This document shows positions 1 to 64,000 of a stretch of 64,000 nucleotides of DNA, one piece after another. Position 1 is the stretch's first letter, and every line of letters starts with the position of its first letter. The notes beneath the pieces are model-generated. The model did no database searches and had not been told where the DNA came from. It saw only the letters and a list, made by a program, of their open reading frames with translations. Made by a program: the position numbers and the translations under genes. This DNA is from Caldalkalibacillus uzonensis. GTDB lineage: Bacteria; Bacillota; Bacilli; Caldalkalibacillales; Caldalkalibacillaceae. The DNA is taken from the NCBI RefSeq assembly GCF_030814135.1, contig NZ_JAUSUQ010000001.1, positions 1-64,000 of the forward strand. Direction: 5' to 3'.

Positions 1-1
1 T

Positions 2-82
2 ATAAGAACTCCTCAGCACATATATGAGGTTAAAGTTGATGCATATGTTGGCCAAGTTCTTAAAGTGGAGATTGAAGATTAA
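2..82 (+). CDS. C-terminal end of a PepSY-domain protein (partial)
   Basis: An open frame enters from the left edge and stops at 80-82, giving 26 residues. The pattern YEVKVDAYVGQVLKVEIED is the typical closing strand-turn-strand of a PepSY domain, a small extracytoplasmic module of secreted or membrane proteins. Everything upstream is outside the window, so the full architecture and function cannot be judged. Confidence 0.6.
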   Translation: MRTPQHIYEVKVDAYVGQVLKVEIED

Positions 83-97
83 CAAAATTTCCTCGGT

Positions 98-420
98 ATA
101 TTATTAAGCAGTAGAGCAATTCTTCATGCTCCAGATCTTAAGGCTGCACACACTTTGTTAAATCAAGTAATTAAAGATTATATTGACAAGGCTCCACGGT
201 CCATGAACGGATCATTCGTATCTTTCCAAACCGTGAGTCAGCTACCCGGTTGATTGGGGCTGTTTTGCTAGAGATCGATGAAAAATTGGATTACACGTCG
301 TTTGTAATCTTAACGACTGAATACTGGGGGTGGCGCAAAGCACAGGAACATGATCAGATGATATCTGAGCATGAGCATTTACGTCATGCAGGCAGAATAT
401 GCCACTGGGCTGTCAAGGGA
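98..420 (+). pseudogene. IS256-family transposase remnant
   Basis: Two frames carry pieces of an IS256/MULE-type transposase C-terminus. The first (98-190) reads like the helical segment ahead of the last catalytic residue (APDLKAAHTLLNQVIKDYI). The second (190-400) contains VHERIIRIFPNRESATRLIG, matching the conserved motif that follows the family's ERLN..IRRR block, then EIDEK and EYWGWRKAQ. The stretch between them, which should carry the catalytic glutamate, is deleted at about 190, and the N-terminal part is absent. No flanking inverted repeats or target duplications were seen. It is a dead fragment and a sign of past IS activity at this end of the accessory zone. Confidence 0.7.
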
Positions 421-462
421 ACGTGGAATACCAAAGCAACAGCGAGGATATGCCGCGAAAAT

Positions 463-482
463 GCCCTTAGGGCTTCTTTTTT
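463..482 (+). terminator. Weak rho-independent terminator-like hairpin
   Basis: The sequence holds a four-base stem GCCC/GGGC with a TTA loop, followed by TTCTTTTTTG. The stem is short, so this is only a possible terminator after the transposase remnant. The following bases up to about 660 show no recognisable gene. Confidence 0.35.
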
Positions 483-663
483 GTAAGTCTTAGTTACTTT
501 TTCAGACTTAAAAATGGTTAATCGTGTATTTTTATGTCAATACAGTATAAAGGTCTTTTGCTTTTGATTGTGGTGATTCATAGGATACATTGAAACCAGA
601 ATATTGGTTTTAAAAAAATTAAAGGCACGGTCCCCGCTCTTTTTGATAAGAGGATAAGGAACG

Positions 664-687
664 AAAAAAAGCAGCATAAGCGCTGCT
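664..687 (-). terminator. Terminator of the minus-strand small gene
   Basis: AGCAGC and GCTGCT (670-675 and 682-687) form a hairpin. Read on the minus strand it is followed by a run of seven T (664-670), a standard intrinsic terminator about 60 bases after the stop codon of the gene ending at 746. Confidence 0.65.
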
Positions 688-745
688 CTTTATTGTGTTG
701 TCCGGTCATTGCTGGACGATGGAAATGGGTGATACATGAAGTTGT

Positions 746-1063
746 TTAAAAGAAAAATGGACGTCTTCTGAAGCGTCTTCTGAATGGGAAAAATGATAAA
801 AAGGCGATGCTGAAAAAAGGAATGGCAAACGGGAAGAAGAAGAATTGGACTTGAGAGCCTTTTTCTTTTGTTTTTGTCCAATCGGCTGTCTGACCAATCG
901 CTTGTGATAGTTGATCGGATGCAATTCCTCCGGCTACCGGTGTAAGATAAACGTGTGTTGGGGTTACGCGGGATATTCTTCCGTCGAAAATTCTTCCATC
1001 TCGGGTGCCAATTCTGGCCACTCGTCCAATGTTCGCCCGGCAAAGAGCATAATATCTGGACAT
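746..1063 (-). CDS. Small LSm/SH3-like protein with Phe/Arg-rich tail, function unknown
   Basis: A 105-residue protein. I chose the ATG at 1063 because AAAGGAGG lies just upstream; a longer frame lacks a ribosome site. The N-terminal part (IGRVARIGTRDGRIFDGRIS, then VTPTHVYLTPV) has the strand pattern of a small beta-barrel found in short Bacillales proteins of unknown role that often end in an aromatic tail. Here the last 35 residues are almost only F, P, I and R, with hydrophobic stretches ending in arginine clusters, so membrane or surface association is plausible. On the minus strand, CATAGTATA at 1111-1119 fits the -10 element of the sporulation sigma factors E/K (CATAnnnTA), so mother-cell expression is possible but unproven. 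Confidence 0.6.
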   Translation of the reverse strand: MSRYYALCRANIGRVARIGTRDGRIFDGRISRVTPTHVYLTPVAGGIASDQLSQAIGQTADWTKTKEKGSQVQFFFFPFAIPFFSIAFLSFFPFRRRFRRRPFFF

Positions 1064-1252
1064 GGTTTTCGATCCTCCTTTAGAAAATCTTAAGTTTAAA
1101 AAATTCAATTTATACTATGCCGGACGCTTATAAAGAAGCAGGGTGTATATCTTGGGATTTGTTAAATTAGGTAGATGTGACACGCACAAAATTAAAAACT
1201 AAACATAAGCTGTGATGAAAACCTATGTCTGCAGTGAAGTGGGGGATAGAAG

Positions 1253-1726
1253 TTGAATCACATGCTTACTGGTTATAATTGGTCACAGGTCTTAGATAAC
1301 CTGCAACGGAGCTTATTTGCTGAACAAATGGTTTGTTCGATGAGTACGCAACTATTTCATATCCCGCGAACTCAAGATTTGGAAGGGAACCCTGAAATGC
1401 ATCAGCATCTGGTTCCGGCCTCTTATCATCGAGTAACTGCCATCGGCTCGGCTCAGCGGTTACAGCACGGAGAATATCATGAATCCATTATCAAGACCTT
1501 ATCTTCCTGTATTCAAAATGCGAAAATGGAAGACAGAGGCGTTATGGAATGGTTATATGTTATGAAAGAAGCGGCAGATTCTGATGTAAAACCATATATT
1601 GAAACCATAATTTATTGGCAAGAGCTGACTCAATATAAACTGGCACTTGCAGAACATGCCTTAAATCAAATCGGTATTTATGTAGAAAATGCTGGACTTT
1701 CCCCAACCCCCTATGTACGGAGTTAG
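1253..1726 (+). CDS. Hypothetical 157-residue protein
   Basis: I do not recognise this protein. It starts at a TTG preceded by GGGGGAT; an in-frame ATG three codons later is the alternative. It is 157 residues, without signal peptide or membrane segment, and its heptad-like hydrophobic spacing suggests a mostly helical, compact protein. Histidine, methionine and glutamine are frequent in the first half (for example NPEMHQHLVPASYH). A ferritin-like or spore-coat-like helical bundle would fit but no diagnostic motif is visible. It is monocistronic and followed by the hairpin at 1807-1831. Confidence 0.55.
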   Translation: MNHMLTGYNWSQVLDNLQRSLFAEQMVCSMSTQLFHIPRTQDLEGNPEMHQHLVPASYHRVTAIGSAQRLQHGEYHESIIKTLSSCIQNAKMEDRGVMEWLYVMKEAADSDVKPYIETIIYWQELTQYKLALAEHALNQIGIYVENAGLSPTPYVRS

Positions 1727-1806
1727 ATACCGATAATGATGTAAAGGGGTGGATTAAATTCTGGACGGAACGTAATAATGTCCAACATGACAAGCCGTAA
1801 AAGTAA

Positions 1807-1831
1807 AAGCACTGCCCTTCTGACAGTGCTT
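1807..1831. terminator. Bidirectional terminator-like hairpin
   Basis: Perfect eight-base arms AAGCACTG and CAGTGCTT (1807-1814, 1824-1831) lie between the convergent ends of the gene at 1253-1726 and the small gene at 1919-2047. The T-rich flank is better on the minus strand (TTTTACTTTTAC), so it probably serves mainly the minus-strand gene. Confidence 0.6.
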
Positions 1832-1918
1832 GTTTGTCATCAATTTGGCCCTTGTATCAACAGGGGAGTTACAATAGAGGAACGCGTGTCTTGTTACCTT
1901 AATGGGATTACACCTGGA

Positions 1919-2047
1919 TTAGGAGCAGAAGGGTCTATGAACGGGCAAGAAACAGAAACAGCCGACAATGATAAGTAGGACGAACAACACAACGATTAAC
2001 GCAAAGTCATCGAAAGGCCGGAAAGGCAGGACTCTTCCGTCAGACAT
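1919..2047 (-). CDS. YjcZ-like small hydrophobic protein
   Basis: A 42-residue open frame preceded by GAGGAGGG at a good distance from ATG at 2047. The centre reads FALIVVLFVLLIIVGC, which closely matches the hydrophobic core of the YjcZ family of very small Bacillales sporulation-associated proteins (FALIVVLFILLIIVG in typical members). Usual members have a glycine/tyrosine-rich N-terminus; here it is replaced by MSDGRVLPFRPFDD, and the C-terminus is Cys/Phe-rich and polar. One membrane helix is expected. The core match and ribosome site make it a real gene; assignment to the sporulation class is inferred from the family only. Confidence 0.7.
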   Translation of the reverse strand: MSDGRVLPFRPFDDFALIVVLFVLLIIVGCFCFLPVHRPFCS

Positions 2048-2324
2048 TGGCTACCCTCCTCTCAGTACGGTTACATTAATATACGTCCATCGTGAATAGT
2101 TGTAAGGGCGTATTACCCAGGTTAGCGATGGAATTTTGTCAGGATTATTGATGTTTCATACCACTATTGCTGCCATTGCCTTATCTGCCGCGTTTTAGCC
2201 GTATTATGGTTTTATGGCCCATACGACCACAAGCCATTTTAACGCAGACCGGCGGCACCGCTTTGTGCGCAGCCTGTTTTATTACTAACTTCGATTGTTT
2301 GGAATTAATTACTTGCAGAATAAT

Positions 2325-2360
2325 GAACATATATTCGTGTATAATGAGAACAAATGTTCT
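2325..2360 (+). promoter_or_regulatory. Candidate LexA (SOS) operators around a -10 element
   Basis: GAAC-AAAT-GTTC (2348-2359) is a perfect match to the half-sites of the Bacillus LexA/DinR box (CGAACnnnnGTTCG), and GAAC-ATAT-ATTC (2325-2336) matches with one change. TATAAT (2340-2345) lies between them; no well-spaced -35 is evident. The next frame downstream is a broken WYL-like/YolD-like module, a gene context that is SOS controlled in Bacillus, which supports the call. The 275 bases from 2048 to 2323 contain nothing I recognise. Confidence 0.6.
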
Positions 2361-2377
2361 TTTTGGGTGGGCGGCTT

Positions 2378-2579
2378 ATGAAAAAGTTCCTATTGAAACA
2401 GAAGATGATGAATCATCCTGTGGACATTATCTATATGGATAAAAAAGGCCACATCACATACCGAACCATATTCGTAAAGAAAATAACTTAAGAAAAGGTC
2501 ATTGCTTTTTGTACGCTTCGTGAACAGCAACGTACCTTTGAACTAAGTAATATCTTGGCTGCTGAAAAAGGAGACATCA
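2378..2579 (+). pseudogene. Small WYL-like protein gene with an in-frame stop
   Basis: From ATG 2378 the frame reads 37 residues (containing HPVDIIYMDKKGHITYRTI) and stops at TAA 2489-2491. The same frame then continues as EKVIAFCTLREQQRTFELSN-ILAAEKG. Together these form the short WYL-like module common next to YolD in Bacillales. A single base change at the TAA would restore the full protein, so this is a nonsense-mutated gene unless the stop is a sequence error. It lies directly behind the LexA-type boxes and ahead of the yolD-like fragment, so it was probably part of a DNA-damage-inducible cassette. No Y-family polymerase gene is present nearby. Confidence 0.6.
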
Positions 2580-2669
2580 ATGTTGCCAAAGGAAACAAAA
2601 ATTACACCTGGTTCCAGCCTTATGTGGATATCCAGTCGGATGATGCTTCCAGAACTCGTTATGCCATAG
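2580..2669 (+). pseudogene. YolD-like protein remnant (N-terminal part)
   Basis: ATG 2580 has a good AAAGGAG site. The 29-residue frame contains KITPGSSLMWISSRMMLPEL, matching the start of YolD-like proteins (a usual form is LTPGSNMMWESSRMMLPEH), then stops at TAG 2667-2669. The remaining two thirds of the protein cannot be followed in any frame. YolD proteins are usually encoded beside SOS-regulated Y-family DNA polymerases, so this fits the LexA boxes upstream. The stretch 2670-2831 holds no recognisable gene. Confidence 0.6.
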
Positions 2670-2831
2670 ATCAATATATATTTGAATACGATCATCATAT
2701 AATGAAATATCATCATAATAATTCTCCGTATGCCCGCGACCGGGAAACAAAATCAAAGTTATTAAAACCAAGATTTTAATACGGTAACACCATGGCATAT
2801 CTTCTCACCTAACGTAATCATTCCAAAGAAT

Positions 2832-2882
2832 TTGACAAAATCTTCAGTCTCATTTATAGTGGAAACAGACCGAATGGTTTCT
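2832..2882 (+). promoter_or_regulatory. Sigma-A promoter and operator of the tetR-type gene
   Basis: TTGACA (2832-2837), a 17-base spacer and TATAGT (2855-2860) form a near-consensus housekeeping promoter. Just behind the expected start point lies AGACC-GAAT-GGTTT (2867-2880), an imperfect inverted repeat related to AGACC-AATC-GGTCT at 3539-3552. The placement implies negative autoregulation by the TetR-family protein encoded next. Confidence 0.7.
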
Positions 2883-2901
2883 TTTTGAAGGGGGAACAAA
2901 T

Positions 2902-3492
2902 ATGCGCAAAGGTGATATAACTCGTGAGATGATTATTAAAAAAACAGTGCCCCTGTTTAATCGTTACGGTTATTTTGGTTCCTCCGTTTCAGACATCATG
3001 GCTGCTACGGGACTTAAAAAGGGTGGCATTTATAATCACTTTAAAAGCAAAGATGAATTGGCACTGAAAGCTTTTGATTATGCTGTTGAAGAGATGAGCC
3101 GGCACTATGCGCAAGCACTACAAGGAAAAACAACTGTCTTGGAACAAATTGAGGCTTTATTTTCAGTGTATGAAGACATAGAAAATCCGCCGATTGAAGG
3201 CGGCTGTCCCCTGTTAAATACAGCAATTGAAAGTGATGACGCTCACCAGGTATTACTTAAACGTGTTCAGCAAGCCATGGATCGCTGGCTCTCTCTTATA
3301 CGTTACATATTATTAAGGGGGATAAAGCGGAAGGAACTTCGTCCTGATTTGGAAGTTGAAGAGATAGCCTCATTTATCACTTCATCGTTTGAAGGGGCCA
3401 TTATGTTGAGCAAGCTTTACAATGACAGCAGTCATCTGCAGCGGACAAAGAGGCAAGTGATAGAGCACATCAAAAATTATTTAATTTTATAA
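2902..3492 (+). CDS. TetR/AcrR-family transcriptional repressor
   Basis: A 196-residue protein with the standard layout. The N-terminal helix-turn-helix (about residues 9-55) includes YGYFGSSVSDIMAATGLKKG and IYNHFKSKDELALKAF, the most conserved part of the family. The C-terminal ligand-binding domain has GGCPLLNTAIESDD, seen in one TetR_C subgroup. The start ATG follows GAAGGGGG. Similar 6-base-armed operators lie at its own promoter and in front of the truncated DJ-1 gene downstream, so it likely represses itself and formerly controlled that gene. The inducer is unknown. Confidence 0.9.
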   Translation: MRKGDITREMIIKKTVPLFNRYGYFGSSVSDIMAATGLKKGGIYNHFKSKDELALKAFDYAVEEMSRHYAQALQGKTTVLEQIEALFSVYEDIENPPIEGGCPLLNTAIESDDAHQVLLKRVQQAMDRWLSLIRYILLRGIKRKELRPDLEVEEIASFITSSFEGAIMLSKLYNDSSHLQRTKRQVIEHIKNYLIL

Positions 3493-3537
3493 ACAGTTAA
3501 TTGCATGATTGATATTTATATTTTTTTTGAATCAAAA

Positions 3538-3553
3538 AAGACCAATCGGTCTT
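3538..3553. promoter_or_regulatory. Second TetR-type operator candidate
   Basis: AAGACC-AATC-GGTCTT has perfect six-base arms. It resembles the imperfect repeat at the tetR promoter (AGACC-GAAT-GGTTT) and the general form of operators of LmrA/YxaF-like TetR repressors. It sits between tetR and the remains of the DJ-1/PfpI gene, immediately ahead of a strong GGGGAGGAGG ribosome site. Confidence 0.6.
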
Positions 3554-3554
3554 C

Positions 3555-3931
3555 AGGGGAGGAGGTTAACAGGCCGTTTCTTGTTTCAACTCTTACGCAA
3601 GATGGAAGGAGAGTGGTGACTCACAACGGATTACGTGTTGAGCCGGACTATAACTTCGAAAAAGCCCCTTGTTTTGATATTGTGGTTGTTCCCGGAGGCC
3701 CGTTTTCCTGCATTCAGCGGATATTACTTAACGAAGAAGTCAGTACATATGTTTCCGAAAGTAAAGGTTGTCCGCAATCAAAGGGTTGTGGATGATGGGA
3801 ATGTTGTCACTTCACAAGGCGTCTCTGCGGGAATTGATATGGCTTTTCATGTGATAGCAAGGTTGTTGGGCAGTGAAGTAGCTAAGAGGACATCACAAAC
3901 CATGGAATACGATTCAAGGTTTATATGTTAG
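3555..3931 (+). pseudogene. DJ-1/PfpI-family protein, truncated and deleted
   Basis: The first frame gives FLVSTLTQDGRRVVTHNGLR and DIVVVPGGP, and the second frame (from about 3750) gives FPKVKVVRNQRVVDDGNVVT followed by SQGVSAGIDMAFHVIARLLG. Both are typical of the class I amidotransferase-like DJ-1/PfpI superfamily. The N-terminal strand is missing although a good ribosome site remains at 3555-3565. A deletion of roughly 45 codons between the two frames removes the nucleophile-elbow cysteine, so no active enzyme can be made. Its 3' end overlaps the convergent methyltransferase gene by 18 bases. Confidence 0.7.
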
Positions 3932-4549
3932 TTCAGGTTTATACCCAGTCACACATACAGCTAGAACAGGCTTCAACTTAATGGATTGCATGTGGATATC
4001 AGTAAAACCAGCTTCTTTCAAATATTGTGTATAAGTTTTCCCTTCCTCTAGTGCTGTCTGATCCGTGGCCCCTTTATTGCGGGGTTGGAAAGTAACCGCC
4101 AGTATTCCACCGGGTTTCAGATGTTGACCTAATTGGCGCAAGTGCGTAACCGGTTCTGGCCAAAACATGAGTGAATTAACGGTAAATATTTTATCGAAGG
4201 GCTCATGAAAAGCAGGGAGGTGCTCAATGGACGCCTGCTTTAGCTCCACTTTTCCTAAGCTGATCGCTGTGGCATTTCGTTTAGATGCTTGCTGCATCAT
4301 GATTGGTGAAGCGTCAATTCCAACAACCATTCCTGTGTCAAGCTGCTTGCTGACCAGTTCAATAGCAACTCCGGGGCCAAAGCCTACTTCCAGCACTCTG
4401 TCATCAGGCTGAATAGATAAGATGGAAACAGTCCAGGCGTTAAGCTCCCGGTTAGAGACAGCCATTATTTTCCCCGCTACATGTCCCCAAAAACCTTCAG
4501 GTAGCTTAAACTGATCAAAAAAACGCTTTAACAGCTCTGCCACCATCAT
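3914..4549 (-). CDS. Class I SAM-dependent methyltransferase
   Basis: About 211 residues. Motif I is VLEVGFGPGVAIELV, followed by the acidic strand end VVGIDASPIMMQQA and the post-motif LKPGGILAVTF, all standard for Rossmann-type small-molecule methyltransferases. The substrate cannot be told. Several start codons are stacked behind AAAGGAAG (GTG 4552, ATG 4549, ATG 4546); the ATGs have better spacing. It lies 32 bases behind the marR-type gene on the same strand, so the two are likely cotranscribed and this enzyme may act on, or protect from, the regulator's ligand. Confidence 0.85.
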   Translation of the reverse strand: MMVAELLKRFFDQFKLPEGFWGHVAGKIMAVSNRELNAWTVSILSIQPDDRVLEVGFGPGVAIELVSKQLDTGMVVGIDASPIMMQQASKRNATAISLGKVELKQASIEHLPAFHEPFDKIFTVNSLMFWPEPVTHLRQLGQHLKPGGILAVTFQPRNKGATDQTALEEGKTYTQYLKEAGFTDIHMQSIKLKPVLAVCVTGYKPELTYKP

Positions 4550-4581
4550 CACTTCCTTTATCCCAAATTCAAACTAGTACT

Positions 4582-5028
4582 TTAAGTACACTTATGTTCG
4601 TACTTGTGCAGGTTGTGACGCATGCGGTTAAGCATCGTCATAAGCATTGCTTTTTCTTCAGGTGTGAAACCAGCTAACAACTGATCCTCCAACTGGTTAG
4701 CTAGTGGCCAAAAGTGTTGGTTTAAAAATTTTTTTCCACTTTCGGTCAAAAAGATCCGCTTGGCACGTGCATCAGTTGAGTCTACGTAGCGGACTATCAG
4801 TTCTTTGCGTTCTAATTGGTCAACCAATGATGTCAATGAAGGGGCTTTGATATTTAAGTGATTCCCGATATCTTTTTGAGATTGACCATCTTGACTGATC
4901 AGACATAACAAAACTGAAACTTGAGCGTTTGTCAGTCCAAAAGAATTTAACTCCATTTGAAAGGCTTGACCCAACGATTGGACAATCCGTTTTAACTCAT
5001 AGCTGATAAATATGTGCTGTGGTTCCAA
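4582..5028 (-). CDS. MarR-family transcriptional regulator
   Basis: A 148-residue winged-helix protein. The recognition region includes QSQKDIGNHLNIKAPSLTSL followed by VDQLERKELIVRYVDSTDAR, and the wing carries the DARAKRIFLTESG pattern diagnostic of MarR. The only start with a usable ribosome site is TTG at 5028 behind GGGGGAGGG. It is the first gene of a two-gene unit with the methyltransferase, and a perfect ten-base-armed palindrome lies at its promoter, so autoregulation is likely. Members of this family often sense phenolic or other small lipophilic compounds; the ligand here is unknown. Confidence 0.9.
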   Translation of the reverse strand: MEPQHIFISYELKRIVQSLGQAFQMELNSFGLTNAQVSVLLCLISQDGQSQKDIGNHLNIKAPSLTSLVDQLERKELIVRYVDSTDARAKRIFLTESGKKFLNQHFWPLANQLEDQLLAGFTPEEKAMLMTMLNRMRHNLHKYEHKCT

Positions 5029-5075
5029 TCAGTCTGTCCCTCCCCCGAAAGTGATTGGTTTTACAAACCTGTGCT

Positions 5076-5132
5076 AATTAGTTAGTTTCGCTAACTAATT
5101 TTATTATAGTATATGTCAAACAACTTATTCAA
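5076..5132 (-). promoter_or_regulatory. Promoter and palindromic operator of the marR-type gene
   Basis: On the minus strand TTGAAT (5127-5132), an 18-base spacer and TATAAT (5103-5108) form a sigma-A promoter. Directly downstream, AATTAGTTAG (5076-5085) and CTAACTAATT (5091-5100) are perfect inverted arms around TTTCG, covering the expected transcription start. This is the size and position of a MarR dimer site. The 130 bases before the next promoter show no gene. Confidence 0.75.
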
Positions 5133-5305
5133 TAAACGGAAGCCTCAAAATAAAATAATAAACGATCAATACACTTCTGATCATGGCGGTGCCCGAGAAC
5201 TGAAGCGATTGGAAACTACTTAATTTTACCGTCTTCAATCAACTGATGGTGACGACTTCACTTTAAATGGTTTGTTAGTGAGAAATGTCCCAGGCAAAAG
5301 GCAAG

Positions 5306-5335
5306 TTGGCTGGTATTGTGAGCGTCCAGTATAAT
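5306..5335 (+). promoter_or_regulatory. Promoter of the frameshifted methyltransferase gene
   Basis: TTGGCT (5306-5311), an 18-base spacer and TATAAT (5330-5335) lie 65 bases ahead of the ATG at 5401, which itself follows GGTGGG. Confidence 0.55.
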
Positions 5336-5400
5336 AGAATAATTGTTGTATACTCCTAAAAAAACTGTTTTAAACAATAATCAAGTAGGTGGGTAGAGTA

Positions 5401-6062
5401 ATGAATAATTCTTGGAATAAAGTAATCTATAAATCTGGTCTCCAATTTATGACAAAATTTTTGACCAAACCCCCATTCACCCTGAATCCTATGCCGAGGC
5501 AGAACATACTGGTGTATTTTTAGCAACACGAAAGCAAATTTTTAAAGAAATATCAATTAAGAGAGAACAAAAAATACTTTTTGTAGGCGTAGGAACGGGA
5601 GCAGATTTGGAGTTAATTGACCACTCTTATTTAGACATAACTGCAATTGATATTTCCCCAGACATGCTTAAAAAAGCAAAAGCTAAATTTGAACATTCCT
5701 CTATTAAGTTTTTAGAGATGGATGCACAGAATATGAAATTTAGTAAAGATTCATTTGATTGTATTATTGCCAGTCTAACCCTGTCAGTAGTACCTGAACC
5801 AGATACATGTCTCAGGGAAATGACTAGAGTTCTAAAGAAGGGAGGGCAAATGATTATTTTTGATAAATTTTCTCCAAAAAATAAAGATCTTTCATTACCT
5901 AAAAAGTTTCTGAGACCCATTATTCGTGTATTAGGAACTGATATTGGTGTTAACTTTGAGGAATTATTGTTAAAAAATAATCAAAATTTAAGAATTGAAG
6001 AAGATAAACCTGTTATGTTAAATGGGATGTATAGAATGATAATAATGACAAAAATTTGCTAA
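5401..6062 (+). pseudogene. SAM-dependent methyltransferase with a one-base frameshift
   Basis: From ATG 5401 the protein starts MNNSWNKVIYK. Loss of one A in the run at 5431-5433 shifts the frame; restoring it gives a continuous protein of about 220 residues to the stop at 6060-6062. The second frame reads IWSPIYDKIFDQ, then motif I ILFVGVGTGADLELI, ITAIDISPDMLKKA and VLKKGGQMIIFDKF, a UbiE-like methyltransferase fold. An internal TTG at 5607 could initiate only a fragment that lacks motif I. The gene is visibly more AT-rich than the housekeeping regions, which suggests transfer. Confidence 0.75.
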
Positions 6063-6132
6063 CATTTATGTCATGAGGGACAAAAGGGGTTTTTCGTTTA
6101 CTTGAAGGCGTTTATGGGCCAAAAGCATGTCC

Positions 6133-6162
6133 TTAGAAAAATAGCTCTTCGTTTGGTATAGT
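6133..6162 (+). promoter_or_regulatory. Promoter of the thiol redox gene pair
   Basis: TTAGAA (6133-6138), an 18-base spacer and TATAGT (6157-6162). Transcription would begin near 6169, which excludes the upstream ATG at 6167 and supports the ATG at 6215. Confidence 0.5.
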
Positions 6163-6214
6163 AGAAATGTCCAAACACGAGCTTAGGAGAAGAGCATATT
6201 GGAGGACGAGCTAT

Positions 6215-6664
6215 ATGCTATCAAAACCGTGGTTAAGACGTATCTTACTTGAACAAGGATTGTTTGTTTCTTGGATAATCGCTTTCACAGCAACACTCGG
6301 CAGTTTATATTTTTCAGAGATAATAGGATTTATTCCCTGCGAGTATTGTTGGTATCAGCGCATATTGATGTATCCGTTAGCTATTATTTTGGTTATCGCC
6401 ACAGTGAAGAAGGATACTGGGGTGGCTGTATATGTCTTGCCCTTGTCCATCATGGGTGGAAGCATTTCTTTATTTCATTATTTAACTCAAAAAGTGACAT
6501 TTTTACGTGAACAAGGTGCAGCATGTGGCCCCATACCATGTAACATTGAGTATATTAACTGGTTTGGGTTTGTGACTATTCCCTTTTTGGCACTTGTTGC
6601 TTTTATACTGATCACAATCATTCACCTGTCATTATTCTATGTACAAAGGAGCGCAAGCAAATGA
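6215..6664 (+). CDS. bdbC: Disulfide bond formation protein, DsbB/BdbC family
   Basis: A 149-residue membrane protein with four predicted transmembrane helices. The first periplasm-side loop carries the redox pair in FIPCEYCWYQRILMYP, followed by a second cysteine pair in the loop CGPIPC, the normal DsbB/BdbC arrangement. The protein reoxidises a thiol-disulfide oxidoreductase and passes electrons to quinone. I chose ATG 6215 because GGAGG precedes it and the promoter places transcription start downstream of the earlier ATG. Its stop overlaps the start of the thioredoxin-like gene (ATGA), so the two form a redox pair. Confidence 0.9.
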   Translation: MLSKPWLRRILLEQGLFVSWIIAFTATLGSLYFSEIIGFIPCEYCWYQRILMYPLAIILVIATVKKDTGVAVYVLPLSIMGGSISLFHYLTQKVTFLREQGAACGPIPCNIEYINWFGFVTIPFLALVAFILITIIHLSLFYVQRSASK

Positions 6665-7131
6665 AAAAAGTCATCTTGTTTGGAGTCATTATCTTTGGAT
6701 TGTTTAGCGCCTTGGGCATTGTCACTTATTTTCAACAACAGAAGGCGATAGGAGGAAATCCATATGGCAAGGACCGTCTTCACCCTGAGACCGTTAAGCA
6801 GTTAGATAATCCGTTGTATCATAATCAGATCTTACCCGAAGCATTAGCAGAAAGAATCCAGAATGGAGAGGAGCTGTTTATCTATTACTACCAGCCGGAT
6901 TGCCCCTATTGCCAGGAAGTGACGCCAAATTTGGTTGGGCTTGCGAAAGAGAAGAGCTTCGAGTTATATTTACACAACTTGAGAGAGTTCCCTGAAAGTT
7001 GGGAGACCTATGGTTTGGATGCTGTTCCTGCTGTTGTCCATTACAAAGAGGGAGAAGAGCTGTCCCGTATCGTTGGTTTTCACGACCGTAGGGAGTACGA
7101 AGTATGGTTTGAGATGAACGGAGTAAAATAG
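6661..7131 (+). CDS. Membrane-anchored thioredoxin-like protein
   Basis: A 156-residue protein with one N-terminal membrane or signal segment (residues 4-22) and a thioredoxin fold whose active site is CPYC within YYQPDCPYCQEVTPNL. A cis-proline motif is present (DAVPAVVHY). It is translationally coupled to bdbC by a four-base overlap, as bdbD is in other Bacilli, but it is shorter than classic BdbD and lacks the DsbA helical insertion, so it is better described as a thioredoxin-like partner. It likely acts on the outer face of the membrane in cysteine oxidation of exported proteins. Confidence 0.85.
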   Translation: MKKVILFGVIIFGLFSALGIVTYFQQQKAIGGNPYGKDRLHPETVKQLDNPLYHNQILPEALAERIQNGEELFIYYYQPDCPYCQEVTPNLVGLAKEKSFELYLHNLREFPESWETYGLDAVPAVVHYKEGEELSRIVGFHDRREYEVWFEMNGVK

Positions 7132-7179
7132 GCTGGGCTAATAACTAAAGAGGTGATTCCTGTAATCAAAGAAACAGTA

Positions 7180-7472
7180 CGATACACTTTTTCAATTGGA
7201 CGAGCAAAATATTCTTCAGCCATTATACAGTCAGCGATGACGGACTAGTTTATGAATTTACGTTGTATGATAATGTCTTAATTGCCTGAAGACAAACGCT
7301 AACTGCTGCAGACGTTAAGTTTACGTACGATACTTGTTTAGAACATCCTAAATCACGTTTTAAGAACCCTCTGCGTATTGTGGAAAATATCGAGGCTCAT
7401 AGTGATACATCCTTTACAATTACACTAAATACTATGCATAGTTTGTTTCGAATTGCTCACACTAGATGGTGA
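7180..7472 (+). pseudogene. Family 5 solute-binding protein remnant
   Basis: One frame reads HYTVSDDGLVYEFTLYDNV, a stop (TGA near 7290), then TLTAADVKFTYDTCLEHPKS and NPLRIVENIEAHSDTSFTIT. This is the N-terminal third of a peptide/nickel-type ABC transporter binding protein (SBP_bac_5). Signal peptide, lipobox and most of the protein are missing, and no permease or ATPase genes remain. The frame ends at TGA 7470-7472, just ahead of the dehydrogenase. Confidence 0.65.
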
Positions 7473-7494
7473 GAATGTCAAGGAGGGACTAAAA

Positions 7495-8535
7495 ATGAAA
7501 GCCGTTACTTATCTGGGGCCAGGAAAAAAGGAACTAATGGAAAAGCCAAAACCAAAAATTGAAAAGGAGACAGATGTCATTGTTAGAATTACAAAAACAA
7601 CGATTTGCGGAACGGACTTACATATTCTTTCAGGGGATGTTCCTACTGTAGAAGAAGGTCGAATTTTAGGACATGAAGGTGTAGGAATTATTGAAGAAGT
7701 TGGTTCGGGTGTAAAAAATTTTAAAAAAGGTGACAGAGTATTGATTTCTTGTATTACCTCCTGTGGAAGATGCGAAAATTGTAAAAAAGGTTTGTATGCG
7801 CATTGTGAAGATGGGGGCTGGATCTTAGGACACTTAATTGATGGAACCCAAGCAGAATATGTAAGAATTCCTTACGCAGACAATAGCCTTTATCCTATTC
7901 CGGAGGGTGTAGATGAAGAGGCTCTCGTCATGCTGAGTGACATTCTGCCAACAGGATTTGAAATTGGTGTGTTAAACGGTAAGGTTCAGCCTGGACAAAC
8001 AGTTGCCATTATCGGAGCTGGTCCCGTAGGTATGGCAGCGTTATTAACAGCTCAGTTTTATTCACCTGCAGAGATCATTATGGTTGATTTAGACGATAAC
8101 CGTTTAGAAGTTGCCAAAACTTTTGGTGCAACTCAAGTGATCAATAGCGCTGACGGTAGGACTGTTGAAAAAATTATGGGCTTAACCGACGGAAAAGGGG
8201 TAGACGTCGCGATGGAAGCCGTCGGAATTCGAGCAACATTTGATATTTGTCAAGAAATTGTAAAACCAGGCGGCCATATAGCCAATATAGGTGTTCATGG
8301 AAAAAGTGTTGAGTTTCATATTGAAAAATTATGGATACGTAACATTACGTTAACAACCGGTCTTGTCAATACGACTTCTACACCGATGTTATTGAAAACG
8401 GTGCAATCGGACAAATTGAAACCGGAACAATTAATTACTCACCGCTTTGCCTTTTCCGACATTATGAGAGCTTATGAGGTTTTTGGCAACGCAGCAAAAG
8501 AAAAAGCATTAAAAGTCATTATTTCCAATGACTAA
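7495..8535 (+). CDS. Zinc-dependent alcohol dehydrogenase (medium-chain)
   Basis: A 346-residue MDR-family enzyme. The catalytic zinc ligands are in TTICGTDLH and GRILGHEGVG; the structural zinc cysteines are in CGRCENCKKGLYAHC. The Rossmann motif GAGPVG is followed by VDLDDNRLEVAKTFGAT, whose acidic residue suggests NAD. ATG 7495 follows AAGGAGGG with ideal spacing; the frame is open 14 codons further but without a ribosome site. It oxidises or reduces an alcohol/aldehyde pair; the exact substrate is unknown. The gene stands alone between two remnants and is AT-rich compared with the conserved regions. Confidence 0.92.
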   Translation: MKAVTYLGPGKKELMEKPKPKIEKETDVIVRITKTTICGTDLHILSGDVPTVEEGRILGHEGVGIIEEVGSGVKNFKKGDRVLISCITSCGRCENCKKGLYAHCEDGGWILGHLIDGTQAEYVRIPYADNSLYPIPEGVDEEALVMLSDILPTGFEIGVLNGKVQPGQTVAIIGAGPVGMAALLTAQFYSPAEIIMVDLDDNRLEVAKTFGATQVINSADGRTVEKIMGLTDGKGVDVAMEAVGIRATFDICQEIVKPGGHIANIGVHGKSVEFHIEKLWIRNITLTTGLVNTTSTPMLLKTVQSDKLKPEQLITHRFAFSDIMRAYEVFGNAAKEKALKVIISND

Positions 8536-8572
8536 GATCTCTTTTTTAAAAAAATCCATCCATTCTTGACCT

Positions 8573-8683
8573 TTACAACCCATATTTCACGTGGGTCGTG
8601 AACAAGATGTTGAATTGTTGCTCGGTCCTGGCGTACAGGCGTCCGATTTCTTGATGAACCGACGACTGGACTTGCCCCTTTTG
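8573..8683 (-). other. Coding-like C-terminal remnant, unidentified
   Basis: The minus strand has a 36-residue frame ending at 8573 that reads like a genuine protein end (QEIGRLYARTEQQFNILFTT then HVKYGL). It has no start or ribosome site, and the sequence upstream continues in another frame. I could not assign a family. The rest of 8536-8726 shows nothing else. Confidence 0.25.
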
Positions 8684-8726
8684 TCAACTGCGTTCAGGGT
8701 CTCTGAGTTTCTGTTTAATCCAAGCA

Positions 8727-10223
8727 TCACTCAAAAGAAAACTCTGCCAGCCTGATCGCAATTTCATCTTCAAGATCCTTTGGACTACTGCCCATATAGT
8801 TATTCAATAAAATGGCAAATGTTAATGGATGTCCATCAGCTGTGGTCACATAGCCGCATAATGATGTTTTGGCCGTCAATGAGCCTGTTTTGGCTCTCAC
8901 ATTTCCAGCAGCAGCTGTATCCCGCATACGATGGCGCAGGGTTCCGCCAACCATTCGTTCACTGATGCCAGCAACTGGCAACGACCCAAAAAATACATCA
9001 AACCATGGCTCCTCTTGCACCACATGGAGCAGCTGAGTTAAATCTTTGGCCGCAATCATGTTCAAATGAGACATTCCGGAACCATCTCTGAGCCGGATCG
9101 CTTCATGATTTAAACCACGTGAGGCAAGATAATTTGATACGACCTCTAGTCCTTTTGACCAGCTTCCCTCATCATGGATCACCTTCCCCATCTCTTTGAC
9201 CATGATTTCGGCATGTCCGTTATTGCTGAACTTCATAAAAGGAATAAAAAGCTCAGATAAAGGCATAGATTGCCTGGTGATTAAAGGAGTTGCATCTTCT
9301 GGAGTGGCTGCATAAACTTGATCATCTCCAAGTATGCGAATTCCAACTTGTTGAAGAGACTGTTTGAATAAATCCAAAGCATATCCAGTCGGCTCCCAAA
9401 CGCTCACCCAGGTTCTGTCATGCAGACCGTTGTGCGGTATGGTTCCTTCGACTACGATGTGATTATGTCCATGTTGCCGCTGGATGGAAATGCTCCTGGG
9501 TCCGCCTTGTTCTACCGTTTCAGTATTGTTTATGATGGTGACGTAATCTGTTTCAGGAATCACCTGCAATTCAGCAGGTTTTCCCGGTTCTGTCGCATGA
9601 ACTTCTACGATGACTGTACCAGCATCGTAATCCTCATTTGGAGAAGCGGTCAATGCGGAAACTTGCACCCCGGCATAACTGCTTTCATTATCCCAGGCCA
9701 TGTCCGTTGAAAGTCTGACATCATCAAACCAGGTATCATCGGCGACAAGATCTCCCCGGATGATATGTATTCCTTTTTTTGCAAGCCCCTCAGCAAATCG
9801 ATCAAAGTCTTCTGTTAAAAGTGTTGGATCCCCTTTTCCTTTTAAATACAAATTGCCATGGAGAACCTTTCCTTTTATTTCACCATCTGTGAGCACGAGC
9901 GTTTCAAAGGTATAGTCTGGTCCTAGCACCTCTAATGCTGCAGCACCAACTAATAATTTTTGGTTTGATGCAGGCGTAAGACGCACATGGTCCTGGTAAC
10001 CATATAAAACCTCTCCCGTTTTGGCCGAACGAACGCTGACTCCAACCAAAGCGCCATCAAGTCTGGGGTCTTGTAACACGGCATTGAGTTGATTTGCTAA
10101 CTTTTCAAGGGCTTCTTCATGATGTACACTTTGTTGTGTTGCTCCGTAAGGTTGGCTGTCAAATATACTTAAAACGAATGCTAATAAACAGAACATTATC
10201 ATAAGCCATCTGTTTGGAATCAT
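8727..10223 (-). CDS. dacB: D-alanyl-D-alanine carboxypeptidase/endopeptidase (PBP4, peptidase S13)
   Basis: A 498-residue exported penicillin-binding protein. ATG 10223 follows GGAGGATT; the longer frame has no ribosome site. An N-terminal hydrophobic signal (residues 5-21) is followed by the three serine-acyltransferase motifs: SNQK with Ser86 and Lys89, SNN in the FSNNGHAE block, and KTG in RAKTGSL. The large insertion between the first two motifs is typical of family S13. It trims or cleaves D-Ala cross-links in peptidoglycan outside the membrane. It is monocistronic and divergent from the manganese catalase gene. In B. subtilis the S13 enzyme is called DacC, so the symbol is by family only. 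Confidence 0.92.
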   Translation of the reverse strand: MIPNRWLMIMFCLLAFVLSIFDSQPYGATQQSVHHEEALEKLANQLNAVLQDPRLDGALVGVSVRSAKTGEVLYGYQDHVRLTPASNQKLLVGAAALEVLGPDYTFETLVLTDGEIKGKVLHGNLYLKGKGDPTLLTEDFDRFAEGLAKKGIHIIRGDLVADDTWFDDVRLSTDMAWDNESSYAGVQVSALTASPNEDYDAGTVIVEVHATEPGKPAELQVIPETDYVTIINNTETVEQGGPRSISIQRQHGHNHIVVEGTIPHNGLHDRTWVSVWEPTGYALDLFKQSLQQVGIRILGDDQVYAATPEDATPLITRQSMPLSELFIPFMKFSNNGHAEIMVKEMGKVIHDEGSWSKGLEVVSNYLASRGLNHEAIRLRDGSGMSHLNMIAAKDLTQLLHVVQEEPWFDVFFGSLPVAGISERMVGGTLRHRMRDTAAAGNVRAKTGSLTAKTSLCGYVTTADGHPLTFAILLNNYMGSSPKDLEDEIAIRLAEFSFE

Positions 10224-10408
10224 TATTACAAATCCTCCTAGCTTTATATAGTATGAACATTTCCACGTTAATCCAGTCAGGGACCTAGGGTCTGTAACAT
10301 AAGAAAGACCATTTTGACGTTGAGCATTAGGAAGGAATTTCAACAGAATATTTAATATCAGAATTTTTAATTAATAATAATAAATATTATAAACTTATTA
10401 GTATAATA

Positions 10409-10437
10409 TTGACATGATTATAATTATCATTTAATCT
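10409..10437 (+). promoter_or_regulatory. Manganese catalase promoter with a Fur/PerR-like box in the spacer
   Basis: TTGACA (10409-10414), a 17-base spacer and TAATCT (10432-10437). The 15 bases TGATTATAATTATCA (10415-10429) fill the spacer and differ at one position from the Fur-type 7-1-7 consensus TGATAATnATTATCA, and at three from the PerR form. A repressor bound there would block RNA polymerase. Peroxide or metal control of a catalase is biologically expected. Confidence 0.7.
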
Positions 10438-10498
10438 ATTGGTAGGTGAGTGATCCCGGGACACTTGTCAAATTAGAAAATGGAGGAGGAGATAATTT

Positions 10499-11389
10499 AT
10501 GTTCATGCGTGTTGACAAGTTACAAATTGAGTTGCCCAAACCAAAAGAAGGGGATGCCAATGCAGCAGCAGCAGTGCAGGAGTTGCTAGGTGGGCGCTTT
10601 GGGGAAATGTCCACGTTAATGAATTATATGTATCAATCTTTTAATTTCCGCGAAAAGAAGAAACTAAAACCTTACTATGACTTAATTGCCAATATTTCCA
10701 CAGAAGAGCTGGGGCATATCGAACTGGTTTCCGCCACGGTGAATGCGTTACTGGAAAACACAGCACCTAACAAGGCTCCAGATCAAACGCCTTTTGGCTT
10801 TGCTAAAGATGTCCGCAATACCCATCACTATATAGCTACTGGACAAGCAACGCTGGTAGGTAATTCCATGGGACAAGCTTGGCAAGGAGATTATGTCTTT
10901 AACAGCGGTAACTTGGTTCTTGATCTTCTGCATAATTTCTTCCTTGAAGTGGGCGCACGCACCCAGAAAATCCGGGTCTATCAAATGACGGACAACCCCG
11001 TGGCCCGCGAAATGATTGGCTATTTGCTGGTCCGTGGAGGTGTTCACGCCCTGGCATACGCCAAGGCACTGGAAACGTTAACTGGTGTTGATGTGAAGAA
11101 AATGCTCCCTATTCCAGACATCGATAACAACAAATTCCCTGAAGCCAGAAAATTTGAGGAAAAAGGAAGCCATCGTACCTTGTATCGCTTCAGTCCAGAT
11201 GACTACAAAGATATTAAACTGATCTGGAACGGAAAACATCCAGATGATGGCCAAGAGTTAATTGTCTCAGACACATTGCCTGAAGGGGGACCTGTTCTGG
11301 AAATGGAGGAGCAGCCTGAATCCTATGCTCCAGGCTTTACACCGGAAGACTTGTATGAAATTGCTCAGAAACTGCAAAAAAATCTCTAA
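10499..11389 (+). CDS. Manganese-containing (non-haem) catalase
   Basis: A 296-residue protein of the Mn-catalase family. The ferritin-like four-helix bundle carries the dimanganese ligands, visible as GRFGEMSTLMNYMYQ, ISTEELGHIELV and FFLEVGARTQ with a later RGGVHALAYAKAL. It splits hydrogen peroxide to water and oxygen in the cytoplasm. Start ATG 10499 follows GGAGGAGG; a second in-frame ATG two codons later is possible. Transcription probably starts from the box-regulated promoter at 10409. The stop codon overlaps the ATG of a 26-codon frame, and a long perfect hairpin follows, so the transcript is short. Confidence 0.93.
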   Translation: MFMRVDKLQIELPKPKEGDANAAAAVQELLGGRFGEMSTLMNYMYQSFNFREKKKLKPYYDLIANISTEELGHIELVSATVNALLENTAPNKAPDQTPFGFAKDVRNTHHYIATGQATLVGNSMGQAWQGDYVFNSGNLVLDLLHNFFLEVGARTQKIRVYQMTDNPVAREMIGYLLVRGGVHALAYAKALETLTGVDVKKMLPIPDIDNNKFPEARKFEEKGSHRTLYRFSPDDYKDIKLIWNGKHPDDGQELIVSDTLPEGGPVLEMEEQPESYAPGFTPEDLYEIAQKLQKNL

Positions 11390-11469
11390 TGAAAACTGTT
11401 AAAGATATATTAGAGGTTTTAGAAGTGGAAGAACAATGGAAACAAGCCAGTCCGCTATTTTATAGATAA
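11389..11469 (+). CDS. Possible coupled microprotein behind Mn catalase
   Basis: A 26-residue frame begins in the overlap TAATG of the catalase stop and ends before the terminator hairpin. It reads MKTVKDILEVLEVEEQWK and then eight more residues: acidic, helical and without membrane segment. Coupled translation would need no ribosome site of its own. It could equally be the 5' end of a lost larger gene. I do not recognise it. Confidence 0.3.
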   Translation: MKTVKDILEVLEVEEQWKQASPLFYR

Positions 11470-11478
11470 ATAAACCAA

Positions 11479-11520
11479 ACGAAGAAACTCCTGTCTGTAT
11501 TGAGACAGGAGTTTCTTCGT
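11479..11520 (+). terminator. Long perfect hairpin after Mn catalase
   Basis: Eighteen-base perfect arms (11479-11496 and 11503-11520) surround the loop GTATTG. The arm core is ACTCCTGTCT. The trailing sequence CAAACTTTTG is only moderately T-rich, but the stem is very stable and would end or stabilise the catalase transcript. The stretch 11521-11756 contains no gene I can support. Confidence 0.7.
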
Positions 11521-11756
11521 CAAACTTTTGACAAATTATGCTTAACATACATTTTTTGGACAAAAAGTGGGTGACAAATGAAGCAGAAACAGAAATATTT
11601 AAGCAGTAGGCTGGGATTACCACAAAGAGGAAGTACACAGCCTTTTAAAGATAGGGAGGTTTTTGGGCATCCATTCATTTTTTAAATTCACAAACGTGTA
11701 TATTTTCGAATGTACTTCCAGAAAATATAAGTGTTCGTTTAACATGAAACAGTGTA

Positions 11757-11785
11757 TTGCAATGAGACATTTTTATTCTTATAAT
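11757..11785 (+). promoter_or_regulatory. Sigma-A promoter of the 89-residue orphan gene
   Basis: TTGCAA (11757-11762), a 17-base spacer and perfect TATAAT (11780-11785), 26 bases ahead of the TTG start at 11812. Confidence 0.65.
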
Positions 11786-11811
11786 GTTATTTTTAATCTG
11801 GAGGGATAAAA

Positions 11812-12081
11812 TTGGGTAGCCAAAACATTCAACATATCTTTGAAGGGGAGATAGATCCAGTATCAAACAATTACGTCCTAAAAAAGGTTAAAAATTTGGA
11901 AACCCAATCTGTCATTAGTCCTGAGCAAATTCAAACAATTTATAAGCATTTGTCAAAAGTGCTTAACAGTAGTGAAGACTATGTTATAACTGTTAATGAT
12001 CAGATGCCAATAAGACTTAGTCATGATGACATAAAACAGTTATTAATTGAGTTAGAAGAAATAAAAAATGGCTTACATTAA
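11812..12081 (+). CDS. Hypothetical 89-residue protein
   Basis: I do not recognise this small protein. It starts with TTG behind GGAGGG and has its own consensus-like promoter. It is soluble, with mixed charge and no cysteine, and appears to be an alpha/beta N-terminal part (IFEGEIDPVSNNYVLKKVKN) followed by helices rich in I, Q, L and E. The C-terminal half (RLSHDDIKQLLIELEEIKN) could be a dimerising helix. It stands alone between the catalase terminator and the next hairpin, with clear signs of being expressed. Confidence 0.6.
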   Translation: MGSQNIQHIFEGEIDPVSNNYVLKKVKNLETQSVISPEQIQTIYKHLSKVLNSSEDYVITVNDQMPIRLSHDDIKQLLIELEEIKNGLH

Positions 12082-12315
12082 ACGACATGACAGTTAATCT
12101 GCTTTTCTACACAACCCTACACCGTAAGGTTTATTACATTTTAAAACTATTGGCCAATGTTGATTGTCCAACCCCCTTTTCATTTGACATCATACTCTTT
12201 ATTTTCTTACTTTTTGCTCTATTTCGCCGTCGGCGATTATTTTAGGGATAACATAAGCAGTGGTTCAACAACAAAACCAATGGAATCCAGTATTAAGTAT
12301 AATATGACTTTATTT

Positions 12316-12356
12316 AAGAGGCAGTCGGTTTTTCTTATCTACGACTACCTCTTTTT
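12316..12356. terminator. Terminator-like hairpin
   Basis: Arms AAGAGGCAGTCG (12316-12327) and CGACTACCTCTT (12342-12353) pair with one mismatch and are followed by TTT. It could end transcription from 11812 or, read the other way, from the truncated ATP-grasp gene. The sequence 12082-12315 holds no supported gene. Confidence 0.55.
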
Positions 12357-12453
12357 AATATATTGAAACGAGGACCAGAAAGATTATGGCGACCGCAAGG
12401 TCACCAGAAAATTGAAATTCTCTACTCTACAAGACTATTTCCTGGTTTTTTCT

Positions 12454-12756
12454 TCAGAGTGATTTAAGCGCTTGAGCTAAGAATTGAGCAATAGCTCTCA
12501 TGCCTGACACCCCAGCTGCCTGCTCCGCCTGGGGGTTATAATTCGTGTTGGTGTTCACGTCATAGGTATAAATCTGACCATATTGATCCTGGATAAATTC
12601 AATGCCTGCAAAATGAATACCATTATCTCTGAGAAAGCGCTCATACTTTGCCAGAAGAGGGTGGTGAAAGTCTTTCATAATTTGGAATTTAGGTTTTGGA
12701 TCCTGAGTCGTTGGACAAAACGTATCATTAATTTGACAAGAATCAGCTGGGCACAG
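12454..12756 (-). pseudogene. ATP-grasp (RimK-like) ligase, C-terminal remnant
   Basis: The minus strand encodes about 100 residues ending at 12454 that match the C-terminal end of ATP-grasp alpha-L-glutamate-ligase-like proteins. LCPADSCQIND leads to PKPKFQIMKDFHHPLLAKYE, then GIEFIQDQYGQIYTYDVNTN with TNYNP, the Mg-binding strand of the fold. A stop (TAA at 12757-12759) interrupts the frame and the N-terminal three quarters are missing. The break lies about 100 bases from the CAP-domain gene, suggesting deletion at insertion or rearrangement of that locus. Confidence 0.65.
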
Positions 12757-12858
12757 TTAAGTTTTTCCATACCCCCTCCTATTCTTAAACACTACGAACC
12801 TAGTATAGTGAGAGCCATGATATTGGCTTTAAAACAAAAGGTACCAGGGAGGGGAACA

Positions 12859-13578
12859 ATGTTTAGAAAAGTTGCTTTATTGTTCAGTATATCGTTACTC
12901 GTCTTTGGATCATTAGGTGTGATCAATGCCCAAGCGGCTACTTCAGGTTGTGATGTGTGGAGTGATAAGCTCGTCCGTGGTGTTGATACTTCTCAGTTTA
13001 ACCAGGAAGTTGCCCAACTCATAGAAAATGTGCTCGGTCAGTTTAATCTTCAACAACCTCAGCAAGCAGAACCTTCACAGCAAACACCTCCTGCCCAAGG
13101 CAGTCAAGATGGGGTGCAGCAGTCGGAACCCGAGCAACAGTATCAAGCTCCACAAAATGATAATGAGCGTCAAATCCAAACAGATACAGAGGTTTCTTTA
13201 AGCGCCGATGAACAAAAAATGGTAGATCTGGTAAACCAAGAACGTCAAAAGCGCGGCTTATCCCCATTAAAAGTAGATGCAGAACTAGTTAAAGTGGCCC
13301 GTGTCAAGGCGCAAGATATGATCGATAACAATTATTTTGGCCACCATTCTCCAACATATGGTTCACCTTTTGACATGTTAAATCACTTTGGCGTCCAGTT
13401 CCGCACCGCGGGAGAAAATCTGGCTGGCAATCCTTCAGTCGAAGGGGCCCATCAGTCACTGATGAACTCTGACGGACATCGGGCTAACATTTTAAACGGA
13501 CAATTTGGTAAAGTGGGAATTGGGATTATTGATGGTGGTCCATACGGCAAAATGTTTGTGCAACTTTTCACCGACTAA
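12859..13578 (+). CDS. Secreted CAP/SCP-domain protein (YkwD-like)
   Basis: A 239-residue exported protein. ATG 12859 follows GGGAGGGG and opens a classic signal peptide (residues 1-28, ending AQAA). A Gln/Pro-rich linker (about residues 58-110) leads to the C-terminal CAP domain starting at LSADEQKMVDLVNQERQKRG. Domain signatures are ARVKAQDMIDNNYFGHHSPT, FRTAGENLAGN, and a serine (VEGAHQSLMNSDGHRANIL) where the usual motif has tryptophan. Members in Bacilli are found on spores or in the wall region; enzymatic function is unproven. It is followed by a good terminator. Confidence 0.88.
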   Translation: MFRKVALLFSISLLVFGSLGVINAQAATSGCDVWSDKLVRGVDTSQFNQEVAQLIENVLGQFNLQQPQQAEPSQQTPPAQGSQDGVQQSEPEQQYQAPQNDNERQIQTDTEVSLSADEQKMVDLVNQERQKRGLSPLKVDAELVKVARVKAQDMIDNNYFGHHSPTYGSPFDMLNHFGVQFRTAGENLAGNPSVEGAHQSLMNSDGHRANILNGQFGKVGIGIIDGGPYGKMFVQLFTD

Positions 13579-13606
13579 CAACCATGAAAACGAGTAACAC
13601 CTTAAT

Positions 13607-13633
13607 AGGGAGACCAACAGAGGTCTCCCTTTA
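13607..13633 (+). terminator. Terminator of the CAP-domain gene
   Basis: Perfect nine-base arms AGGGAGACC and GGTCTCCCT (13607-13615, 13622-13630) with a six-base loop, then TTT. Confidence 0.75.
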
Positions 13634-13711
13634 CCATTCCCGTTAGTTTAAAGAATGTTATCCAACTATCAGCTTTAGTCATTAGGTTAACCGCCGTTAT
13701 TTAAAACATGT

Positions 13712-13741
13712 AAAAAAAGAGCCAGACAATGTCTCGCTCTT
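13712..13741 (-). terminator. Terminator of the thioesterase gene
   Basis: On the minus strand AAGAGC-GAGAC and GTCTG-GCTCTT form a hairpin with one internal mismatch, followed by seven T (13712-13718 as A on the plus strand). It lies 20 bases after the thioesterase stop. Confidence 0.75.
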
Positions 13742-13760
13742 ATTCAAAATCCAAGGTTGA

Positions 13761-14180
13761 TCAAAAGAGACCATGTTGTACTTCATGGACCTCTTTTTTC
13801 CGGTATACCATTCCTTCCATGCGTGCCACAATATCGTTCTCTTCATTCGTCACAGTCATTTCATACACGGCCAGGCGGGGGGTCTTTTTTATCTCTGTGG
13901 CCGTGCATGTCAAGGTTTGGCCTATCTGACCGGGAGCGAGGTAGGACATGTGAACATTGATGCCAACGGCCACCTGGCCATGGGAATTGCTGGCTGCAGC
14001 AAAAGCATAATCAGCCAAGGAAAAGATTAGCCCTCCGTGGCAAGCTCCGTTAAAATTTAAGTGTTGTTCAGTTACGGTCACTCTCGTTTGGGCAACACCT
14101 TTCTCTAAGGACACGAGTTCAATCCCTAGGTATCGAGCATACGGATCTTGTTCAAACAAAGGCTTCAGTGTTTTATTCAT
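13761..14180 (-). CDS. PaaI-type hotdog-fold thioesterase
   Basis: A 139-residue single-domain hotdog protein. The family signature is visible as HLNFNGACHGGLIFSLADYA, holding the Asn and the HGG(x)I/F...D catalytic region, followed by GINVHMSYLAPGQIGQTLTC. It should hydrolyse acyl-CoA thioesters, phenylacetyl-CoA-like in named PaaI members, in the cytoplasm; no phenylacetate genes are nearby, so the natural substrate is open. The ATG at 14180 follows GGAGTATAAC. Monocistronic, with its own terminator. Confidence 0.9.
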   Translation of the reverse strand: MNKTLKPLFEQDPYARYLGIELVSLEKGVAQTRVTVTEQHLNFNGACHGGLIFSLADYAFAAASNSHGQVAVGINVHMSYLAPGQIGQTLTCTATEIKKTPRLAVYEMTVTNEENDIVARMEGMVYRKKEVHEVQHGLF

Positions 14181-14295
14181 ATTGTTATACTCCTTCCATC
14201 TTGAGGATCCGGCAGTTATTCAATATCATATTACCCCAATTCGTTTCTTTTTCACAATCCACCACAACTGGTGATTTGGTAACACAAAGTGACCG

Positions 14296-14324
14296 TTGAC
14301 TACTACATAGGGCAATGCTATTTA
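14296..14324 (+). promoter_or_regulatory. Promoter of sfsA
   Basis: TTGACT (14296-14301), a 17-base spacer and TATTTA (14319-14324), about 50 bases ahead of the start. Confidence 0.55.
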
Positions 14325-14377
14325 AAAGAGAGGCAGTATTCACCTTCCATTAAATGGATATGTAAGGAGGCATAGCA

Positions 14378-15160
14378 ATGCAGAAAAATAACAATATCTC
14401 TATTCCATATAACGGCCAATTACACCAAGCCCATTTTATAGAGCGGCTCAATCGCTTCGTGGTCCGTTGTGAATTATTAGGCCAGCCTCTTCATGGCGCA
14501 CGATGTGCTGATCCAGGGTTAGCAAGCTGCGTAGTGGAAGCCCACCTTCCCGATCCAGGTCGGCTCAAAGAGCTTCTTGTTCCCGGCTGCACACTATGGC
14601 TTAGAAGCAACACTAAACCTAAACGTAAAACGAAATGGACTGTCGTTTTATGTGAGACACCTGATGGGAAGGGGCTGGTCTCTCTGGATACGACTCTGCC
14701 AAACCGTTTAATTACCGCGGCCCTTGAAGCCGGGGCGATAGAGGAACTCCGGGACTGGTCTCTGGTTCAGTCTGAATTTAAGCTGGGACGCTCTCGTTGG
14801 GACTTTTTATTAACCCATAGCCGGGATGGCCGCAAACTGGTCTTAGAAGTGAAAAGCGTCACCCTTGTCAAGGATAAGGTGGCCCTGTTTCCTGATGCTG
14901 TCACGGTGCGTGGGACAAAGCATCTTCGAGAGCTCGCCAGACTTGCTGGAAAGCCGCAGATGGAAGCGGCTGTTCTGTTTGTGGTTCAGCGAGAGGATGC
15001 CATAAGGATTGAGGCAGCCCATGACATTGATCCTCGTTTCGCCGAGGAATTGGAAAAAGCAGCAATGAGCGGTGTCCGTTTGCTGGGGCGAAAGTGTCAA
15101 ATCACGCTCAGTGAAGTGATCTTGGGAGATAAGGTGCCCGTCATCACCGGCGTTTTCTAA
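14378..15160 (+). CDS. sfsA: SfsA-family protein
   Basis: A 260-residue protein with the SfsA hallmarks: EAHLPDPGRLKELLVPG, LGRSRWDFLL, LEVKSVTLV and PDAVTVRGTKHLREL. The C-terminal half has a restriction-endonuclease-like core (the D...E-x-K pattern in the last two motifs). The family was named for sugar fermentation stimulation in E. coli; biochemical role remains uncertain, with nucleic-acid binding proposed. An insertion around residues 37-45 (GARCADPGLASC) lengthens it compared with typical members of about 230. Start ATG follows AAGGAGG. Confidence 0.9.
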   Translation: MQKNNNISIPYNGQLHQAHFIERLNRFVVRCELLGQPLHGARCADPGLASCVVEAHLPDPGRLKELLVPGCTLWLRSNTKPKRKTKWTVVLCETPDGKGLVSLDTTLPNRLITAALEAGAIEELRDWSLVQSEFKLGRSRWDFLLTHSRDGRKLVLEVKSVTLVKDKVALFPDAVTVRGTKHLRELARLAGKPQMEAAVLFVVQREDAIRIEAAHDIDPRFAEELEKAAMSGVRLLGRKCQITLSEVILGDKVPVITGVF

Positions 15161-15310
15161 ACGTTTCAGGACTGGAGCAAACGGAACCAAGGCTTGTATA
15201 TAAAGCAGGCTTGCCCAGTATTTCCCCGAAAATAAGAAAATTCGCACGATTCAACATTGGAAATTATACAGAAGCTCTAAACTTGACGCACAATGTCAGT
15301 TCTTTTCGAA

Positions 15311-15347
15311 AAAGAGGGAGTTAAAGTGGAATATCCCATCTTTTTTT
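15311..15347 (+). terminator. Terminator-like hairpin ahead of sucC
   Basis: AAAGAGGGA and TCCCATCTTT pair with a one-base bulge around a 14-base loop, followed by seven T. It may end the sfsA transcript or act as a leader attenuator for sucCD. I see no firm sucC promoter in 15161-15440. Confidence 0.45.
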
Positions 15348-15440
15348 GCTGAAAAAATCGACAAAGGGGCAAGATTAATGTAAGCTGTTATAGGGAGTCT
15401 ATTTTAATTTTAGAGACAGGTTTGGATGGGAGGATAATGA

Positions 15441-16601
15441 ATGAATATCCATGAATACCAAGCAAAACAAGTGCTCAAACAATATGGTGTAAGCGTTCCC
15501 GAAGGACATGTTGCTTTCACTGTGGATGAAGCAGTGGAAGCGGCCGAAAAGCTGGGGACCGATGTTGTCGTGGTTAAAGCCCAAATCCATGCCGGAGGCC
15601 GCGGAAAAGCTGGCGGTGTTAAAGTGGCCAAAAGCTTGGATGAAGTGCGTACATATGCTTCCGAACTCCTGGGCAAAGTCCTGGTGACACACCAAACAGG
15701 ACCGGAAGGAAAAGAGGTGAAGCGTCTCTGGATTGAACAGGGCTGTGACATTAAGCAAGAATATTACATTGGGGCCGTTGTGGATCGGGCCACCGGGCGT
15801 GTGGTGATGATGGCATCTGAAGAGGGTGGAACAGAGATTGAAGAGGTGGCTGCTCAAACACCGGAAAAAATCTTTACGGAAGTGATTGACCCTGCCGTAG
15901 GGTTGATGCCTTTTCAAGCACGCAAGTTAGCTTATGCCATCAATATTCCTAAACCGCTTGTCAATAAAGCTGTGAAATTTATGCTTGGTTTGTATCAAGC
16001 ATTTGTTGATAAAGATTGCTCTATGGCGGAAATCAATCCGCTGGTGACCACCGGTGATGGTCAAGTATTGGCGCTTGATGCCAAATTAAACTTTGACTCC
16101 AATGCCCTTTTCCGTCATCCTGACATTGTGGAAATGCGCGATTTATCCGAGGAAGATGAAAAGGAGATCGAGGCTTCCAAATATGATCTCAGTTACATCA
16201 GCCTGGACGGTAACATCGGTTGTATGGTGAACGGTGCTGGACTGGCCATGGCCACCATGGACATTATTAAATATTACGGTGGTGAACCGGCCAACTTCTT
16301 GGATGTAGGCGGTGGCGCAACCACAGAGAAGGTGACCGAAGCGTTTAAAATTATATTGTCTGATCCTAATGTCAAAGGCATTTTTGTGAACATTTTTGGT
16401 GGCATTATGAAATGCGATGTCATTGCCAATGGCATTGTGGAAGCAGCCAAACAAGTCAGCCTCAATGTTCCGCTTGTGGTTCGTCTTGAGGGCACCAATG
16501 TGGAACTGGGTAAAAAGATTTTAAGTGAATCCGGCCTCAATATAATTGCTGCAGAATCAATGGCAGATGGTGCCCAAAAAATCGTTGAACTTGTTAAATA
16601 A
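15441..16601 (+). CDS. sucC: Succinyl-CoA synthetase (ADP-forming) beta subunit
   Basis: A 386-residue protein of normal family length. It opens [17 protein letters not shown] and has an ATP-grasp domain ([20 protein letters not shown]) with the metal-binding EINPLV, then a CoA-ligase domain ending with [13 protein letters not shown]. With SucD it makes ATP (or GTP) from succinyl-CoA in the TCA cycle. ATG follows GGGAGGATAATGA. It leads a two-gene operon with sucD, 102 bases downstream, and a strong terminator after sucD. Confidence 0.97.
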
Positions 16602-16703
16602 GAAGTGGTTGGCACAAACACGTTATAAAGTTGACCGAGCGTTCAGTTCGTGTTCAGCCATTAAGACCTGACTAAGAGATGAAGGAGAAAGGCGGGGAAA
16701 GGT

Positions 16704-17615
16704 ATGAGTATTCTGATTAACAAAGACACAAAAGTGATTACTCAAGGAATCACTGGGGCAACCGGTTTATTCCATACCAAAGCGGCTATTGAATATGGAA
16801 CCAAAATGGTTGGCGGTGTTACCCCTGGTAAGGGGGGGACAGAAGTAGAAGGCTTGCCGGTCTTTGATACTGTCCAGGAGGCCAAAAAAGCAACAGGGGC
16901 AACAGCTTCAGTTATCTATGTTCCTCCTGCTTTTGCAGCTGATGCCATCATGGAGGCTGTGGATGCTGAGCTGGACTTGGTGATTTGTATTACGGAAGGC
17001 ATCCCTGTTTTGGATATGGTCAAAGTGAAGCGTTACATGGAAGGAAAGAAAACACGCCTCATTGGCCCCAACTGCCCGGGTGTGATTACACCGGAAGAGT
17101 GTAAAATCGGTATTATGCCCGGTTACATTCATAAAAAAGGTCACATCGGGGTTGTCTCCCGCAGTGGAACTTTAACTTACGAGGCTGTGCATCAGCTGAC
17201 GACACGGGGCATTGGTCAATCCACCGCTGTGGGCATCGGCGGCGACCCTGTTAACGGCACCAACTTTATCGACGTTCTGAAATTGTTTAACGAGGATCCC
17301 GACACTTATGCCGTGATTATGATCGGTGAAATTGGCGGCACAGCCGAAGAGGAAGCAGCTGAATGGATTAAAGCCAACATGAAAAAGCCTGTTGTCGGCT
17401 TTATCGGCGGGCAAACTGCACCTCCTGGAAAACGCATGGGTCATGCCGGTGCCATCATTTCAGGAGGTAAAGGAACAGCTGAGAGCAAAATCGCCAAGCT
17501 GGAAGAATGCGATGTGAAAGTGGCCCGCACCCCGGCTGTGATCGGTGAAACGCTTGTTTCTGTACTGGAGGAACACGGCCTGCTTGACAAATGTAAAACA
17601 CATGACGCTGAATAA
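16704..17615 (+). CDS. sucD: Succinyl-CoA synthetase alpha subunit
   Basis: A 303-residue protein with an N-terminal CoA-binding Rossmann domain ([20 protein letters not shown]) and the phospho-histidine loop [18 protein letters not shown], whose histidine carries the phosphate between succinyl-CoA and [11 protein letters not shown] is the conserved CoA-contact motif. It pairs with SucC. Start ATG follows AGAAAGGCGGGG. The gene ends just before an intrinsic terminator. Confidence 0.97.
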
Positions 17616-17642
17616 GGCGTTCGATACAGCGGTCATCTTAAG

Positions 17643-17674
17643 AAGCTACACCAAGTGCTGGTGTAGCTTTTTTT
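17643..17674 (+). terminator. Terminator of sucCD
   Basis: Perfect eleven-base arms AAGCTACACCA and TGGTGTAGCTT (17643-17653, 17659-17669) and a run of seven T. Confidence 0.9.
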
Positions 17675-17712
17675 ACATTCCAGCATGATACAGGCCAAAG
17701 GGGGGTAACAGA

Positions 17713-18834
17713 ATGCGGGATCTATTGTTGGGACTGGTCATGACACCTGGTATCGGGTGGAAAACGATTTATGATTTGCTGCGGCAGGGGGTGGATGAGA
17801 CAGGATTCAACTTAAGCGCAGCGCAGTGGAAAGCAGCATTTCAACGTTTAACAAATAAACAAGCACAAGCATTAAGCCAGACACTGAACCTAGATAAGAT
17901 AAATAGTATTAAACAGCAATTATTTAACAATGATATTGATTACCTTACCATTACCGATGAACATTATCCTGCCTTGTTGAAGGAGATAGCCCAGCCGCCC
18001 TGGCTTTTGTTTGCCAAAGGGAATCTGCAGCTTTTAAAGAGGACTTGCTTGGCTGTGGTTGGTTCACGGAAAACCACCGCTTATGGCCAGACAATTACCA
18101 AACAAATCGTTCCCAAATTGTGCGAAGAAGGGCTGTGTATCGTCAGCGGCATGGCCCTAGGGATTGATGCTTATGCTCATCAAGCGGCCCTTGAAGCTGG
18201 GGGTGACACCATTGCTGTGCTGGGAGCCGGGATTAATGTGATATATCCTGAACAAAATCGGCGTTTGTATCACAGGCTGGTAGAGCACGGTCTGATTCTT
18301 TCCGAATATCCGCCTCAAACAGCCCCCCATCCCGGGTTTTTTCCGCAACGGAACCGCATTATTGCCGGACTGAGCTACGGTGTGCTTGTCGTGGAGGCAG
18401 CTCAAAAAAGTGGCTCACTGATTACGGCCCACTATGCCCTTGAACATGGCCGGGAGATATTCGCTGTTCCTGGTTCTATCTTCAGCCGTCAATCGGTGGG
18501 GACAAACAACCTGATTCAGGAGCACGGGGCCAAACTAGTGACTGCTCATCGGGACATTGTGGAAGAATTGCACCATATCCTCCCCCTGAATAAACAGCCG
18601 GATTCGGGCAAGGGAGCAGGATTAAAGGAGTACCAAGTGGCAGATGATAAAGAAAAGACAGTACTGGCGTTGTTAAATGAAGAAAAGGTGCATATTAATG
18701 AACTACATCTCAAAAGCGGACTCTCCTTAAGTGACATCCAGCGTATATTGCTTAAGCTGGAAATGAAGAAGCTGGTCATATCCCTGCCCGGTTCCTTTTA
18801 CCAAAAGCAAGGACTCCCTTCCGGCTCTGATTAA
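17713..18834 (+). CDS. dprA: DNA processing protein DprA (Smf)
   Basis: A 373-residue protein. An N-terminal SAM-like helical part precedes the Rossmann-type core with VVGSRKTTAYGQTI, CIVSGMALGIDAYAHQAALE and FPQRNRIIAGLSYG, then a C-terminal winged-helix domain (about residues 310-370, LHLKSGLSLSDIQRILLKLE). DprA binds incoming single-stranded DNA and loads RecA during natural transformation. It has the same place as in B. subtilis, between sucD and topA. Confidence 0.95.
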   Translation: MRDLLLGLVMTPGIGWKTIYDLLRQGVDETGFNLSAAQWKAAFQRLTNKQAQALSQTLNLDKINSIKQQLFNNDIDYLTITDEHYPALLKEIAQPPWLLFAKGNLQLLKRTCLAVVGSRKTTAYGQTITKQIVPKLCEEGLCIVSGMALGIDAYAHQAALEAGGDTIAVLGAGINVIYPEQNRRLYHRLVEHGLILSEYPPQTAPHPGFFPQRNRIIAGLSYGVLVVEAAQKSGSLITAHYALEHGREIFAVPGSIFSRQSVGTNNLIQEHGAKLVTAHRDIVEELHHILPLNKQPDSGKGAGLKEYQVADDKEKTVLALLNEEKVHINELHLKSGLSLSDIQRILLKLEMKKLVISLPGSFYQKQGLPSGSD

Positions 18835-18846
18835 TAGCAGAAAGGT

Positions 18847-18876
18847 TTGACAAGGGGAAGGGAATTGTTTCATAAT
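18847..18876 (+). promoter_or_regulatory. Promoter of topA
   Basis: TTGACA (18847-18852), an 18-base spacer and CATAAT (18871-18876), 40 bases ahead of the ATG at 18916. Confidence 0.6.
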
Positions 18877-18915
18877 GAAAAAAGTTTGATTCATCATGAA
18901 GGGGGAGGACACTTG

Positions 18916-20988
18916 ATGCCTGACGCACTTGTAATCGTCGAGTCTCCCGCTAAAGCGAAAACAATCGGTAAATACCTTGGAAAAAAATATGTTGTTAAAG
19001 CTTCAATGGGACACGTTCGCGATTTGCCAAAAAGTCAAATGGGTGTCGATATTGATAATGGTTTTAGCCCTAAATATATTACGATCAGAGGAAAAGGGAA
19101 AGTCCTTAAGGAACTGCGTGATGCGGCCAAAAGAGTAAAACATGTCTACTTAGCCGCCGACCCTGACCGGGAAGGGGAAGCCATAGCCTGGCACCTGGCC
19201 CACAGCCTGGAGATAGATGCTCAATCTAACTGCCGGGTTGTCTTTAACGAAATCACTAAACAGGCGATTAAAGAAGCATTTAAGCATCCCCGCAGCATTA
19301 ATATGGATCTTGTTTATGCCCAGCAAGCACGGCGGATCCTCGACCGGCTTGTGGGTTATAATATCAGTCCGCTCTTGTGGAAAAAAGTAAAAAAAGGATT
19401 AAGTGCTGGCCGTGTCCAATCTGTTGCGGTTAAACTGATCATCGATCGTGAGAATGAGATTAAGGCGTTTAAACCGGAAGAGTATTGGAGTATTACCGCT
19501 TACTTAACCAAGGACGATCAGCGTTTCGAAGCCAAGTTTTACGGAGTGGAAGGCCACAAGCAAGACTTAAAAAACGAAGCTGACGTTAAAACAATTCTTG
19601 AGAAAATCGAGGGCCAGCCTCTGGTGGTGCGGTCGGTTCAGAAGAAAGAGCGGAAGCGCAACCCGGTCAGCCCGTTTATTACCTCTACGTTGCAGCAGGA
19701 AGCAGCCCGCAAATTAAACTTTAAAGCAGCCAAAACCATGATGCTGGCTCAGCAATTGTATGAGGGGATTGATTTGGGCAAAGAAGGCTCAACCGGTCTT
19801 ATTACCTACATGCGCACCGATTCGACCCGTATTTCCAACTTGGCCAAGGAAGAAGCTGCCCAATTTATTAAAGAGAACTACGGTGAAGAATACCTGGGCA
19901 AAAGCAGCGGAGGAGGCAAACAAAATCAAAAAGCTCAAGATGCCCACGAAGCGATCCGCCCTACCTCAGTGATGCGTACCCCTCAATCAGTGAAAAAGTA
20001 TTTGTCACGAGATCAATTTCGGCTATACCGCTTAATCTGGGAGCGTTTTGTGGCCAGCCAGATGGCTCCGGCTGTGATGGATACCATGACCGTTGATTTA
20101 GAGGCAAACGGCGTCACTTTCCGTGCCACAGGATCAAAAGTGAAGTTTCCTGGTTTCATGAAGGTGTATATTGAAGATAATGATGATGGCAAAAAAGAAG
20201 AGAACCGCTTTCTCCCCGAATTAACTGAAGGTGAGCGTTTGGAAGCGGAAGAGATCGAACCGAAACAGCATTTTACCCAGCCGCCTCCCCGCTATACGGA
20301 AGCGAGACTGGTCAAAACCTTGGAGGAAAAAGGCATTGGCCGTCCCTCCACTTATGCGCCCACACTTGATACCATTCAGAAGCGGGGTTACGTCACCCTC
20401 GAAGACCGCCGCTTTGTGCCGACGGAATTAGGGGAAATTGTGATTGAATTAATGGAGGAGTTTTTTCCCGAGATTTTGGATGTGGGCTTTACAGCAGAGA
20501 TGGAGCAGCATCTGGATGAAATTGAAGAGGGGAAAGAAAACTGGCAAAAAATCTTGGATGAATTTTATGCCGGGTTTGAAAAAAGGCTGCAGGTTGCCGA
20601 TGAACAAATGAAAAATGTGGAGATTGAGGACGAGGTGGCTGATGAAGAATGTGAAAAATGCGGTCGCCACATGGTCTACAAAATTGGGCGTTACGGCAAA
20701 TTTTTAGCATGCTCGGGATTCCCGGAATGTCGCAATACCAAACCCATTGTTAAAGAAATCGGGGTTCAGTGTCCGACGTGTACAAAGGGACAGATTGTGG
20801 AAAGAAAAAGTAAGAGGAACCGGGTTTTCTACGGTTGCAGTGAATATCCGGACTGTGATTTTGTTTCCTGGGATAAACCTTTGCCCCGTCCATGTCCCAA
20901 ATGTAACAGCCTTTTGGTGGAGAAGCGCTCGAAAAAACATATTAAAGTACAATGTACCCAATGTGACTATGAAGAAACATCACAGTAA
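18916..20988 (+). CDS. topA: DNA topoisomerase I (type IA)
   Basis: A 690-residue enzyme. ATG 18916 follows GGGGGAGG and opens with the TOPRIM motif [18 protein letters not shown]; the TOPRIM acidic pair is in [15 protein letters not shown]. The catalytic tyrosine is in [11 protein letters not shown]. The C-terminal end carries three four-cysteine zinc ribbons (starting [15 protein letters not shown] and CPKCNS). It relaxes negative supercoils. A longer frame from 18847 begins inside the promoter and is not used. Confidence 0.97.
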
Positions 20989-21014
20989 CGAGCATCATGA
21001 AGAGGAGGGATCGT

Positions 21015-22328
21015 ATGACAGCCTCTCGCATCACCGTCATCGGGGCCGGCTTGGCGGGGAGTGAAGCAGCTTGGCAAATAGCTAACAGAGGGATCCAGGT
21101 GGATTTATTCGAGATGCGCCCGGTGAAAATGACCCCTGCCCACCGCTCGGACCGTTTTGCTGAGCTGGTCTGCAGTAATTCATTAAGGGCCAATAGCTTA
21201 ACCAATGCGGTAGGTATTTTAAAAGAGGAGATGCGGCACTTAAATTCCTTAATTATCCATTCTGCAGACAACTGCTCTGTTCCGGCTGGGGGTGCTTTGG
21301 CTGTGGATCGGGACGAGTTCGCCGGACGTATTACTCGGGCTATTGAAGAACATCCTAACATTACGGTTCACCGGCAAGAGATCACCTCCCTTCCCGAAGG
21401 GATCACTGTGGTAGCGACAGGTCCGCTCACATCTGATGCCCTTTCAGCAAAGTTGAGAGATCTTACAGGTGAAGAGTATCTGTACTTCTATGATGCAGCA
21501 GCTCCCATTGTGGAAAAAGAGAGCATCAATATGGACAAGGTTTTTATCGCCTCCCGCTATGATAAAGGAGAAGCCGCCTACATCAACTGTCCGATGAGCG
21601 AGGAGGAATTTGACCGCTTCTACGAGGCGCTGATTTCGGCTGAATCGGTACCCTTAAAGGAATTTGAGAAAGAGATTTATTTCGAGGGTTGTATGCCCAT
21701 TGAAGTGATGGCCAAGCGGGGTAAGCAAACAATTTTATTCGGCCCAATGAAACCCGTGGGACTTGTGAATCCGCGAACCGGCAAGCAGCCTTTTGCCGTG
21801 GTGCAATTAAGGCAGGACAACAGCGCCGGTACCTTGTATAATATTGTCGGCTTCCAGACCCATCTGAAATGGGGGGATCAAAAGCGGGTCATTCAGCTCA
21901 TTCCCGGACTGGAGCATGCTGAGATTGTCCGTTATGGGGTGATGCACCGCAACACGTTTATCAATTCACCCAAATTGCTAAAACCCACTTATCAGTATAA
22001 AGACAGGGAGACCCTGTTCTTTGCCGGGCAAATGACAGGTGTTGAGGGATATGTTGAGTCTGCCGCCAGCGGACTGGTCGCCGGCATTAATGCCAGCCGG
22101 CTGGCTAAAGGGGAGAAGCCCCTTGTCTTTCCCCAGGAAACGGCGATAGGAAGCTTAGCCCATTACATTACCACGGCGGACCCGGCCAATTTTCAGCCGA
22201 TGAATGCCAATTTCGGTTTGTTCCCTCCACTGCCTAAGAAGGTCAAAAATAAAACAGAGCGCCAGGAGCAGCAGGCTGAACGGGCATTGAGATCAATTCA
22301 GAATCTTATACAAAATTGTCACATTTAA
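21015..22328 (+). CDS. trmFO: Folate-dependent tRNA (uracil-5)-methyltransferase TrmFO
   Basis: A 437-residue flavoprotein. The FAD-binding motif [19 protein letters not shown] is at the N-terminus, followed by [11 protein letters not shown] and [19 protein letters not shown], both characteristic of TrmFO/GidA relatives. It makes m5U54 in tRNA using methylene-tetrahydrofolate. I chose ATG 21015 because AGGAGGG lies at the right distance; an ATG six codons earlier overlaps that ribosome site. Confidence 0.96.
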
Positions 22329-22331
22329 ACC

Positions 22332-22361
22332 TTGCTTTTGCTCTGAAAGATGTGCTAAGAT
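22332..22361 (+). promoter_or_regulatory. Possible promoter ahead of xerC
   Basis: TTGCTT (22332-22337), an 18-base spacer and TAAGAT (22356-22361) directly after the trmFO stop. It would start the xerC-hslVU-codY unit. Confidence 0.45.
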
Positions 22362-22391
22362 AATGTTGCTTGCGCAAGTGAGGTGGTGGGC

Positions 22392-23291
22392 TTGAGCATA
22401 AACCATGCGGTGGTTCTAGCATTTCAAGACTATTTGCAGTTGGAAAAGAATGCGTCTCCCTATACACTGCGCTACTATGTCCAGGATATTGAAGATTTCA
22501 CACGATTTCTAAAGCAGCAAGCCGTTGCGGACTATGCTGCTGTTTCTTATGTACATATCCGGAGATATTTGAGCTTGCTTCACCATAAGGAGTACGCAAG
22601 ACGCACCGTCTCACGAAAGTTGTCCAGTTTGCGTAGTTTTTTCCGCTTTTTAGAACGGGAGGGTTACGTCGCCGCTAATCCGGTTACACTGGTATCAACG
22701 CCAAAGTTGGAAAAAAAATTACCGCAATTTTTTTTCTGTGCTGAAATGGAACAATTATTTCAGGCGGTGGACAGGTCAACACCATTGGGGCTGCGTAACT
22801 TAGCTATACTGGAGACGCTGTACGCTTCGGGAATGAGGGTCAGTGAACTGGTGGGGCTTGACATGGATGCGCTGGATCTTGAATTGGGCGTTGTGCTTGT
22901 CTACGGGAAAGGGGGCAAAGAAAGGTATGTTCCCCTCGGCCATTATGCCCAGCAAGCACTGGAGGACTATCTCCGGAAGGGGCGCCCTTCTCTCATGCGG
23001 CAGGCAAACGAAAAGGCTGTGTTTTTAAACTACCGTGGAGGACGCTTGACTGACCGCAGCATACGCAGGATCTTGAACCAACTGATCGAAAGCACGTCAT
23101 TAACCCAGAAGATCACGCCCCATAAGTTACGCCATACGTTTGCCACCCATCTCTTGGAAGGCGGCGCTGATCTGAGAACGGTTCAGGAGCTGCTTGGGCA
23201 TGTTCAGATCTCCTCCACACAAATCTATACTCATGTATCGAATGAACATTTGAGAGCTGTCTATTATAAGGCTCATCCCCGTTCCAAGTGA
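22392..23291 (+). CDS. xerC: Tyrosine recombinase XerC (CodV)
   Basis: About 299 residues. The N-terminal SAM-like core-binding domain (LQLEKNASPYTLRYYVQDIE) precedes the catalytic domain with the R-H-R-H-Y set: ASGMRVSELVGL, HKLRHTFATHLLEGGAD, LGHVQISSTQIYTHV. It resolves chromosome dimers at dif with XerD. TTG 22392 has the best spacing from GAGGTGG; GTG codons at 22383 and 22386 are alternatives. It leads the cluster with hslV, hslU and codY, as in B. subtilis. Confidence 0.94.
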   Translation: MSINHAVVLAFQDYLQLEKNASPYTLRYYVQDIEDFTRFLKQQAVADYAAVSYVHIRRYLSLLHHKEYARRTVSRKLSSLRSFFRFLEREGYVAANPVTLVSTPKLEKKLPQFFFCAEMEQLFQAVDRSTPLGLRNLAILETLYASGMRVSELVGLDMDALDLELGVVLVYGKGGKERYVPLGHYAQQALEDYLRKGRPSLMRQANEKAVFLNYRGGRLTDRSIRRILNQLIESTSLTQKITPHKLRHTFATHLLEGGADLRTVQELLGHVQISSTQIYTHVSNEHLRAVYYKAHPRSK

Positions 23292-23348
23292 GCACATGCT
23301 TAACATCATGTCCAGTGGCAGGCCTGGATATAACAATGAGGAGGGGAA

Positions 23349-23897
23349 ATGATGAGTTCCAATTTGCACGCCACAACCATTTTTGCCATTCATCATCAAG
23401 GAGAAGGGGCCATGACCGGTGATGGACAAGTGACCTTTGGCAATGCCATGGTCATGAAACATTCCGCCCGTAAGGTGAGACGGCTTTACAAAGGCCAAGT
23501 CGTAGCTGGCTTTGCCGGTTCGGTGGCCGATGCCATGACCCTGTTTGAAATGTTTGAAGGCAAACTGGAAGAGTTTAATGGCAGCTTGCAGCGGGCCGCT
23601 GTTGAACTGGCTAAAGCCTGGCGGCAAGATAAATATCTGCGCAGGCTGGAAGCGATGATGATTGTCATGGATCAGCAAGGCTTGCTGCTTATTTCCGGCA
23701 ACGGAGAAGTGATCGAGCCGGACGATGGTATGTTGGCTATTGGCTCCGGCGGTGCTTATGCGCTGGCTGCAGGAAGGGCATTGAAACGGCATGCCCCCCA
23801 TTTGAGAGCAAAGGATATCTCGGAGGCAGCGCTAAGAATTGCTGGAGAAATATGTGTTTATACCAACCAGCAACTGGTCACTGAAGAAGTGAAGTAA
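23349..23897 (+). CDS. hslV: HslV/ClpQ peptidase subunit
   Basis: A 182-residue N-terminal-nucleophile peptidase. It starts [20 protein letters not shown]; the typical HslV nucleophile Thr pair (TTI) is preceded by a short extension with two serines, as in Bacillus ClpQ/CodW, where an N-terminal serine has been reported as the nucleophile. [17 protein letters not shown] and [15 protein letters not shown] are standard. It forms the proteolytic chamber for HslU. ATG 23349 and 23352 both follow GAGGAGGGG. Confidence 0.95.
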
Positions 23898-23962
23898 AGC
23901 TGGTCATTTGAAGGTTAAGTGAGGCGTGTTCTAAACCCAAAGAAAAAGTTGGAGGTTCTAAA

Positions 23963-25369
23963 TTGGATAAAAAGGCATTAACCCCACGTCAGATTGTGGA
24001 AGAACTTGACCGTTTTATTGTTGGCCAACAGCAAGCAAAGAAGTCTGTCGCCATCGCCCTTAGAAACCGTTACCGGCGCAGTTTGTTGCCTGCCCATCTG
24101 CAGGATGAAATTGTGCCTAAAAATATCCTGATGATCGGTCCGACCGGTGTTGGCAAAACCGAGATCGCCAGGCGGCTGGCTAAATTGGTTAATGCCCCTT
24201 TTGTAAAGGTGGAGGCCACAAAATTTACCGAAGTAGGTTATGTTGGACGTGACGTGGAATCGATGGTCAGAGATTTGGTCGAAACCGCCATCCGCATGGT
24301 CAAAGAAGAAAAGATGGAAAGTGTCAAGGACCGCGCCGAGCAGATGGCCAACCAAAAGCTGGTTGAGTTGTTGGCTCCTGAGCGCAAGCAAAAAAGGGGA
24401 GTCAAAAACCCGCTGGAGATGTTTTTCGGGGCTCAGGGAGAGGAAGAGAATCAGGACGCTGGCCAAAAGCAGCAGGAAGAACAGGCCTTGGCCCAGCGGC
24501 GCAAACAGGTCGCCCATCAATTGGCTTTAGGAGAGCTGGAAGACCGGATCGTTGAAATTGAGGTGGAAGATCAGTCACCTAATATGTTTGAAATTTTCTC
24601 CGGTCAGGGTGTGGAGCAAATGGGTATCAACATGCAGGATCTGTTTGGCCATTTGATGCCCAAGCGAACCAAAAAGCGCAAACTGCCTGTGTCAGAAGCC
24701 CGCCGCATATTGACCCAGATGGAAGCCAATAAATTAATTGATATGGATGAGGTCCAGCAAGAGGCAGTTCGACGCGCTGAACAGTCTGGAATTATTTTTA
24801 TTGATGAGATTGACAAAATTGCTGGCAAACAAGGCTCCCAATCACCTGATGTGTCAAGGGAGGGTGTGCAAAGAGACATTTTACCCATTGTGGAAGGTTC
24901 AACAGTGATGACCAAATACGGACCTGTTAAGACCGATTATATCTTATTTATTGCCGCAGGTGCCTTCCATACAGCCAAACCGTCTGATTTGATACCTGAA
25001 TTGCAAGGGCGTTTTCCAATCCGGGTTGAACTGACTGATTTGGGTGTGGAGGATTTTGTCAGGATCTTAACCGAACCGCAAAACGCCTTGTTAAAGCAAT
25101 ATACTGCACTTTTAGAAACTGAAGGTATAAAAGTTGAATTTTCTGACGATGCTATTTATGAACTGGCAAAAATGGCAGAACAAGTCAACCGGAACACCGA
25201 TAATATTGGGGCAAGGCGATTGCATACGATCCTGGAAAAGCTTCTGGAAGACCTGTCCTTTGAAGCGCCTGACATCCATTTGGAAAAGGTTGAAATCACC
25301 CCTCAGTATGTGCGCGAAAAACTGGACACTATCACCAAAGATAAAGACTTGTCTCAGTATATTTTATAA
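23963..25369 (+). CDS. hslU: HslU/ClpY ATPase subunit
   Basis: A 468-residue AAA+ unfoldase. Walker A is [17 protein letters not shown], the pore loop GYVGRD follows, Walker B is [13 protein letters not shown], and sensor/arginine elements follow in the C-terminal half ([17 protein letters not shown]). The inserted I-domain (about residues 110-240) is rich in Q and K. It ends LSQYIL, matching the C-terminal tail that docks into HslV. Start is TTG 23963 behind GGAGG. Confidence 0.97.
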
Positions 25370-25389
25370 TGCTAAGGGAGGAATAAAAA

Positions 25390-26166
25390 ATGGATCTATT
25401 AACAAAAACAAGACGAATTAACTCAATGCTGCAAAAAGTAGCAGGGCCTGTTAACTTCAGAGAGATGGCCGAAGTATTAAGCGAAGTGATTGGTGCCAAT
25501 GTGTTTGTCGTCAGCCGCAAAGGCAAATTGCTGGGGTTCTCCATCGCTCAAGAGATTGAAAATGAGCGTTACACACGCATGCTGGAAGAGCGTAAATTCC
25601 CGGCCGAATACACCGAAGGGTTACTCAGAATCCAGGAAACGTCTGCCAACTTGGATATTAACAGCCCATATACGGCATTTCCGGTGGAAATGAAGGATGT
25701 CTTCAAAGATGCACTGACCACTGTGGTTCCCATTGTCGGTGGTGGTGAACGTTTGGGCACTCTTGTCCTGGGTCGTGTCAATGAGCGTTTTGAAGACGAT
25801 GATCTTATTCTGGCTGAATATGGCGCCACAGTTGTCGGAATCGAAATTCTGCACGAGCGTTCTGAAGAAATTGAGCAAGAGGCTCGCAGTAAAGCGATCG
25901 TGCAGATGGCGATCAGCTCCTTGTCTTACAGCGAATTAGAAGCTGTGGAACACATCTTTGAAGAACTTGAAGGCAAAGAGGGGCTCTTAGTTGCCAGCAA
26001 AATTGCTGACAGAGTGGGCATTACCCGCTCCGTCATTGTCAATGCTTTACGCAAGCTGGAAAGTGCAGGCGTCATCGAGTCTCGCTCTCTGGGCATGAAA
26101 GGGACGTATATCAAAGTTTTAAACGAAAAACTGTTGGTTGAGCTGGAGAAGATTAAAAACTCATAA
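25390..26166 (+). CDS. codY: GTP- and branched-chain-amino-acid-sensing repressor CodY
   Basis: A 258-residue regulator of standard length. The N-terminal GAF domain (starting [14 protein letters not shown], with GKLLGFSI and [16 protein letters not shown]) binds isoleucine/valine, and the C-terminal winged helix reads [20 protein letters not shown]. It represses nutrient-scavenging genes and responds to GTP and branched-chain amino acids. ATG follows GGGAGGAAT. It is the last gene of the xerC-hslVU unit, separated from the flagellar operon by a strong terminator. Confidence 0.97.
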
Positions 26167-26269
26167 CCCAGAAAAAGCGTTGTTAAGCTAAATAAAGCCT
26201 GTACCAATGACATGGCACAGGCCAACTTCAAGCCAGTTGTTCGTTAGATTTCAACACTGGACTCCTGTG

Positions 26270-26305
26270 AAAAAAGCCCGATCTTATCAAAGATCGGGCT
26301 TTTTT
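26270..26305 (+). terminator. Terminator of the codY unit
   Basis: Sixteen-base arms, AAAAAAGCCCGATCTT and its complement (26270-26285, 26290-26305), around ATCA, ending in six T. A weaker hairpin built on GCCTGT/ACAGGC lies at about 26197-26222. Confidence 0.92.
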
Positions 26306-26410
26306 CGTGAGCTTTAGGTTATATTTTGTGACAATTTCTTCCCATCCCTCAATTCGGCAAAAACCTTACTTTTATGGATGGTACCTTAGTACTATTTTGT
26401 TGCATTTAGT

Positions 26411-26466
26411 TTCCCGTAGGAAGGATTTACCGGGAATTTGTCGAATAGTTAAGTGTGAATTATGTT
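26411..26466 (+). promoter_or_regulatory. Candidate fla/che operon promoter with upstream inverted repeat
   Basis: TTGTCG (26438-26443), a 17-base spacer and TATGTT (26461-26466), about 50 bases ahead of flgB. Immediately upstream lie inverted arms TTCCCG (26411-26416) and CGGGAA (26431-26436), a possible regulator site abutting the -35. I see no sigma-D type promoter here. The 26306-26410 stretch holds nothing else. Confidence 0.5.
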
Positions 26467-26517
26467 AAACTTTGTCAAATATCAATGAATAAACTGGAAG
26501 AATGGGGAGGATCATGC

Positions 26518-26922
26518 ATGCATTTGTTTTCCGGCACCTTTGGGCTGGTTGAAAAAGCGCTTGATGCCGCCGCGCTGAGACATACAACGATAGCCAGTAA
26601 CATTGCTAATGCAGACACACCTTATTATAAGCGGCGGGATGTATCATTTGCAGCTGAATTGCAAAAGGCAGTTGATCGCCGCAACCAATCATTATCTGCC
26701 TACCGGACAGATCGCCGTCACCTTCCGTTTAAACATCAAACCTCACTTGAGCCCAGGGTCATCATCGACCAGCATACTATGTACAACCATAACGGCAATA
26801 ATGTCGATATGGATTTCGAAATGGCTGAGTTGGCCAAAAACCAGATTAAATATCATGCCTTGATAGACCGGGCTAACGGCCATCTCCAGAAACTAAGAAC
26901 AGTGATCAATGAGGGGCGGTAG
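26518..26922 (+). CDS. flgB: Flagellar basal-body rod protein FlgB
   Basis: A 134-residue proximal rod protein. ATG 26518 follows GGGGAGG; an upstream in-frame ATG has no ribosome site. The N-terminal rod motif is VEKALDAAALRHTTIASNIA plus NADTPYYKRRDVSF, and the C-terminal half ends with the helix EMAELAKNQIKYHALIDRAN. It is secreted by the flagellar export gate and joins FlgC and FliE above the MS ring. First gene of the fla/che operon. Confidence 0.96.
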   Translation: MHLFSGTFGLVEKALDAAALRHTTIASNIANADTPYYKRRDVSFAAELQKAVDRRNQSLSAYRTDRRHLPFKHQTSLEPRVIIDQHTMYNHNGNNVDMDFEMAELAKNQIKYHALIDRANGHLQKLRTVINEGR

Positions 26923-26925
26923 AGA

Positions 26926-27381
26926 ATGGGATTATTTCAGGGTATGAACATAAGTGCTTCAGCATTAACAGCCAACCGGCTCAGAATGGATGTTGTTTCT
27001 GCTAACATCGCCAATGCCCAAACGACCAGGGCCCAGTTGGTTAATGGCCAGTGGCAGCCTTACAGGCGGAAGTTAGTTGAGCTCAGGCCGCAAATCCAGG
27101 GTTCTTTCCGGCAAATGTTGAGCCACCAGGTCAGCGGGCGCGGTGATGCGACCGGAGGGGTGGCGGTGACGGCCATCCGGCATGACCCAAGCCCTTTTAA
27201 ATTGGTCTATGATCCTGACCATCCTGATGCCAATCAGGATGGATATGTACAGATGCCCAATGTGGATATTGTCAGAGAAATGGTGGACCTCATGTCAGCC
27301 AGCAGGGCTTATGAGGCCAATGTCACCACTTTGAATGCGGCCAAACAGATGTATATGAAAGCGATGGAAATCGGTAAATAG
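26926..27381 (+). CDS. flgC: Flagellar basal-body rod protein FlgC
   Basis: A 151-residue rod protein with N-terminal SALTANRLRMDVVSANIANA and the C-terminal MVDLMSASRAYEANVTTLNA helix shared by rod and hook proteins. It starts three bases after flgB; GGGGCGG serves as ribosome site. It assembles with FlgB into the proximal rod. Confidence 0.97.
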   Translation: MGLFQGMNISASALTANRLRMDVVSANIANAQTTRAQLVNGQWQPYRRKLVELRPQIQGSFRQMLSHQVSGRGDATGGVAVTAIRHDPSPFKLVYDPDHPDANQDGYVQMPNVDIVREMVDLMSASRAYEANVTTLNAAKQMYMKAMEIGK

Positions 27382-27401
27382 TCAAAAGGAGGATGGTGTG
27401 A

Positions 27402-27695
27402 ATGAACAGTATCGACAGAATCGGGTTTCTTCCCGGGATAAAAGCTGCTCAGCCCGAGCGGCACCATGCTTCTTCCACTGACTTCGGCGCGCTGTTAAAG
27501 CAGGCCCTCCGCGAGGTGAACCGCTCGCAACAGGAAGCCGATCAATTAACACAAAAACTTGTGACTGGAGAAGTTGATGATTTACACCAGGTGATGATTG
27601 CCGCTGAAAAAGCGAATCTGCAGCTTCAATTAACCATCCAGGTGCGCAATAAAGTGGTTGAGGCTTATCAAGACATCATGCGGATGCAAATGTAG
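27402..27695 (+). CDS. fliE: Flagellar hook-basal body protein FliE
   Basis: A 97-residue adaptor between MS ring and rod. The C-terminal half shows the FliE helix pair, LHQVMIAAEKANLQLQLTIQ then VRNKVVEAYQDIMRMQM, which is the most conserved part of the family. ATG follows AAAGGAGG. Located as usual between flgC and fliF. Confidence 0.96.
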   Translation: MNSIDRIGFLPGIKAAQPERHHASSTDFGALLKQALREVNRSQQEADQLTQKLVTGEVDDLHQVMIAAEKANLQLQLTIQVRNKVVEAYQDIMRMQM

Positions 27696-27720
27696 TCTGT
27701 TTGTGTATAGGATGAGGTGA

Positions 27721-29280
27721 ATGATGAAAGAAAAAATCCGACAGTATAAGGACCAATTCATTGAAACATGGCAATCATTAACCAGAAAACAAAAATGGAT
27801 GGTTTTTGGTTCGTTTTTCCTGATCTGCCTTACACTGGCTTTAGTTACATACTGGGCTTCCCGCCCCCAATTTGTTCCCATCTATACCAATGTTTCCCCC
27901 GTTGAAGCGGGTGAAATTATGGAAGCGATTGAATCGCGCGGCATTCCTGCCGAGTTATCGGCAGACGGGAGTACCATCAGCGTGCCGAAATCGGAAGCAA
28001 GCCGCCTGAAAGTGGAGCTGGCCCATGCCGGCATTCCCCGCAGCGGAAATATCAATTACAGCGTCTTTAGTGAGAACATGGGCTGGGGAACAACAGACCG
28101 TCAGCTTGATGTTGTTGAACGGGATGCGATGCAAAATGAACTGCGTTATCTGATTGAGCAAATAGAGGGCATCGACCAGGCCAAGGTGATGATAACCTTG
28201 CCCAAAGAGAGCGTCTGGCTGGCTGATGAAGAACAAACAGCCACTGCCTCAGTGGTCATAAAGACCCGGCCTGGGCTGAGTTTAAGCCAAGGGCAGATCA
28301 ACGGCTTGTACCACTTGATTAGCAAAAGTGTGCCACAGCTGCCTCCTGAAAATATTGTGATTATGGATCAAAATATGCAGCCTTTGGAGTTAAGAGCAGA
28401 GGATGATGCGGGCAACAATTTAGCTCTTCATCAGCAGCACAGGCAAATTAAACGGGATATTGAGCAAGATATTCAACGGGAACTGCAATTGATGCTTGGC
28501 CGTATCTTTGGCATGGAGAACGTGGTTGTCTCCGTCTTTGCTAATGTTGATTTTTCAAAAGAAAACAGAGAAGAGCACTTCGTTGAGCCGGTGGTTGATG
28601 ATGAAGGGATTGCCATCAGCATAGAAAGGATTCAGGAAATGTTTGAAGGACAGGGTACCCCGCCCGGTGGCATTGCTGGTACAGGTGATGCTGATGTTAC
28701 AGGTTACCAGGGGACATTGGCCGGTGGGGAATCCGAATATGAACGTGTTGAAGAACGAATTAACCAAGAAGTTAACCGAATTCACCGGCAAATTGAATCA
28801 AGTCCTTATAAAGTGACAGATTTATCTATCAATGTGGGTTTGGATGACTCCATTAACGTGCCGGAAGTGGAAGGTGCTCTTCAGGAGCTGCTTATATCTG
28901 TGTTACATACCTCCCTGAGTGCAAGCGGAGCCGAATTGGACGAGGAACAATTGGAACAGCGGATCACGATTTTCTCCCAAGCATTTCAGGGCGAGCCTTT
29001 GTTTCCTGAAGACGCTGATGGAGGATCTGGCAACCTGTTGGTTTATGGCCTTGGGGCTGCTCTTGCTTTAGCCCTTGGCAGCCTTGCCTTTGTCATCATC
29101 CGTCAGAGAAGGCAATCTGCAGAGAACGAAGAGGAACTTGTAGTGTCTGCAGAGCCGGAAGACGATCTGTTATCCAAGCTGGATGAGCAACCCACCAAAC
29201 GTTCCCAGCTTGAGCAACTGGCCAAAGAACGGCCTGATGAATTTGCCAAACTGTTGAAATCATGGATGGCGGAAGATTAG
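27721..29280 (+). CDS. fliF: Flagellar MS-ring protein FliF
   Basis: A 519-residue membrane protein. Two transmembrane segments (about residues 27-46 and 439-460) enclose ring-building domains: a secretin-like part with FVPIYTNVSPVEAGEIMEAI and the block GIPRSGNINYSVFSENMGWG. The C-terminal cytoplasmic tail (after RQRRQ) binds FliG and is acidic, as expected. Two adjacent ATGs are possible starts behind GATGAGGTG. It is the platform on which rotor and export gate assemble. Confidence 0.97.
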   Translation: MMKEKIRQYKDQFIETWQSLTRKQKWMVFGSFFLICLTLALVTYWASRPQFVPIYTNVSPVEAGEIMEAIESRGIPAELSADGSTISVPKSEASRLKVELAHAGIPRSGNINYSVFSENMGWGTTDRQLDVVERDAMQNELRYLIEQIEGIDQAKVMITLPKESVWLADEEQTATASVVIKTRPGLSLSQGQINGLYHLISKSVPQLPPENIVIMDQNMQPLELRAEDDAGNNLALHQQHRQIKRDIEQDIQRELQLMLGRIFGMENVVVSVFANVDFSKENREEHFVEPVVDDEGIAISIERIQEMFEGQGTPPGGIAGTGDADVTGYQGTLAGGESEYERVEERINQEVNRIHRQIESSPYKVTDLSINVGLDDSINVPEVEGALQELLISVLHTSLSASGAELDEEQLEQRITIFSQAFQGEPLFPEDADGGSGNLLVYGLGAALALALGSLAFVIIRQRRQSAENEEELVVSAEPEDDLLSKLDEQPTKRSQLEQLAKERPDEFAKLLKSWMAED

Positions 29281-29292
29281 GAGGGGGGAGCC

Positions 29293-30303
29293 ATGCGTTC
29301 GGTAAAAGAATTAACCGGTAAACAGAAGGCTGCCGTTTTGCTTGTTTCCCTTGGTCCGGAAGTGTCTGCTCAAGTATTTAAACACTTAAATGAAGAAGAA
29401 ATTGAACAGTTGACATTGGAAATTGCCAATGTGCGTAAGGTGGACAGTGAAACGAAAGAGGCGATTGTAGAAGAGTTTCATCATCTGTGTTTGGCACAGG
29501 ATTATATCAGCCAGGGGGGGATTTCCTATGCTAAAGAGGTGTTGGAAAAAGCCCTTGGCCAACAAAAGGCGGTCGAGATTATAAACCGTCTAACTGCAAC
29601 ACTGCAGGTGCGCCCCTTCGATTTTGCCCGCAAAGCGGATCCAAATCAGATTTTAAACTTTATCCAGAATGAGCACCCGCAAACGATAGCCCTGGTTCTT
29701 TCATATCTAGAACCACCACAAGCATCCCAAATCCTTTCGGCCTTACCGGCGGAACAGCAGGCAGAGGTGGCCAGGCGTATCGCACTGATGGAAAGCACAT
29801 CACCGGAAGTGATCAGCCAAGTCGAATATATCTTGGAACAAAAACTTTCCTCTTCATTGACCCAGGATTTTACAGCCACTGGCGGGATAGAGGCAGTTGT
29901 TCAAATATTGAATGGGGTGGACCGCAGCACGGAACGCACTATTTTGGACGAGTTGGAGGTCCAAGACCCGGAATTGGCTGAGGAGATCAAGAAACGCATG
30001 TTTGTCTTTGAAGATATTGTCAACCTCGATAACCGCTCTATTCAGCGGGTGATCCGGGATATTGAAAATGATGACTTGCTGCTCTCCTTGAAAGTGGCCA
30101 GTGAAGAAGTTAAAGAAGTGATTTTCCGCAATATGTCCAAGCGCATGGCTGAAACTTTCAAGGAAGAGATGGAGCTGATGGGTCCGGTCCGCTTAAAAGA
30201 TGTGGAAGAAGCTCAAACCCGGGTGGTGGCCACCATACGCCGTTTGGAAGAGGCCGGGGAGATCGTGATCGCCCGTGGAGGAGGGGACGACATCGTTGTC
30301 TAA
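29293..30303 (+). CDS. fliG: Flagellar motor switch protein FliG
   Basis: A 336-residue rotor protein. N-terminal FliF-binding part LTGKQKAAVLLVSLGPEVSA, middle EHPQT motif (IQNEHPQTIALVLSYLEP), and C-terminal torque helix with charged residues (FEDIVNLDNRSIQRVIRDIE, LLSLKVASEEVKEVIFRNMS). It transmits stator force and interacts with FliM. Start ATG follows AGGAGGGGGG. Its 3' end overlaps the start of fliH by eight bases. Confidence 0.97.
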   Translation: MRSVKELTGKQKAAVLLVSLGPEVSAQVFKHLNEEEIEQLTLEIANVRKVDSETKEAIVEEFHHLCLAQDYISQGGISYAKEVLEKALGQQKAVEIINRLTATLQVRPFDFARKADPNQILNFIQNEHPQTIALVLSYLEPPQASQILSALPAEQQAEVARRIALMESTSPEVISQVEYILEQKLSSSLTQDFTATGGIEAVVQILNGVDRSTERTILDELEVQDPELAEEIKKRMFVFEDIVNLDNRSIQRVIRDIENDDLLLSLKVASEEVKEVIFRNMSKRMAETFKEEMELMGPVRLKDVEEAQTRVVATIRRLEEAGEIVIARGGGDDIVV

Positions 30304-31087
30304 CCTGCTAAAGTCAGCCTATCATTCTGCTCAGGTGCGAAAATTGTTCAATCAAAACTTGCCTGATTGCTTCGAACCTGATACAAGGGTTGAGGATAAC
30401 AATACGGTCCGAACAGAACTGGAACAATTACTGCAGCAAAAGGAGAGTCTGATCGAAGAGATTAACCGGCTCGAACAAGAACAGGTACGACTGCAAAAGG
30501 AAGCTAGTCTTTTGCAAGAAGAAACACAGCGGGAGATTCAGAAATGGTGGGAGCAACAAGAAAAAGAGCTGGAACAGGTGAGGGAGAATGCCTACCGGGA
30601 CGGGTACGAACAAGGTTTCAGACAGGGCAAACAGGATGCAGAAGAACAGTTTAAGGATAAAATTGAGCAAGTGGAGAACATCATTAAAGAGGCTTATATA
30701 CAGCGGGACAAATTGTTAAAAAGTGCTGAACCTGATTTGTTAAAGCTGAGTGTGGCTATTGCCCGGAAGGTGATAGGAGAGGAGATAAAACAGTCGCCTG
30801 AGGTCGTTAAATCGTTAATTCAGCACAGTTTGCAACATGTCCTTGAACGAGATGAGCTTCGTCTTCACGTTCCAGCTGAACAGTATACCACCTTTTTAGC
30901 CTATATAGATGAGTGGGCTGCTGAAGTTGAAGGGGAATTGAAGCTGATACCTGACAGTACCCTCACGGCTCAGCAATGTATGTTACATACCCCTCATGGT
31001 TCCTATGATTTAAGTATCGACAGACAGCTGGAAGAGATTAAGAAGCAGTTGTTGGTTTGCTGCGAGGAGAGAATGGCCCGTGATTAA
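30296..31087 (+). CDS. fliH: Flagellar export ATPase regulator FliH
   Basis: About 263 residues. The first half is a long Glu/Gln-rich coiled coil that includes the GxxxG-like stretch DGYEQGFRQGKQDAEE, and the C-terminal part (LKLSVAIARKVIGEEIKQSP, then LHVPAEQY) is the FliH/HrpE domain that clasps FliI. TTG 30296 behind GGAGGAGGGG is the likely start, overlapping the fliG stop; a GTG at 30275 is too early for that site. The last bases overlap fliI. Confidence 0.9.
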   Translation: MSNLLKSAYHSAQVRKLFNQNLPDCFEPDTRVEDNNTVRTELEQLLQQKESLIEEINRLEQEQVRLQKEASLLQEETQREIQKWWEQQEKELEQVRENAYRDGYEQGFRQGKQDAEEQFKDKIEQVENIIKEAYIQRDKLLKSAEPDLLKLSVAIARKVIGEEIKQSPEVVKSLIQHSLQHVLERDELRLHVPAEQYTTFLAYIDEWAAEVEGELKLIPDSTLTAQQCMLHTPHGSYDLSIDRQLEEIKKQLLVCCEERMARD

Positions 31088-32414
31088 CAATATTGAAGAG
31101 TATACGCAGGTCATTGCCCGCACTGAGACAATAGTCAAATACGGCAAAGTGACCAAGGTGATTGGCTTAACAGTTGAATCCGTTGGCCCCCATACCAGGT
31201 TGGGAGATATTTGCCTGATCAATCCAGGTCAGGGCAAGCCTCCAATTCAAGCGGAAGTGGTTGGATTCCGAGGCCAACATGTGATTTTGATGCCTTTGGG
31301 TCCCATGGACGAAATTGGGCCTGGTTGCTCTGTAGAAGCCACTGGGGGCGCTCTGCACATTAAAGTGGGCAGCCCTCTCTTGGGACAAGTTTTGGATGGT
31401 TTGGGACAACCCCTTTCTGGTGGAAAACTCCCTCAAGGGCTAATTTGCTATTCAACCAATCAATCTCCGATCAATCCACTGGAAAGACCGCCCATTAAGG
31501 ATCCCCTTTCCGTAGGTATCCGGGCCATTGATGGATTGTTAACGATAGGCAAGGGACAACGTGTAGGTATCTTTGCCGGCAGCGGTGTAGGTAAAAGCAC
31601 CTTAATGGGTATGATTGCCCGCCATACCACAGCCGATGTGAATGTGATCGCCCTGATTGGGGAAAGGGGGCGGGAAGTCCGCGAATTTATTGAGCGGGAT
31701 TTAGGCTCTGAAGGCAGACAAAGGACTGTTTTGGTTGTGGCCACATCTGACCAGCCTGCCTTACAAAGGATCAAAGGGGCATTTACAGCTACGGCAATCG
31801 CCGAATACTTCCGCGACCAGGGCAAAGACGTGTTGCTGATGATGGATTCGGTGACCCGTTTTGCCATGGCCCAAAGGGAAGTGGGGCTGGCCATTGGTGA
31901 ACCGCCAACCACTAAGGGCTATCCGCCCAGTGTTTTTGCCCTGTTGCCCAAACTGCTGGAACGTTCGGGTACCTCTCGGGTGGGCTCGATCACTGCCTTT
32001 TATACCGTATTGGTAGACGGGGATGATCTTAACGACCCCATTAGTGATGCCGTGCGTGGTATCTTGGATGGTCATATCGTCCTTGACCGTCAACTGGCCC
32101 AAAAAGGCCACTTTCCGGCCATTGATGTGCTGGCCAGTGTCAGCCGTGTGATGAAAGCGATCGTCAGTGAGACACACCAGAAGGCTGCCCAGCAGTTTGC
32201 ACGTATGCTGAGTTACTACAATGAGGCAGAAGATTTGATCAACATCGGGGCCTACAAGAGAGGCTCTAACCGCAATATTGACCTGGCAGTTAGAATGTAT
32301 CCAGATATGATTCGCTATTTGCAGCAGGGGATAAATGAACGATCGAGCTTTGAGGAAAGCAGACAGCACTTGATCGAGCACTTCGGAAAGGAGACCGACC
32401 ATGGCTCAATATAA
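31080..32414 (+). CDS. fliI: Flagellum-specific export ATPase FliI
   Basis: A 444-residue F1-beta-like ATPase. Walker A is FAGSGVGKSTLMGMIARHT, Walker B is DVLLMMDSVTRFAMAQREVG, and GYPPSVFALLPKLLERSG is the conserved catalytic-site block. It energises substrate entry to the export gate with FliH and FliJ. Start GTG 31080 overlaps the end of fliH by eight bases, behind GAGGAGAG. Confidence 0.97.
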   Translation: MINNIEEYTQVIARTETIVKYGKVTKVIGLTVESVGPHTRLGDICLINPGQGKPPIQAEVVGFRGQHVILMPLGPMDEIGPGCSVEATGGALHIKVGSPLLGQVLDGLGQPLSGGKLPQGLICYSTNQSPINPLERPPIKDPLSVGIRAIDGLLTIGKGQRVGIFAGSGVGKSTLMGMIARHTTADVNVIALIGERGREVREFIERDLGSEGRQRTVLVVATSDQPALQRIKGAFTATAIAEYFRDQGKDVLLMMDSVTRFAMAQREVGLAIGEPPTTKGYPPSVFALLPKLLERSGTSRVGSITAFYTVLVDGDDLNDPISDAVRGILDGHIVLDRQLAQKGHFPAIDVLASVSRVMKAIVSETHQKAAQQFARMLSYYNEAEDLINIGAYKRGSNRNIDLAVRMYPDMIRYLQQGINERSSFEESRQHLIEHFGKETDHGSI

Positions 32415-32874
32415 CGATCTCTGGCAAAGGCTTCTCGATGTTAACACCAAGCAAAAAGAACAGGCTCAGCTTCAATTGGCCGAGGCGATGGACCGTCAAA
32501 ACCAAGCAGAGGAACGCTTACATAAGACCCAGCAGGCCATTGAACAATTGAATCAGCACATGGTCAATCAGCAGCAACAGGGGATATCCAGCACTGATTT
32601 GCAACAGTTTTCCCAATATGCCCATTATCTCCACTCACAGCTCATGACAGAACAGAGAGCATTGCTGAGCGCCAAGCACTATACTTCTACAATTCAGCAC
32701 AGAGTACGCCAGTTTATGACGGAAGAAAAAAAGTGGTTGAAATTGAAAGAGAAGCAATTGAAGGCCTATGTTTTAGAACAGCGGAGAAAAGAACAAAAAG
32801 AAACAGATGAAGTAGCCAGACACAAGTATTGGGGAGTGGCAGCACTGAGGAGTGAACAGTTTGACAGAGCATGA
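32401..32874 (+). CDS. fliJ: Flagellar export protein FliJ
   Basis: A 157-residue, almost wholly helical coiled-coil protein with very high Gln, Glu and Lys content (for example LAEAMDRQNQAEERLHKTQQ). Length and location directly after fliI identify FliJ; the sequence itself is poorly conserved in the family. It resembles the gamma stalk of F1 and links the ATPase to FlhA. Its ATG overlaps the fliI end behind AAAGGAG. Confidence 0.85.
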   Translation: MAQYNDLWQRLLDVNTKQKEQAQLQLAEAMDRQNQAEERLHKTQQAIEQLNQHMVNQQQQGISSTDLQQFSQYAHYLHSQLMTEQRALLSAKHYTSTIQHRVRQFMTEEKKWLKLKEKQLKAYVLEQRRKEQKETDEVARHKYWGVAALRSEQFDRA

Positions 32875-33733
32875 GCGTTCTTCATTCGGCAAATGGAAAA
32901 AACTGAGTTTGTTTTTGGGCCTCTTTCTGATTATCCTCTTCATCACCGCCGCCATTGTTCTGTGGATGGGAGGTCAAGGTGTAGGGGAGCTGATGGCAAG
33001 GGCGCAGCAGGTTCCCGTGCTTTCTGCCCTCCTTCCTGATCTGGAAGAACGGCAGGCAAAGAAACGGGTGGAGGTCCTGGAGCAGCGTTTACAGGAAGCA
33101 GAGGAGCAACTCGAGGAAAAAGAAACCGTGCTGGCCCTGATGGAACAGCAATTACTGGAGAAAGAGGAGGAAGTCAGGGCATTATGGGAACAAAATGATG
33201 AACTGGAAGCTGAGTTGAAAGAGAAGACCCTGACCGATGAGGAAAGGGAACAGAAGTTGTCTGAGCTTGCTGACGTCTATTCGAGCATGTCTGCCTCACG
33301 GGCAGCATCCATTCTTGAAAATTTGACCCTGACTGAAGCCGCGCTGGTTTTACAGCGCATGGATCACGAACAACAAGCCCGGATTTTGGCCCGCATGACA
33401 CCTCCGTTTGCCGCTGATCTTACCGTGGTATTGAAAGACTTCGAACAGGTGGAAAACCCGGATATGGCGGCCTTGCAAGAACGGATTGTGTTATTAATGG
33501 AGTCGGTGGAACAAGCAGAAAGCCGCATCTCTATCCAGAAGATGGTCTCCACCTTTGAACAAATGGCCCCCGGCCAAGCGGCTCAAATTTTCACTGCCAT
33601 GGAAGAGGATCCGGCTGAGTTTGCCTTGGCTGTAACCATTATGGCCAACATGGGGGATACACCACGCTCTCACATACTAGAGAACATGGAACCGGATATG
33701 GCTAAAGTTTATGTCCGGGCCCTGGCTGAATAA
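32861..33733 (+). CDS. ylxF: MotE/YlxF-like protein of the flagellar operon
   Basis: About 290 residues. One N-terminal membrane helix (LFLGLFLIILFITAAIVLWM) is followed by a long coiled coil (about residues 60-130) and an MgtE-N-type helical repeat domain (ASILENLTLTEAALVLQRMD, PGQAAQIFTAMEEDPAEFAL). It stands where ylxF lies in B. subtilis, between fliJ and fliK; relatives elsewhere (MotE) chaperone or stabilise the motor. TTG 32861 has proper spacing from GAGGAG; GTG 32852 would be too close. Confidence 0.82.
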   Translation: MTEHERSSFGKWKKLSLFLGLFLIILFITAAIVLWMGGQGVGELMARAQQVPVLSALLPDLEERQAKKRVEVLEQRLQEAEEQLEEKETVLALMEQQLLEKEEEVRALWEQNDELEAELKEKTLTDEEREQKLSELADVYSSMSASRAASILENLTLTEAALVLQRMDHEQQARILARMTPPFAADLTVVLKDFEQVENPDMAALQERIVLLMESVEQAESRISIQKMVSTFEQMAPGQAAQIFTAMEEDPAEFALAVTIMANMGDTPRSHILENMEPDMAKVYVRALAE

Positions 33734-33777
33734 CTTTTGGATAAATGTAAGATCATCTACGGAAGGAGGTGATGGAA

Positions 33778-35184
33778 ATGTTGGATATGCTAACCTTGTT
33801 TACCCAGCATCAAGAAAGGTCAGGGCAAGCCAAAGTTGTCAAAGGTGAGCGGCCCGGCCTGGCAGCAAAAGAGGGGCCAAGTACCGCGGATACACCCCTT
33901 TCCTTTTCCATGCAATTTGTCCGGCTTCTAGGGGAGTTAGAAGGTGACAGCTTTGACAGGGCGAGGAAACAGGAAAATTCTGCTTCTGACAACTCCGCTG
34001 GAAAAAGAGGAGGGGATTTTTCACTTCCATTTAACAGCTATTCTCCAACGCGGGAATGGCCTAAGGTCAGAGAATCTAATACTGACACAACTGGTGACCT
34101 CCTGTTTGAAGAAAATACACACACTGGGGCTGTAACTCCAGCTTCACCAGAGGTTTCCAACGAGGAACAAGAACCCCGTTTTGCTCAGCAGGTGATGCCT
34201 GTAAGCTTTGAGACGGCAGAGTTCCCACACAGCGAAGGCGTCTCCCAATCGGTTCAACTGCAGGTTAAAACAATTGCAGAGTCCGGAGAAGGTGGGAACA
34301 TCTTGAAGGATGCTGTATTTATTGATCATTTTCGTCCAGAACAACAGCAGGTTCTCATCTCTCAATCTGACAAAAACAGCCTGTTCAAAGTAATTAGTCA
34401 TGGCTATCCACGTCACCTTCTTACACAAGAAAACAGTGTCTATGATTCACTAAGAGAAGAAGCTGCTCCCGCTGGCAACGTAGGCCAAGCAAAACCAGGG
34501 ATGCATCAACTACTGGCTGGCTGGAGTGCTGACCAGGGACTAGCCCCGTCTGCTCAATCTGCTGATCAGAAAGGATTTCATTCATCCCAAACCAATCATT
34601 CATTTGGAGAGCAGCACACCGGGACAAACACTCTGAACCTCTCCACTGACAGTACATTAACATCTGGTGCAACGGAAGCCACTAAGAGTGTTCAGGAGAA
34701 CGGGACAAAGGAATCCACGCTTGTCCGCTATGCCTACATGGTACAAGATCTTGAGCAGGTGCTGCGCATGAAGTGGAACCGCGTGCAGGAAGGAAATGTA
34801 ACCCAAATACGTATACAAATCCATCCCGAACATTTGGGTGAGATGGATATTCGCTTAACCTCCAATGAAGGAAAGATGACCATACAAATATTGGCCTCTA
34901 CCCGGTTCGCCTTAGAATCCCTGGACCGGCATATGTACCAACTGCAAGCGGTCCTTGCCCAACAAGGTTTGCAGGTTGAGCGTATAGAAGTCATCCATCA
35001 GCAACTGTTATCTCAAGAGCTTTCCGGCCAGCACGATAAGGAGGGCCACCGACATGCCCACCAGGGTCAAGACCAACAAAGCACAGCAAAAGAAACAGCT
35101 CGTGATAAGTCACCTGAACAAGGAGATTATATCGCCCATTATAGAGTCCTGGGGGATTCGGCTACTGTGGATTATGTCGTCTAG
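33778..35184 (+). CDS. fliK: Flagellar hook-length control protein FliK
   Basis: About 468 residues. The long N-terminal part is low-complexity, rich in Ser, Gln, Glu and Thr, as expected of a molecular ruler. The C-terminal hook-length domain is clear: IRIQIHPEHLGEMDIRLTSN and then ASTRFALESLDRHMYQLQAV, with LAQQGLQVERIEV. It switches export from hook to filament substrates. ATG 33778 lies eight bases behind AAGGAGG; earlier codons overlap the ribosome site. Confidence 0.93.
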   Translation: MLDMLTLFTQHQERSGQAKVVKGERPGLAAKEGPSTADTPLSFSMQFVRLLGELEGDSFDRARKQENSASDNSAGKRGGDFSLPFNSYSPTREWPKVRESNTDTTGDLLFEENTHTGAVTPASPEVSNEEQEPRFAQQVMPVSFETAEFPHSEGVSQSVQLQVKTIAESGEGGNILKDAVFIDHFRPEQQQVLISQSDKNSLFKVISHGYPRHLLTQENSVYDSLREEAAPAGNVGQAKPGMHQLLAGWSADQGLAPSAQSADQKGFHSSQTNHSFGEQHTGTNTLNLSTDSTLTSGATEATKSVQENGTKESTLVRYAYMVQDLEQVLRMKWNRVQEGNVTQIRIQIHPEHLGEMDIRLTSNEGKMTIQILASTRFALESLDRHMYQLQAVLAQQGLQVERIEVIHQQLLSQELSGQHDKEGHRHAHQGQDQQSTAKETARDKSPEQGDYIAHYRVLGDSATVDYVV

Positions 35185-35211
35185 GCGATGACGAGATGGA
35201 GGAGTAGAACA

Positions 35212-35652
35212 ATGGAGAAAACGGCATCCGTACAATCAACGACTCACCCGTACTTTAGACAAGTGCCAACATTTGAAGAGAGAAGTGAGTTGGGCAGAGA
35301 TGCCTTTTTAAGAATCTTAATTGCCCAATTGCGTTATCAGGATCCTTTAAATCCGATGGAAGACCGGGATTTTATTGCCCAGACGGCCCAATTCAGCAGT
35401 TTGGAACAGCTTATGGCCATCAATCAGACAATGCAGGACTTGACCTTTTCTCAACTTCAACAAACTTTAACTCATTATTCCCATCTCATTGGCAAAAAAG
35501 TTTACTGGGAGACAGACAGTAACAATAACAAGCAAAGCGGAGAGGGATATGTCAACGCTGTGTTTGTGAGAGATGGAGAAGTCATGGCTGAATTGGACAG
35601 TGGTAAAACAATTGCGCTTAAACATGTGTACCGGGTAGAACAGGCAGAGTGA
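35212..35652 (+). CDS. flgD: Flagellar hook assembly scaffold FlgD
   Basis: A 146-residue hook cap protein. The N-terminal signature is LGRDAFLRILIAQLRYQDPL followed by NPMEDRDFIAQTAQFSSLEQ, highly specific to FlgD. The C-terminal part is short, without the large tandem domains of enterobacterial FlgD, as in Bacilli. ATG 35212 follows GGAGGAG; an earlier in-frame ATG (35188) has no ribosome site. Confidence 0.95.
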   Translation: MEKTASVQSTTHPYFRQVPTFEERSELGRDAFLRILIAQLRYQDPLNPMEDRDFIAQTAQFSSLEQLMAINQTMQDLTFSQLQQTLTHYSHLIGKKVYWETDSNNNKQSGEGYVNAVFVRDGEVMAELDSGKTIALKHVYRVEQAE

Positions 35653-35690
35653 TGATTACTTTATTACAGTGATGAAAGGAGTTATGTCTC

Positions 35691-36563
35691 ATGTTACGTT
35701 CCATGTATTCTGGTGTATCAGGTATGAAAGGGTTCCAAACCAAGCTAGATGTGATTGGGAACAACATTGCTAACGTCAATACCGTTGGCTACAAAAAAAG
35801 CCGGGTGATGTTTCAGGATGTGCTTAGTCAAAATTTATCGGGTGTTTCCGCCCCAGAAGAGGGAACCCGCGGAGGGGTTAATCCACGGCAAGTGGGTTTA
35901 GGTGTCCAAATTGGAGCAATCGATACCCTTCACACACCGGGCTCACCTATGACCACAGGGGTATTAACTGATTTAGCCATTGCCGGAGACGGGTTCTTTT
36001 TGGTGGTACCTCCCGGAATGGATCCTAATGACGGAAACTATTATCTAACCAGAGCCGGTAATTTTACTCTTGATGCGGAAGGACAGTTGGTGACGTCTGA
36101 TGGTTATCTAGTGCTTGGCTTTGACGTTGATGACGATGGAAACGCCATTAATAGCCCTATTTCCATCCGAATCGATCCGGATGCTGATTTTGTTGCTTAT
36201 GACATTACACGCAATGGAAATGTAATAGGTTATCTTGAGGATGGTACATCTGAGGTCATTGCTGTTATTGCCCTTGGTTTAGTCAATAATCCTGGCGGTC
36301 TGAGAAAGATAGGCGGTTCACTTTATGAGATGACTGCAAACGCCCATCCCGATGGAGCGTTAGTATGGGGACAAAACCTAGGAACGATTGATAGTCTTGG
36401 TGTAACGACGGAGATCATCTCCGGTATGCTGGAGATGTCCAATGTGGACCTGACAGAGGAATTTACGGAAATGATCATTGCCCAGCGCGGGTTCCAGGCC
36501 AACTCCCGCATTATTACCACATCAGATGAGATCCTGCAGGAAGTTGTCAATCTGAAGCGCTAA
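35691..36563 (+). CDS. flgE: Flagellar hook protein FlgE (FlgG-like)
   Basis: A 290-residue protein. N-terminal rod/hook motif MYSGVSGMKGFQTKLDVIGN with NIANVNTVGYKKSR, centre LAIAGDGFFLV and NYYLTRAGNFTLD, and C-terminal VDLTEEFTEMIIAQRGFQAN. In B. subtilis the gene at this place encodes the hook protein (formerly called FlgG); this one is slightly longer. By sequence alone FlgE and FlgG are hard to separate. ATG follows AAAGGAGT. Confidence 0.92.
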   Translation: MLRSMYSGVSGMKGFQTKLDVIGNNIANVNTVGYKKSRVMFQDVLSQNLSGVSAPEEGTRGGVNPRQVGLGVQIGAIDTLHTPGSPMTTGVLTDLAIAGDGFFLVVPPGMDPNDGNYYLTRAGNFTLDAEGQLVTSDGYLVLGFDVDDDGNAINSPISIRIDPDADFVAYDITRNGNVIGYLEDGTSEVIAVIALGLVNNPGGLRKIGGSLYEMTANAHPDGALVWGQNLGTIDSLGVTTEIISGMLEMSNVDLTEEFTEMIIAQRGFQANSRIITTSDEILQEVVNLKR

Positions 36564-36604
36564 GATAGGCCATTTTTGGCGCAGGGTACAAACATGACTG
36601 CTGT

Positions 36605-36636
36605 AAAGGAGGGGTGAGCCAGGGACCCAAGCCTGG
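36605..36636 (+). promoter_or_regulatory. Distant ribosome site with hairpin ahead of swrD
   Basis: A strong AAAGGAGGGG (36605-36614) lies 36 bases before the swrD ATG at 36651, with no usable in-frame start nearby. CCAGG (36619-36623) and CCTGG (36632-36636) form a small hairpin between them. Folding would shorten the gap, so translation of swrD may depend on this structure. Confidence 0.4.
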
Positions 36637-36650
36637 TTTGCTGTATACCC

Positions 36651-36896
36651 ATGATAAAGCTAACAAAGCTGAACAAACAGACGTTTTATCTCAATGCCAT
36701 CTATATTGAGCGGGTTGATTCCACGCCGGATACAGTGATTACACTGATCAACGGCCGAAAAATCATTGTCTTGGAGTCAGCTGGAGAGGTGACCCAGCTC
36801 GTCACCGAATACTATCGTCAGGCCGGTATGATCCGGCAGATCATCAAAGAAGGGTTGCCTTCCAGCAGCCTTCACGAAGATGACGCTCAAAACTAG
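36651..36896 (+). CDS. swrD: Swarming motility protein SwrD (FlbD family)
   Basis: An 81-residue protein matching FlbD/SwrD: MIKLTKLNKQTFYLNAIYIE, then TPDTVITLINGRKIIVLES. In B. subtilis SwrD raises flagellar power needed for swarming, probably through stators. It lies in the expected place before the switch genes, but fliL, which normally follows, is absent: fliM begins 20 bases after the stop. The ribosome site is unusually distant. Confidence 0.92.
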   Translation: MIKLTKLNKQTFYLNAIYIERVDSTPDTVITLINGRKIIVLESAGEVTQLVTEYYRQAGMIRQIIKEGLPSSSLHEDDAQN

Positions 36897-36916
36897 GTCA
36901 AAGGGAGGTTAATCCC

Positions 36917-37909
36917 TTGTCAGATGTTTTGTCACAAAAAGAGATTGACGATTTGCTGAGTGCCCTTTCTACGGGAGAAATGAATGTGGATGAGTTAAAA
37001 AAAACAGAGGAGAAACGGATAAAAACTTATGACTTTAAACGGGCACTCCGCTTTTCCAAAGATCAAATCCGCAGCTTGACCAGAATCTATGAGAATTATG
37101 CCCGGACGTTAACCACTTACTTCTCAGCCCAGCTGCGCACGTTTGTTGAAATCTCTGTTGAATCTGTGGAGCAGCTGCCCTACGAGGAGTTTATCCGTTC
37201 TGTGCCCAGTATGACCATCCTGAATGTGTTTCATGCTTCGCCTTTGGAAGGACGGTTACTGATGGAGATCAATCCCAATATTGCTTATACGATGCTGGAC
37301 CGGATACTGGGGGGAATTGGTACCAGTCCGTCCAATATTGGCAACTTGACTGAGATTGAAAGCAATGTGATGGAGCGCATCTTCAACGGGGCTATCGAGC
37401 GCTTGCCGGAAGCATTTAAATCAATTGTTGAACTGGCACCAACGATAGAGTTCATGGAAACTAATCCTCAGTTTTTACAGATTGTGTCTCCTAATGAGAC
37501 GGTAGCAGTGGTCTCCTTGAATACCAAAATTGGTGAAGTGACCGGTATGATTAATTTTTGTTTGCCTCATGTGGTACTGGAGCCAATTATTCCCAAACTG
37601 ACGGCCCAGCACTGGTTTGCTGCCCAAAAGAAGGCCCGTGAACCAAAAGAGGTTGAACTGCTGCGCAAAAAAGTCAAAAAAACGTCCCTTCCCTTAGTCG
37701 TGGATTTAGGTTATTCACTGCTTAGTGTGGGAGAATTTCTTAAACTTGATGTGGGCGATGTGATCCGTTTGAATGAAACAGTGGATGATCCACTGATTGT
37801 CAAAGTGGGTCAAAAACCAAAGTTTAGGGCCCAACCTGGCACCTGCCGCGGTAGGATGGCTGTTCGCATTACGGAATTGATCAGAGAGGAGGACGAAGAT
37901 GGCGAGTGA
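36917..37909 (+). CDS. fliM: Flagellar motor switch protein FliM
   Basis: A 330-residue C-ring protein. The N-terminal CheY-binding peptide LSQKEIDDLLSALSTGE is followed by the CheC-like middle domain (YDFKRALRFSKDQIRSLTRI, ENYARTLTTYFSAQLRTFVE) and a C-terminal SpoA domain (LPLVVDLGYSLLSVGEFLKL). Start TTG 36917 follows GGGAGG. It binds phospho-CheY and sets rotation bias. Overlaps fliY by eleven bases. Confidence 0.97.
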   Translation: MSDVLSQKEIDDLLSALSTGEMNVDELKKTEEKRIKTYDFKRALRFSKDQIRSLTRIYENYARTLTTYFSAQLRTFVEISVESVEQLPYEEFIRSVPSMTILNVFHASPLEGRLLMEINPNIAYTMLDRILGGIGTSPSNIGNLTEIESNVMERIFNGAIERLPEAFKSIVELAPTIEFMETNPQFLQIVSPNETVAVVSLNTKIGEVTGMINFCLPHVVLEPIIPKLTAQHWFAAQKKAREPKEVELLRKKVKKTSLPLVVDLGYSLLSVGEFLKLDVGDVIRLNETVDDPLIVKVGQKPKFRAQPGTCRGRMAVRITELIREEDEDGE

Positions 37910-39077
37910 TATGCTGTCCCAAGAGGAGATTGACGCCCTTCTAAGACAGAATGAGGACAATGAAGATCAGAATGAAAAGGGGATGAGTGGAGAAGTAAAC
38001 GAGTATTTGTCTTCCTTTGAACAGGATGCGTTCGGGGAGATTGGAAATATATCTTTCGGCAGTGCTTCTACAGCTTTGTCAACGCTGTTGAACCAAAAGG
38101 TGGATATTACCACACCTCGGATCTCACTTTTGCATACTGATCGCTTGGAGGAAGAGTTTCCTAAGCCTCATGTGGCCGTTCATGTGAATTACACAGAGGG
38201 ATTTAAAGGGTTAAATTTGCTGGTGATAAAGATGGAAGATGCTTGTATTATTGCAGATCTCATGATGGGAGGTGACGGGACCAACCCTGACCCGGAACTG
38301 AATGAGATTCATACCAGTGCCATTCAGGAAGCGATGAACCAAATGATGGGGTCAGCAGCAACATCCCTGTCCACCATTTTTAACAAACGGATTGATATCT
38401 CCCCTCCTGGCATTGATATCTTTGATGTATCCAGTCCAGATTTTAAGCATCCAATCCTGGAAGAAAAGATATTGCTTAAAGTTGCTTTTAAAATGTGTGT
38501 TGGGGAGCTGATCGACTCGGAGATTATGCAATTAATCCCTATCCCCTTTTCCAAAGAGATGGTTCAGTTACTTATGAACCCGGGAGAGTCTCAAGAAAAA
38601 CAGGTGTCATCTGCAGGTGAACCTAACCAAACCATACATAATGGTGACCGGCAAACAGGAAGTCCAAACGCCACTCAAGCTGAAAAGCATGTAAGTGAGT
38701 CAAATTTAGGCAGTTCTCAAATGTCCAGCTCAGTCCAAAAGAATAACAGGACTCAACAACCCTCAGTCCAACCTGTTGAATTTGCCGAATTTGACAGTAA
38801 AGCTTCGCTTACTTCCCAGCCCAAAAATCTGGAGTTATTGATGGATATTCCTTTGCAGGTTACGGTAGAACTGGGACGGACCAAGCGCTCTATTAAAGAA
38901 ATTTTAGAACTGTCTCCCGGTTCTATCCTCGAATTGGACAAGCTGGCAGGTGAACCTGTGGACATTCTCATTAACAACAAACCCATTGCCAAGGGTGAAG
39001 TGGTGGTTATCGAAGAAAATTTCGGTGTACGGGTAACTGAAATATTAAGCCAGTGGGACCGTCTCAAAAAAATATAA
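37899..39077 (+). CDS. fliY: Motor switch phosphatase FliY
   Basis: A 392-residue protein. A FliM-like N-terminal peptide MLSQEEIDALLRQN precedes a CheC-type phosphatase domain with both active-site motifs, FGEIGNISFGSASTALS and SAIQEAMNQMMGSAATSLS (Glu and Asn in each). A disordered Ser/Gln/Asn-rich linker (about residues 225-300) leads to a FliN-like SpoA domain (MDIPLQVTVELGRTKRSIKE). It dephosphorylates CheY-P at the C ring and replaces FliN. ATG follows GAGGAGG. Confidence 0.96.
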   Translation: MASDMLSQEEIDALLRQNEDNEDQNEKGMSGEVNEYLSSFEQDAFGEIGNISFGSASTALSTLLNQKVDITTPRISLLHTDRLEEEFPKPHVAVHVNYTEGFKGLNLLVIKMEDACIIADLMMGGDGTNPDPELNEIHTSAIQEAMNQMMGSAATSLSTIFNKRIDISPPGIDIFDVSSPDFKHPILEEKILLKVAFKMCVGELIDSEIMQLIPIPFSKEMVQLLMNPGESQEKQVSSAGEPNQTIHNGDRQTGSPNATQAEKHVSESNLGSSQMSSSVQKNNRTQQPSVQPVEFAEFDSKASLTSQPKNLELLMDIPLQVTVELGRTKRSIKEILELSPGSILELDKLAGEPVDILINNKPIAKGEVVVIEENFGVRVTEILSQWDRLKKI

Positions 39078-39116
39078 GCTTTAACACGGGATGAAATAGG
39101 TAAGGAGGAAGCTGAA

Positions 39117-39476
39117 ATGGGAAAAATTCTTGTTGTCGACGATGCTGCTTTCATGCGCATGATGATCAAAGATATTTTGACCAAAAACGGTTATGAAGTG
39201 GTAGGAGAAGCCGCTGACGGCCAACAGGCTGTAGAGCAATATTCGGAATTAAAACCGGATTTAGTCACAATGGATATTACTATGCCCGAAATGGATGGCA
39301 TCACAGCATTGAAAAAAATAAAAGAGATAGATCCTGAAGCAAAGGTGGTCATGTGTTCAGCAATGGGACAACAAGCGATGGTGATTGATGCTATCCAGGC
39401 AGGGGCAAAAGACTTTATTGTCAAACCTTTTCAGGCAGACCGGGTGCTGGAAGCCATAAAAAAAGTGATAGGATAA
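39117..39476 (+). CDS. cheY: Chemotaxis response regulator CheY
   Basis: A 119-residue single receiver domain. Acidic pocket in ILVVDDAAFMRMMI, phospho-acceptor Asp in PDLVTMDITMPEMDG, switch residues in VVMCSAMGQQ and the invariant Lys in FIVKPFQADRVLEAI. It carries the signal from CheA to FliM/FliY. ATG follows AAGGAGG. Confidence 0.97.
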   Translation: MGKILVVDDAAFMRMMIKDILTKNGYEVVGEAADGQQAVEQYSELKPDLVTMDITMPEMDGITALKKIKEIDPEAKVVMCSAMGQQAMVIDAIQAGAKDFIVKPFQADRVLEAIKKVIG

Positions 39477-39486
39477 GGGATAGCAG

Positions 39487-40119
39487 ATGCTAAGCAAGTG
39501 TTATTTGGGGTTGTGCTTACTTGTAGTAGTGGCTTGCGGGATTACTTTTGTTCTGGCGGAAGGTGTGCAAGCCACCTCAGAAACAACACAAGTGGGCGAA
39601 ACAAGCGAGCAAATTGAATTGCCTGACCAAAGCAAAGCATTGGGCCGGATGATGATTCAGGTCGTGGTTTACACCCTGCTTGTTATAGGCCTCATTGTGT
39701 TATTCGTCCGTTTTTTGGGTAAACGGCAGCAGAAGTTAGGCTACCACCAGTTGTTTCAGCACATGGGGGGCACTTCGCTGGGGCCCAATAAATCCCTTCA
39801 ACTAATCAAAGTGGGAGATAAAATCTATCTGCTTGGTGTTAGTGAGCAGATAACGCTCATTAAAGAGATAGATGATCCCGCTGAAATTGAACGGATCGAA
39901 GCGGACAGGGAGAAACAGCAGGTATTCTTGCAGACGCCTGTTTTAGAGCGGTGGAAGTACTCGCTGGATCAATGGCGAAACCAAAAAGAAGATTCACATT
40001 TCCATTCACTGCTGAAGAGGAGTTTACAGAACCAGCAAGTGATGCGCGAACAGTACCAGCGTCATTTGCATCAAGGACATTCCGCTGATGTAAGTGGCCG
40101 GGGAAAAAAAGAGGGTTGA
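39487..40119 (+). CDS. fliO: Flagellar export protein FliO (FliZ)
   Basis: A 210-residue protein with an N-terminal signal-like segment, a periplasm-side acidic stretch, one strong membrane helix (MIQVVVYTLLVIGLIVLFVR) and a cytoplasmic FliO domain (GTSLGPNKSLQLIKVGDKIY with LLGVSEQITLIKEI). It helps FliP assembly. Position between cheY and fliP equals fliZ of B. subtilis. It has its own start behind AAGGGAT. Confidence 0.88.
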   Translation: MLSKCYLGLCLLVVVACGITFVLAEGVQATSETTQVGETSEQIELPDQSKALGRMMIQVVVYTLLVIGLIVLFVRFLGKRQQKLGYHQLFQHMGGTSLGPNKSLQLIKVGDKIYLLGVSEQITLIKEIDDPAEIERIEADREKQQVFLQTPVLERWKYSLDQWRNQKEDSHFHSLLKRSLQNQQVMREQYQRHLHQGHSADVSGRGKKEG

Positions 40120-40124
40120 GGTAA

Positions 40125-40835
40125 GTGATAGACATGTTAATAGCACAAACAACCGGTGCACTGATCCCAGGTCTTAATCTAGAAATTGGCGCATCAACAG
40201 ATCCTGAAGATGTTGCACTGACACTGCAACTCTTAGCATTATTGACAATTCTGTCGTTGGCTCCTGCCATTTTGATCATGATGACCTGTTTCACCAGGAT
40301 TGTGGTCGTGCTGGGTTTTGTGAGAATGTCACTCGCCACGCAGACCATGCCGCCCAACCAAGTGTTGATCGGCTTGGCCCTTTTCCTAACTTTTTTCGTC
40401 ATGGCACCAGTATTTGGGGAAATTAATGAAAATGCTCTACAGCCTTATTTATCAGGTGAGATTAGTCAAGAGGAGGCGTTTAATCTGGCCGTCGGCCCCA
40501 TTAAGGAGTTTATGGCCCAACATACACGGGAAAAAGATCTGGCTCTGTTTCTCAGATATGTGGATGAGGAACAACCTGAATCAGTCCAGGATATCCCTTT
40601 GACCGCCCTTGTTCCTGCCTTTGCCATTAGTGAGTTGAAAACTGCTTTTCAAATTGGCTTTATGATTTTTATTCCTTTTTTGATTATCGATATGATTGTG
40701 GCCAGCACCCTGATGTCAATGGGCATGATGATGCTGCCGCCTGTAATCATCTCCCTGCCGTTTAAAATCTTATTGTTCGTACTGGTTGACGGCTGGTACC
40801 TCGTGGTAGAATCGCTGCTGTTCAGCTTTCGCTAA
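40125..40835 (+). CDS. fliP: Flagellar export gate protein FliP
   Basis: A 236-residue core export-gate protein. Signature blocks are LAPAILIMMTCFTRIVVVLG and FVRMSLATQTMPPNQVLIGL, and near the end FLIIDMIVASTLMSMGMMML. Four membrane segments with an N-terminal signal-like region. GTG 40125 behind GAGGT or the ATG three codons later may be used. With FliQ and FliR it forms the helical gate. Confidence 0.96.
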   Translation: MIDMLIAQTTGALIPGLNLEIGASTDPEDVALTLQLLALLTILSLAPAILIMMTCFTRIVVVLGFVRMSLATQTMPPNQVLIGLALFLTFFVMAPVFGEINENALQPYLSGEISQEEAFNLAVGPIKEFMAQHTREKDLALFLRYVDEEQPESVQDIPLTALVPAFAISELKTAFQIGFMIFIPFLIIDMIVASTLMSMGMMMLPPVIISLPFKILLFVLVDGWYLVVESLLFSFR

Positions 40836-40853
40836 GGTAGGTGCACGAAACGG

Positions 40854-41123
40854 ATGACACCCCAGTTGGTTTTGGATTTGGCCCAAAATGCGGTTTTCAC
40901 CATTCTGCTAGTGGCTGGCCCCATGCTGCTGATGGCGCTTGGGGTGGGTTTGTTGGTCAGTATTTTTCAAGCGACAACACAGATTCAGGAACAAACGTTA
41001 GCTTTTATTCCTAAGATTGTGGCTGTGCTTCTATCATTAGTTATTTTTGGACCTTGGATGTTGTCTGTGATTTTGGACTTTACCAATCAGTTGTGGCAAA
41101 ACTTACACCTCATTGTAGGATGA
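40854..41123 (+). CDS. fliQ: Flagellar export gate protein FliQ
   Basis: An 89-residue protein with two membrane helices. Signature: LLVAGPMLLMALGVGLLVSI then FQATTQIQEQTLAFIPKIVA, highly typical of FliQ. ATG 40854 follows AGGTAGGTG and lies 18 bases after fliP. Confidence 0.96.
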   Translation: MTPQLVLDLAQNAVFTILLVAGPMLLMALGVGLLVSIFQATTQIQEQTLAFIPKIVAVLLSLVIFGPWMLSVILDFTNQLWQNLHLIVG

Positions 41124-41130
41124 GTGATCA

Positions 41131-41907
41131 ATGCTGTTAGAGTGGCTTAATCTTTTGCCGGTTTTTTTGTTGATCCTGGTTCGTCTGACCACCTTTTTTG
41201 TGGCGGCCCCTCTGTTTTCCATGCAAGGGGTGCCGCACATGTTTAAAATCGGGCTGGCTTGTTTTATCGCCTTAGTCTCTTTAACCTCCATTGAAGTGGG
41301 TGACCCGATTCCTTGGGACCTGAGCTTCCTTTTCTATGTTGGCAAAGAAGCACTGGTTGGCTTGGCTTTGGGCTTTGTTGCCGCTCTTGTGATCTATACG
41401 GTTCAGGTGGCTGGAGCGTTTATCGATTTTCAGATGGGCTTTCTCATTGCCAATCTCGTTGATCCCCAAACGGGGGCCCAGGTCCCCATTATTGGTAATC
41501 TGAAATACTTTTTGACCCTCTTGTTTTTATTATCTGTAGATGCACACCATTTATTGATTGAGGGGGTTATCCGCAGTTATCAGTTGGTACCCATTGATCA
41601 GTATATGGTGGAGATAGGTTCAGCAGGGGTAGCCCAATTAATGACCCATGTGTTTGTACAGATGTTTGTGGTAGCGCTCTTAATTGCCTTGCCAGTCGTA
41701 GGTGCCTTATTTCTCGTTGATATTTCACTGGGCATTCTGGCCCGAACCGTACCGCAAATCAACGTGTTTGTGGTCGGGTTGCCTTTAAAGATATTTAGCG
41801 GTTTTGTGTTGATCTTAATTACATTGCCAGGTTTTTTCTATCTTTTGCATCGTCTGGTTGGGGAGATGGTTAACACCATGGGCCAACTGTTAAGAGTGTT
41901 AGGGTGA
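41131..41907 (+). CDS. fliR: Flagellar export gate protein FliR
   Basis: A 258-residue polytopic protein with six or more hydrophobic segments. Recognised by LVRLTTFFVAAPLFSMQGVP, GFVAALVIYTVQVAGAFIDF and NVFVVGLPLKIFSGFVLILI. It completes the FliPQR gate. Seven bases separate it from fliQ and six from flhB. Confidence 0.95.
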   Translation: MLLEWLNLLPVFLLILVRLTTFFVAAPLFSMQGVPHMFKIGLACFIALVSLTSIEVGDPIPWDLSFLFYVGKEALVGLALGFVAALVIYTVQVAGAFIDFQMGFLIANLVDPQTGAQVPIIGNLKYFLTLLFLLSVDAHHLLIEGVIRSYQLVPIDQYMVEIGSAGVAQLMTHVFVQMFVVALLIALPVVGALFLVDISLGILARTVPQINVFVVGLPLKIFSGFVLILITLPGFFYLLHRLVGEMVNTMGQLLRVLG

Positions 41908-41913
41908 CAACTG

Positions 41914-43005
41914 ATGGACAAACAGCGCCTGCCACTGCAATTTTTTGCTGAGGATTCACAAGAAAAAACAGAAAAAGCAACGCCCAGAAAAAGGGAAGAA
42001 GTCCGGCGCAAAGGACAGGTGGCCAAAAGTTCTGAAGTGCCAACAGCCCTTATTTTACTGTTTGTGTTTATCTTACTTTTTTTTATTGGAGAATGGATGT
42101 TGACCCAGTTTAAGGCCTTGTATGTTAAAAGCCTCACTCAATATATCCACCAGGAAGTCACAGTGCAGATGATTCCCGTTATTTTTCAGGAACTTTCCTT
42201 TCAAGCAGCTAAAGTCACAGCACCGGTGATGCTGATGGCGCTGGTGGCCGGAGTCCTGGGCAATTACATCCAAGTCGGGTTTCTCTTTTCCACAGAGCCA
42301 TTGAAAATGAAATTGGAACGTATCAATCCCCTTAAAGGGTTTAAACGTATTTTTTCCACCCGGGCCCTGGTCGAGTTGTTAAAATCACTGATTAAGGTCA
42401 CACTGGTCGGAACCGTGGTTTTTACGCTGCTTATGTATCGCCGGGAAGACATCTTTCAACTTTCTCAAGCAGGGGTGGGAGAAGCACTGGCCTTATTGGG
42501 CAGGTACACCTTTCAGCTCGGTCTGAGTGTGGCTATTGTCTTACTGGTTTTATCCATGCTTGATTATCTTTACCAAAAATATGAGTTCGAAAAAAATATT
42601 CGTATGTCCAAACAGGAAATGAAGGATGAGCATAAGCGGACAGAAGGGGATCCTTTGATCAAATCTAAAATCAAAGAGCGGCAGCGGCAAATGGCCATGA
42701 GACGAATGATGCAGCAAGTTCCTCTGGCTGATGTGATTCTGACCAACCCCACCCATTATGCTGTAGCCTTAAAATACGATGCAGAGCAAATGGATGCCCC
42801 ACGGGTGGTAGCCAAAGGCACAGGATTTGTTGCTTTAAAAATTAAAGAAATTGGTGAGGCGCACGGTGTCACTGTAGTGGAAAACAAACACCTGGCCCGT
42901 GCTCTGTATGCTCAGGTGGAAATTGGTGAAGAAATTCCTGAACATCTCTTTCAGGCCGTGGCCGAAGTGCTTGCTTATGTGTATCGCCTGAAGGGCAAAG
43001 TTTAA
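41914..43005 (+). CDS. flhB: Flagellar export switch protein FlhB
   Basis: A 363-residue protein. The N-terminal TEKATPRKREEVRRKGQVAK motif is followed by four membrane helices and the cytoplasmic domain with the self-cleavage site in VILTNPTHYAVALKYD (cut after Asn of NPTH). It controls the hook-to-filament substrate switch together with FliK. All cleavage residues are intact. Confidence 0.97.
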   Translation: MDKQRLPLQFFAEDSQEKTEKATPRKREEVRRKGQVAKSSEVPTALILLFVFILLFFIGEWMLTQFKALYVKSLTQYIHQEVTVQMIPVIFQELSFQAAKVTAPVMLMALVAGVLGNYIQVGFLFSTEPLKMKLERINPLKGFKRIFSTRALVELLKSLIKVTLVGTVVFTLLMYRREDIFQLSQAGVGEALALLGRYTFQLGLSVAIVLLVLSMLDYLYQKYEFEKNIRMSKQEMKDEHKRTEGDPLIKSKIKERQRQMAMRRMMQQVPLADVILTNPTHYAVALKYDAEQMDAPRVVAKGTGFVALKIKEIGEAHGVTVVENKHLARALYAQVEIGEEIPEHLFQAVAEVLAYVYRLKGKV

Positions 43006-43020
43006 GGAGGAGGATTATCA

Positions 43021-45054
43021 TTGGTGTTAAGAGATTATAGTATATTACTGGCCGTCATTATGATCATTGTGATGATGGTCATTCCTCTTCCAACCTGGAT
43101 GCTGGATATCTTGATTATTATCAATATCTCCTTGGCGCTGACGATTATCCTGGTCGCGATGAATACCAATGAGCCGCTTCAATTTTCGATCTTTCCGGCA
43201 CTACTCCTGTTAACCACTTTGTTTAGGCTCGGCTTAAACGTATCCACCACCCGGGCCATTTTGACCGGTGCAGATGCAGGCAGTGTCATTCAGACCTTTG
43301 GTGAATTTGTGGTTGGGGGGAGTGTCATCGTTGGTTTTTTGGTTTTTCTGATCTTAGTCATTATCCAATTTATTGTGATTACCAAAGGTTCGGAGCGTGT
43401 CGCTGAAGTGGCAGCCCGCTTCACGTTGGATGCGATGCCAGGTAAACAAATGAGCATTGATGCTGATTTGAACGCGGGGATCATTAATGAACAGGAGGCG
43501 AGAGCACGACGGGAGAAAATTGAGAAAGAAGCAGACTTTTATGGGGCCATGGACGGGGCGGCCAAATTTGTCAAAGGTGATGCCATTGCCGCTATTGTGA
43601 TTACCATTATTAACATCATTGGCGGTCTGTTGATCGGGATTATGGTGATGGGCATGGCCTTCAGCGATGCTGTGTCCACCTATACCTTACTCTCTATTGG
43701 TGATGGATTGGTCAGTCAGATTCCGGCTCTCTTACTCTCCACTGCAACAGGTATCGTGGTGACGCGGGTCGCTTCAGACGGTAACCTGAGCCTGGATATC
43801 TCCCGTCAAATCTTTGCCTATCCTAAACTCCTTTATGTGGTTGGGGGCACCATTGCTTTATTAGGTATTGTCACACCGATTAACCCATTTTTGACCTTAT
43901 CGATTGCCGGCTTCATGTCTTTTGGCGGTTTTAGAATGCAGCAGGCATTGGAACAGCAGCAACAACAAGAGGAAAATGATCAACAAGAACAAGCCATTGA
44001 AGAGGTGAAAAGTCCTGAAAGCGTGACGCCCCTTTTGCAGGTGGACCCTATCGAGTTTGAATTTGGTTACAGCCTGATTCCGTTGGCCGATGCCAATCAG
44101 GGAGGGGATCTACTAGATAGAGTGATCATGATCCGCCGTCAATGTGCCTTGGAGCTGGGTATCATTGTACCTGTTATACGCATAAGAGACAATATTCAAT
44201 TAAAACCCAATGAATATGTGATCAAAATCAGGGGAAACCGTGTAGCACAAGGGGAATTGCTCCTTGATCATTATCTGGCCATGAGCCCCGGAGTGGAAGA
44301 TGAATCTGTAGAGGGTATTGAAACTGTAGAGCCAGCGTTTGGCTTGCCTGCCCTGTGGGTTAATGAGGAAATGAAAGAACGGGCAGAGCTGGCTGGCTAC
44401 ACGGTTGTGGATCCCCCATCGGTGGTGTCTACGCATTTAACGGAAGTGATTAAGCGCCATGCTCATGAGCTCCTGGGTCGCCAGGAAGTGAAAACATTGC
44501 TTGATCATGTAAAAGAATCGGCTCCAGCGGTAGTGGAGGAGTTGATTCCGGATCTCCTCAGCATAGGGGACGTGCAGAAAGTATTGCGCAACCTGCTAAA
44601 GGAACGAGTCTCTATCCGTAATTTGCCACTTATTTTGGAATGCCTGGCCGATTATGCTCCGCATACAAAAGATCCTGAGCTGTTAACTGAATATGTCCGC
44701 GGGAGCCTGGCCAGACAGATCACACAGCAATATGCAGGAGATAGCGGATCCTTAAGGGTGATCACAGCTGGTGCATCCCTGGAAAAGTGCATTGCTGATG
44801 CCATCCAGCAAACGGAGCAGGGCCCATACCTGGCTTTGGATCCGGAAACCACCCAGAAAATCTCCCAGGCGGTGTTGGCTGAAGTCAAACGCGTGCAGGA
44901 ACTGGGCCTGGAGCCTGTTCTCTTAACTTCACCGGCGATAAGAATGCATTTGCGCCATTTACTGGCCCGCTATATGCCTGATTTACCGGTTCTGTCCTAT
45001 AACGAACTGGAAGCTGATCTTGAGGTGCAAAGTGTAGGGGTGGTGAACGTGTGA
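43021..45054 (+). CDS. flhA: Flagellar export gate protein FlhA
   Basis: A 677-residue protein: eight N-terminal membrane helices (including the FHIPEP-type cytoplasmic loop, LDAMPGKQMSIDADLNAGII and GAMDGAAKFVKGDAIAAIVI) and a large C-terminal cytoplasmic ring domain from about residue 330 (DPIEFEFGYSLIPLADANQG). It converts proton motive force and receives chaperone-substrate complexes. TTG 43021 lies behind AAGGAGGAGG. Confidence 0.97.
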   Translation: MVLRDYSILLAVIMIIVMMVIPLPTWMLDILIIINISLALTIILVAMNTNEPLQFSIFPALLLLTTLFRLGLNVSTTRAILTGADAGSVIQTFGEFVVGGSVIVGFLVFLILVIIQFIVITKGSERVAEVAARFTLDAMPGKQMSIDADLNAGIINEQEARARREKIEKEADFYGAMDGAAKFVKGDAIAAIVITIINIIGGLLIGIMVMGMAFSDAVSTYTLLSIGDGLVSQIPALLLSTATGIVVTRVASDGNLSLDISRQIFAYPKLLYVVGGTIALLGIVTPINPFLTLSIAGFMSFGGFRMQQALEQQQQQEENDQQEQAIEEVKSPESVTPLLQVDPIEFEFGYSLIPLADANQGGDLLDRVIMIRRQCALELGIIVPVIRIRDNIQLKPNEYVIKIRGNRVAQGELLLDHYLAMSPGVEDESVEGIETVEPAFGLPALWVNEEMKERAELAGYTVVDPPSVVSTHLTEVIKRHAHELLGRQEVKTLLDHVKESAPAVVEELIPDLLSIGDVQKVLRNLLKERVSIRNLPLILECLADYAPHTKDPELLTEYVRGSLARQITQQYAGDSGSLRVITAGASLEKCIADAIQQTEQGPYLALDPETTQKISQAVLAEVKRVQELGLEPVLLTSPAIRMHLRHLLARYMPDLPVLSYNELEADLEVQSVGVVNV

Positions 45055-46211
45055 TGAGAGTCAAAAAGTATATTGTGGACAACTTGGCTGAAGCCATGCA
45101 GGAAATTAAACAGGATTTAGGGCACAATGCGGTCATTCTGGATACAAAAAAAGTGAAAAAAAGGGGATTTTTAGGCCTCTTTGGCAAGAAAACACAGATC
45201 GAAGTGATTGCCGCTGCAGATCAAGGCGTAAATCAAAACCAGCACTTTAACAGCCAACCCGTCAGGCTCAGAAGAGAGAGACGCTTAAAAGGAGCAGTTG
45301 CTTCACCAGGTGCTCATCATGCTCTGCCTGCTGCTGAGCATTTGGTTCTAACCCAAGAAATAAAAGAAATTAAGCAGTTTATGCTGAATATGATGGACGG
45401 CGTGCCGCTTCAGATGCCGCCTGCCTTACGACAGGTGGATCAAAAACTGAAACAGCATGGTGTCTTGCCTGACATCCGCGCCCAGCTCCTGCAACAGCTG
45501 CTCACACACTACCAGGGGCACAATGATCAGCTGGACAGCCGGCAGATACGGAAGTTTTTGGTCAATTATTTGGAAACTCTGCCCTTAGGACAGCAACGAC
45601 AGTTGTCCAAATTCATGTGTTTTGTTGGTCCTACAGGTGTGGGCAAAACGACGACCATCGCTAAGCTGGCAGCAGAAATATTGCTTTCCAGGCGTCAAAA
45701 TGTGGGCTTGATCACCGCGGATACATACCGCATTGCCGCTGTGGATCAACTCAAAACCTATGCCCAAATTTTGAATGTGCCTCTGGAGGTGGTTTACTCG
45801 GCACAGGATTTAAAAGCAGCGATGAGCAGGCTGGCTTCTTGTGATTACATCTTGATGGACACTGCCGGCCGCAACTACATGGAAGCCTACTATATTCATG
45901 AACTCAAACAGTTGGTCCCAGACCAACAAGATGTACACACTTGCCTGGTGCTCAGTTTAACCAGCAAGTATGAAGATATGAAGCAAGTGGTGGTTAATTT
46001 CAAAGTATTGCCAATTAATACCTTAATCTTAACCAAAGCGGATGAGACCCACACACTTGGTTCGCTGGTTAACCTGCTGAGTGAATACCGGCTGCCTTTG
46101 GCTTATGTAACCAATGGCCAGAATGTGCCAGATGATTTGCTCTCTCCGTCACCGGAATGGCTGGCCAATACCCTGTTGAGTGAGGGGATAGAAGTTGAAA
46201 GATCAAGCTGA
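45054..46211 (+). CDS. flhF: Flagellar placement GTPase FlhF
   Basis: About 385 residues. The N-terminal B domain starts MRVKKYIVDNLAEAMQEIKQ; the NG domain is SRP-like with [20 protein letters not shown], the box LITADTYRIAAVDQLKTYAQ, DYILMDTAGRNYMEA and NTLILTKADETHTLGSLVNL. It sets flagellar number and position with FlhG. The ATG at 45054 overlaps the flhA stop; GTG 45051 is an alternative. Confidence 0.96.
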   Translation: MRVKKYIVDNLAEAMQEIKQDLGHNAVILDTKKVKKRGFLGLFGKKTQIEVIAAADQGVNQNQHFNSQPVRLRRERRLKGAVASPGAHHALPAAEHLVLTQEIKEIKQFMLNMMDGVPLQMPPALRQVDQKLKQHGVLPDIRAQLLQQLLTHYQGHNDQLDSRQIRKFLVNYLETLPLGQQRQLSKFMCFVGPTGVGKTTTIAKLAAEILLSRRQNVGLITADTYRIAAVDQLKTYAQILNVPLEVVYSAQDLKAAMSRLASCDYILMDTAGRNYMEAYYIHELKQLVPDQQDVHTCLVLSLTSKYEDMKQVVVNFKVLPINTLILTKADETHTLGSLVNLLSEYRLPLAYVTNGQNVPDDLLSPSPEWLANTLLSEGIEVERSS

Positions 46212-47079
46212 ACGTTTAAGAGAAAAGGTTCGCCGTAGTCAGGGAGCAGCTGTCGCGCGCACCATCGCGGTGACAAGTGGCAAGGGCGGGGTGGGCAAGT
46301 CCAATGTGGCACTTAATCTTGCCTTAAGTTTAATGGAACGGGGTAAGCGGACACTGTTATTTGACCTTGACCTTGGTTTTGCCAATCTTGATGTGTTATT
46401 AGGCTACACGCCCCGTTTGACGTTGATTGACATGGTGGAAAAGGGGCTGTCCCTAGATGACGTGATCGAGAGAGGACCGTATGGTTTGGAGTTAATCTCT
46501 GGGGGCTCGGGACTTGGCAGTTTGTTTCACCTCGATCAAGGCCAAATCAATGATATGTTGGATAAACTGGACACTTTATCCAAGCGGCTTGACTATATCA
46601 TTTTGGATACAGGGGCAGGACTGTCGGCCGAATCACTCCGCCTTATGCTGGCTGTTGACGATATATGGCTGGTCACCACACCTGAGCCTACTTCTATGAC
46701 TGATGCCTATGGCGTCATTAAGGCATTGTGCAAATACAATGGGGAGATCAACTTGCATGTCATCGTGAACCGCTGTTACACACCAGTGGAAGGAGTACGA
46801 ACAGCCCGAAGGTTACAAACAGTGGCCAAGCAATTTTTAAATAAGGAGATCCGTTATTTAGGGTATCTGCCCAATGACCCGTCCGTCCACCAAGCGGTTC
46901 TCAGTCAAACGCCTTTTATCAAATTGTTTCCTGCCTGTCAAGCTGCACAGGCCATCGCTGTGCTGACAGCCAGGTATCTTAACCAACCCTTGCAGGATAA
47001 TGCCAGGCGGGAAGGTAGAGGGTTACGTTCCTTTTTCAAGCAGTTGATCGCCCCGTTTCTCCAAAAGGGAACGGGATAA
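46195..47079 (+). CDS. flhG: Flagellar number regulator FlhG (MinD-like ATPase)
   Basis: A 294-residue ParA/MinD-type ATPase. The deviant Walker A is VTSGKGGVGKSNVALNLALS, followed by LLFDLDLGFANLDVLLGY and YIILDTGAGLSAESLRLML. The N-terminus (KDQAERLREKVR) resembles the FlhF-activating peptide, and a basic C-terminal helix could bind membrane. TTG 46195 follows GAGGGGAT and overlaps flhF. Confidence 0.95.
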   Translation: MKDQAERLREKVRRSQGAAVARTIAVTSGKGGVGKSNVALNLALSLMERGKRTLLFDLDLGFANLDVLLGYTPRLTLIDMVEKGLSLDDVIERGPYGLELISGGSGLGSLFHLDQGQINDMLDKLDTLSKRLDYIILDTGAGLSAESLRLMLAVDDIWLVTTPEPTSMTDAYGVIKALCKYNGEINLHVIVNRCYTPVEGVRTARRLQTVAKQFLNKEIRYLGYLPNDPSVHQAVLSQTPFIKLFPACQAAQAIAVLTARYLNQPLQDNARREGRGLRSFFKQLIAPFLQKGTG

Positions 47080-47092
47080 CAGCAGGGTCTGG

Positions 47093-47728
47093 TTGTATGA
47101 GGAGGGAGTACACATTACGCTGTACAGTCAACAAAGACAACTTAAATTTTTAGTGCTAATAGGTGTGTCCACCGGTGGGCCAAAAGCACTGCAATATTTA
47201 TTTTCACACTTAACTGCACGAAAGGATACCGCTTTGCTTGTTGTTCAGCATATGCCTCCTAATTTTACATATTCGCTGGCTAAGCGGCTCAATGAACTGT
47301 CGTCATATTCAGTGAAGGAAGCTAAGCATGGTGATCCCATTAAGGGAGCTCATGCGTATGTTGCACCAGGCGATTACCACTTGGAGATCAGGATGGAAGC
47401 AGGTACTCCTGTGGTGTACTTGACCAAGAAAGCACCTCGTAAAGGACATCGTCCAGCCGTGGATGTGTTGTTCGAGTCAGCTGTTCAGGCCGTAGGTTAT
47501 AGTGTAATCACTGTGATCATGACTGGCATGGGTAAGGACGGAACAGAAGGATTAAAATGGCTCAAGGAGCAAAAACACATTTACTCGTTAGCCGAAGATG
47601 AGTCCAGCTGTATTGTATACGGCATGCCAAAAACGGCGATCGAAGCCGGTCTGGTTGACAAGGTGGTACCGCTCGAAGGCATGCCGGGGGCGATTGAACA
47701 GGCGATAAAAGAACTGGGGGGAGCTTAA
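47093..47728 (+). CDS. cheB: CheB-type methylesterase domain without receiver
   Basis: At most 211 residues, covering only the CheB C-terminal catalytic domain. The triad is visible: Ser in LIGVSTGGPKALQYL, His in LLVVQHMPPNFTYSLAKRLN, and Asp in VIMTGMGKDGTEGLKWL. The N-terminal receiver found in B. subtilis CheB is absent, and only 13 bases separate the gene from flhG, so it is not hidden in another frame. The start is unclear: TTG 47093 has a poor site, while GAGGAGGGAG (47099-47108) points to ATT at 47114. It should remove methyl groups from, or deamidate, chemoreceptors. Confidence 0.88.
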   Translation: MYEEGVHITLYSQQRQLKFLVLIGVSTGGPKALQYLFSHLTARKDTALLVVQHMPPNFTYSLAKRLNELSSYSVKEAKHGDPIKGAHAYVAPGDYHLEIRMEAGTPVVYLTKKAPRKGHRPAVDVLFESAVQAVGYSVITVIMTGMGKDGTEGLKWLKEQKHIYSLAEDESSCIVYGMPKTAIEAGLVDKVVPLEGMPGAIEQAIKELGGA

Positions 47729-47730
47729 CG

Positions 47731-49788
47731 ATGGATATGAATCAATACATGGATGCCTTTATAGATGAGGCTACTCAACATTTACAGTCAATCAATGGAA
47801 ATTTGCTGTTGCTCGAAAAGGAGCCGGCCAACCTTGAACTGGTTCAGGAGATCTTTCGCTCTGCTCACACTTTAAAAGGCATGGCAGCCACAATGGGTTT
47901 TGAAGAAGTGGCTGAGCTCACCCATCACTTGGAGAATGTGCTGGATCAAGTGCGTAACAGAAAATTAACCGTTAGCACACCCATGATGGATACGTTGTTT
48001 TTCAGTGTGGATGCGCTGGAAAAAATGATTGATGCTCTGATCAACGAGGAAAATGCACAAGTTGATGTTGGACAGGTGATACAGGCCTTAAACGGGATTC
48101 AGGGAGACGGTTCTAAGGGGGCATCATCCAGCGGAGAAGAGCAGACACAGGACCGCTCAAGCAGCGTGCCCAGGGCTATTTTGCAAGCGGTTGACCAATT
48201 TGCCCTGACGGTTTTAACTCAATCTGAGGAAACAGGGTTTAACATCTATCACATCCAAGTCACTCTTGATAAAGGCTGTTTATTAAAAGCGGCCCGGGCT
48301 TATATGGTTTTCCAGCTTTTGGAGAGTGAAGGGGAAATCATCCAGACCCTTCCCCCTGTTCAAGATATAGAAGAGGAGGCCTTTGAATCTGCTTTTGAAC
48401 TGATCTATGTTACGAAACAAGACACAGATTATGTTCAACAGCTTATTCATAAAGTTTCAGAGATTGAACAGGTGCATGTTCAGCCGGTAAAAACAGAGGA
48501 GTTGAAGTACCATCAGTCTCAGGAGATAGCGGAAGGAGCCTTAGAAACAGCAGCTGCCAGCGCTCCAAGTGCTGACAGTGAGCAATTGAAGTCTGGGCAA
48601 CCGGAAACATCGCCGCATAGAAACGGATCACAACGGACATTGAATAAAACAATCCGGGTTAATATCGACCGTCTGGATGCTTTGATGAATTTATTCAGTG
48701 AGCTGGTCATTGACCGGGGGCGTCTGGAGAAGATCTCAAAAGAACTTCAGCATCAAGAGTTAATCGAAACGGTGGAACATATGAGCCGTATGAGCAGCGA
48801 CTTGCAAGATCTTATTTTGAATATGCGCATGGTCCCTATAGAACAGGTGTTTAACCGTTTTCCCAAAATGGTCCGCAGTTTGTCACGGGAATTAGGCAAA
48901 GAGGTTGAACTGGCCATGAGCGGTACAGAAACCGAACTGGACCGCACGGTGATTGACGAAATTGGTGATCCTCTTGTGCATTTGCTGCGCAATGCCATTG
49001 ATCATGGACTGGAGACAACGGAGGAACGAAAACGCCTAGGCAAGCCGGAACAGGGACGGCTGGAATTAAAGGCTTATCACAGCGGCAATCACGTCTTTAT
49101 CGAGGTCAGGGATGACGGCAGGGGTATTGACCGCAGCAAAGTGTTAAAAAAGGCCATTGAACGGGGAGTCATTTCCCGGGAACGGAGTGAAGAGTTAAGC
49201 GATCAGGATGTTTACCAGTTATTGTTTGCCTCAGGTTTCAGTACGGCCGAAAAAGTGTCAGACATATCCGGCAGGGGAGTCGGGCTGGATGTGGTGAAAA
49301 ACAAAATTGAATCGTTAGGCGGCAATGTGTCCGTCCTGTCACAGCCTGGAGCTGGCACCACCTTCACGGTCCAACTGCCTTTAACTTTGTCAATTATTTC
49401 CGCCTTACTTGTCAAAGTAATGGATGAGACCTATGCCATCCCACTGACATCGATTATTGAAGTTGCTGCCGTGAAACAGGAAGATATTCGTTCCGTCCAA
49501 GGACAAAGGGTGATCGATTTTAGAGGCAAAGTGGTCCCCCTTGTTTCATTGCAAGATGTATTTGAAGTTCCCGGTGAAGTGGAGGAGGATGGCATCCTTT
49601 CCATTGTGATTGTCAAAAAAGGCGAAAAAATGGCTGGTTTGATTGTTGACTCATTGATTGGTCAGCAAGAAGTGGTTCTGAAAACATTAGGTCAATATCT
49701 TAATCAGGTATTCGCCATATCGGGAGCGACCATTTTGGGGGATGGACAAGTGGCTTTGATTATTGACTGCAATGCACTGATTAAGTAA
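47731..49788 (+). CDS. cheA: Chemotaxis histidine kinase CheA
   Basis: A 685-residue kinase with all five domains. The P1 phospho-histidine is in FRSAHTLKGMAATMGFEEVA; P2 (about residues 160-250) binds CheY; P3 dimerisation begins NIDRLDALMNLFSELVIDRG; the P4 ATPase has LLRNAIDHGLE, VRDDGRGIDRSKV and ISGRGVGLDVVKNKI; P5 is CheW-like. ATG follows GGGGGAG, three bases after cheB. Confidence 0.97.
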   Translation: MDMNQYMDAFIDEATQHLQSINGNLLLLEKEPANLELVQEIFRSAHTLKGMAATMGFEEVAELTHHLENVLDQVRNRKLTVSTPMMDTLFFSVDALEKMIDALINEENAQVDVGQVIQALNGIQGDGSKGASSSGEEQTQDRSSSVPRAILQAVDQFALTVLTQSEETGFNIYHIQVTLDKGCLLKAARAYMVFQLLESEGEIIQTLPPVQDIEEEAFESAFELIYVTKQDTDYVQQLIHKVSEIEQVHVQPVKTEELKYHQSQEIAEGALETAAASAPSADSEQLKSGQPETSPHRNGSQRTLNKTIRVNIDRLDALMNLFSELVIDRGRLEKISKELQHQELIETVEHMSRMSSDLQDLILNMRMVPIEQVFNRFPKMVRSLSRELGKEVELAMSGTETELDRTVIDEIGDPLVHLLRNAIDHGLETTEERKRLGKPEQGRLELKAYHSGNHVFIEVRDDGRGIDRSKVLKKAIERGVISRERSEELSDQDVYQLLFASGFSTAEKVSDISGRGVGLDVVKNKIESLGGNVSVLSQPGAGTTFTVQLPLTLSIISALLVKVMDETYAIPLTSIIEVAAVKQEDIRSVQGQRVIDFRGKVVPLVSLQDVFEVPGEVEEDGILSIVIVKKGEKMAGLIVDSLIGQQEVVLKTLGQYLNQVFAISGATILGDGQVALIIDCNALIK

Positions 49789-49805
49789 AGCAGGGAGGGT
49801 TAGAC

Positions 49806-50288
49806 ATGGTGGACAACTATGATATCAGTGGGGAAAATAAGCTCATTGTTTTCCGCTTAGCTAACGAAGAGTACGCCATTGATGTGGCTCAGGTTCGTTC
49901 AATTGAGCGCATGCAGCCGATTACCCGGGTGCCGCGCACGCCTCCGTTTGTGAAAGGGGTTATCAATCTGAGGGGAGTGGTCACGCCTATTATTGATTTA
50001 CGACGCCGGTTTAACATGGAAGAAATAGAGTATACCAACAACACTCGTATTATTATTGTTGTGGTTGATGAAATGGAAGTGGGCCTGATTGTTGACGCAG
50101 CCAATGATGTAATTGACCTGCCCGCTGATCATATTGAACCTCCCCCGGAGGTTGTGGGGGGCGAGGTGGCCGATTATTTGCGAGGCGTGGTCCAGCTGGA
50201 AAACAGGTTGTTGATTTTGCTTAATCTTGATTGTGTCTTAGCCAGAGATGAATTTCAACCAACTAAAACGATTGAGGCGACATCATGA
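49806..50288 (+). CDS. cheW: Chemotaxis coupling protein CheW
   Basis: A 160-residue SH3-like coupling protein. It shows RLANEEYAIDVAQVRSIERM, ITRVPRTPPFVKGVINLRGV and TPIIDLRRRF, the standard CheW pattern. It bridges receptors and CheA. ATG follows AGGGAGGG; its stop overlaps the cheC start. Confidence 0.97.
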   Translation: MVDNYDISGENKLIVFRLANEEYAIDVAQVRSIERMQPITRVPRTPPFVKGVINLRGVVTPIIDLRRRFNMEEIEYTNNTRIIIVVVDEMEVGLIVDAANDVIDLPADHIEPPPEVVGGEVADYLRGVVQLENRLLILLNLDCVLARDEFQPTKTIEATS

Positions 50289-50920
50289 ATAACTGGAAGC
50301 AATTCAGCAAGATGCACATGGACATATTAAAAGAAATTGGCAACATTGGGGCTGGACATGCTGCTACCTCGTTATCATCATTGTTACAAAAACCGGTTGA
50401 AATGAAGGTGCCTGACGCTCGTTTAGTTTCCTTTAATGAGATTTCTGAACGGTTGGGTGGAGCGGAGCAGGTTGTTGTCACCACTTTACTTACCATTCAA
50501 GGTGATGTGACAGGATATATGTTTTTTATCCTCCAGCAAGACGGTGCAAAAAGGCTGATCCACTCCCTACTTAACCAAGAGGAGGCTGACTCGTGTAATG
50601 AACTTCATTTATCTGCCGTGCAGGAAGTAGGCAATATTTTAAGCGGTTCCTACCTATCAGCTTTGGCTGACTTAACCGGTCTTAACATCCAGCCTTCGGT
50701 CCCCGAAGTAGCCATCGATATGGCGGCTGCCATTTTAAGTTACGGATTGCTTGAAGTTGGGAAAGTGGGAGATCATGCATTGGTGATTGATACATGCTTT
50801 TACGACCGACCCGGTCAGGAGAGACCAATAGAAGGACATTTCTTCCTTTTGCCTGACCCTGATTCTTTTTCAATATTATTTCAAGCATTAGGAGTAACTG
50901 AACATGACAAAGGTGATTAA
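50285..50920 (+). CDS. cheC: CheY-P phosphatase CheC
   Basis: A 211-residue protein with two CheC phosphatase motifs, DILKEIGNIGAGHAATSLSS and SAVQEVGNILSGSYLSALAD, each with the Glu/Asn pair. It dephosphorylates CheY-P and binds CheD, linking adaptation to CheY-P level. Starts four bases before the cheW end and overlaps cheD by 17 bases. Confidence 0.96.
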   Translation: MNNWKQFSKMHMDILKEIGNIGAGHAATSLSSLLQKPVEMKVPDARLVSFNEISERLGGAEQVVVTTLLTIQGDVTGYMFFILQQDGAKRLIHSLLNQEEADSCNELHLSAVQEVGNILSGSYLSALADLTGLNIQPSVPEVAIDMAAAILSYGLLEVGKVGDHALVIDTCFYDRPGQERPIEGHFFLLPDPDSFSILFQALGVTEHDKGD

Positions 50921-51389
50921 CGTCGGAATGGCTGACCTTAATGTCGCTTGTGCACCGGACAAAATCAGAACAACCGGTCTTGGCTCATGTGTAGGGGTTG
51001 TGATCTACGATCCTTCCAGGAAAATAGCAGGATTGGCCCATGTGATGCTGCCCAGCCAGGAGTTTTCCAGGGGAGATACAAATCAGGCTAAATATGCAGA
51101 TACGGCCATTCCTGCTTTAATAGAAAAAATGATAGCTTGTGGTGCCAACAGAAGTCAATTTCAAGCCAAACTGGCAGGCGGTGCACAGATGTTTAAGTTT
51201 CAATCATCAAGCCAGGTGATGCGTATCGGTGAGCGTAATGTGGAGGCGTGCAAATGTCAGCTTGAACGCTTCAACATCCCTGTTGTGGCTGAAGATACCG
51301 GCGGAAATTTCGGACGTACCATCGAGCTGGATACGTTGAACGGTGTACTTTATATACGTACAGCAAACCGGGGTATCAAAGAGCTGTAA
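50904..51389 (+). CDS. cheD: Chemoreceptor glutamine deamidase CheD
   Basis: A 161-residue protein. The catalytic Cys is in TTGLGSCVGVVIYD, the His in IAGLAHVMLP, with the later KLAGGAQMF and VVAEDTGGNFGRTIELD. It deamidates receptor glutamines and is regulated by CheC. Overlaps cheC, so the two are translationally linked. Confidence 0.96.
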   Translation: MTKVINVGMADLNVACAPDKIRTTGLGSCVGVVIYDPSRKIAGLAHVMLPSQEFSRGDTNQAKYADTAIPALIEKMIACGANRSQFQAKLAGGAQMFKFQSSSQVMRIGERNVEACKCQLERFNIPVVAEDTGGNFGRTIELDTLNGVLYIRTANRGIKEL

Positions 51390-51413
51390 GTGAAAAGGTA
51401 GGGGGTGAGCCCA

Positions 51414-52202
51414 TTGAGCACAAAAAAGTGGACCAAACAAGATTGGGAAAATTGGAGGAAATGGAAAGACGGGCGAGACCCTGAAGCAGGACAATGTCTG
51501 GTGTTAAAATATATGTCGGTCGTTGATTATGTGGTGGGCCGCATATCGCTGACACTGCCTGATAGTATCACTAAAGATGAATTGAAAAGTTGGGGCCTGG
51601 ACGGCTTGCTTGACGCATTCGATAAGTTTGAACCGGAAAGAGGTTTGCAGTTTGAGACGTATGCCAGGTTAAGAGTAAAAGGGGCTATCATTGACGAATT
51701 ACGCAGGTCCGATATTCTGCCCCGCTCTGTCAGGGAAAAAGCCCGCAAGATCGAAGAGGCCTATCTTCAATTGGAACAGGAAAAACAACGATCGGTCACT
51801 GATCAAGAAGTGAGTCAGTATCTGGGCATTAGTGTTCATGAGCTGAGACAGACGCTGGCTGATGTTTCGTTATCGGCTATGCTTTCTATTGACGAGGTGG
51901 TTTATGATGAGGAGACCCAGCAGATGGTCAGGTCCACGGTTTTGGAAAACAGCCAGGCTGACAATCCAGAGCAGTACGTGGATGAACAATGGAAGAAAGA
52001 AACCCTGGCTCATGCTATTGACCGATTGCCTGAGAAGGAGAAATGGGTTGTTTCCCTGGCCTATTTTGAAGAACTGACTTTAACAGAAATTGCGCAGTTG
52101 CTTAATCTATCTACCTCCCGTATATCCCAGCTCCACTCCAAAGCTTTATTGCGCCTAAAAGCTGCCCTGAGCAAGGAACAAGAACTGATTTGCAATCCAT
52201 GA
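51414..52202 (+). CDS. sigD: Motility sigma factor SigD (FliA)
   Basis: About 262 residues. Region 2 includes VDYVVGRISLTLPDSITKDE then GLDGLLDAFDKFEPERGLQF, and region 4 includes LPEKEKWVVSLAYFEELTLT then EIAQLLNLSTSRISQLHSKA, typical of sigma-28. It transcribes late flagellar and autolysin genes. AGGGGGTGAG (51397-51406) favours TTG 51414; GTG 51405 lies within that site. Confidence 0.95.
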   Translation: MSTKKWTKQDWENWRKWKDGRDPEAGQCLVLKYMSVVDYVVGRISLTLPDSITKDELKSWGLDGLLDAFDKFEPERGLQFETYARLRVKGAIIDELRRSDILPRSVREKARKIEEAYLQLEQEKQRSVTDQEVSQYLGISVHELRQTLADVSLSAMLSIDEVVYDEETQQMVRSTVLENSQADNPEQYVDEQWKKETLAHAIDRLPEKEKWVVSLAYFEELTLTEIAQLLNLSTSRISQLHSKALLRLKAALSKEQELICNP

Positions 52203-52259
52203 CGTTAGATTGAGCCAATCTGAAGAAAACACTTTACTTTAATAAGGTGGGATGGTCGA

Positions 52260-52685
52260 GTGACTGTATGGCTTGTCCTTAGCTTTCTTCTGCATCTGAT
52301 CACCCTCTTTGCTCTTATTGTTTTATACCAGCGGTCTTCCTCTGCTGACAGAAGTCAGCCAACCTATGACCCTCAAGCGCTCACTGAGCAGTTGGACGCC
52401 TTTGTTAAGCAAATTGAACAGGAGAATGAAGCCTATTATCAAAACATGCTGGCTCATTTAAAGGACCTGGAGACAGAGTGGGAGATTAAAGTAAACCAGT
52501 TAAATCAGGCATCATCCCGTGAAGCGGCTGATCCTCCCCAGCCGGATACATATGGGGAAAAAGTGTTTGACCGGGCCATTCATTTGCATCAACAGGGCTA
52601 TACTCCGGAACAAATCGCCAGGCAGCTGAACATCGGCATAGGAGAGGCCCAGCTGTTGGTCCGTCTTTTTGAAAAGCATTGCTAA
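52260..52685 (+). CDS. SwrB-like membrane protein
   Basis: A 141-residue protein. An N-terminal membrane helix (WLVLSFLLHLITLFALIVLY) is followed by a coiled-coil stretch and a C-terminal helix-turn-helix-like segment (RAIHLHQQGYTPEQIARQLN, IGIGEAQLLVRLFEK). It occupies the place of swrB, last gene of the fla/che operon in B. subtilis, which promotes assembly of the export apparatus. Direct sequence identity to SwrB is not obvious, so the name rests on layout and topology. GTG 52260 follows AAGGTGGGA. Confidence 0.75.
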   Translation: MTVWLVLSFLLHLITLFALIVLYQRSSSADRSQPTYDPQALTEQLDAFVKQIEQENEAYYQNMLAHLKDLETEWEIKVNQLNQASSREAADPPQPDTYGEKVFDRAIHLHQQGYTPEQIARQLNIGIGEAQLLVRLFEKHC

Positions 52686-52707
52686 TTTGTACTGAGTGTG
52701 ATATATT
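52679..52707 (+). promoter_or_regulatory. Promoter of rpsB with extended -10
   Basis: TTGCTA (52679-52684), a 17-base spacer and TATATT (52702-52707) preceded by TG one base upstream, an extended -10. The -35 overlaps the end of the SwrB-like gene. Confidence 0.55.
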
Positions 52708-52729
52708 ATCTGTTGGTGTGGATCACACA

Positions 52730-52793
52730 CGACAGCCAATTTAGGTGAGGGTGCTTGCCATCAGGCAGGTTTCATCTAAAAAAGCGGCTGTCG
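52730..52793 (+). promoter_or_regulatory. Structured rpsB leader (candidate S2 autoregulatory element)
   Basis: CGACAGCC (52730-52737) pairs perfectly with GGCTGTCG (52786-52793) and encloses a second six-base hairpin with one G-U pair, CTTGCC/GGCAGG (52754-52759, 52764-52769, loop ATCA). It lies in the untranslated leader 30 bases ahead of rpsB. Many ribosomal protein genes in Firmicutes have such leaders; binding of S2 here is inference. Confidence 0.5.
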
Positions 52794-52824
52794 GAGGAAA
52801 AAACCCAAAGGAGGATATGTTTAC

Positions 52825-53526
52825 ATGGCAGTCATTTCAATGAAACAACTATTGGAAGCCGGGGTTCATTTCGGACATCAGACCCGCCGCTGGAACCCCA
52901 AAATGGCCCGTTACATCTTTACTGAACGTAACGGCATTTACATTATTGACCTGCAAAAAACGGTGAAGAAGGTTGAGGAAGCTTATAACTTTGTGCGTGA
53001 TCTGGCCGCAAACGGCGGAAAGATTTTGTTTGTCGGCACCAAAAAGCAAGCGCAAGAGTCAATCAAAGAGGAAGCTGAGCGCTGCAACATGTTCTATATC
53101 AATACGCGCTGGCTGGGTGGAACATTAACCAACTTCCAAACCATTCGCAAGCGTATTGAGCGCTTGCATGAACTGGAACAAATGGAAACGGACGGTACGT
53201 TCGATGTACTGCCTAAAAAGGAAGTTATTTTGCTGCGCAAGGAGAAAGAACGCTTGGAAAAATTCTTAGGCGGAATTAAAGACATGAAAGAGCTTCCGGA
53301 TGCTCTTTTCGTCGTTGATCCCCGCAAAGAACGGATCGCCATTGCCGAAGCGCGTAAACTGGGCATTCCTATTGTGGCTATCGTTGATACCAACTGTGAC
53401 CCCGATGAGGTTGACTACGTGATTCCCGGCAATGATGATGCCATCCGTGCCGTTAAACTCTTGGCTTCCAAAATGGCCGATGCCGTTTTAGAAGGTAATC
53501 AAGGGGAGCAAACCAGTGTATCCTAA
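52825..53526 (+). CDS. rpsB: Ribosomal protein S2
   Basis: A 233-residue protein of normal length: [40 protein letters not shown] and [15 protein letters not shown], then [20 protein letters not shown]. It joins the 30S head late in assembly. ATG follows AAAGGAGG. Cotranscribed with tsf through a partial terminator. Confidence 0.98.
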
Positions 53527-53557
53527 GCAGGAATTTAGCTTGCCTGTTTAAAAACTT

Positions 53558-53598
53558 AAAAGGGTGGCCTGAGGGAATACCCTTAGCCCCCTTTTTTT
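53558..53598 (+). terminator. Attenuator-like terminator between rpsB and tsf
   Basis: AAAAGGGTGGC (53558-53568) and GCCCCCTTTT (from 53586) pair with one bulged T and end in seven T. It could reduce tsf transcription relative to rpsB. The spacer 53599-53700 shows no clear promoter. Confidence 0.65.
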
Positions 53599-53712
53599 AA
53601 AGGTTTACAAACAGTAAGCTTGGAAAAACTTTAATTATAGAAAATACATATGCTAAAAATATAGCTAAACCCACTAACGGATTGATAACGGACTTAAAGG
53701 AGGATGACTGCT

Positions 53713-54603
53713 GTGTCTGTAACAGCAAGCATGGTAAAAGAATTGCGTGAAAAAACCGGTGCTGGCATGATGGATTGTAAAAAGGCACTGACGGAAACAA
53801 ACGGAGATATGGAGAAAGCGATCGAGTACCTTCGCGAAAAAGGACTGGCCAAGGCAGCCAAAAAAGCGGACCGTGTTGCTGCTGAAGGCTTAACCTCTGT
53901 TGAGGTGGAAGGTAACGTGGCCGTGTTGTTGGAAGTGAACTGTGAAACCGACTTCGTGGCCAAAAATGCTGAATTCCAAAGCTTTATCTCTGAGGTTAGC
54001 AAACATCTCATCAAACATCGCCCGAGCAGTGTACAGGAAGCGTTGTCCCAAAAACTGGAAGGTCGAGAAGAAACACTTCAGGAGCGCTTGCATGCTTTAA
54101 TTTCCAAAATCGGTGAAAATATGAAGCTGCGACGTTTCGAAGTGGTTGAAAAAACCGATAAAGATGCATTTGGTGCCTACATTCATATGGGTGGCAGCAT
54201 CAGTGTGTTAACCGTTCTCCAAAACACCACCAATGAGAACCTGGCTAAAGATGTAGCCATGCATATTGCTGCCTTGAACCCACGTTTTATCTCCAGAGAT
54301 GATGTGCCTGAAGATGTGGTTAATCAGGAAAGAGAGATCCTTAAACAACAAGCCCTTAATGAAGGGAAACCTGAACATATTGTAGAAAAAATGGTAGAAG
54401 GCCGGCTTGGTAAATTTTATAAAGAAGTATGTCTCTTAGAACAAGAATTTGTTAAAGATCCTGATCTCTCCATTGGCAAACTGTTGCAAAAAGAAGGACA
54501 GGACGTCACCATTAAACAATTCTATCGCTACCAGCTTGGCGAAGGAATCGAGAAAAAAGAAGAGAACTTCGCTGAAGAAGTGATGTCTCAGGTCAAAAAA
54601 TAA
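53713..54603 (+). CDS. tsf: Elongation factor Ts
   Basis: A 296-residue nucleotide exchange factor for EF-Tu. The N-terminal UBA-like part is [20 protein letters not shown] with [20 protein letters not shown]; the core has [20 protein letters not shown] including the TDFV motif that enters EF-Tu. GTG 53713 lies nine bases behind AAAGGAGG; the ATG at 53704 abuts that site and is unlikely. Confidence 0.97.
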
Positions 54604-54630
54604 TCGCAATATGCCTGGCCAGTCAATCAT

Positions 54631-54659
54631 ATAGGGAACACGTTGTGTTCCCTATTTTT
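54631..54659 (+). terminator. Terminator of rpsB-tsf
   Basis: Perfect eleven-base arms ATAGGGAACAC and GTGTTCCCTAT with loop GTT, then TTTT. Confidence 0.85.
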
Positions 54660-54672
54660 GAGGAAAAAATGA

Positions 54673-55442
<770 letters not shown>

Positions 55443-55443
<1 letters not shown>

Positions 55444-56000
55444 TGGTTAATGATGTGATTCAAAATGCACGACAGAGAATGGGAAAAGCAGTCAACCAGT
55501 TAAAATCGGAGCTGGCCAGTTTGCGTGCAGGCCGTGCTACTCCTGCCTTGCTTGACAAAGTTTACGTTGATTATTATGGCACCCCAACACCAGTTAATCA
55601 GCTGGCTAATATCAGTGCGCCTGAGCCCCGTTTACTAACCATTCAGCCTTGGGACAAGAGCGTACTGGATGCCATTGAAAAAGCGATTTTAAAATCTGAA
55701 TTGGGTCTGACACCTAACAATGATGGAAATATTATCCGCATTGCCATCCCAGCTCTAACGGAAGAAAGACGTCAGGAATTGGTTAAAATGGTTAAAAAGT
55801 ACGGTGAAGAGGCTAAAGTGGCTATTCGTAACGTTCGCCGGGATGCCAACGAGTCCATCAAGAAGATTGAAAAAGGCGGAGACATCTCTGAGGATGAAGC
55901 CCGTCGTCATCAGGAAACCATCCAAAAGACAACCGATGAACATATCGCCCAGGTGGATCAAATTGTTGCCAAGAAAGAAAAAGAAATTATGGAAGTGTAA
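55443..56000 (+). CDS. frr: Ribosome recycling factor
   Basis: A 185-residue protein with the two-domain RRF signature: [34 protein letters not shown], and the long helix [20 protein letters not shown] then [13 protein letters not shown]. It splits post-termination ribosomes with EF-G. Translationally coupled to pyrH (TGATG). Confidence 0.98.
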
Positions 56001-56016
56001 CGCGGAAGGTGACTTG

Positions 56017-56046
56017 AAATCACCCTCAACTTAAGAGGGTGATTTT
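56017..56046 (+). terminator. Terminator of pyrH-frr
   Basis: Arms AAATCACCCTC and GAGGGTGATTT (56017-56027, 56035-56045) with a seven-base loop, then T-rich sequence. Confidence 0.8.
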
Positions 56047-56072
56047 GTTCATCAATGCTTGGAGGAATTATC

Positions 56073-56828
56073 ATGTTACACAAGATTACCAACCGACTTA
56101 GAGAGACAAAAGGAAGTCAACGAATAGATCAAGCCAATATCCCTCAACATGTGGCCATTATTATGGACGGCAACGGCCGCTGGGCCAATCAGCGCGGCTT
56201 GCCGCGGGTAGCCGGGCACCGGGCCGGCATGAAAGTCGTGAAAGAAATTACTAAAGCGGCTGATGAAATCGGTGTTAAAATATTAACCCTTTATGCTTTT
56301 TCCACAGAGAACTGGAAGCGGCCAAGGGAAGAAGTGGATTACTTGATGAAGCTGCCGCAGGAGTATCTGGCAACCGAATTGGACGAATTAAATCAGCGCA
56401 ATGTGCAGGTCCGCTTGCTGGGTTCGGAAGAAGGTTTGCCACCCCATACCCTTGAGGCTGTCAAAGAGGCCGTACATAAAACACGCCACAATACGGGACT
56501 AATCCTTAATTTTGCCTTAAACTATGGCAGCCGTTCTGAGATTGTCCAAATGGTCAAAATGCTGGCCGCCAAAGTTGAGCGTCATGAACTGAGCATCGAC
56601 GATATTAACGAGCAGCTTGTCAGCCAGTCTCTGCAGACGGGAGGATTACCCGATCCTGATCTGTTGATCCGTACCAAAGAGATTCGCTTAAGCAATTTTA
56701 TGCTTTGGCAGCTGGCTTATACCGAACTATGGTTCACCGATGTGTATTGGCCTGATTTTACCAAGAAGCACTTTGAAGAAGCAATTAGTGAGTTTCAACA
56801 GCGGGCTCGACGTTACGGCTCTGTTTAA
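56073..56828 (+). CDS. uppS: Undecaprenyl diphosphate synthase (isoprenyl transferase)
   Basis: A 251-residue cis-prenyltransferase. The catalytic block is VAIIMDGNGRWANQRGLPRV with AGHRAGMK, followed by LYAFSTENWKRP. In the highly conserved motif that normally reads RT(S/G)GE-x-R-(L/I)-SN this protein has RTKEIRLSN, one residue shorter (56670-56702). The rest, NFMLWQLAYTELWFTDVYWP, is standard. It makes the lipid carrier for peptidoglycan. ATG 56073 follows GGAGG. Confidence 0.95.
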   Translation: MLHKITNRLRETKGSQRIDQANIPQHVAIIMDGNGRWANQRGLPRVAGHRAGMKVVKEITKAADEIGVKILTLYAFSTENWKRPREEVDYLMKLPQEYLATELDELNQRNVQVRLLGSEEGLPPHTLEAVKEAVHKTRHNTGLILNFALNYGSRSEIVQMVKMLAAKVERHELSIDDINEQLVSQSLQTGGLPDPDLLIRTKEIRLSNFMLWQLAYTELWFTDVYWPDFTKKHFEEAISEFQQRARRYGSV

Positions 56829-56871
56829 CAACAGAGGCCGAGACTCAAGATGACAAACGTGAGGAGGGTGT

Positions 56872-57669
56872 GTGTTGAAGCAGCGCATCATTACAGCAGC
56901 AATTGGTGGTTCTCTGTTTATCGTTGTTCTTATCTTGGGAGGCTTGTGGTTTGCCCTGCTCATTTCTGTCTTGGCTGTGCTGGCTTATCGTGAGATGATC
57001 CACATGGCCCGTATTCCTGTCTATTCCGCTCCCTCTCTCTTGGGTCTGGCCTTTCTGCTGGCTCTCTTGTTGTCCTTCCTGCATCGTGCCAATGTCATCC
57101 CGGTTCCGTCCTTTTTGATGATCTCCCTGGAAGCACTGTTTGTCCTGTTTCTGATCCTGTTCTTGGTCATGACAGTTATGACCAAAAATCAGGTCACTAT
57201 TGAACACCTTGGTCCTTTTTTGCTTGCCGTTTTTTATGTTGGCATTGGTTTAGCCCAATTTATCTATGCCCGGGAAGCGGAAGGACTCACTTTTATTTTT
57301 TTTATTCTGGCTGTGATCTGGTCAACCGACAGCGGTGCCTATTTTATTGGACGGTCTTTGGGCAAGCATAAGCTGTGGCCCAGTATCAGTCCCAACAAAA
57401 CCATTGAAGGCGCTCTAGGGGGGATTGGGGTTGCAGTGGCTGTTGCTCTCCTTTTCCAGCTTTTGACCGGTCATTTTGCCAACTACGGGAAAATGCTCAG
57501 TTTGGTACTGTTCGTGTCCATTGCTTGTCAGATAGGGGATCTGGTGGAATCAGCATTAAAGCGCTATTACGGCGTGAAGGATTCAGGAATGCTTCTTCCG
57601 GGCCATGGCGGTGTTTTGGATCGTTTCGACAGCTTAATTTTTGTTTTTGTCCTGCTCTATCTCCTTTAG
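56872..57669 (+). CDS. cdsA: Phosphatidate cytidylyltransferase
   Basis: A 265-residue protein with about eight membrane helices. The family signature is at the C-terminus: GDLVESALKRYYGVKDSGML then LPGHGGVLDRFDSL. It makes CDP-diacylglycerol for phospholipid synthesis. GTG 56872 or TTG 56875 behind GAGGAGGG. Between uppS and dxr as in B. subtilis. Confidence 0.96.
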   Translation: MLKQRIITAAIGGSLFIVVLILGGLWFALLISVLAVLAYREMIHMARIPVYSAPSLLGLAFLLALLLSFLHRANVIPVPSFLMISLEALFVLFLILFLVMTVMTKNQVTIEHLGPFLLAVFYVGIGLAQFIYAREAEGLTFIFFILAVIWSTDSGAYFIGRSLGKHKLWPSISPNKTIEGALGGIGVAVAVALLFQLLTGHFANYGKMLSLVLFVSIACQIGDLVESALKRYYGVKDSGMLLPGHGGVLDRFDSLIFVFVLLYLL

Positions 57670-57691
57670 GGACGATATGTTGCAAAGACCG

Positions 57692-57720
57692 TTGTCATTA
57701 GGCAAAATGATTGATATAGT
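57692..57720 (+). promoter_or_regulatory. Promoter of dxr
   Basis: TTGTCA (57692-57697), a 17-base spacer and TATAGT (57715-57720), 36 bases ahead of the dxr ATG. Confidence 0.6.
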
Positions 57721-57755
57721 TTGAAAATGAAAAGATAGAAACAGGGGTTAGAACA

Positions 57756-58907
57756 ATGAAAAATATTGCAGTTTTGGGTTCAACAGGTTCTATTGGCAGA
57801 CAAACATTAGAAGTGATTGCTTCCCATCCCGGTTCGTTTAGACTGGTGGCCATGGCAGCCGGTACAAACGCAGACTTAATTATTGAACAGGCCAACAAGT
57901 TTCAGCCAGCGCTTGTCTCAGTAAGTACAAAGGAGCTGGCCGAAAGGGTCAAAATACATATCCCAGCCCATACTAAAGTGGTGTATGGACTGGAAGGATT
58001 GATCGAAGTCGCCACTCATGAAGATGTACATACGCTGGTGACAGCCGTTGTGGGCAGTATTGGACTAAAACCCACCTTGGCGGCGATTGAGCAAGGGAAA
58101 CAGATTGCTTTAGCCAATAAGGAGACTTTAGTGACGGCAGGCCAGATTGTGATGGAACTGGCAGCTAAACACCAAGTCAGCATCTTGCCTGTTGACAGCG
58201 AGCATTCAGCCATTTTCCAATGTTTACAAGGTGAAAACAAGAGTCAAGTGGAAAAAATCATTTTAACGGCATCAGGGGGCAGTTTCAGACATAAAAGTAG
58301 AGAAGAGCTTGTAAATGTAAGCCTTGAAGATGCGCTCAAGCATCCCAACTGGTCTATGGGACCGAAGGTAACCATTGATTCAGCCACCATGATGAATAAA
58401 GGGCTGGAAGTGATTGAAGCTCACTGGCTGTTTTCCATGCCCTATGACAACATTGAGGTTCTCTTACATGATGAAAGCATTATCCATTCCATGGTGGTTT
58501 TTCAAGACAGTGCGGTGATGGCCCAGCTGGGAACCCCTGATATGCGAGTGCCCATTCAGTATGCCTTAACTTATCCGGAACGTTATCCGTTCTTTACACC
58601 GCGGCTAGATTTGGCTCAGGTTGGCTGTTTGCATTTCAGAGAGGCCGACTTCAACCGTTATCCCTGTCTAAGGCTGGCTTTTGAAGCAGGGAAAACAGGA
58701 GGTACCATGCCGACCGTCTTAAATGCGGCCAACGAGATTGCCGTGACACAGTTTTTACGTTCGGAAATCAGCTTCCTGGACATTGAAAAAGTGATTGAGG
58801 AAACAATGAACCAGCATGAACCGATTGCCAACCCCACATTGGAAGAGATAGAAGAAGTTGACCGATGGGCAAGAGAAAGGGCAAAATCGATAGAAAGAAG
58901 GTGCTGA
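57756..58907 (+). CDS. dxr: 1-deoxy-D-xylulose-5-phosphate reductoisomerase
   Basis: A 383-residue enzyme of the MEP isoprenoid pathway. NADPH-binding [30 protein letters not shown], metal-binding [14 protein letters not shown] and [16 protein letters not shown] with [14 protein letters not shown] are all present. It makes 2-C-methyl-erythritol 4-phosphate. ATG follows CAGGGGTT. One base separates it from rseP. Confidence 0.97.
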
Positions 58908-58908
58908 T

Positions 58909-60174
58909 ATGCAAACGGTGAGTAGCATTATTTTGGTCATTGGTGTGATCATCTTTGTCCATGAACTGGGGCATTTGATCATGGCCAAAAGGGCCGGCAT
59001 TTTGTGCCGGGAATTTGCCATTGGCTTCGGCCCTAAGCTGTTTTCTTTCCGTAAGGGTGAAACCTTATATACCATACGTTTGCTCCCCCTTGGAGGGTAT
59101 GTGCGGATGGCTGGGGAGGACCCGGAAATGGTTCAAATTAAAACGGGTCACGATGTAGGCTTAGTTTTTAACGGACAAGGTAAGGTTTCTAAAATAATTT
59201 TAAACCGAAAGACCAGGCCTGCCCATGCTGAGCCCTTAAACGTTCAACGCATTGACCTGGAGCATGATCTATACATTGAAGGTTACAATGCTGCAGAAGA
59301 ACTGGTCCGGTATGAGGTTGACCGGGAGGCCCTGTTGGTCTATGACAGCCAGGAAGTGTTGATTGCCCCTTATGACCGCCAATTTGGCAGTAAAACATTG
59401 GGCCAGCGGGCAGCCGCCATTTTGGCCGGTCCGTTAGCTAACTTCATCTTGGCCTTCGTTTTGTTCACCGGATTGGCCTTAAGCTTCGGAGTTCCCAGTG
59501 ATGAGCCTATCGTTGGTGATGTCATGCCGGGGTCTGTGGCAGAAGAAGCAGGTCTAGAGGCCGGAGATCGTATTCTGGCGATTAATCAAAAGGTTATGGA
59601 TAATTGGAGTGAACTGGAACAAACCATTATGTTAAATCCCGGACAAGAGCTGACCTTTCTTATCGAACGAAATAACGAGGAGTTTGAGCTGGCTATCACT
59701 CCTGCGGTACGGGAACTTGATATGCAACCAGGACAGCAGTTCGGGTTTATTGGCGTTTATCAGCATTTTGAACAATCGTTTGTGGGCGCCTTTGTCCATG
59801 GATTTAATCTCATGATTGAGATGTCCACACTTATCTTCAAAAGCATCGGCATGTTGATTACTGGTGCACTGGGCATTGACGCCTTGGCCGGACCGGTTGG
59901 CATCTTCGATTTCACAGGGCAGGCTGCCCAAGCGGGGCTGCCTGTGCTCCTGCGCTGGACGGCCGCCTTAAGTGTCAATCTGGCCATTCTTAACTTACTT
60001 CCCATCCCGGCCTTGGATGGAGGGCGGTTGCTCTTTCTGGGTATTGAGGCGGTCCGGGGACGGCCTATTGACCCCCAAAAAGAAGGATTGGCCCATTTTA
60101 TTGGTTTTGCCCTCTTAATGTTATTGATCCTGGTCGTAACCTGGAACGATATTCAACGAGTATTCTTCAACTAG
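58909..60174 (+). CDS. rseP: Site-2 intramembrane metalloprotease RseP/RasP
   Basis: A 421-residue polytopic protease. HELGH zinc motif at residues 18-22 in the first helix, a PDZ domain (about residues 200-280, VMPGSVAEEAGLEAGDRIL), and the third zinc ligand in NLLPIPALDGGRLLF. It cleaves anti-sigma factors and remnant signal peptides within the membrane. Start ATG right after dxr. Confidence 0.96.
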   Translation: MQTVSSIILVIGVIIFVHELGHLIMAKRAGILCREFAIGFGPKLFSFRKGETLYTIRLLPLGGYVRMAGEDPEMVQIKTGHDVGLVFNGQGKVSKIILNRKTRPAHAEPLNVQRIDLEHDLYIEGYNAAEELVRYEVDREALLVYDSQEVLIAPYDRQFGSKTLGQRAAAILAGPLANFILAFVLFTGLALSFGVPSDEPIVGDVMPGSVAEEAGLEAGDRILAINQKVMDNWSELEQTIMLNPGQELTFLIERNNEEFELAITPAVRELDMQPGQQFGFIGVYQHFEQSFVGAFVHGFNLMIEMSTLIFKSIGMLITGALGIDALAGPVGIFDFTGQAAQAGLPVLLRWTAALSVNLAILNLLPIPALDGGRLLFLGIEAVRGRPIDPQKEGLAHFIGFALLMLLILVVTWNDIQRVFFN

Positions 60175-60223
60175 CCGCTTTGTTAAAGCACGTTGTTAAA
60201 GATTGGAGAAGGGTGATGGAGAA

Positions 60224-61930
60224 ATGAGACAGCAACATTATCTTGTTCCGACCTTGAGAGATGTCCCTGCTGATGCGGAAGTGGCCAGTCATCAACTGAT
60301 GCTCAGAGCCGGTCTGATTCGTCAGCTGGCTTCCGGCCTGTACACCTACCTGCCTTTGGCCCAGCGTGTGTTAAAAAAAATCCAAGATATTATCCGTGAG
60401 GAGATGAATAAAGCGGGAGCACAAGAGCTGTTGATGCCTGCCCTGCATCCGGCTGAAATTTGGCAGGAAACGGGAAGATGGGATGTCTACGGACCGGAGC
60501 TCATGCGCTTATCTGACCGTCATGAACGACAGTTTGCTCTAGGTCCCACCCATGAAGAGGTGGTCACGGGGCTGCTCAGGGATGAGGTGAAATCTTACAA
60601 ACGGCTGCCTATGACTGTCTATCAAATCCAGACCAAGTATCGTGATGAACGGCGTCCCCGCTTTGGGGTACTGAGGGCTAGAGAATTTATAATGAAAGAT
60701 GCCTATTCATTTGACACCTCCCGTGAAGGTTTGGATGAAAGCTATCGTAAAATGTATGACGCTTACCAGGCTATCTTTTCCCGCTGCCAGCTTAACTTCA
60801 GAGCTGTCGAAGCGGACGCCGGTGCCATTGGGGGGACGGGCACCCACGAATTTATGGTTTTGTCTGACATTGGTGAAGATACCATTGCCTATTGTGATAC
60901 GTGCAATTATGCCGCCAACATTGAGAAAGCGGAAGTGAACCAGCAGGAGTATGAGCAAGTTCAGGGCAGCGGCTTGCCTATGGAAAAAGTGGACACGCCT
61001 CAAGCCAAAACGATTGAACAGCTGGCGGCGATGCTCAATGTGTCGCCTAGCCAGATTATCAAAGCGGTTGCTTTGGCTGTGGATGGACAAGTGGTGGTGG
61101 CCCTTGTCCGGGGTGATTTCGAACTCAACGAGGTGAAAGTGAAAAATCTGCTTGACGCAGATGTAGTGGAGCTCTTGGATGAAGAACGGATTCGTACGGA
61201 ACTGGGATCTGAGCCGGGCTTTATCGGTCCTGTCGGTTTGGATGGCTGTAAAGTAATCGCTGATTACAGTATCAAAGGCATGACCGATGCGCTAGCTGGT
61301 GCCAACGAAAAGGACAAGCATGTTGTGCATGTCAGTGTGGATCGAGATTTTAGTGTTGAATGCTACGCAGACTTAAGGCAGATCAGTGAGGGAGATGCCT
61401 GTCCTCGCTGCGCAGGCACCATTCACTTTGCCAAGGGGATTGAGGTGGGCCATGTGTTTAAATTGGGTACTAAGTATAGTGAAGCCATGGGTGCTACCTT
61501 TCTGGACGAAAACGGCAAGGAACAGCCGATGATTATGGGCTGCTACGGCATCGGTGTGACCCGCACGCTGGCGGCGGTGATTGAGCAGCATCATGATGAA
61601 CATGGCATTATCTGGCCCAGAGCACTGGCACCATTTGATATTCATCTCATTGCTGTTAACATGAAAGATGATGCTCAACGGGAGTTAGCTGAACAACTTT
61701 ATACCCAGCTTAGGGAGGCGGGGTATGAGGTCCTGTATGACGACCGCCAGGAGCGGGCCGGCGTCAAGTTTAAGGATGCGGATCTGATTGGCATACCGCT
61801 CAGAATAACGGTTGGTAAAAAAGCAGGGGAAGGGATTGTTGAAAGCAAGTTGCGCAAGAATGGGGAAACACAGGAGCTGAAAGCAGAGCAGCTGATTGAG
61901 CAGATTCCTTCCTTACTGGAGCAGGCTTAA
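60224..61930 (+). CDS. proS: Prolyl-tRNA synthetase
   Basis: A 568-residue bacterial-type class II synthetase. Motif 1 region [20 protein letters not shown], motif 2 [20 protein letters not shown], the inserted editing domain (about residues 230-390) and motif 3 [23 protein letters not shown] 60224 follows AAGGGTGATGGAG; an earlier ATG at 60203 lacks a ribosome site. No T-box leader is present. Confidence 0.97.
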
Positions 61931-62030
61931 CCTTGGCCATGCTGAGAAAACAGATTTAAGCGTATAGCAATCAGAGGCTATTTTAACTGTTTAGTGATTG
62001 ATGGAACAGGGAGAGGGGGAACATCAATCC

Positions 62031-64000
62031 ATGACAACCGCCCTGGAAACGAAGCGGGAGAGACTGTTGGTCCTCTTGGAACAACTAGGGATTCCCCAAG
62101 AAATTCAAGACACCTATTTTAAAGAGGCTTATATAGACAAATTACAACTGTTTGAACAGGAGAAACGCTGGCTTTTCCATTTTATGATGGAAAAGCCTTT
62201 TCCGCCCGCTGTCTACCAACTCTTCTCAGAACGCCTGCGGGACTCTTTTGCCCATTTGGCTGATATTCATTTTCGCCTGCGGTATACTACACCTGTTGAT
62301 CAAGGTTCACTCTTTACTGATTATTGGCCAGCATTTTTACAGGAACACCGCCAACGCTTAAATGGTGTGTTTAAACGGCTGGAGTCTTTCCCTCCCCGGT
62401 GGGAGGAACATACTGTGCGCTTCTCCGTGTTTAATGAAGTGGAGAAGGCGTTATACCAGAAAAAAGTGGAACCATTGCTTAAACAATTTTATCAGCAGTT
62501 TATGGATTTTAATCCAAAGACAGATTATGTGCTGATAGAGGCGGAAGAAGCTTATCAGCAGTTTATGGAGGAGCGGGAGAAAGAGGACCGGGCTCGGGCT
62601 AAAAAAGCTATGCAGGAAGCGGGGCAAGAGAAAGAGGCAACCCAGGCTAAAGCCAAATTGAAGCCTTCTCTTTCCACAGCGATAATTGGCTATGCGATTA
62701 AAGAAGATCCTGTCTCTATTAAAGCGATCCAGGAAGAAGAACGAAACGTGGTTGTGCAGGGGTATGTGTTTGATATTGATTTGAGGGAGTTGAAGAGCGG
62801 CCGGACCCTCTTAAGCATGGACATGACCGATTACACCGATTCTATTACAGTGAAGGTGTTTTCCAAGGGCAAAGAGGATATTGAAGCTTTTCAGGCTGTC
62901 AAGAAAGGCATGTGGGTCAAAGTGCGGGGCAGTGTCCAACTGGATACCTTCCAACGGGAACTGGTACTGATGGCCACTGATATTAACAAGATTGAAAAAA
63001 AAGGGCGGGAAGATACCCAGCCTGAGAAGCGGGTGGAACTCCATTTACATACCAACATGTCAGCCATGGACGGCGTCACGTCCATTTCCAACTATGTTCA
63101 GCAAGCAGCAGAATGGGGACATAGCGCCATTGCGGTTACTGACCATGGCGTGGCCCAGGCTTTCCCGGAAGCATATGCGGCAGGTAAAAAGCACGGAGTG
63201 AAAATCATTTATGGGGTGGAAGCCTACGTCGTAGATGACGGGGTGCCTATTGTTTACAATCCACAGCCCCGCACCTTAAAAGATGAAACCTATGTTGTCT
63301 TTGATGTGGAGACAACTGGTTTGTCCGCCGTGTACAACAAAATCATTGAGCTGGCCGCCGTCAAAATCAGGGGTGGAGAAGTCATCGGCAAGTTTTCAGA
63401 GTTAGCCAATCCCCATGAACCATTGACTGAGCAAATTGTAAAACTGACCGGGATTACCGATGACATGTTGCAGGATGCCCCGGAAATTGATGATGTTCTG
63501 CGCCGCTTTTACGATTTTGTGGGCGACAGCATCCTGGTGGCCCACAATGCCAGCTTTGATATGGGCTTTTTGCATGTGGGCTATAAACAGCTGGGCATGG
63601 ATTTGAACAACCCTGTACTGGACACCCTGGAACTGGCCCGCTTCCTCTATCCCGATCTCAAAAATCACCGCCTTAATACGTTGTGTAAACTGTTTAACAT
63701 TGAACTGGTCAACCATCACCGGGCGGTATACGATGCGGAAGCCACAGGCTATTTGCTGTGGAAAATGATCGGCGATTGCCAGGAAAAAGAGATTACTCAG
63801 CTAGATCAATTGAATGAATATAAAGGGAGCGGGGATGTCATCCGCCAGCGTCCCTTCCATTGCACGCTATTGGCTAAGACACAGCAAGGGCTGAAAAATT
63901 TATACAAATTGATTTCTTTCGCTCATGTGAAATACTTTCACCGCACCCCTCGCATCCCGCGCAGCCTGATTGAGCAATACCGGGAGGGGCTGATGGTAGG
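62031..64000 (+). CDS. polC: DNA polymerase III PolC-type alpha subunit (5' part)
   Basis: An open frame of 656 codons running off the right edge; a full PolC is about 1430 residues. ATG 62031 follows GGGAGAGGGGG. Visible in order: N-terminal domain, an OB-fold (about residues 235-310), a PHP domain opening VELHLHTNMSAMDGVTS (about 335), interrupted at about 420 by the 3'-5' exonuclease, with FDVETTGLS and later HNASFDMGF. It is the replicative polymerase of Firmicutes. The 100-base gap after proS shows no clear promoter. Confidence 0.97.
   Translation, partial: MTTALETKRERLLVLLEQLGIPQEIQDTYFKEAYIDKLQLFEQEKRWLFHFMMEKPFPPAVYQLFSERLRDSFAHLADIHFRLRYTTPVDQGSLFTDYWPAFLQEHRQRLNGVFKRLESFPPRWEEHTVRFSVFNEVEKALYQKKVEPLLKQFYQQFMDFNPKTDYVLIEAEEAYQQFMEEREKEDRARAKKAMQEAGQEKEATQAKAKLKPSLSTAIIGYAIKEDPVSIKAIQEEERNVVVQGYVFDIDLRELKSGRTLLSMDMTDYTDSITVKVFSKGKEDIEAFQAVKKGMWVKVRGSVQLDTFQRELVLMATDINKIEKKGREDTQPEKRVELHLHTNMSAMDGVTSISNYVQQAAEWGHSAIAVTDHGVAQAFPEAYAAGKKHGVKIIYGVEAYVVDDGVPIVYNPQPRTLKDETYVVFDVETTGLSAVYNKIIELAAVKIRGGEVIGKFSELANPHEPLTEQIVKLTGITDDMLQDAPEIDDVLRRFYDFVGDSILVAHNASFDMGFLHVGYKQLGMDLNNPVLDTLELARFLYPDLKNHRLNTLCKLFNIELVNHHRAVYDAEATGYLLWKMIGDCQEKEITQLDQLNEYKGSGDVIRQRPFHCTLLAKTQQGLKNLYKLISFAHVKYFHRTPRIPRSLIEQYREGLMV

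Follow-up and report, generated by a model that had tools for sequence, protein, structure and literature searches.

In Bacillus subtilis, flhG is followed by cheB, cheA, cheW, cheC, cheD and sigD, the same gene order as in the locus described here. The activity of CheB is controlled by its own receiver: as long as the receiver is unphosphorylated it blocks the active site, and removal of the regulatory domain activates the enzyme, less than phosphorylation does (PMC8609364). In E. coli, the catalytic domain (CheBc), expressed below the wild-type level (0.7 to 1), is enough for precise adaptation, but the activity then depends very sensitively on the CheR/CheB ratio, and the cells split into two groups; without CheB phosphorylation feedback the kinase activity is bimodal and set by the CheR/CheB ratio, and the role of this feedback is described as a long-standing open question (PMC5809149). 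For B. subtilis, PMC340952 calls the role of CheB phosphorylation unknown and argues that it does not explain selective methylation, although CheB activity requires it there. Losing the CheB receiver is not unusual. Known cases are Campylobacter jejuni, whose CheB is receiver-less (PMC340952), and the F3 class of Campylobacterota, for which a receiver-less CheB is a marker (PMC9321776).

The window analysed here (the whole stretch of 64,000 nucleotides from Caldalkalibacillus uzonensis) contains a flagellar and chemotaxis operon with the gene order fliY, cheY, fliO/P/Q/R, flhB, flhA, flhF, flhG, cheB, cheA, cheW, cheC, cheD, sigD (Table 1). We take the window to come from the class Bacilli, and the names fli, flhA, flhB, flhF and sigD are likewise assigned from gene order and general knowledge. 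The che operon looks intact both in this genome and in that of a congener (G001), the one other genome of the genus and family that was compared. G001 carries the same short cheB in the same place.

Table 1. Coordinates of the che genes and of the translation signals of cheB in the window.
Feature	Position	Strand	Remarks
cheY	39117..39476	+	single receiver
flhG	46195..47079	+	directly upstream of cheB; ParA/MinD-type ATPase matches; same position in G001
rejected canonical start TTG	47093..47095	+	weak, badly spaced site; GGC in G001
Shine-Dalgarno AGGAGGG	47100..47106	+	7 nt before ATT; -12.0 kcal/mol
receiver-less cheB	47114..47728	+	204 residues plus stop; PF01339 over whole model
probable start codon ATT	47114..47116	+	strong site; aligned with ATC in G001
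rejected internal GTG	47153..47155	+	without Shine-Dalgarno in both genomes; inside predicted strand
cheA	47731..49788	+	Hpt, P2, dimerisation, ATPase and CheW domains; no receiver
cheW	49806..50288	+	profile match
cheC	50285..50920	+	profile match
cheD	50904..51389	+	profile match

The reading frame of cheB is open over 47048-47725 and ends with TAA at 47726-47728. In a profile search its product matches positions 1-174 of the 174 of PF01339 (CheB_methylest) with an E-value of 2e-61; this is its sole match, and no receiver family was hit, in agreement with the original prediction of a CheB that has lost its phospho-receiver. The NCBI model for full-length CheB, NF001965, is covered over positions 163-354 of 357 only, and the score of 236.9 bits falls below the cut-off of 293, the N-terminal phospho-receiver that this model includes being absent. 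A second, full-length cheB would have changed the picture; the genome (3.88 Mb, with a listed completeness of 100%) holds a single PF01339 match, which is the gene itself. A sequence error hiding the receiver had also been considered. Only 34 nt separate the flhG stop codon from ATT 47114, which leaves no room for a receiver in another frame, and the one receiver match inside the window is CheY; a hidden or frameshifted receiver is thus ruled out.

The catalytic triad, predicted to be intact, is invariant as S19, H46 and D142 (residues counted from ATT 47114) in an alignment of 20 CheB sequences, and it also aligns to the Ser-His-Asp triad of PDB entries 1chd and 6ymz. The nearest solved structures are a CheB catalytic domain and a full-length CheB. 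The AlphaFold2 model of the product has a mean pLDDT of 94.2, and residues 1-4 are its sole stretch below 50. A hand-coded Nei-Gojobori count between the cheB genes of the window and G001 gives a dS of 1.62 and a dN of 0.171 (dN/dS about 0.11), values that place the gene under purifying selection. Judged from its sequence, cheB is a complete methylesterase domain, the sole copy of its genome, held under purifying selection within an intact che operon.

The remaining chemotaxis genes were searched for in the whole genome. One CheR is present (E 5.6e-58), as it is in all 10 other genomes searched, and six receptors match above the cut-off. CheV was not found in the genome, its three CheW-domain proteins being CheA, CheW and a CheW-like protein that carries no receiver. 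This second CheW-like protein was observed in both congeners (L175, G000:C10:41836; L174, G001:C16), in what we take to be a cluster of late flagellar genes, immediately ahead of an hpf-like gene. A separate receiver serving CheB was looked for; none was found among the receiver frames of at most 194 aa, which are presumably CheY, a Spo0F-like protein, one frame extended at its C terminus and an OmpR-like frame that is truncated. The short single-domain receivers of the genome are only CheY and a second one that resembles Spo0F.

Compared with the full-length CheB of B. subtilis and the sister genera, the protein shares the methylesterase domain and its gene the flhG-cheB-cheA order seen in relatives of the order, but it lacks receiver and linker and its start codon is ATT. 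The receiver-less CheB is a feature in common with C. jejuni and the F3 class (PMC340952, PMC9321776). The F3 class differs in having CheVAW and a CheA that carries an additional receiver, whereas the cheVAW operon and a receiver-bearing CheA are both missing here: no CheV was found in the genome, and its CheA is without receiver. The laboratory fragment CheBc of E. coli has the same domain content and, by prediction, the same constitutive activity (PMC5809149), whereas the gene of the window is natural and has a weak start of its own.

The length of cheB was surveyed in 41 related genomes, the genome of the window included, 33 of which have a PF01339 match. Seven of the 33 (G000, G001, G005, G019, G024, G033 and G038), belonging to six families, have a receiver-less CheB, called as a whole PF01339 domain within an open frame 226-276 codons long; one further genome, with a partial match only, was left out of these seven. 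More short cheB genes occupy the flhG-cheB-cheA position in G043, G058, G072 and G330. Among 80 named loci two are short and lie at this position, those of Lederbergia citrea and Bacillus sp. SD088; a third short one belongs to a metagenome contig and is cut by the contig end. G304 (contig end) and G053 were not counted as losses. In G053 the place of cheB is taken by two overlapping frames in different phases, one for a receiver and one for the CheB catalytic domain (L082, G053:C1, 4474-5645), probably a split gene or a frameshift, for which a programmed frameshift or a sequencing error may be named as well.

Some of the loci collected show other arrangements. In G038 the cheB is receiver-less and cheA is absent between cheB and cheW (L076, G038:C1:3387500-3398500); a 767-codon frame with a CheW domain is found about 2.1 Mb from there and may encode CheA. 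In G359 the stretch covered contains no other che gene. In G003 CheB and CheR domains are joined in one frame of about 1200 codons (L044, G003:C26:12070-13428); this genome carries a normal full-length cheB besides.

The sister family of the order has a full-length CheB between flhG and cheA in 3/3 genomes, and its receiver stretch matches CheY. A tree of the catalytic domain was built from 47 of the 51 collected rows, after removal of two duplicates (L052 and L058), the CheB-CheR fusion (L044) and a row at a contig end (L084). Five state changes are needed on this quick tree, whose deep branches are poorly supported and from which G005, G019 and G033 are absent, and the well-supported branches force at least four. 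As far as the sequences compared indicate, receiver loss is a repeated event within the class. The other receiver-less cheB genes examined have a canonical start codon available, though several of these also have a weak site, so a weak start does not appear to be a general companion of receiver loss. A frame without a usable canonical start seems, as far as seen in two genomes, special to this genus.

The start codon of cheB was assessed with Shine-Dalgarno strength calculated as duplex energy against the 16S tail core. The original prediction had placed the strong Shine-Dalgarno before ATT 47114, a placement borne out by the calculated energy and spacing (Table 1) and by the second genome. 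The in-frame ACG 47117 and CTG 47120 lie farther from the same site. In G001 the cheB frame contains no ATG, no TTG and one GTG between the upstream stop and the conserved GxSTGG motif, and this lone GTG, which has no Shine-Dalgarno, falls within the first beta strand. A site of -12.4 is followed in G001 by two ATC codons, 3 nt and 6 nt away. It is the second of these that aligns with ATT 47114, and the peptides run gap-free from there (ITLYSQQRQLKFLVLIG in the window, ITGYRHQKPLKYLVLIG in G001), with only synonymous differences in the isoleucine, threonine and tyrosine codons. Upstream of ATT only 2 of the 12 codons in frame (AGG/AGA and GGA/GGG) specify the same residue, and the Shine-Dalgarno falls into a different reading frame in G001 than in the window, which is what a non-coding leader should show.

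The start was compared with those of the non-overlapping ORFs of the window that have 130 codons or more, 60 in number. A canonical start with a site of -6 or better at 4-11 nt was seen in 54 of them, which leaves six exceptions, cheB among these. Near-cognate starts at -11 or better occur in two of the 60 ORFs; besides cheB this is an ORF that also has a TTG (-11.9) two codons upstream. Only for cheB does the sole site of -11 or better point to ATT, ATC or ATA. The gene thus combines AUU or AUC behind a strong Shine-Dalgarno with the lack of a canonical rival.

The textbook gene with an AUU start is infC, which is under IF3 control. In all five genomes of the order that were compared, our own included (L199 at G000:C2, L198, L200, L201 and L202), infC has ATT behind a site of -13.1 kcal/mol at 6-7 nt, and no canonical start codon compares with it; in the genome of L201 another ATT, one codon earlier, has the same energy at a distance of 3 nt. 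The site of cheB is therefore built like that of the gene of this lineage expected to be IF3-sensitive; infC itself encodes IF3. Autoregulation by IF3 is mentioned in PMC13009471. There, AUU and AUA starts of Staphylococcus aureus with an extended Shine-Dalgarno give about 10% of AUG expression in poor medium, and cvfC1, whose AUU start follows a strong or extended Shine-Dalgarno, encodes a small zinc-finger-like protein. The GTC start of sigR, a sigma-factor gene of Streptomyces, makes it repressible by IF3 (PMC5472188). A literature search of open-licence papers found no report of a cheB with a near-cognate start. Taken together, the absence of a canonical start in the G001 frame, the aligned ATC, the strong site and the layout shared with infC strongly indicate AUU/AUC as the best reading of the cheB start in both genomes of the genus.

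The account of the locus that we consider likely is that of a functional, methylesterase-only CheB, with a receiver lost in the genus, an AUU/AUC start, a low dose, and adaptation that proceeds without phospho-feedback. The receiver would have been lost in this genus and kept in the sister family of the order, and translation would start at ATT 47114 (ATC in G001), chosen by the strong Shine-Dalgarno about 7 nt upstream. The product should be constitutively active, since with the receiver missing nothing occludes the active site, and near-cognate initiation may keep the amount of this always-active CheB low. The original prediction, which asked for the CheR gene, held that adaptation may rest on CheC and CheD. 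With CheR and six receptors kept, and with CheBc of E. coli able to adapt (PMC5809149), methylation-based adaptation need not be lost and may still proceed through CheR and CheB without phospho-feedback; what this genus would have lost is the activity-dependent correction. The proposal is supported only in part: going by the known biology of B. subtilis, CheC, CheD and CheY-P would be the remaining phospho-dependent loop and may serve as the kinase-dependent feedback.

What the AUU start means is a further question. It may be in use and mean nothing, a reading to which we give somewhat less than an even chance: the deletion that removed the receiver would also have taken the start codon, leaving the old Shine-Dalgarno beside a usable isoleucine codon, with expression sufficient. 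The strong Shine-Dalgarno close behind the flhG stop in both genomes is consistent with this, as is the full-length cheB of G002, which has a TTG start with a strong site, and selection for weakness cannot be shown from as few as two genomes. A single mutation would turn ATT or ATC into ATG, yet it is absent in both lineages across a dS of 1.62. This speaks against a meaningless start, weakly when taken alone: by a rough hand estimate, drift would more often than not suffice to keep the third base other than G.

More tentatively, a translational throttle could have replaced the phospho-switch. An AUU/AUC start discriminated by IF3 would cap the dose of the always-active CheB, lower the translational burst size and tie the CheR/CheB ratio to IF3 and the growth state. 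An enzyme that is always on would be needed at a lower dose, and dose limitation through the start codon, of the kind described for S. aureus and for sigR, is a candidate compensation for the loss of the receiver. Against the throttle stand the canonical starts available to the other receiver-less cheB genes, the small number of two genomes and the estimate for drift given above.

A start at a canonical codon is improbable. TTG 47093 is an accepted start codon in an open frame and would add seven residues, with ATT internal, but its site is weak, as originally noted (-4.1 kcal/mol at 15 nt, the wrong distance). In an ungapped comparison of the upstream regions its position is GGC in G001, a genome that has no canonical codon ahead of beta 1, and the peptide before ATT is largely not conserved. 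The internal GTG 47153, the sole canonical codon of the region common to both genomes, is a still poorer candidate. It has no Shine-Dalgarno (-1.1 in the window and 2.0 in G001), it is residue 14 of the AlphaFold2 model, so that a start there would cut the predicted strand 11-18, and the isoleucine, threonine and tyrosine before it are kept through synonymous changes. Least probable of all is that cheB is a decaying remnant, a reading in line with the lost domain and the poor start codon, but against which stand a dN/dS of about 0.11, the intact triad, the confident model, the retained CheR and the intact-looking operon of both genomes.

On the favoured account of a methylesterase-only CheB read from AUU/AUC, gene finders limited to ATG, GTG and TTG would misplace the N-terminus of cheB, and its start is a further candidate for the small set of near-cognate start codons that are conserved. 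If the throttle were true, the run-tumble set point would be tied to the IF3 level and the growth state through the CheR/CheB ratio. The Bacilli in which the receiver has been repeatedly lost may serve as natural experiments on the question of CheB phosphorylation feedback.
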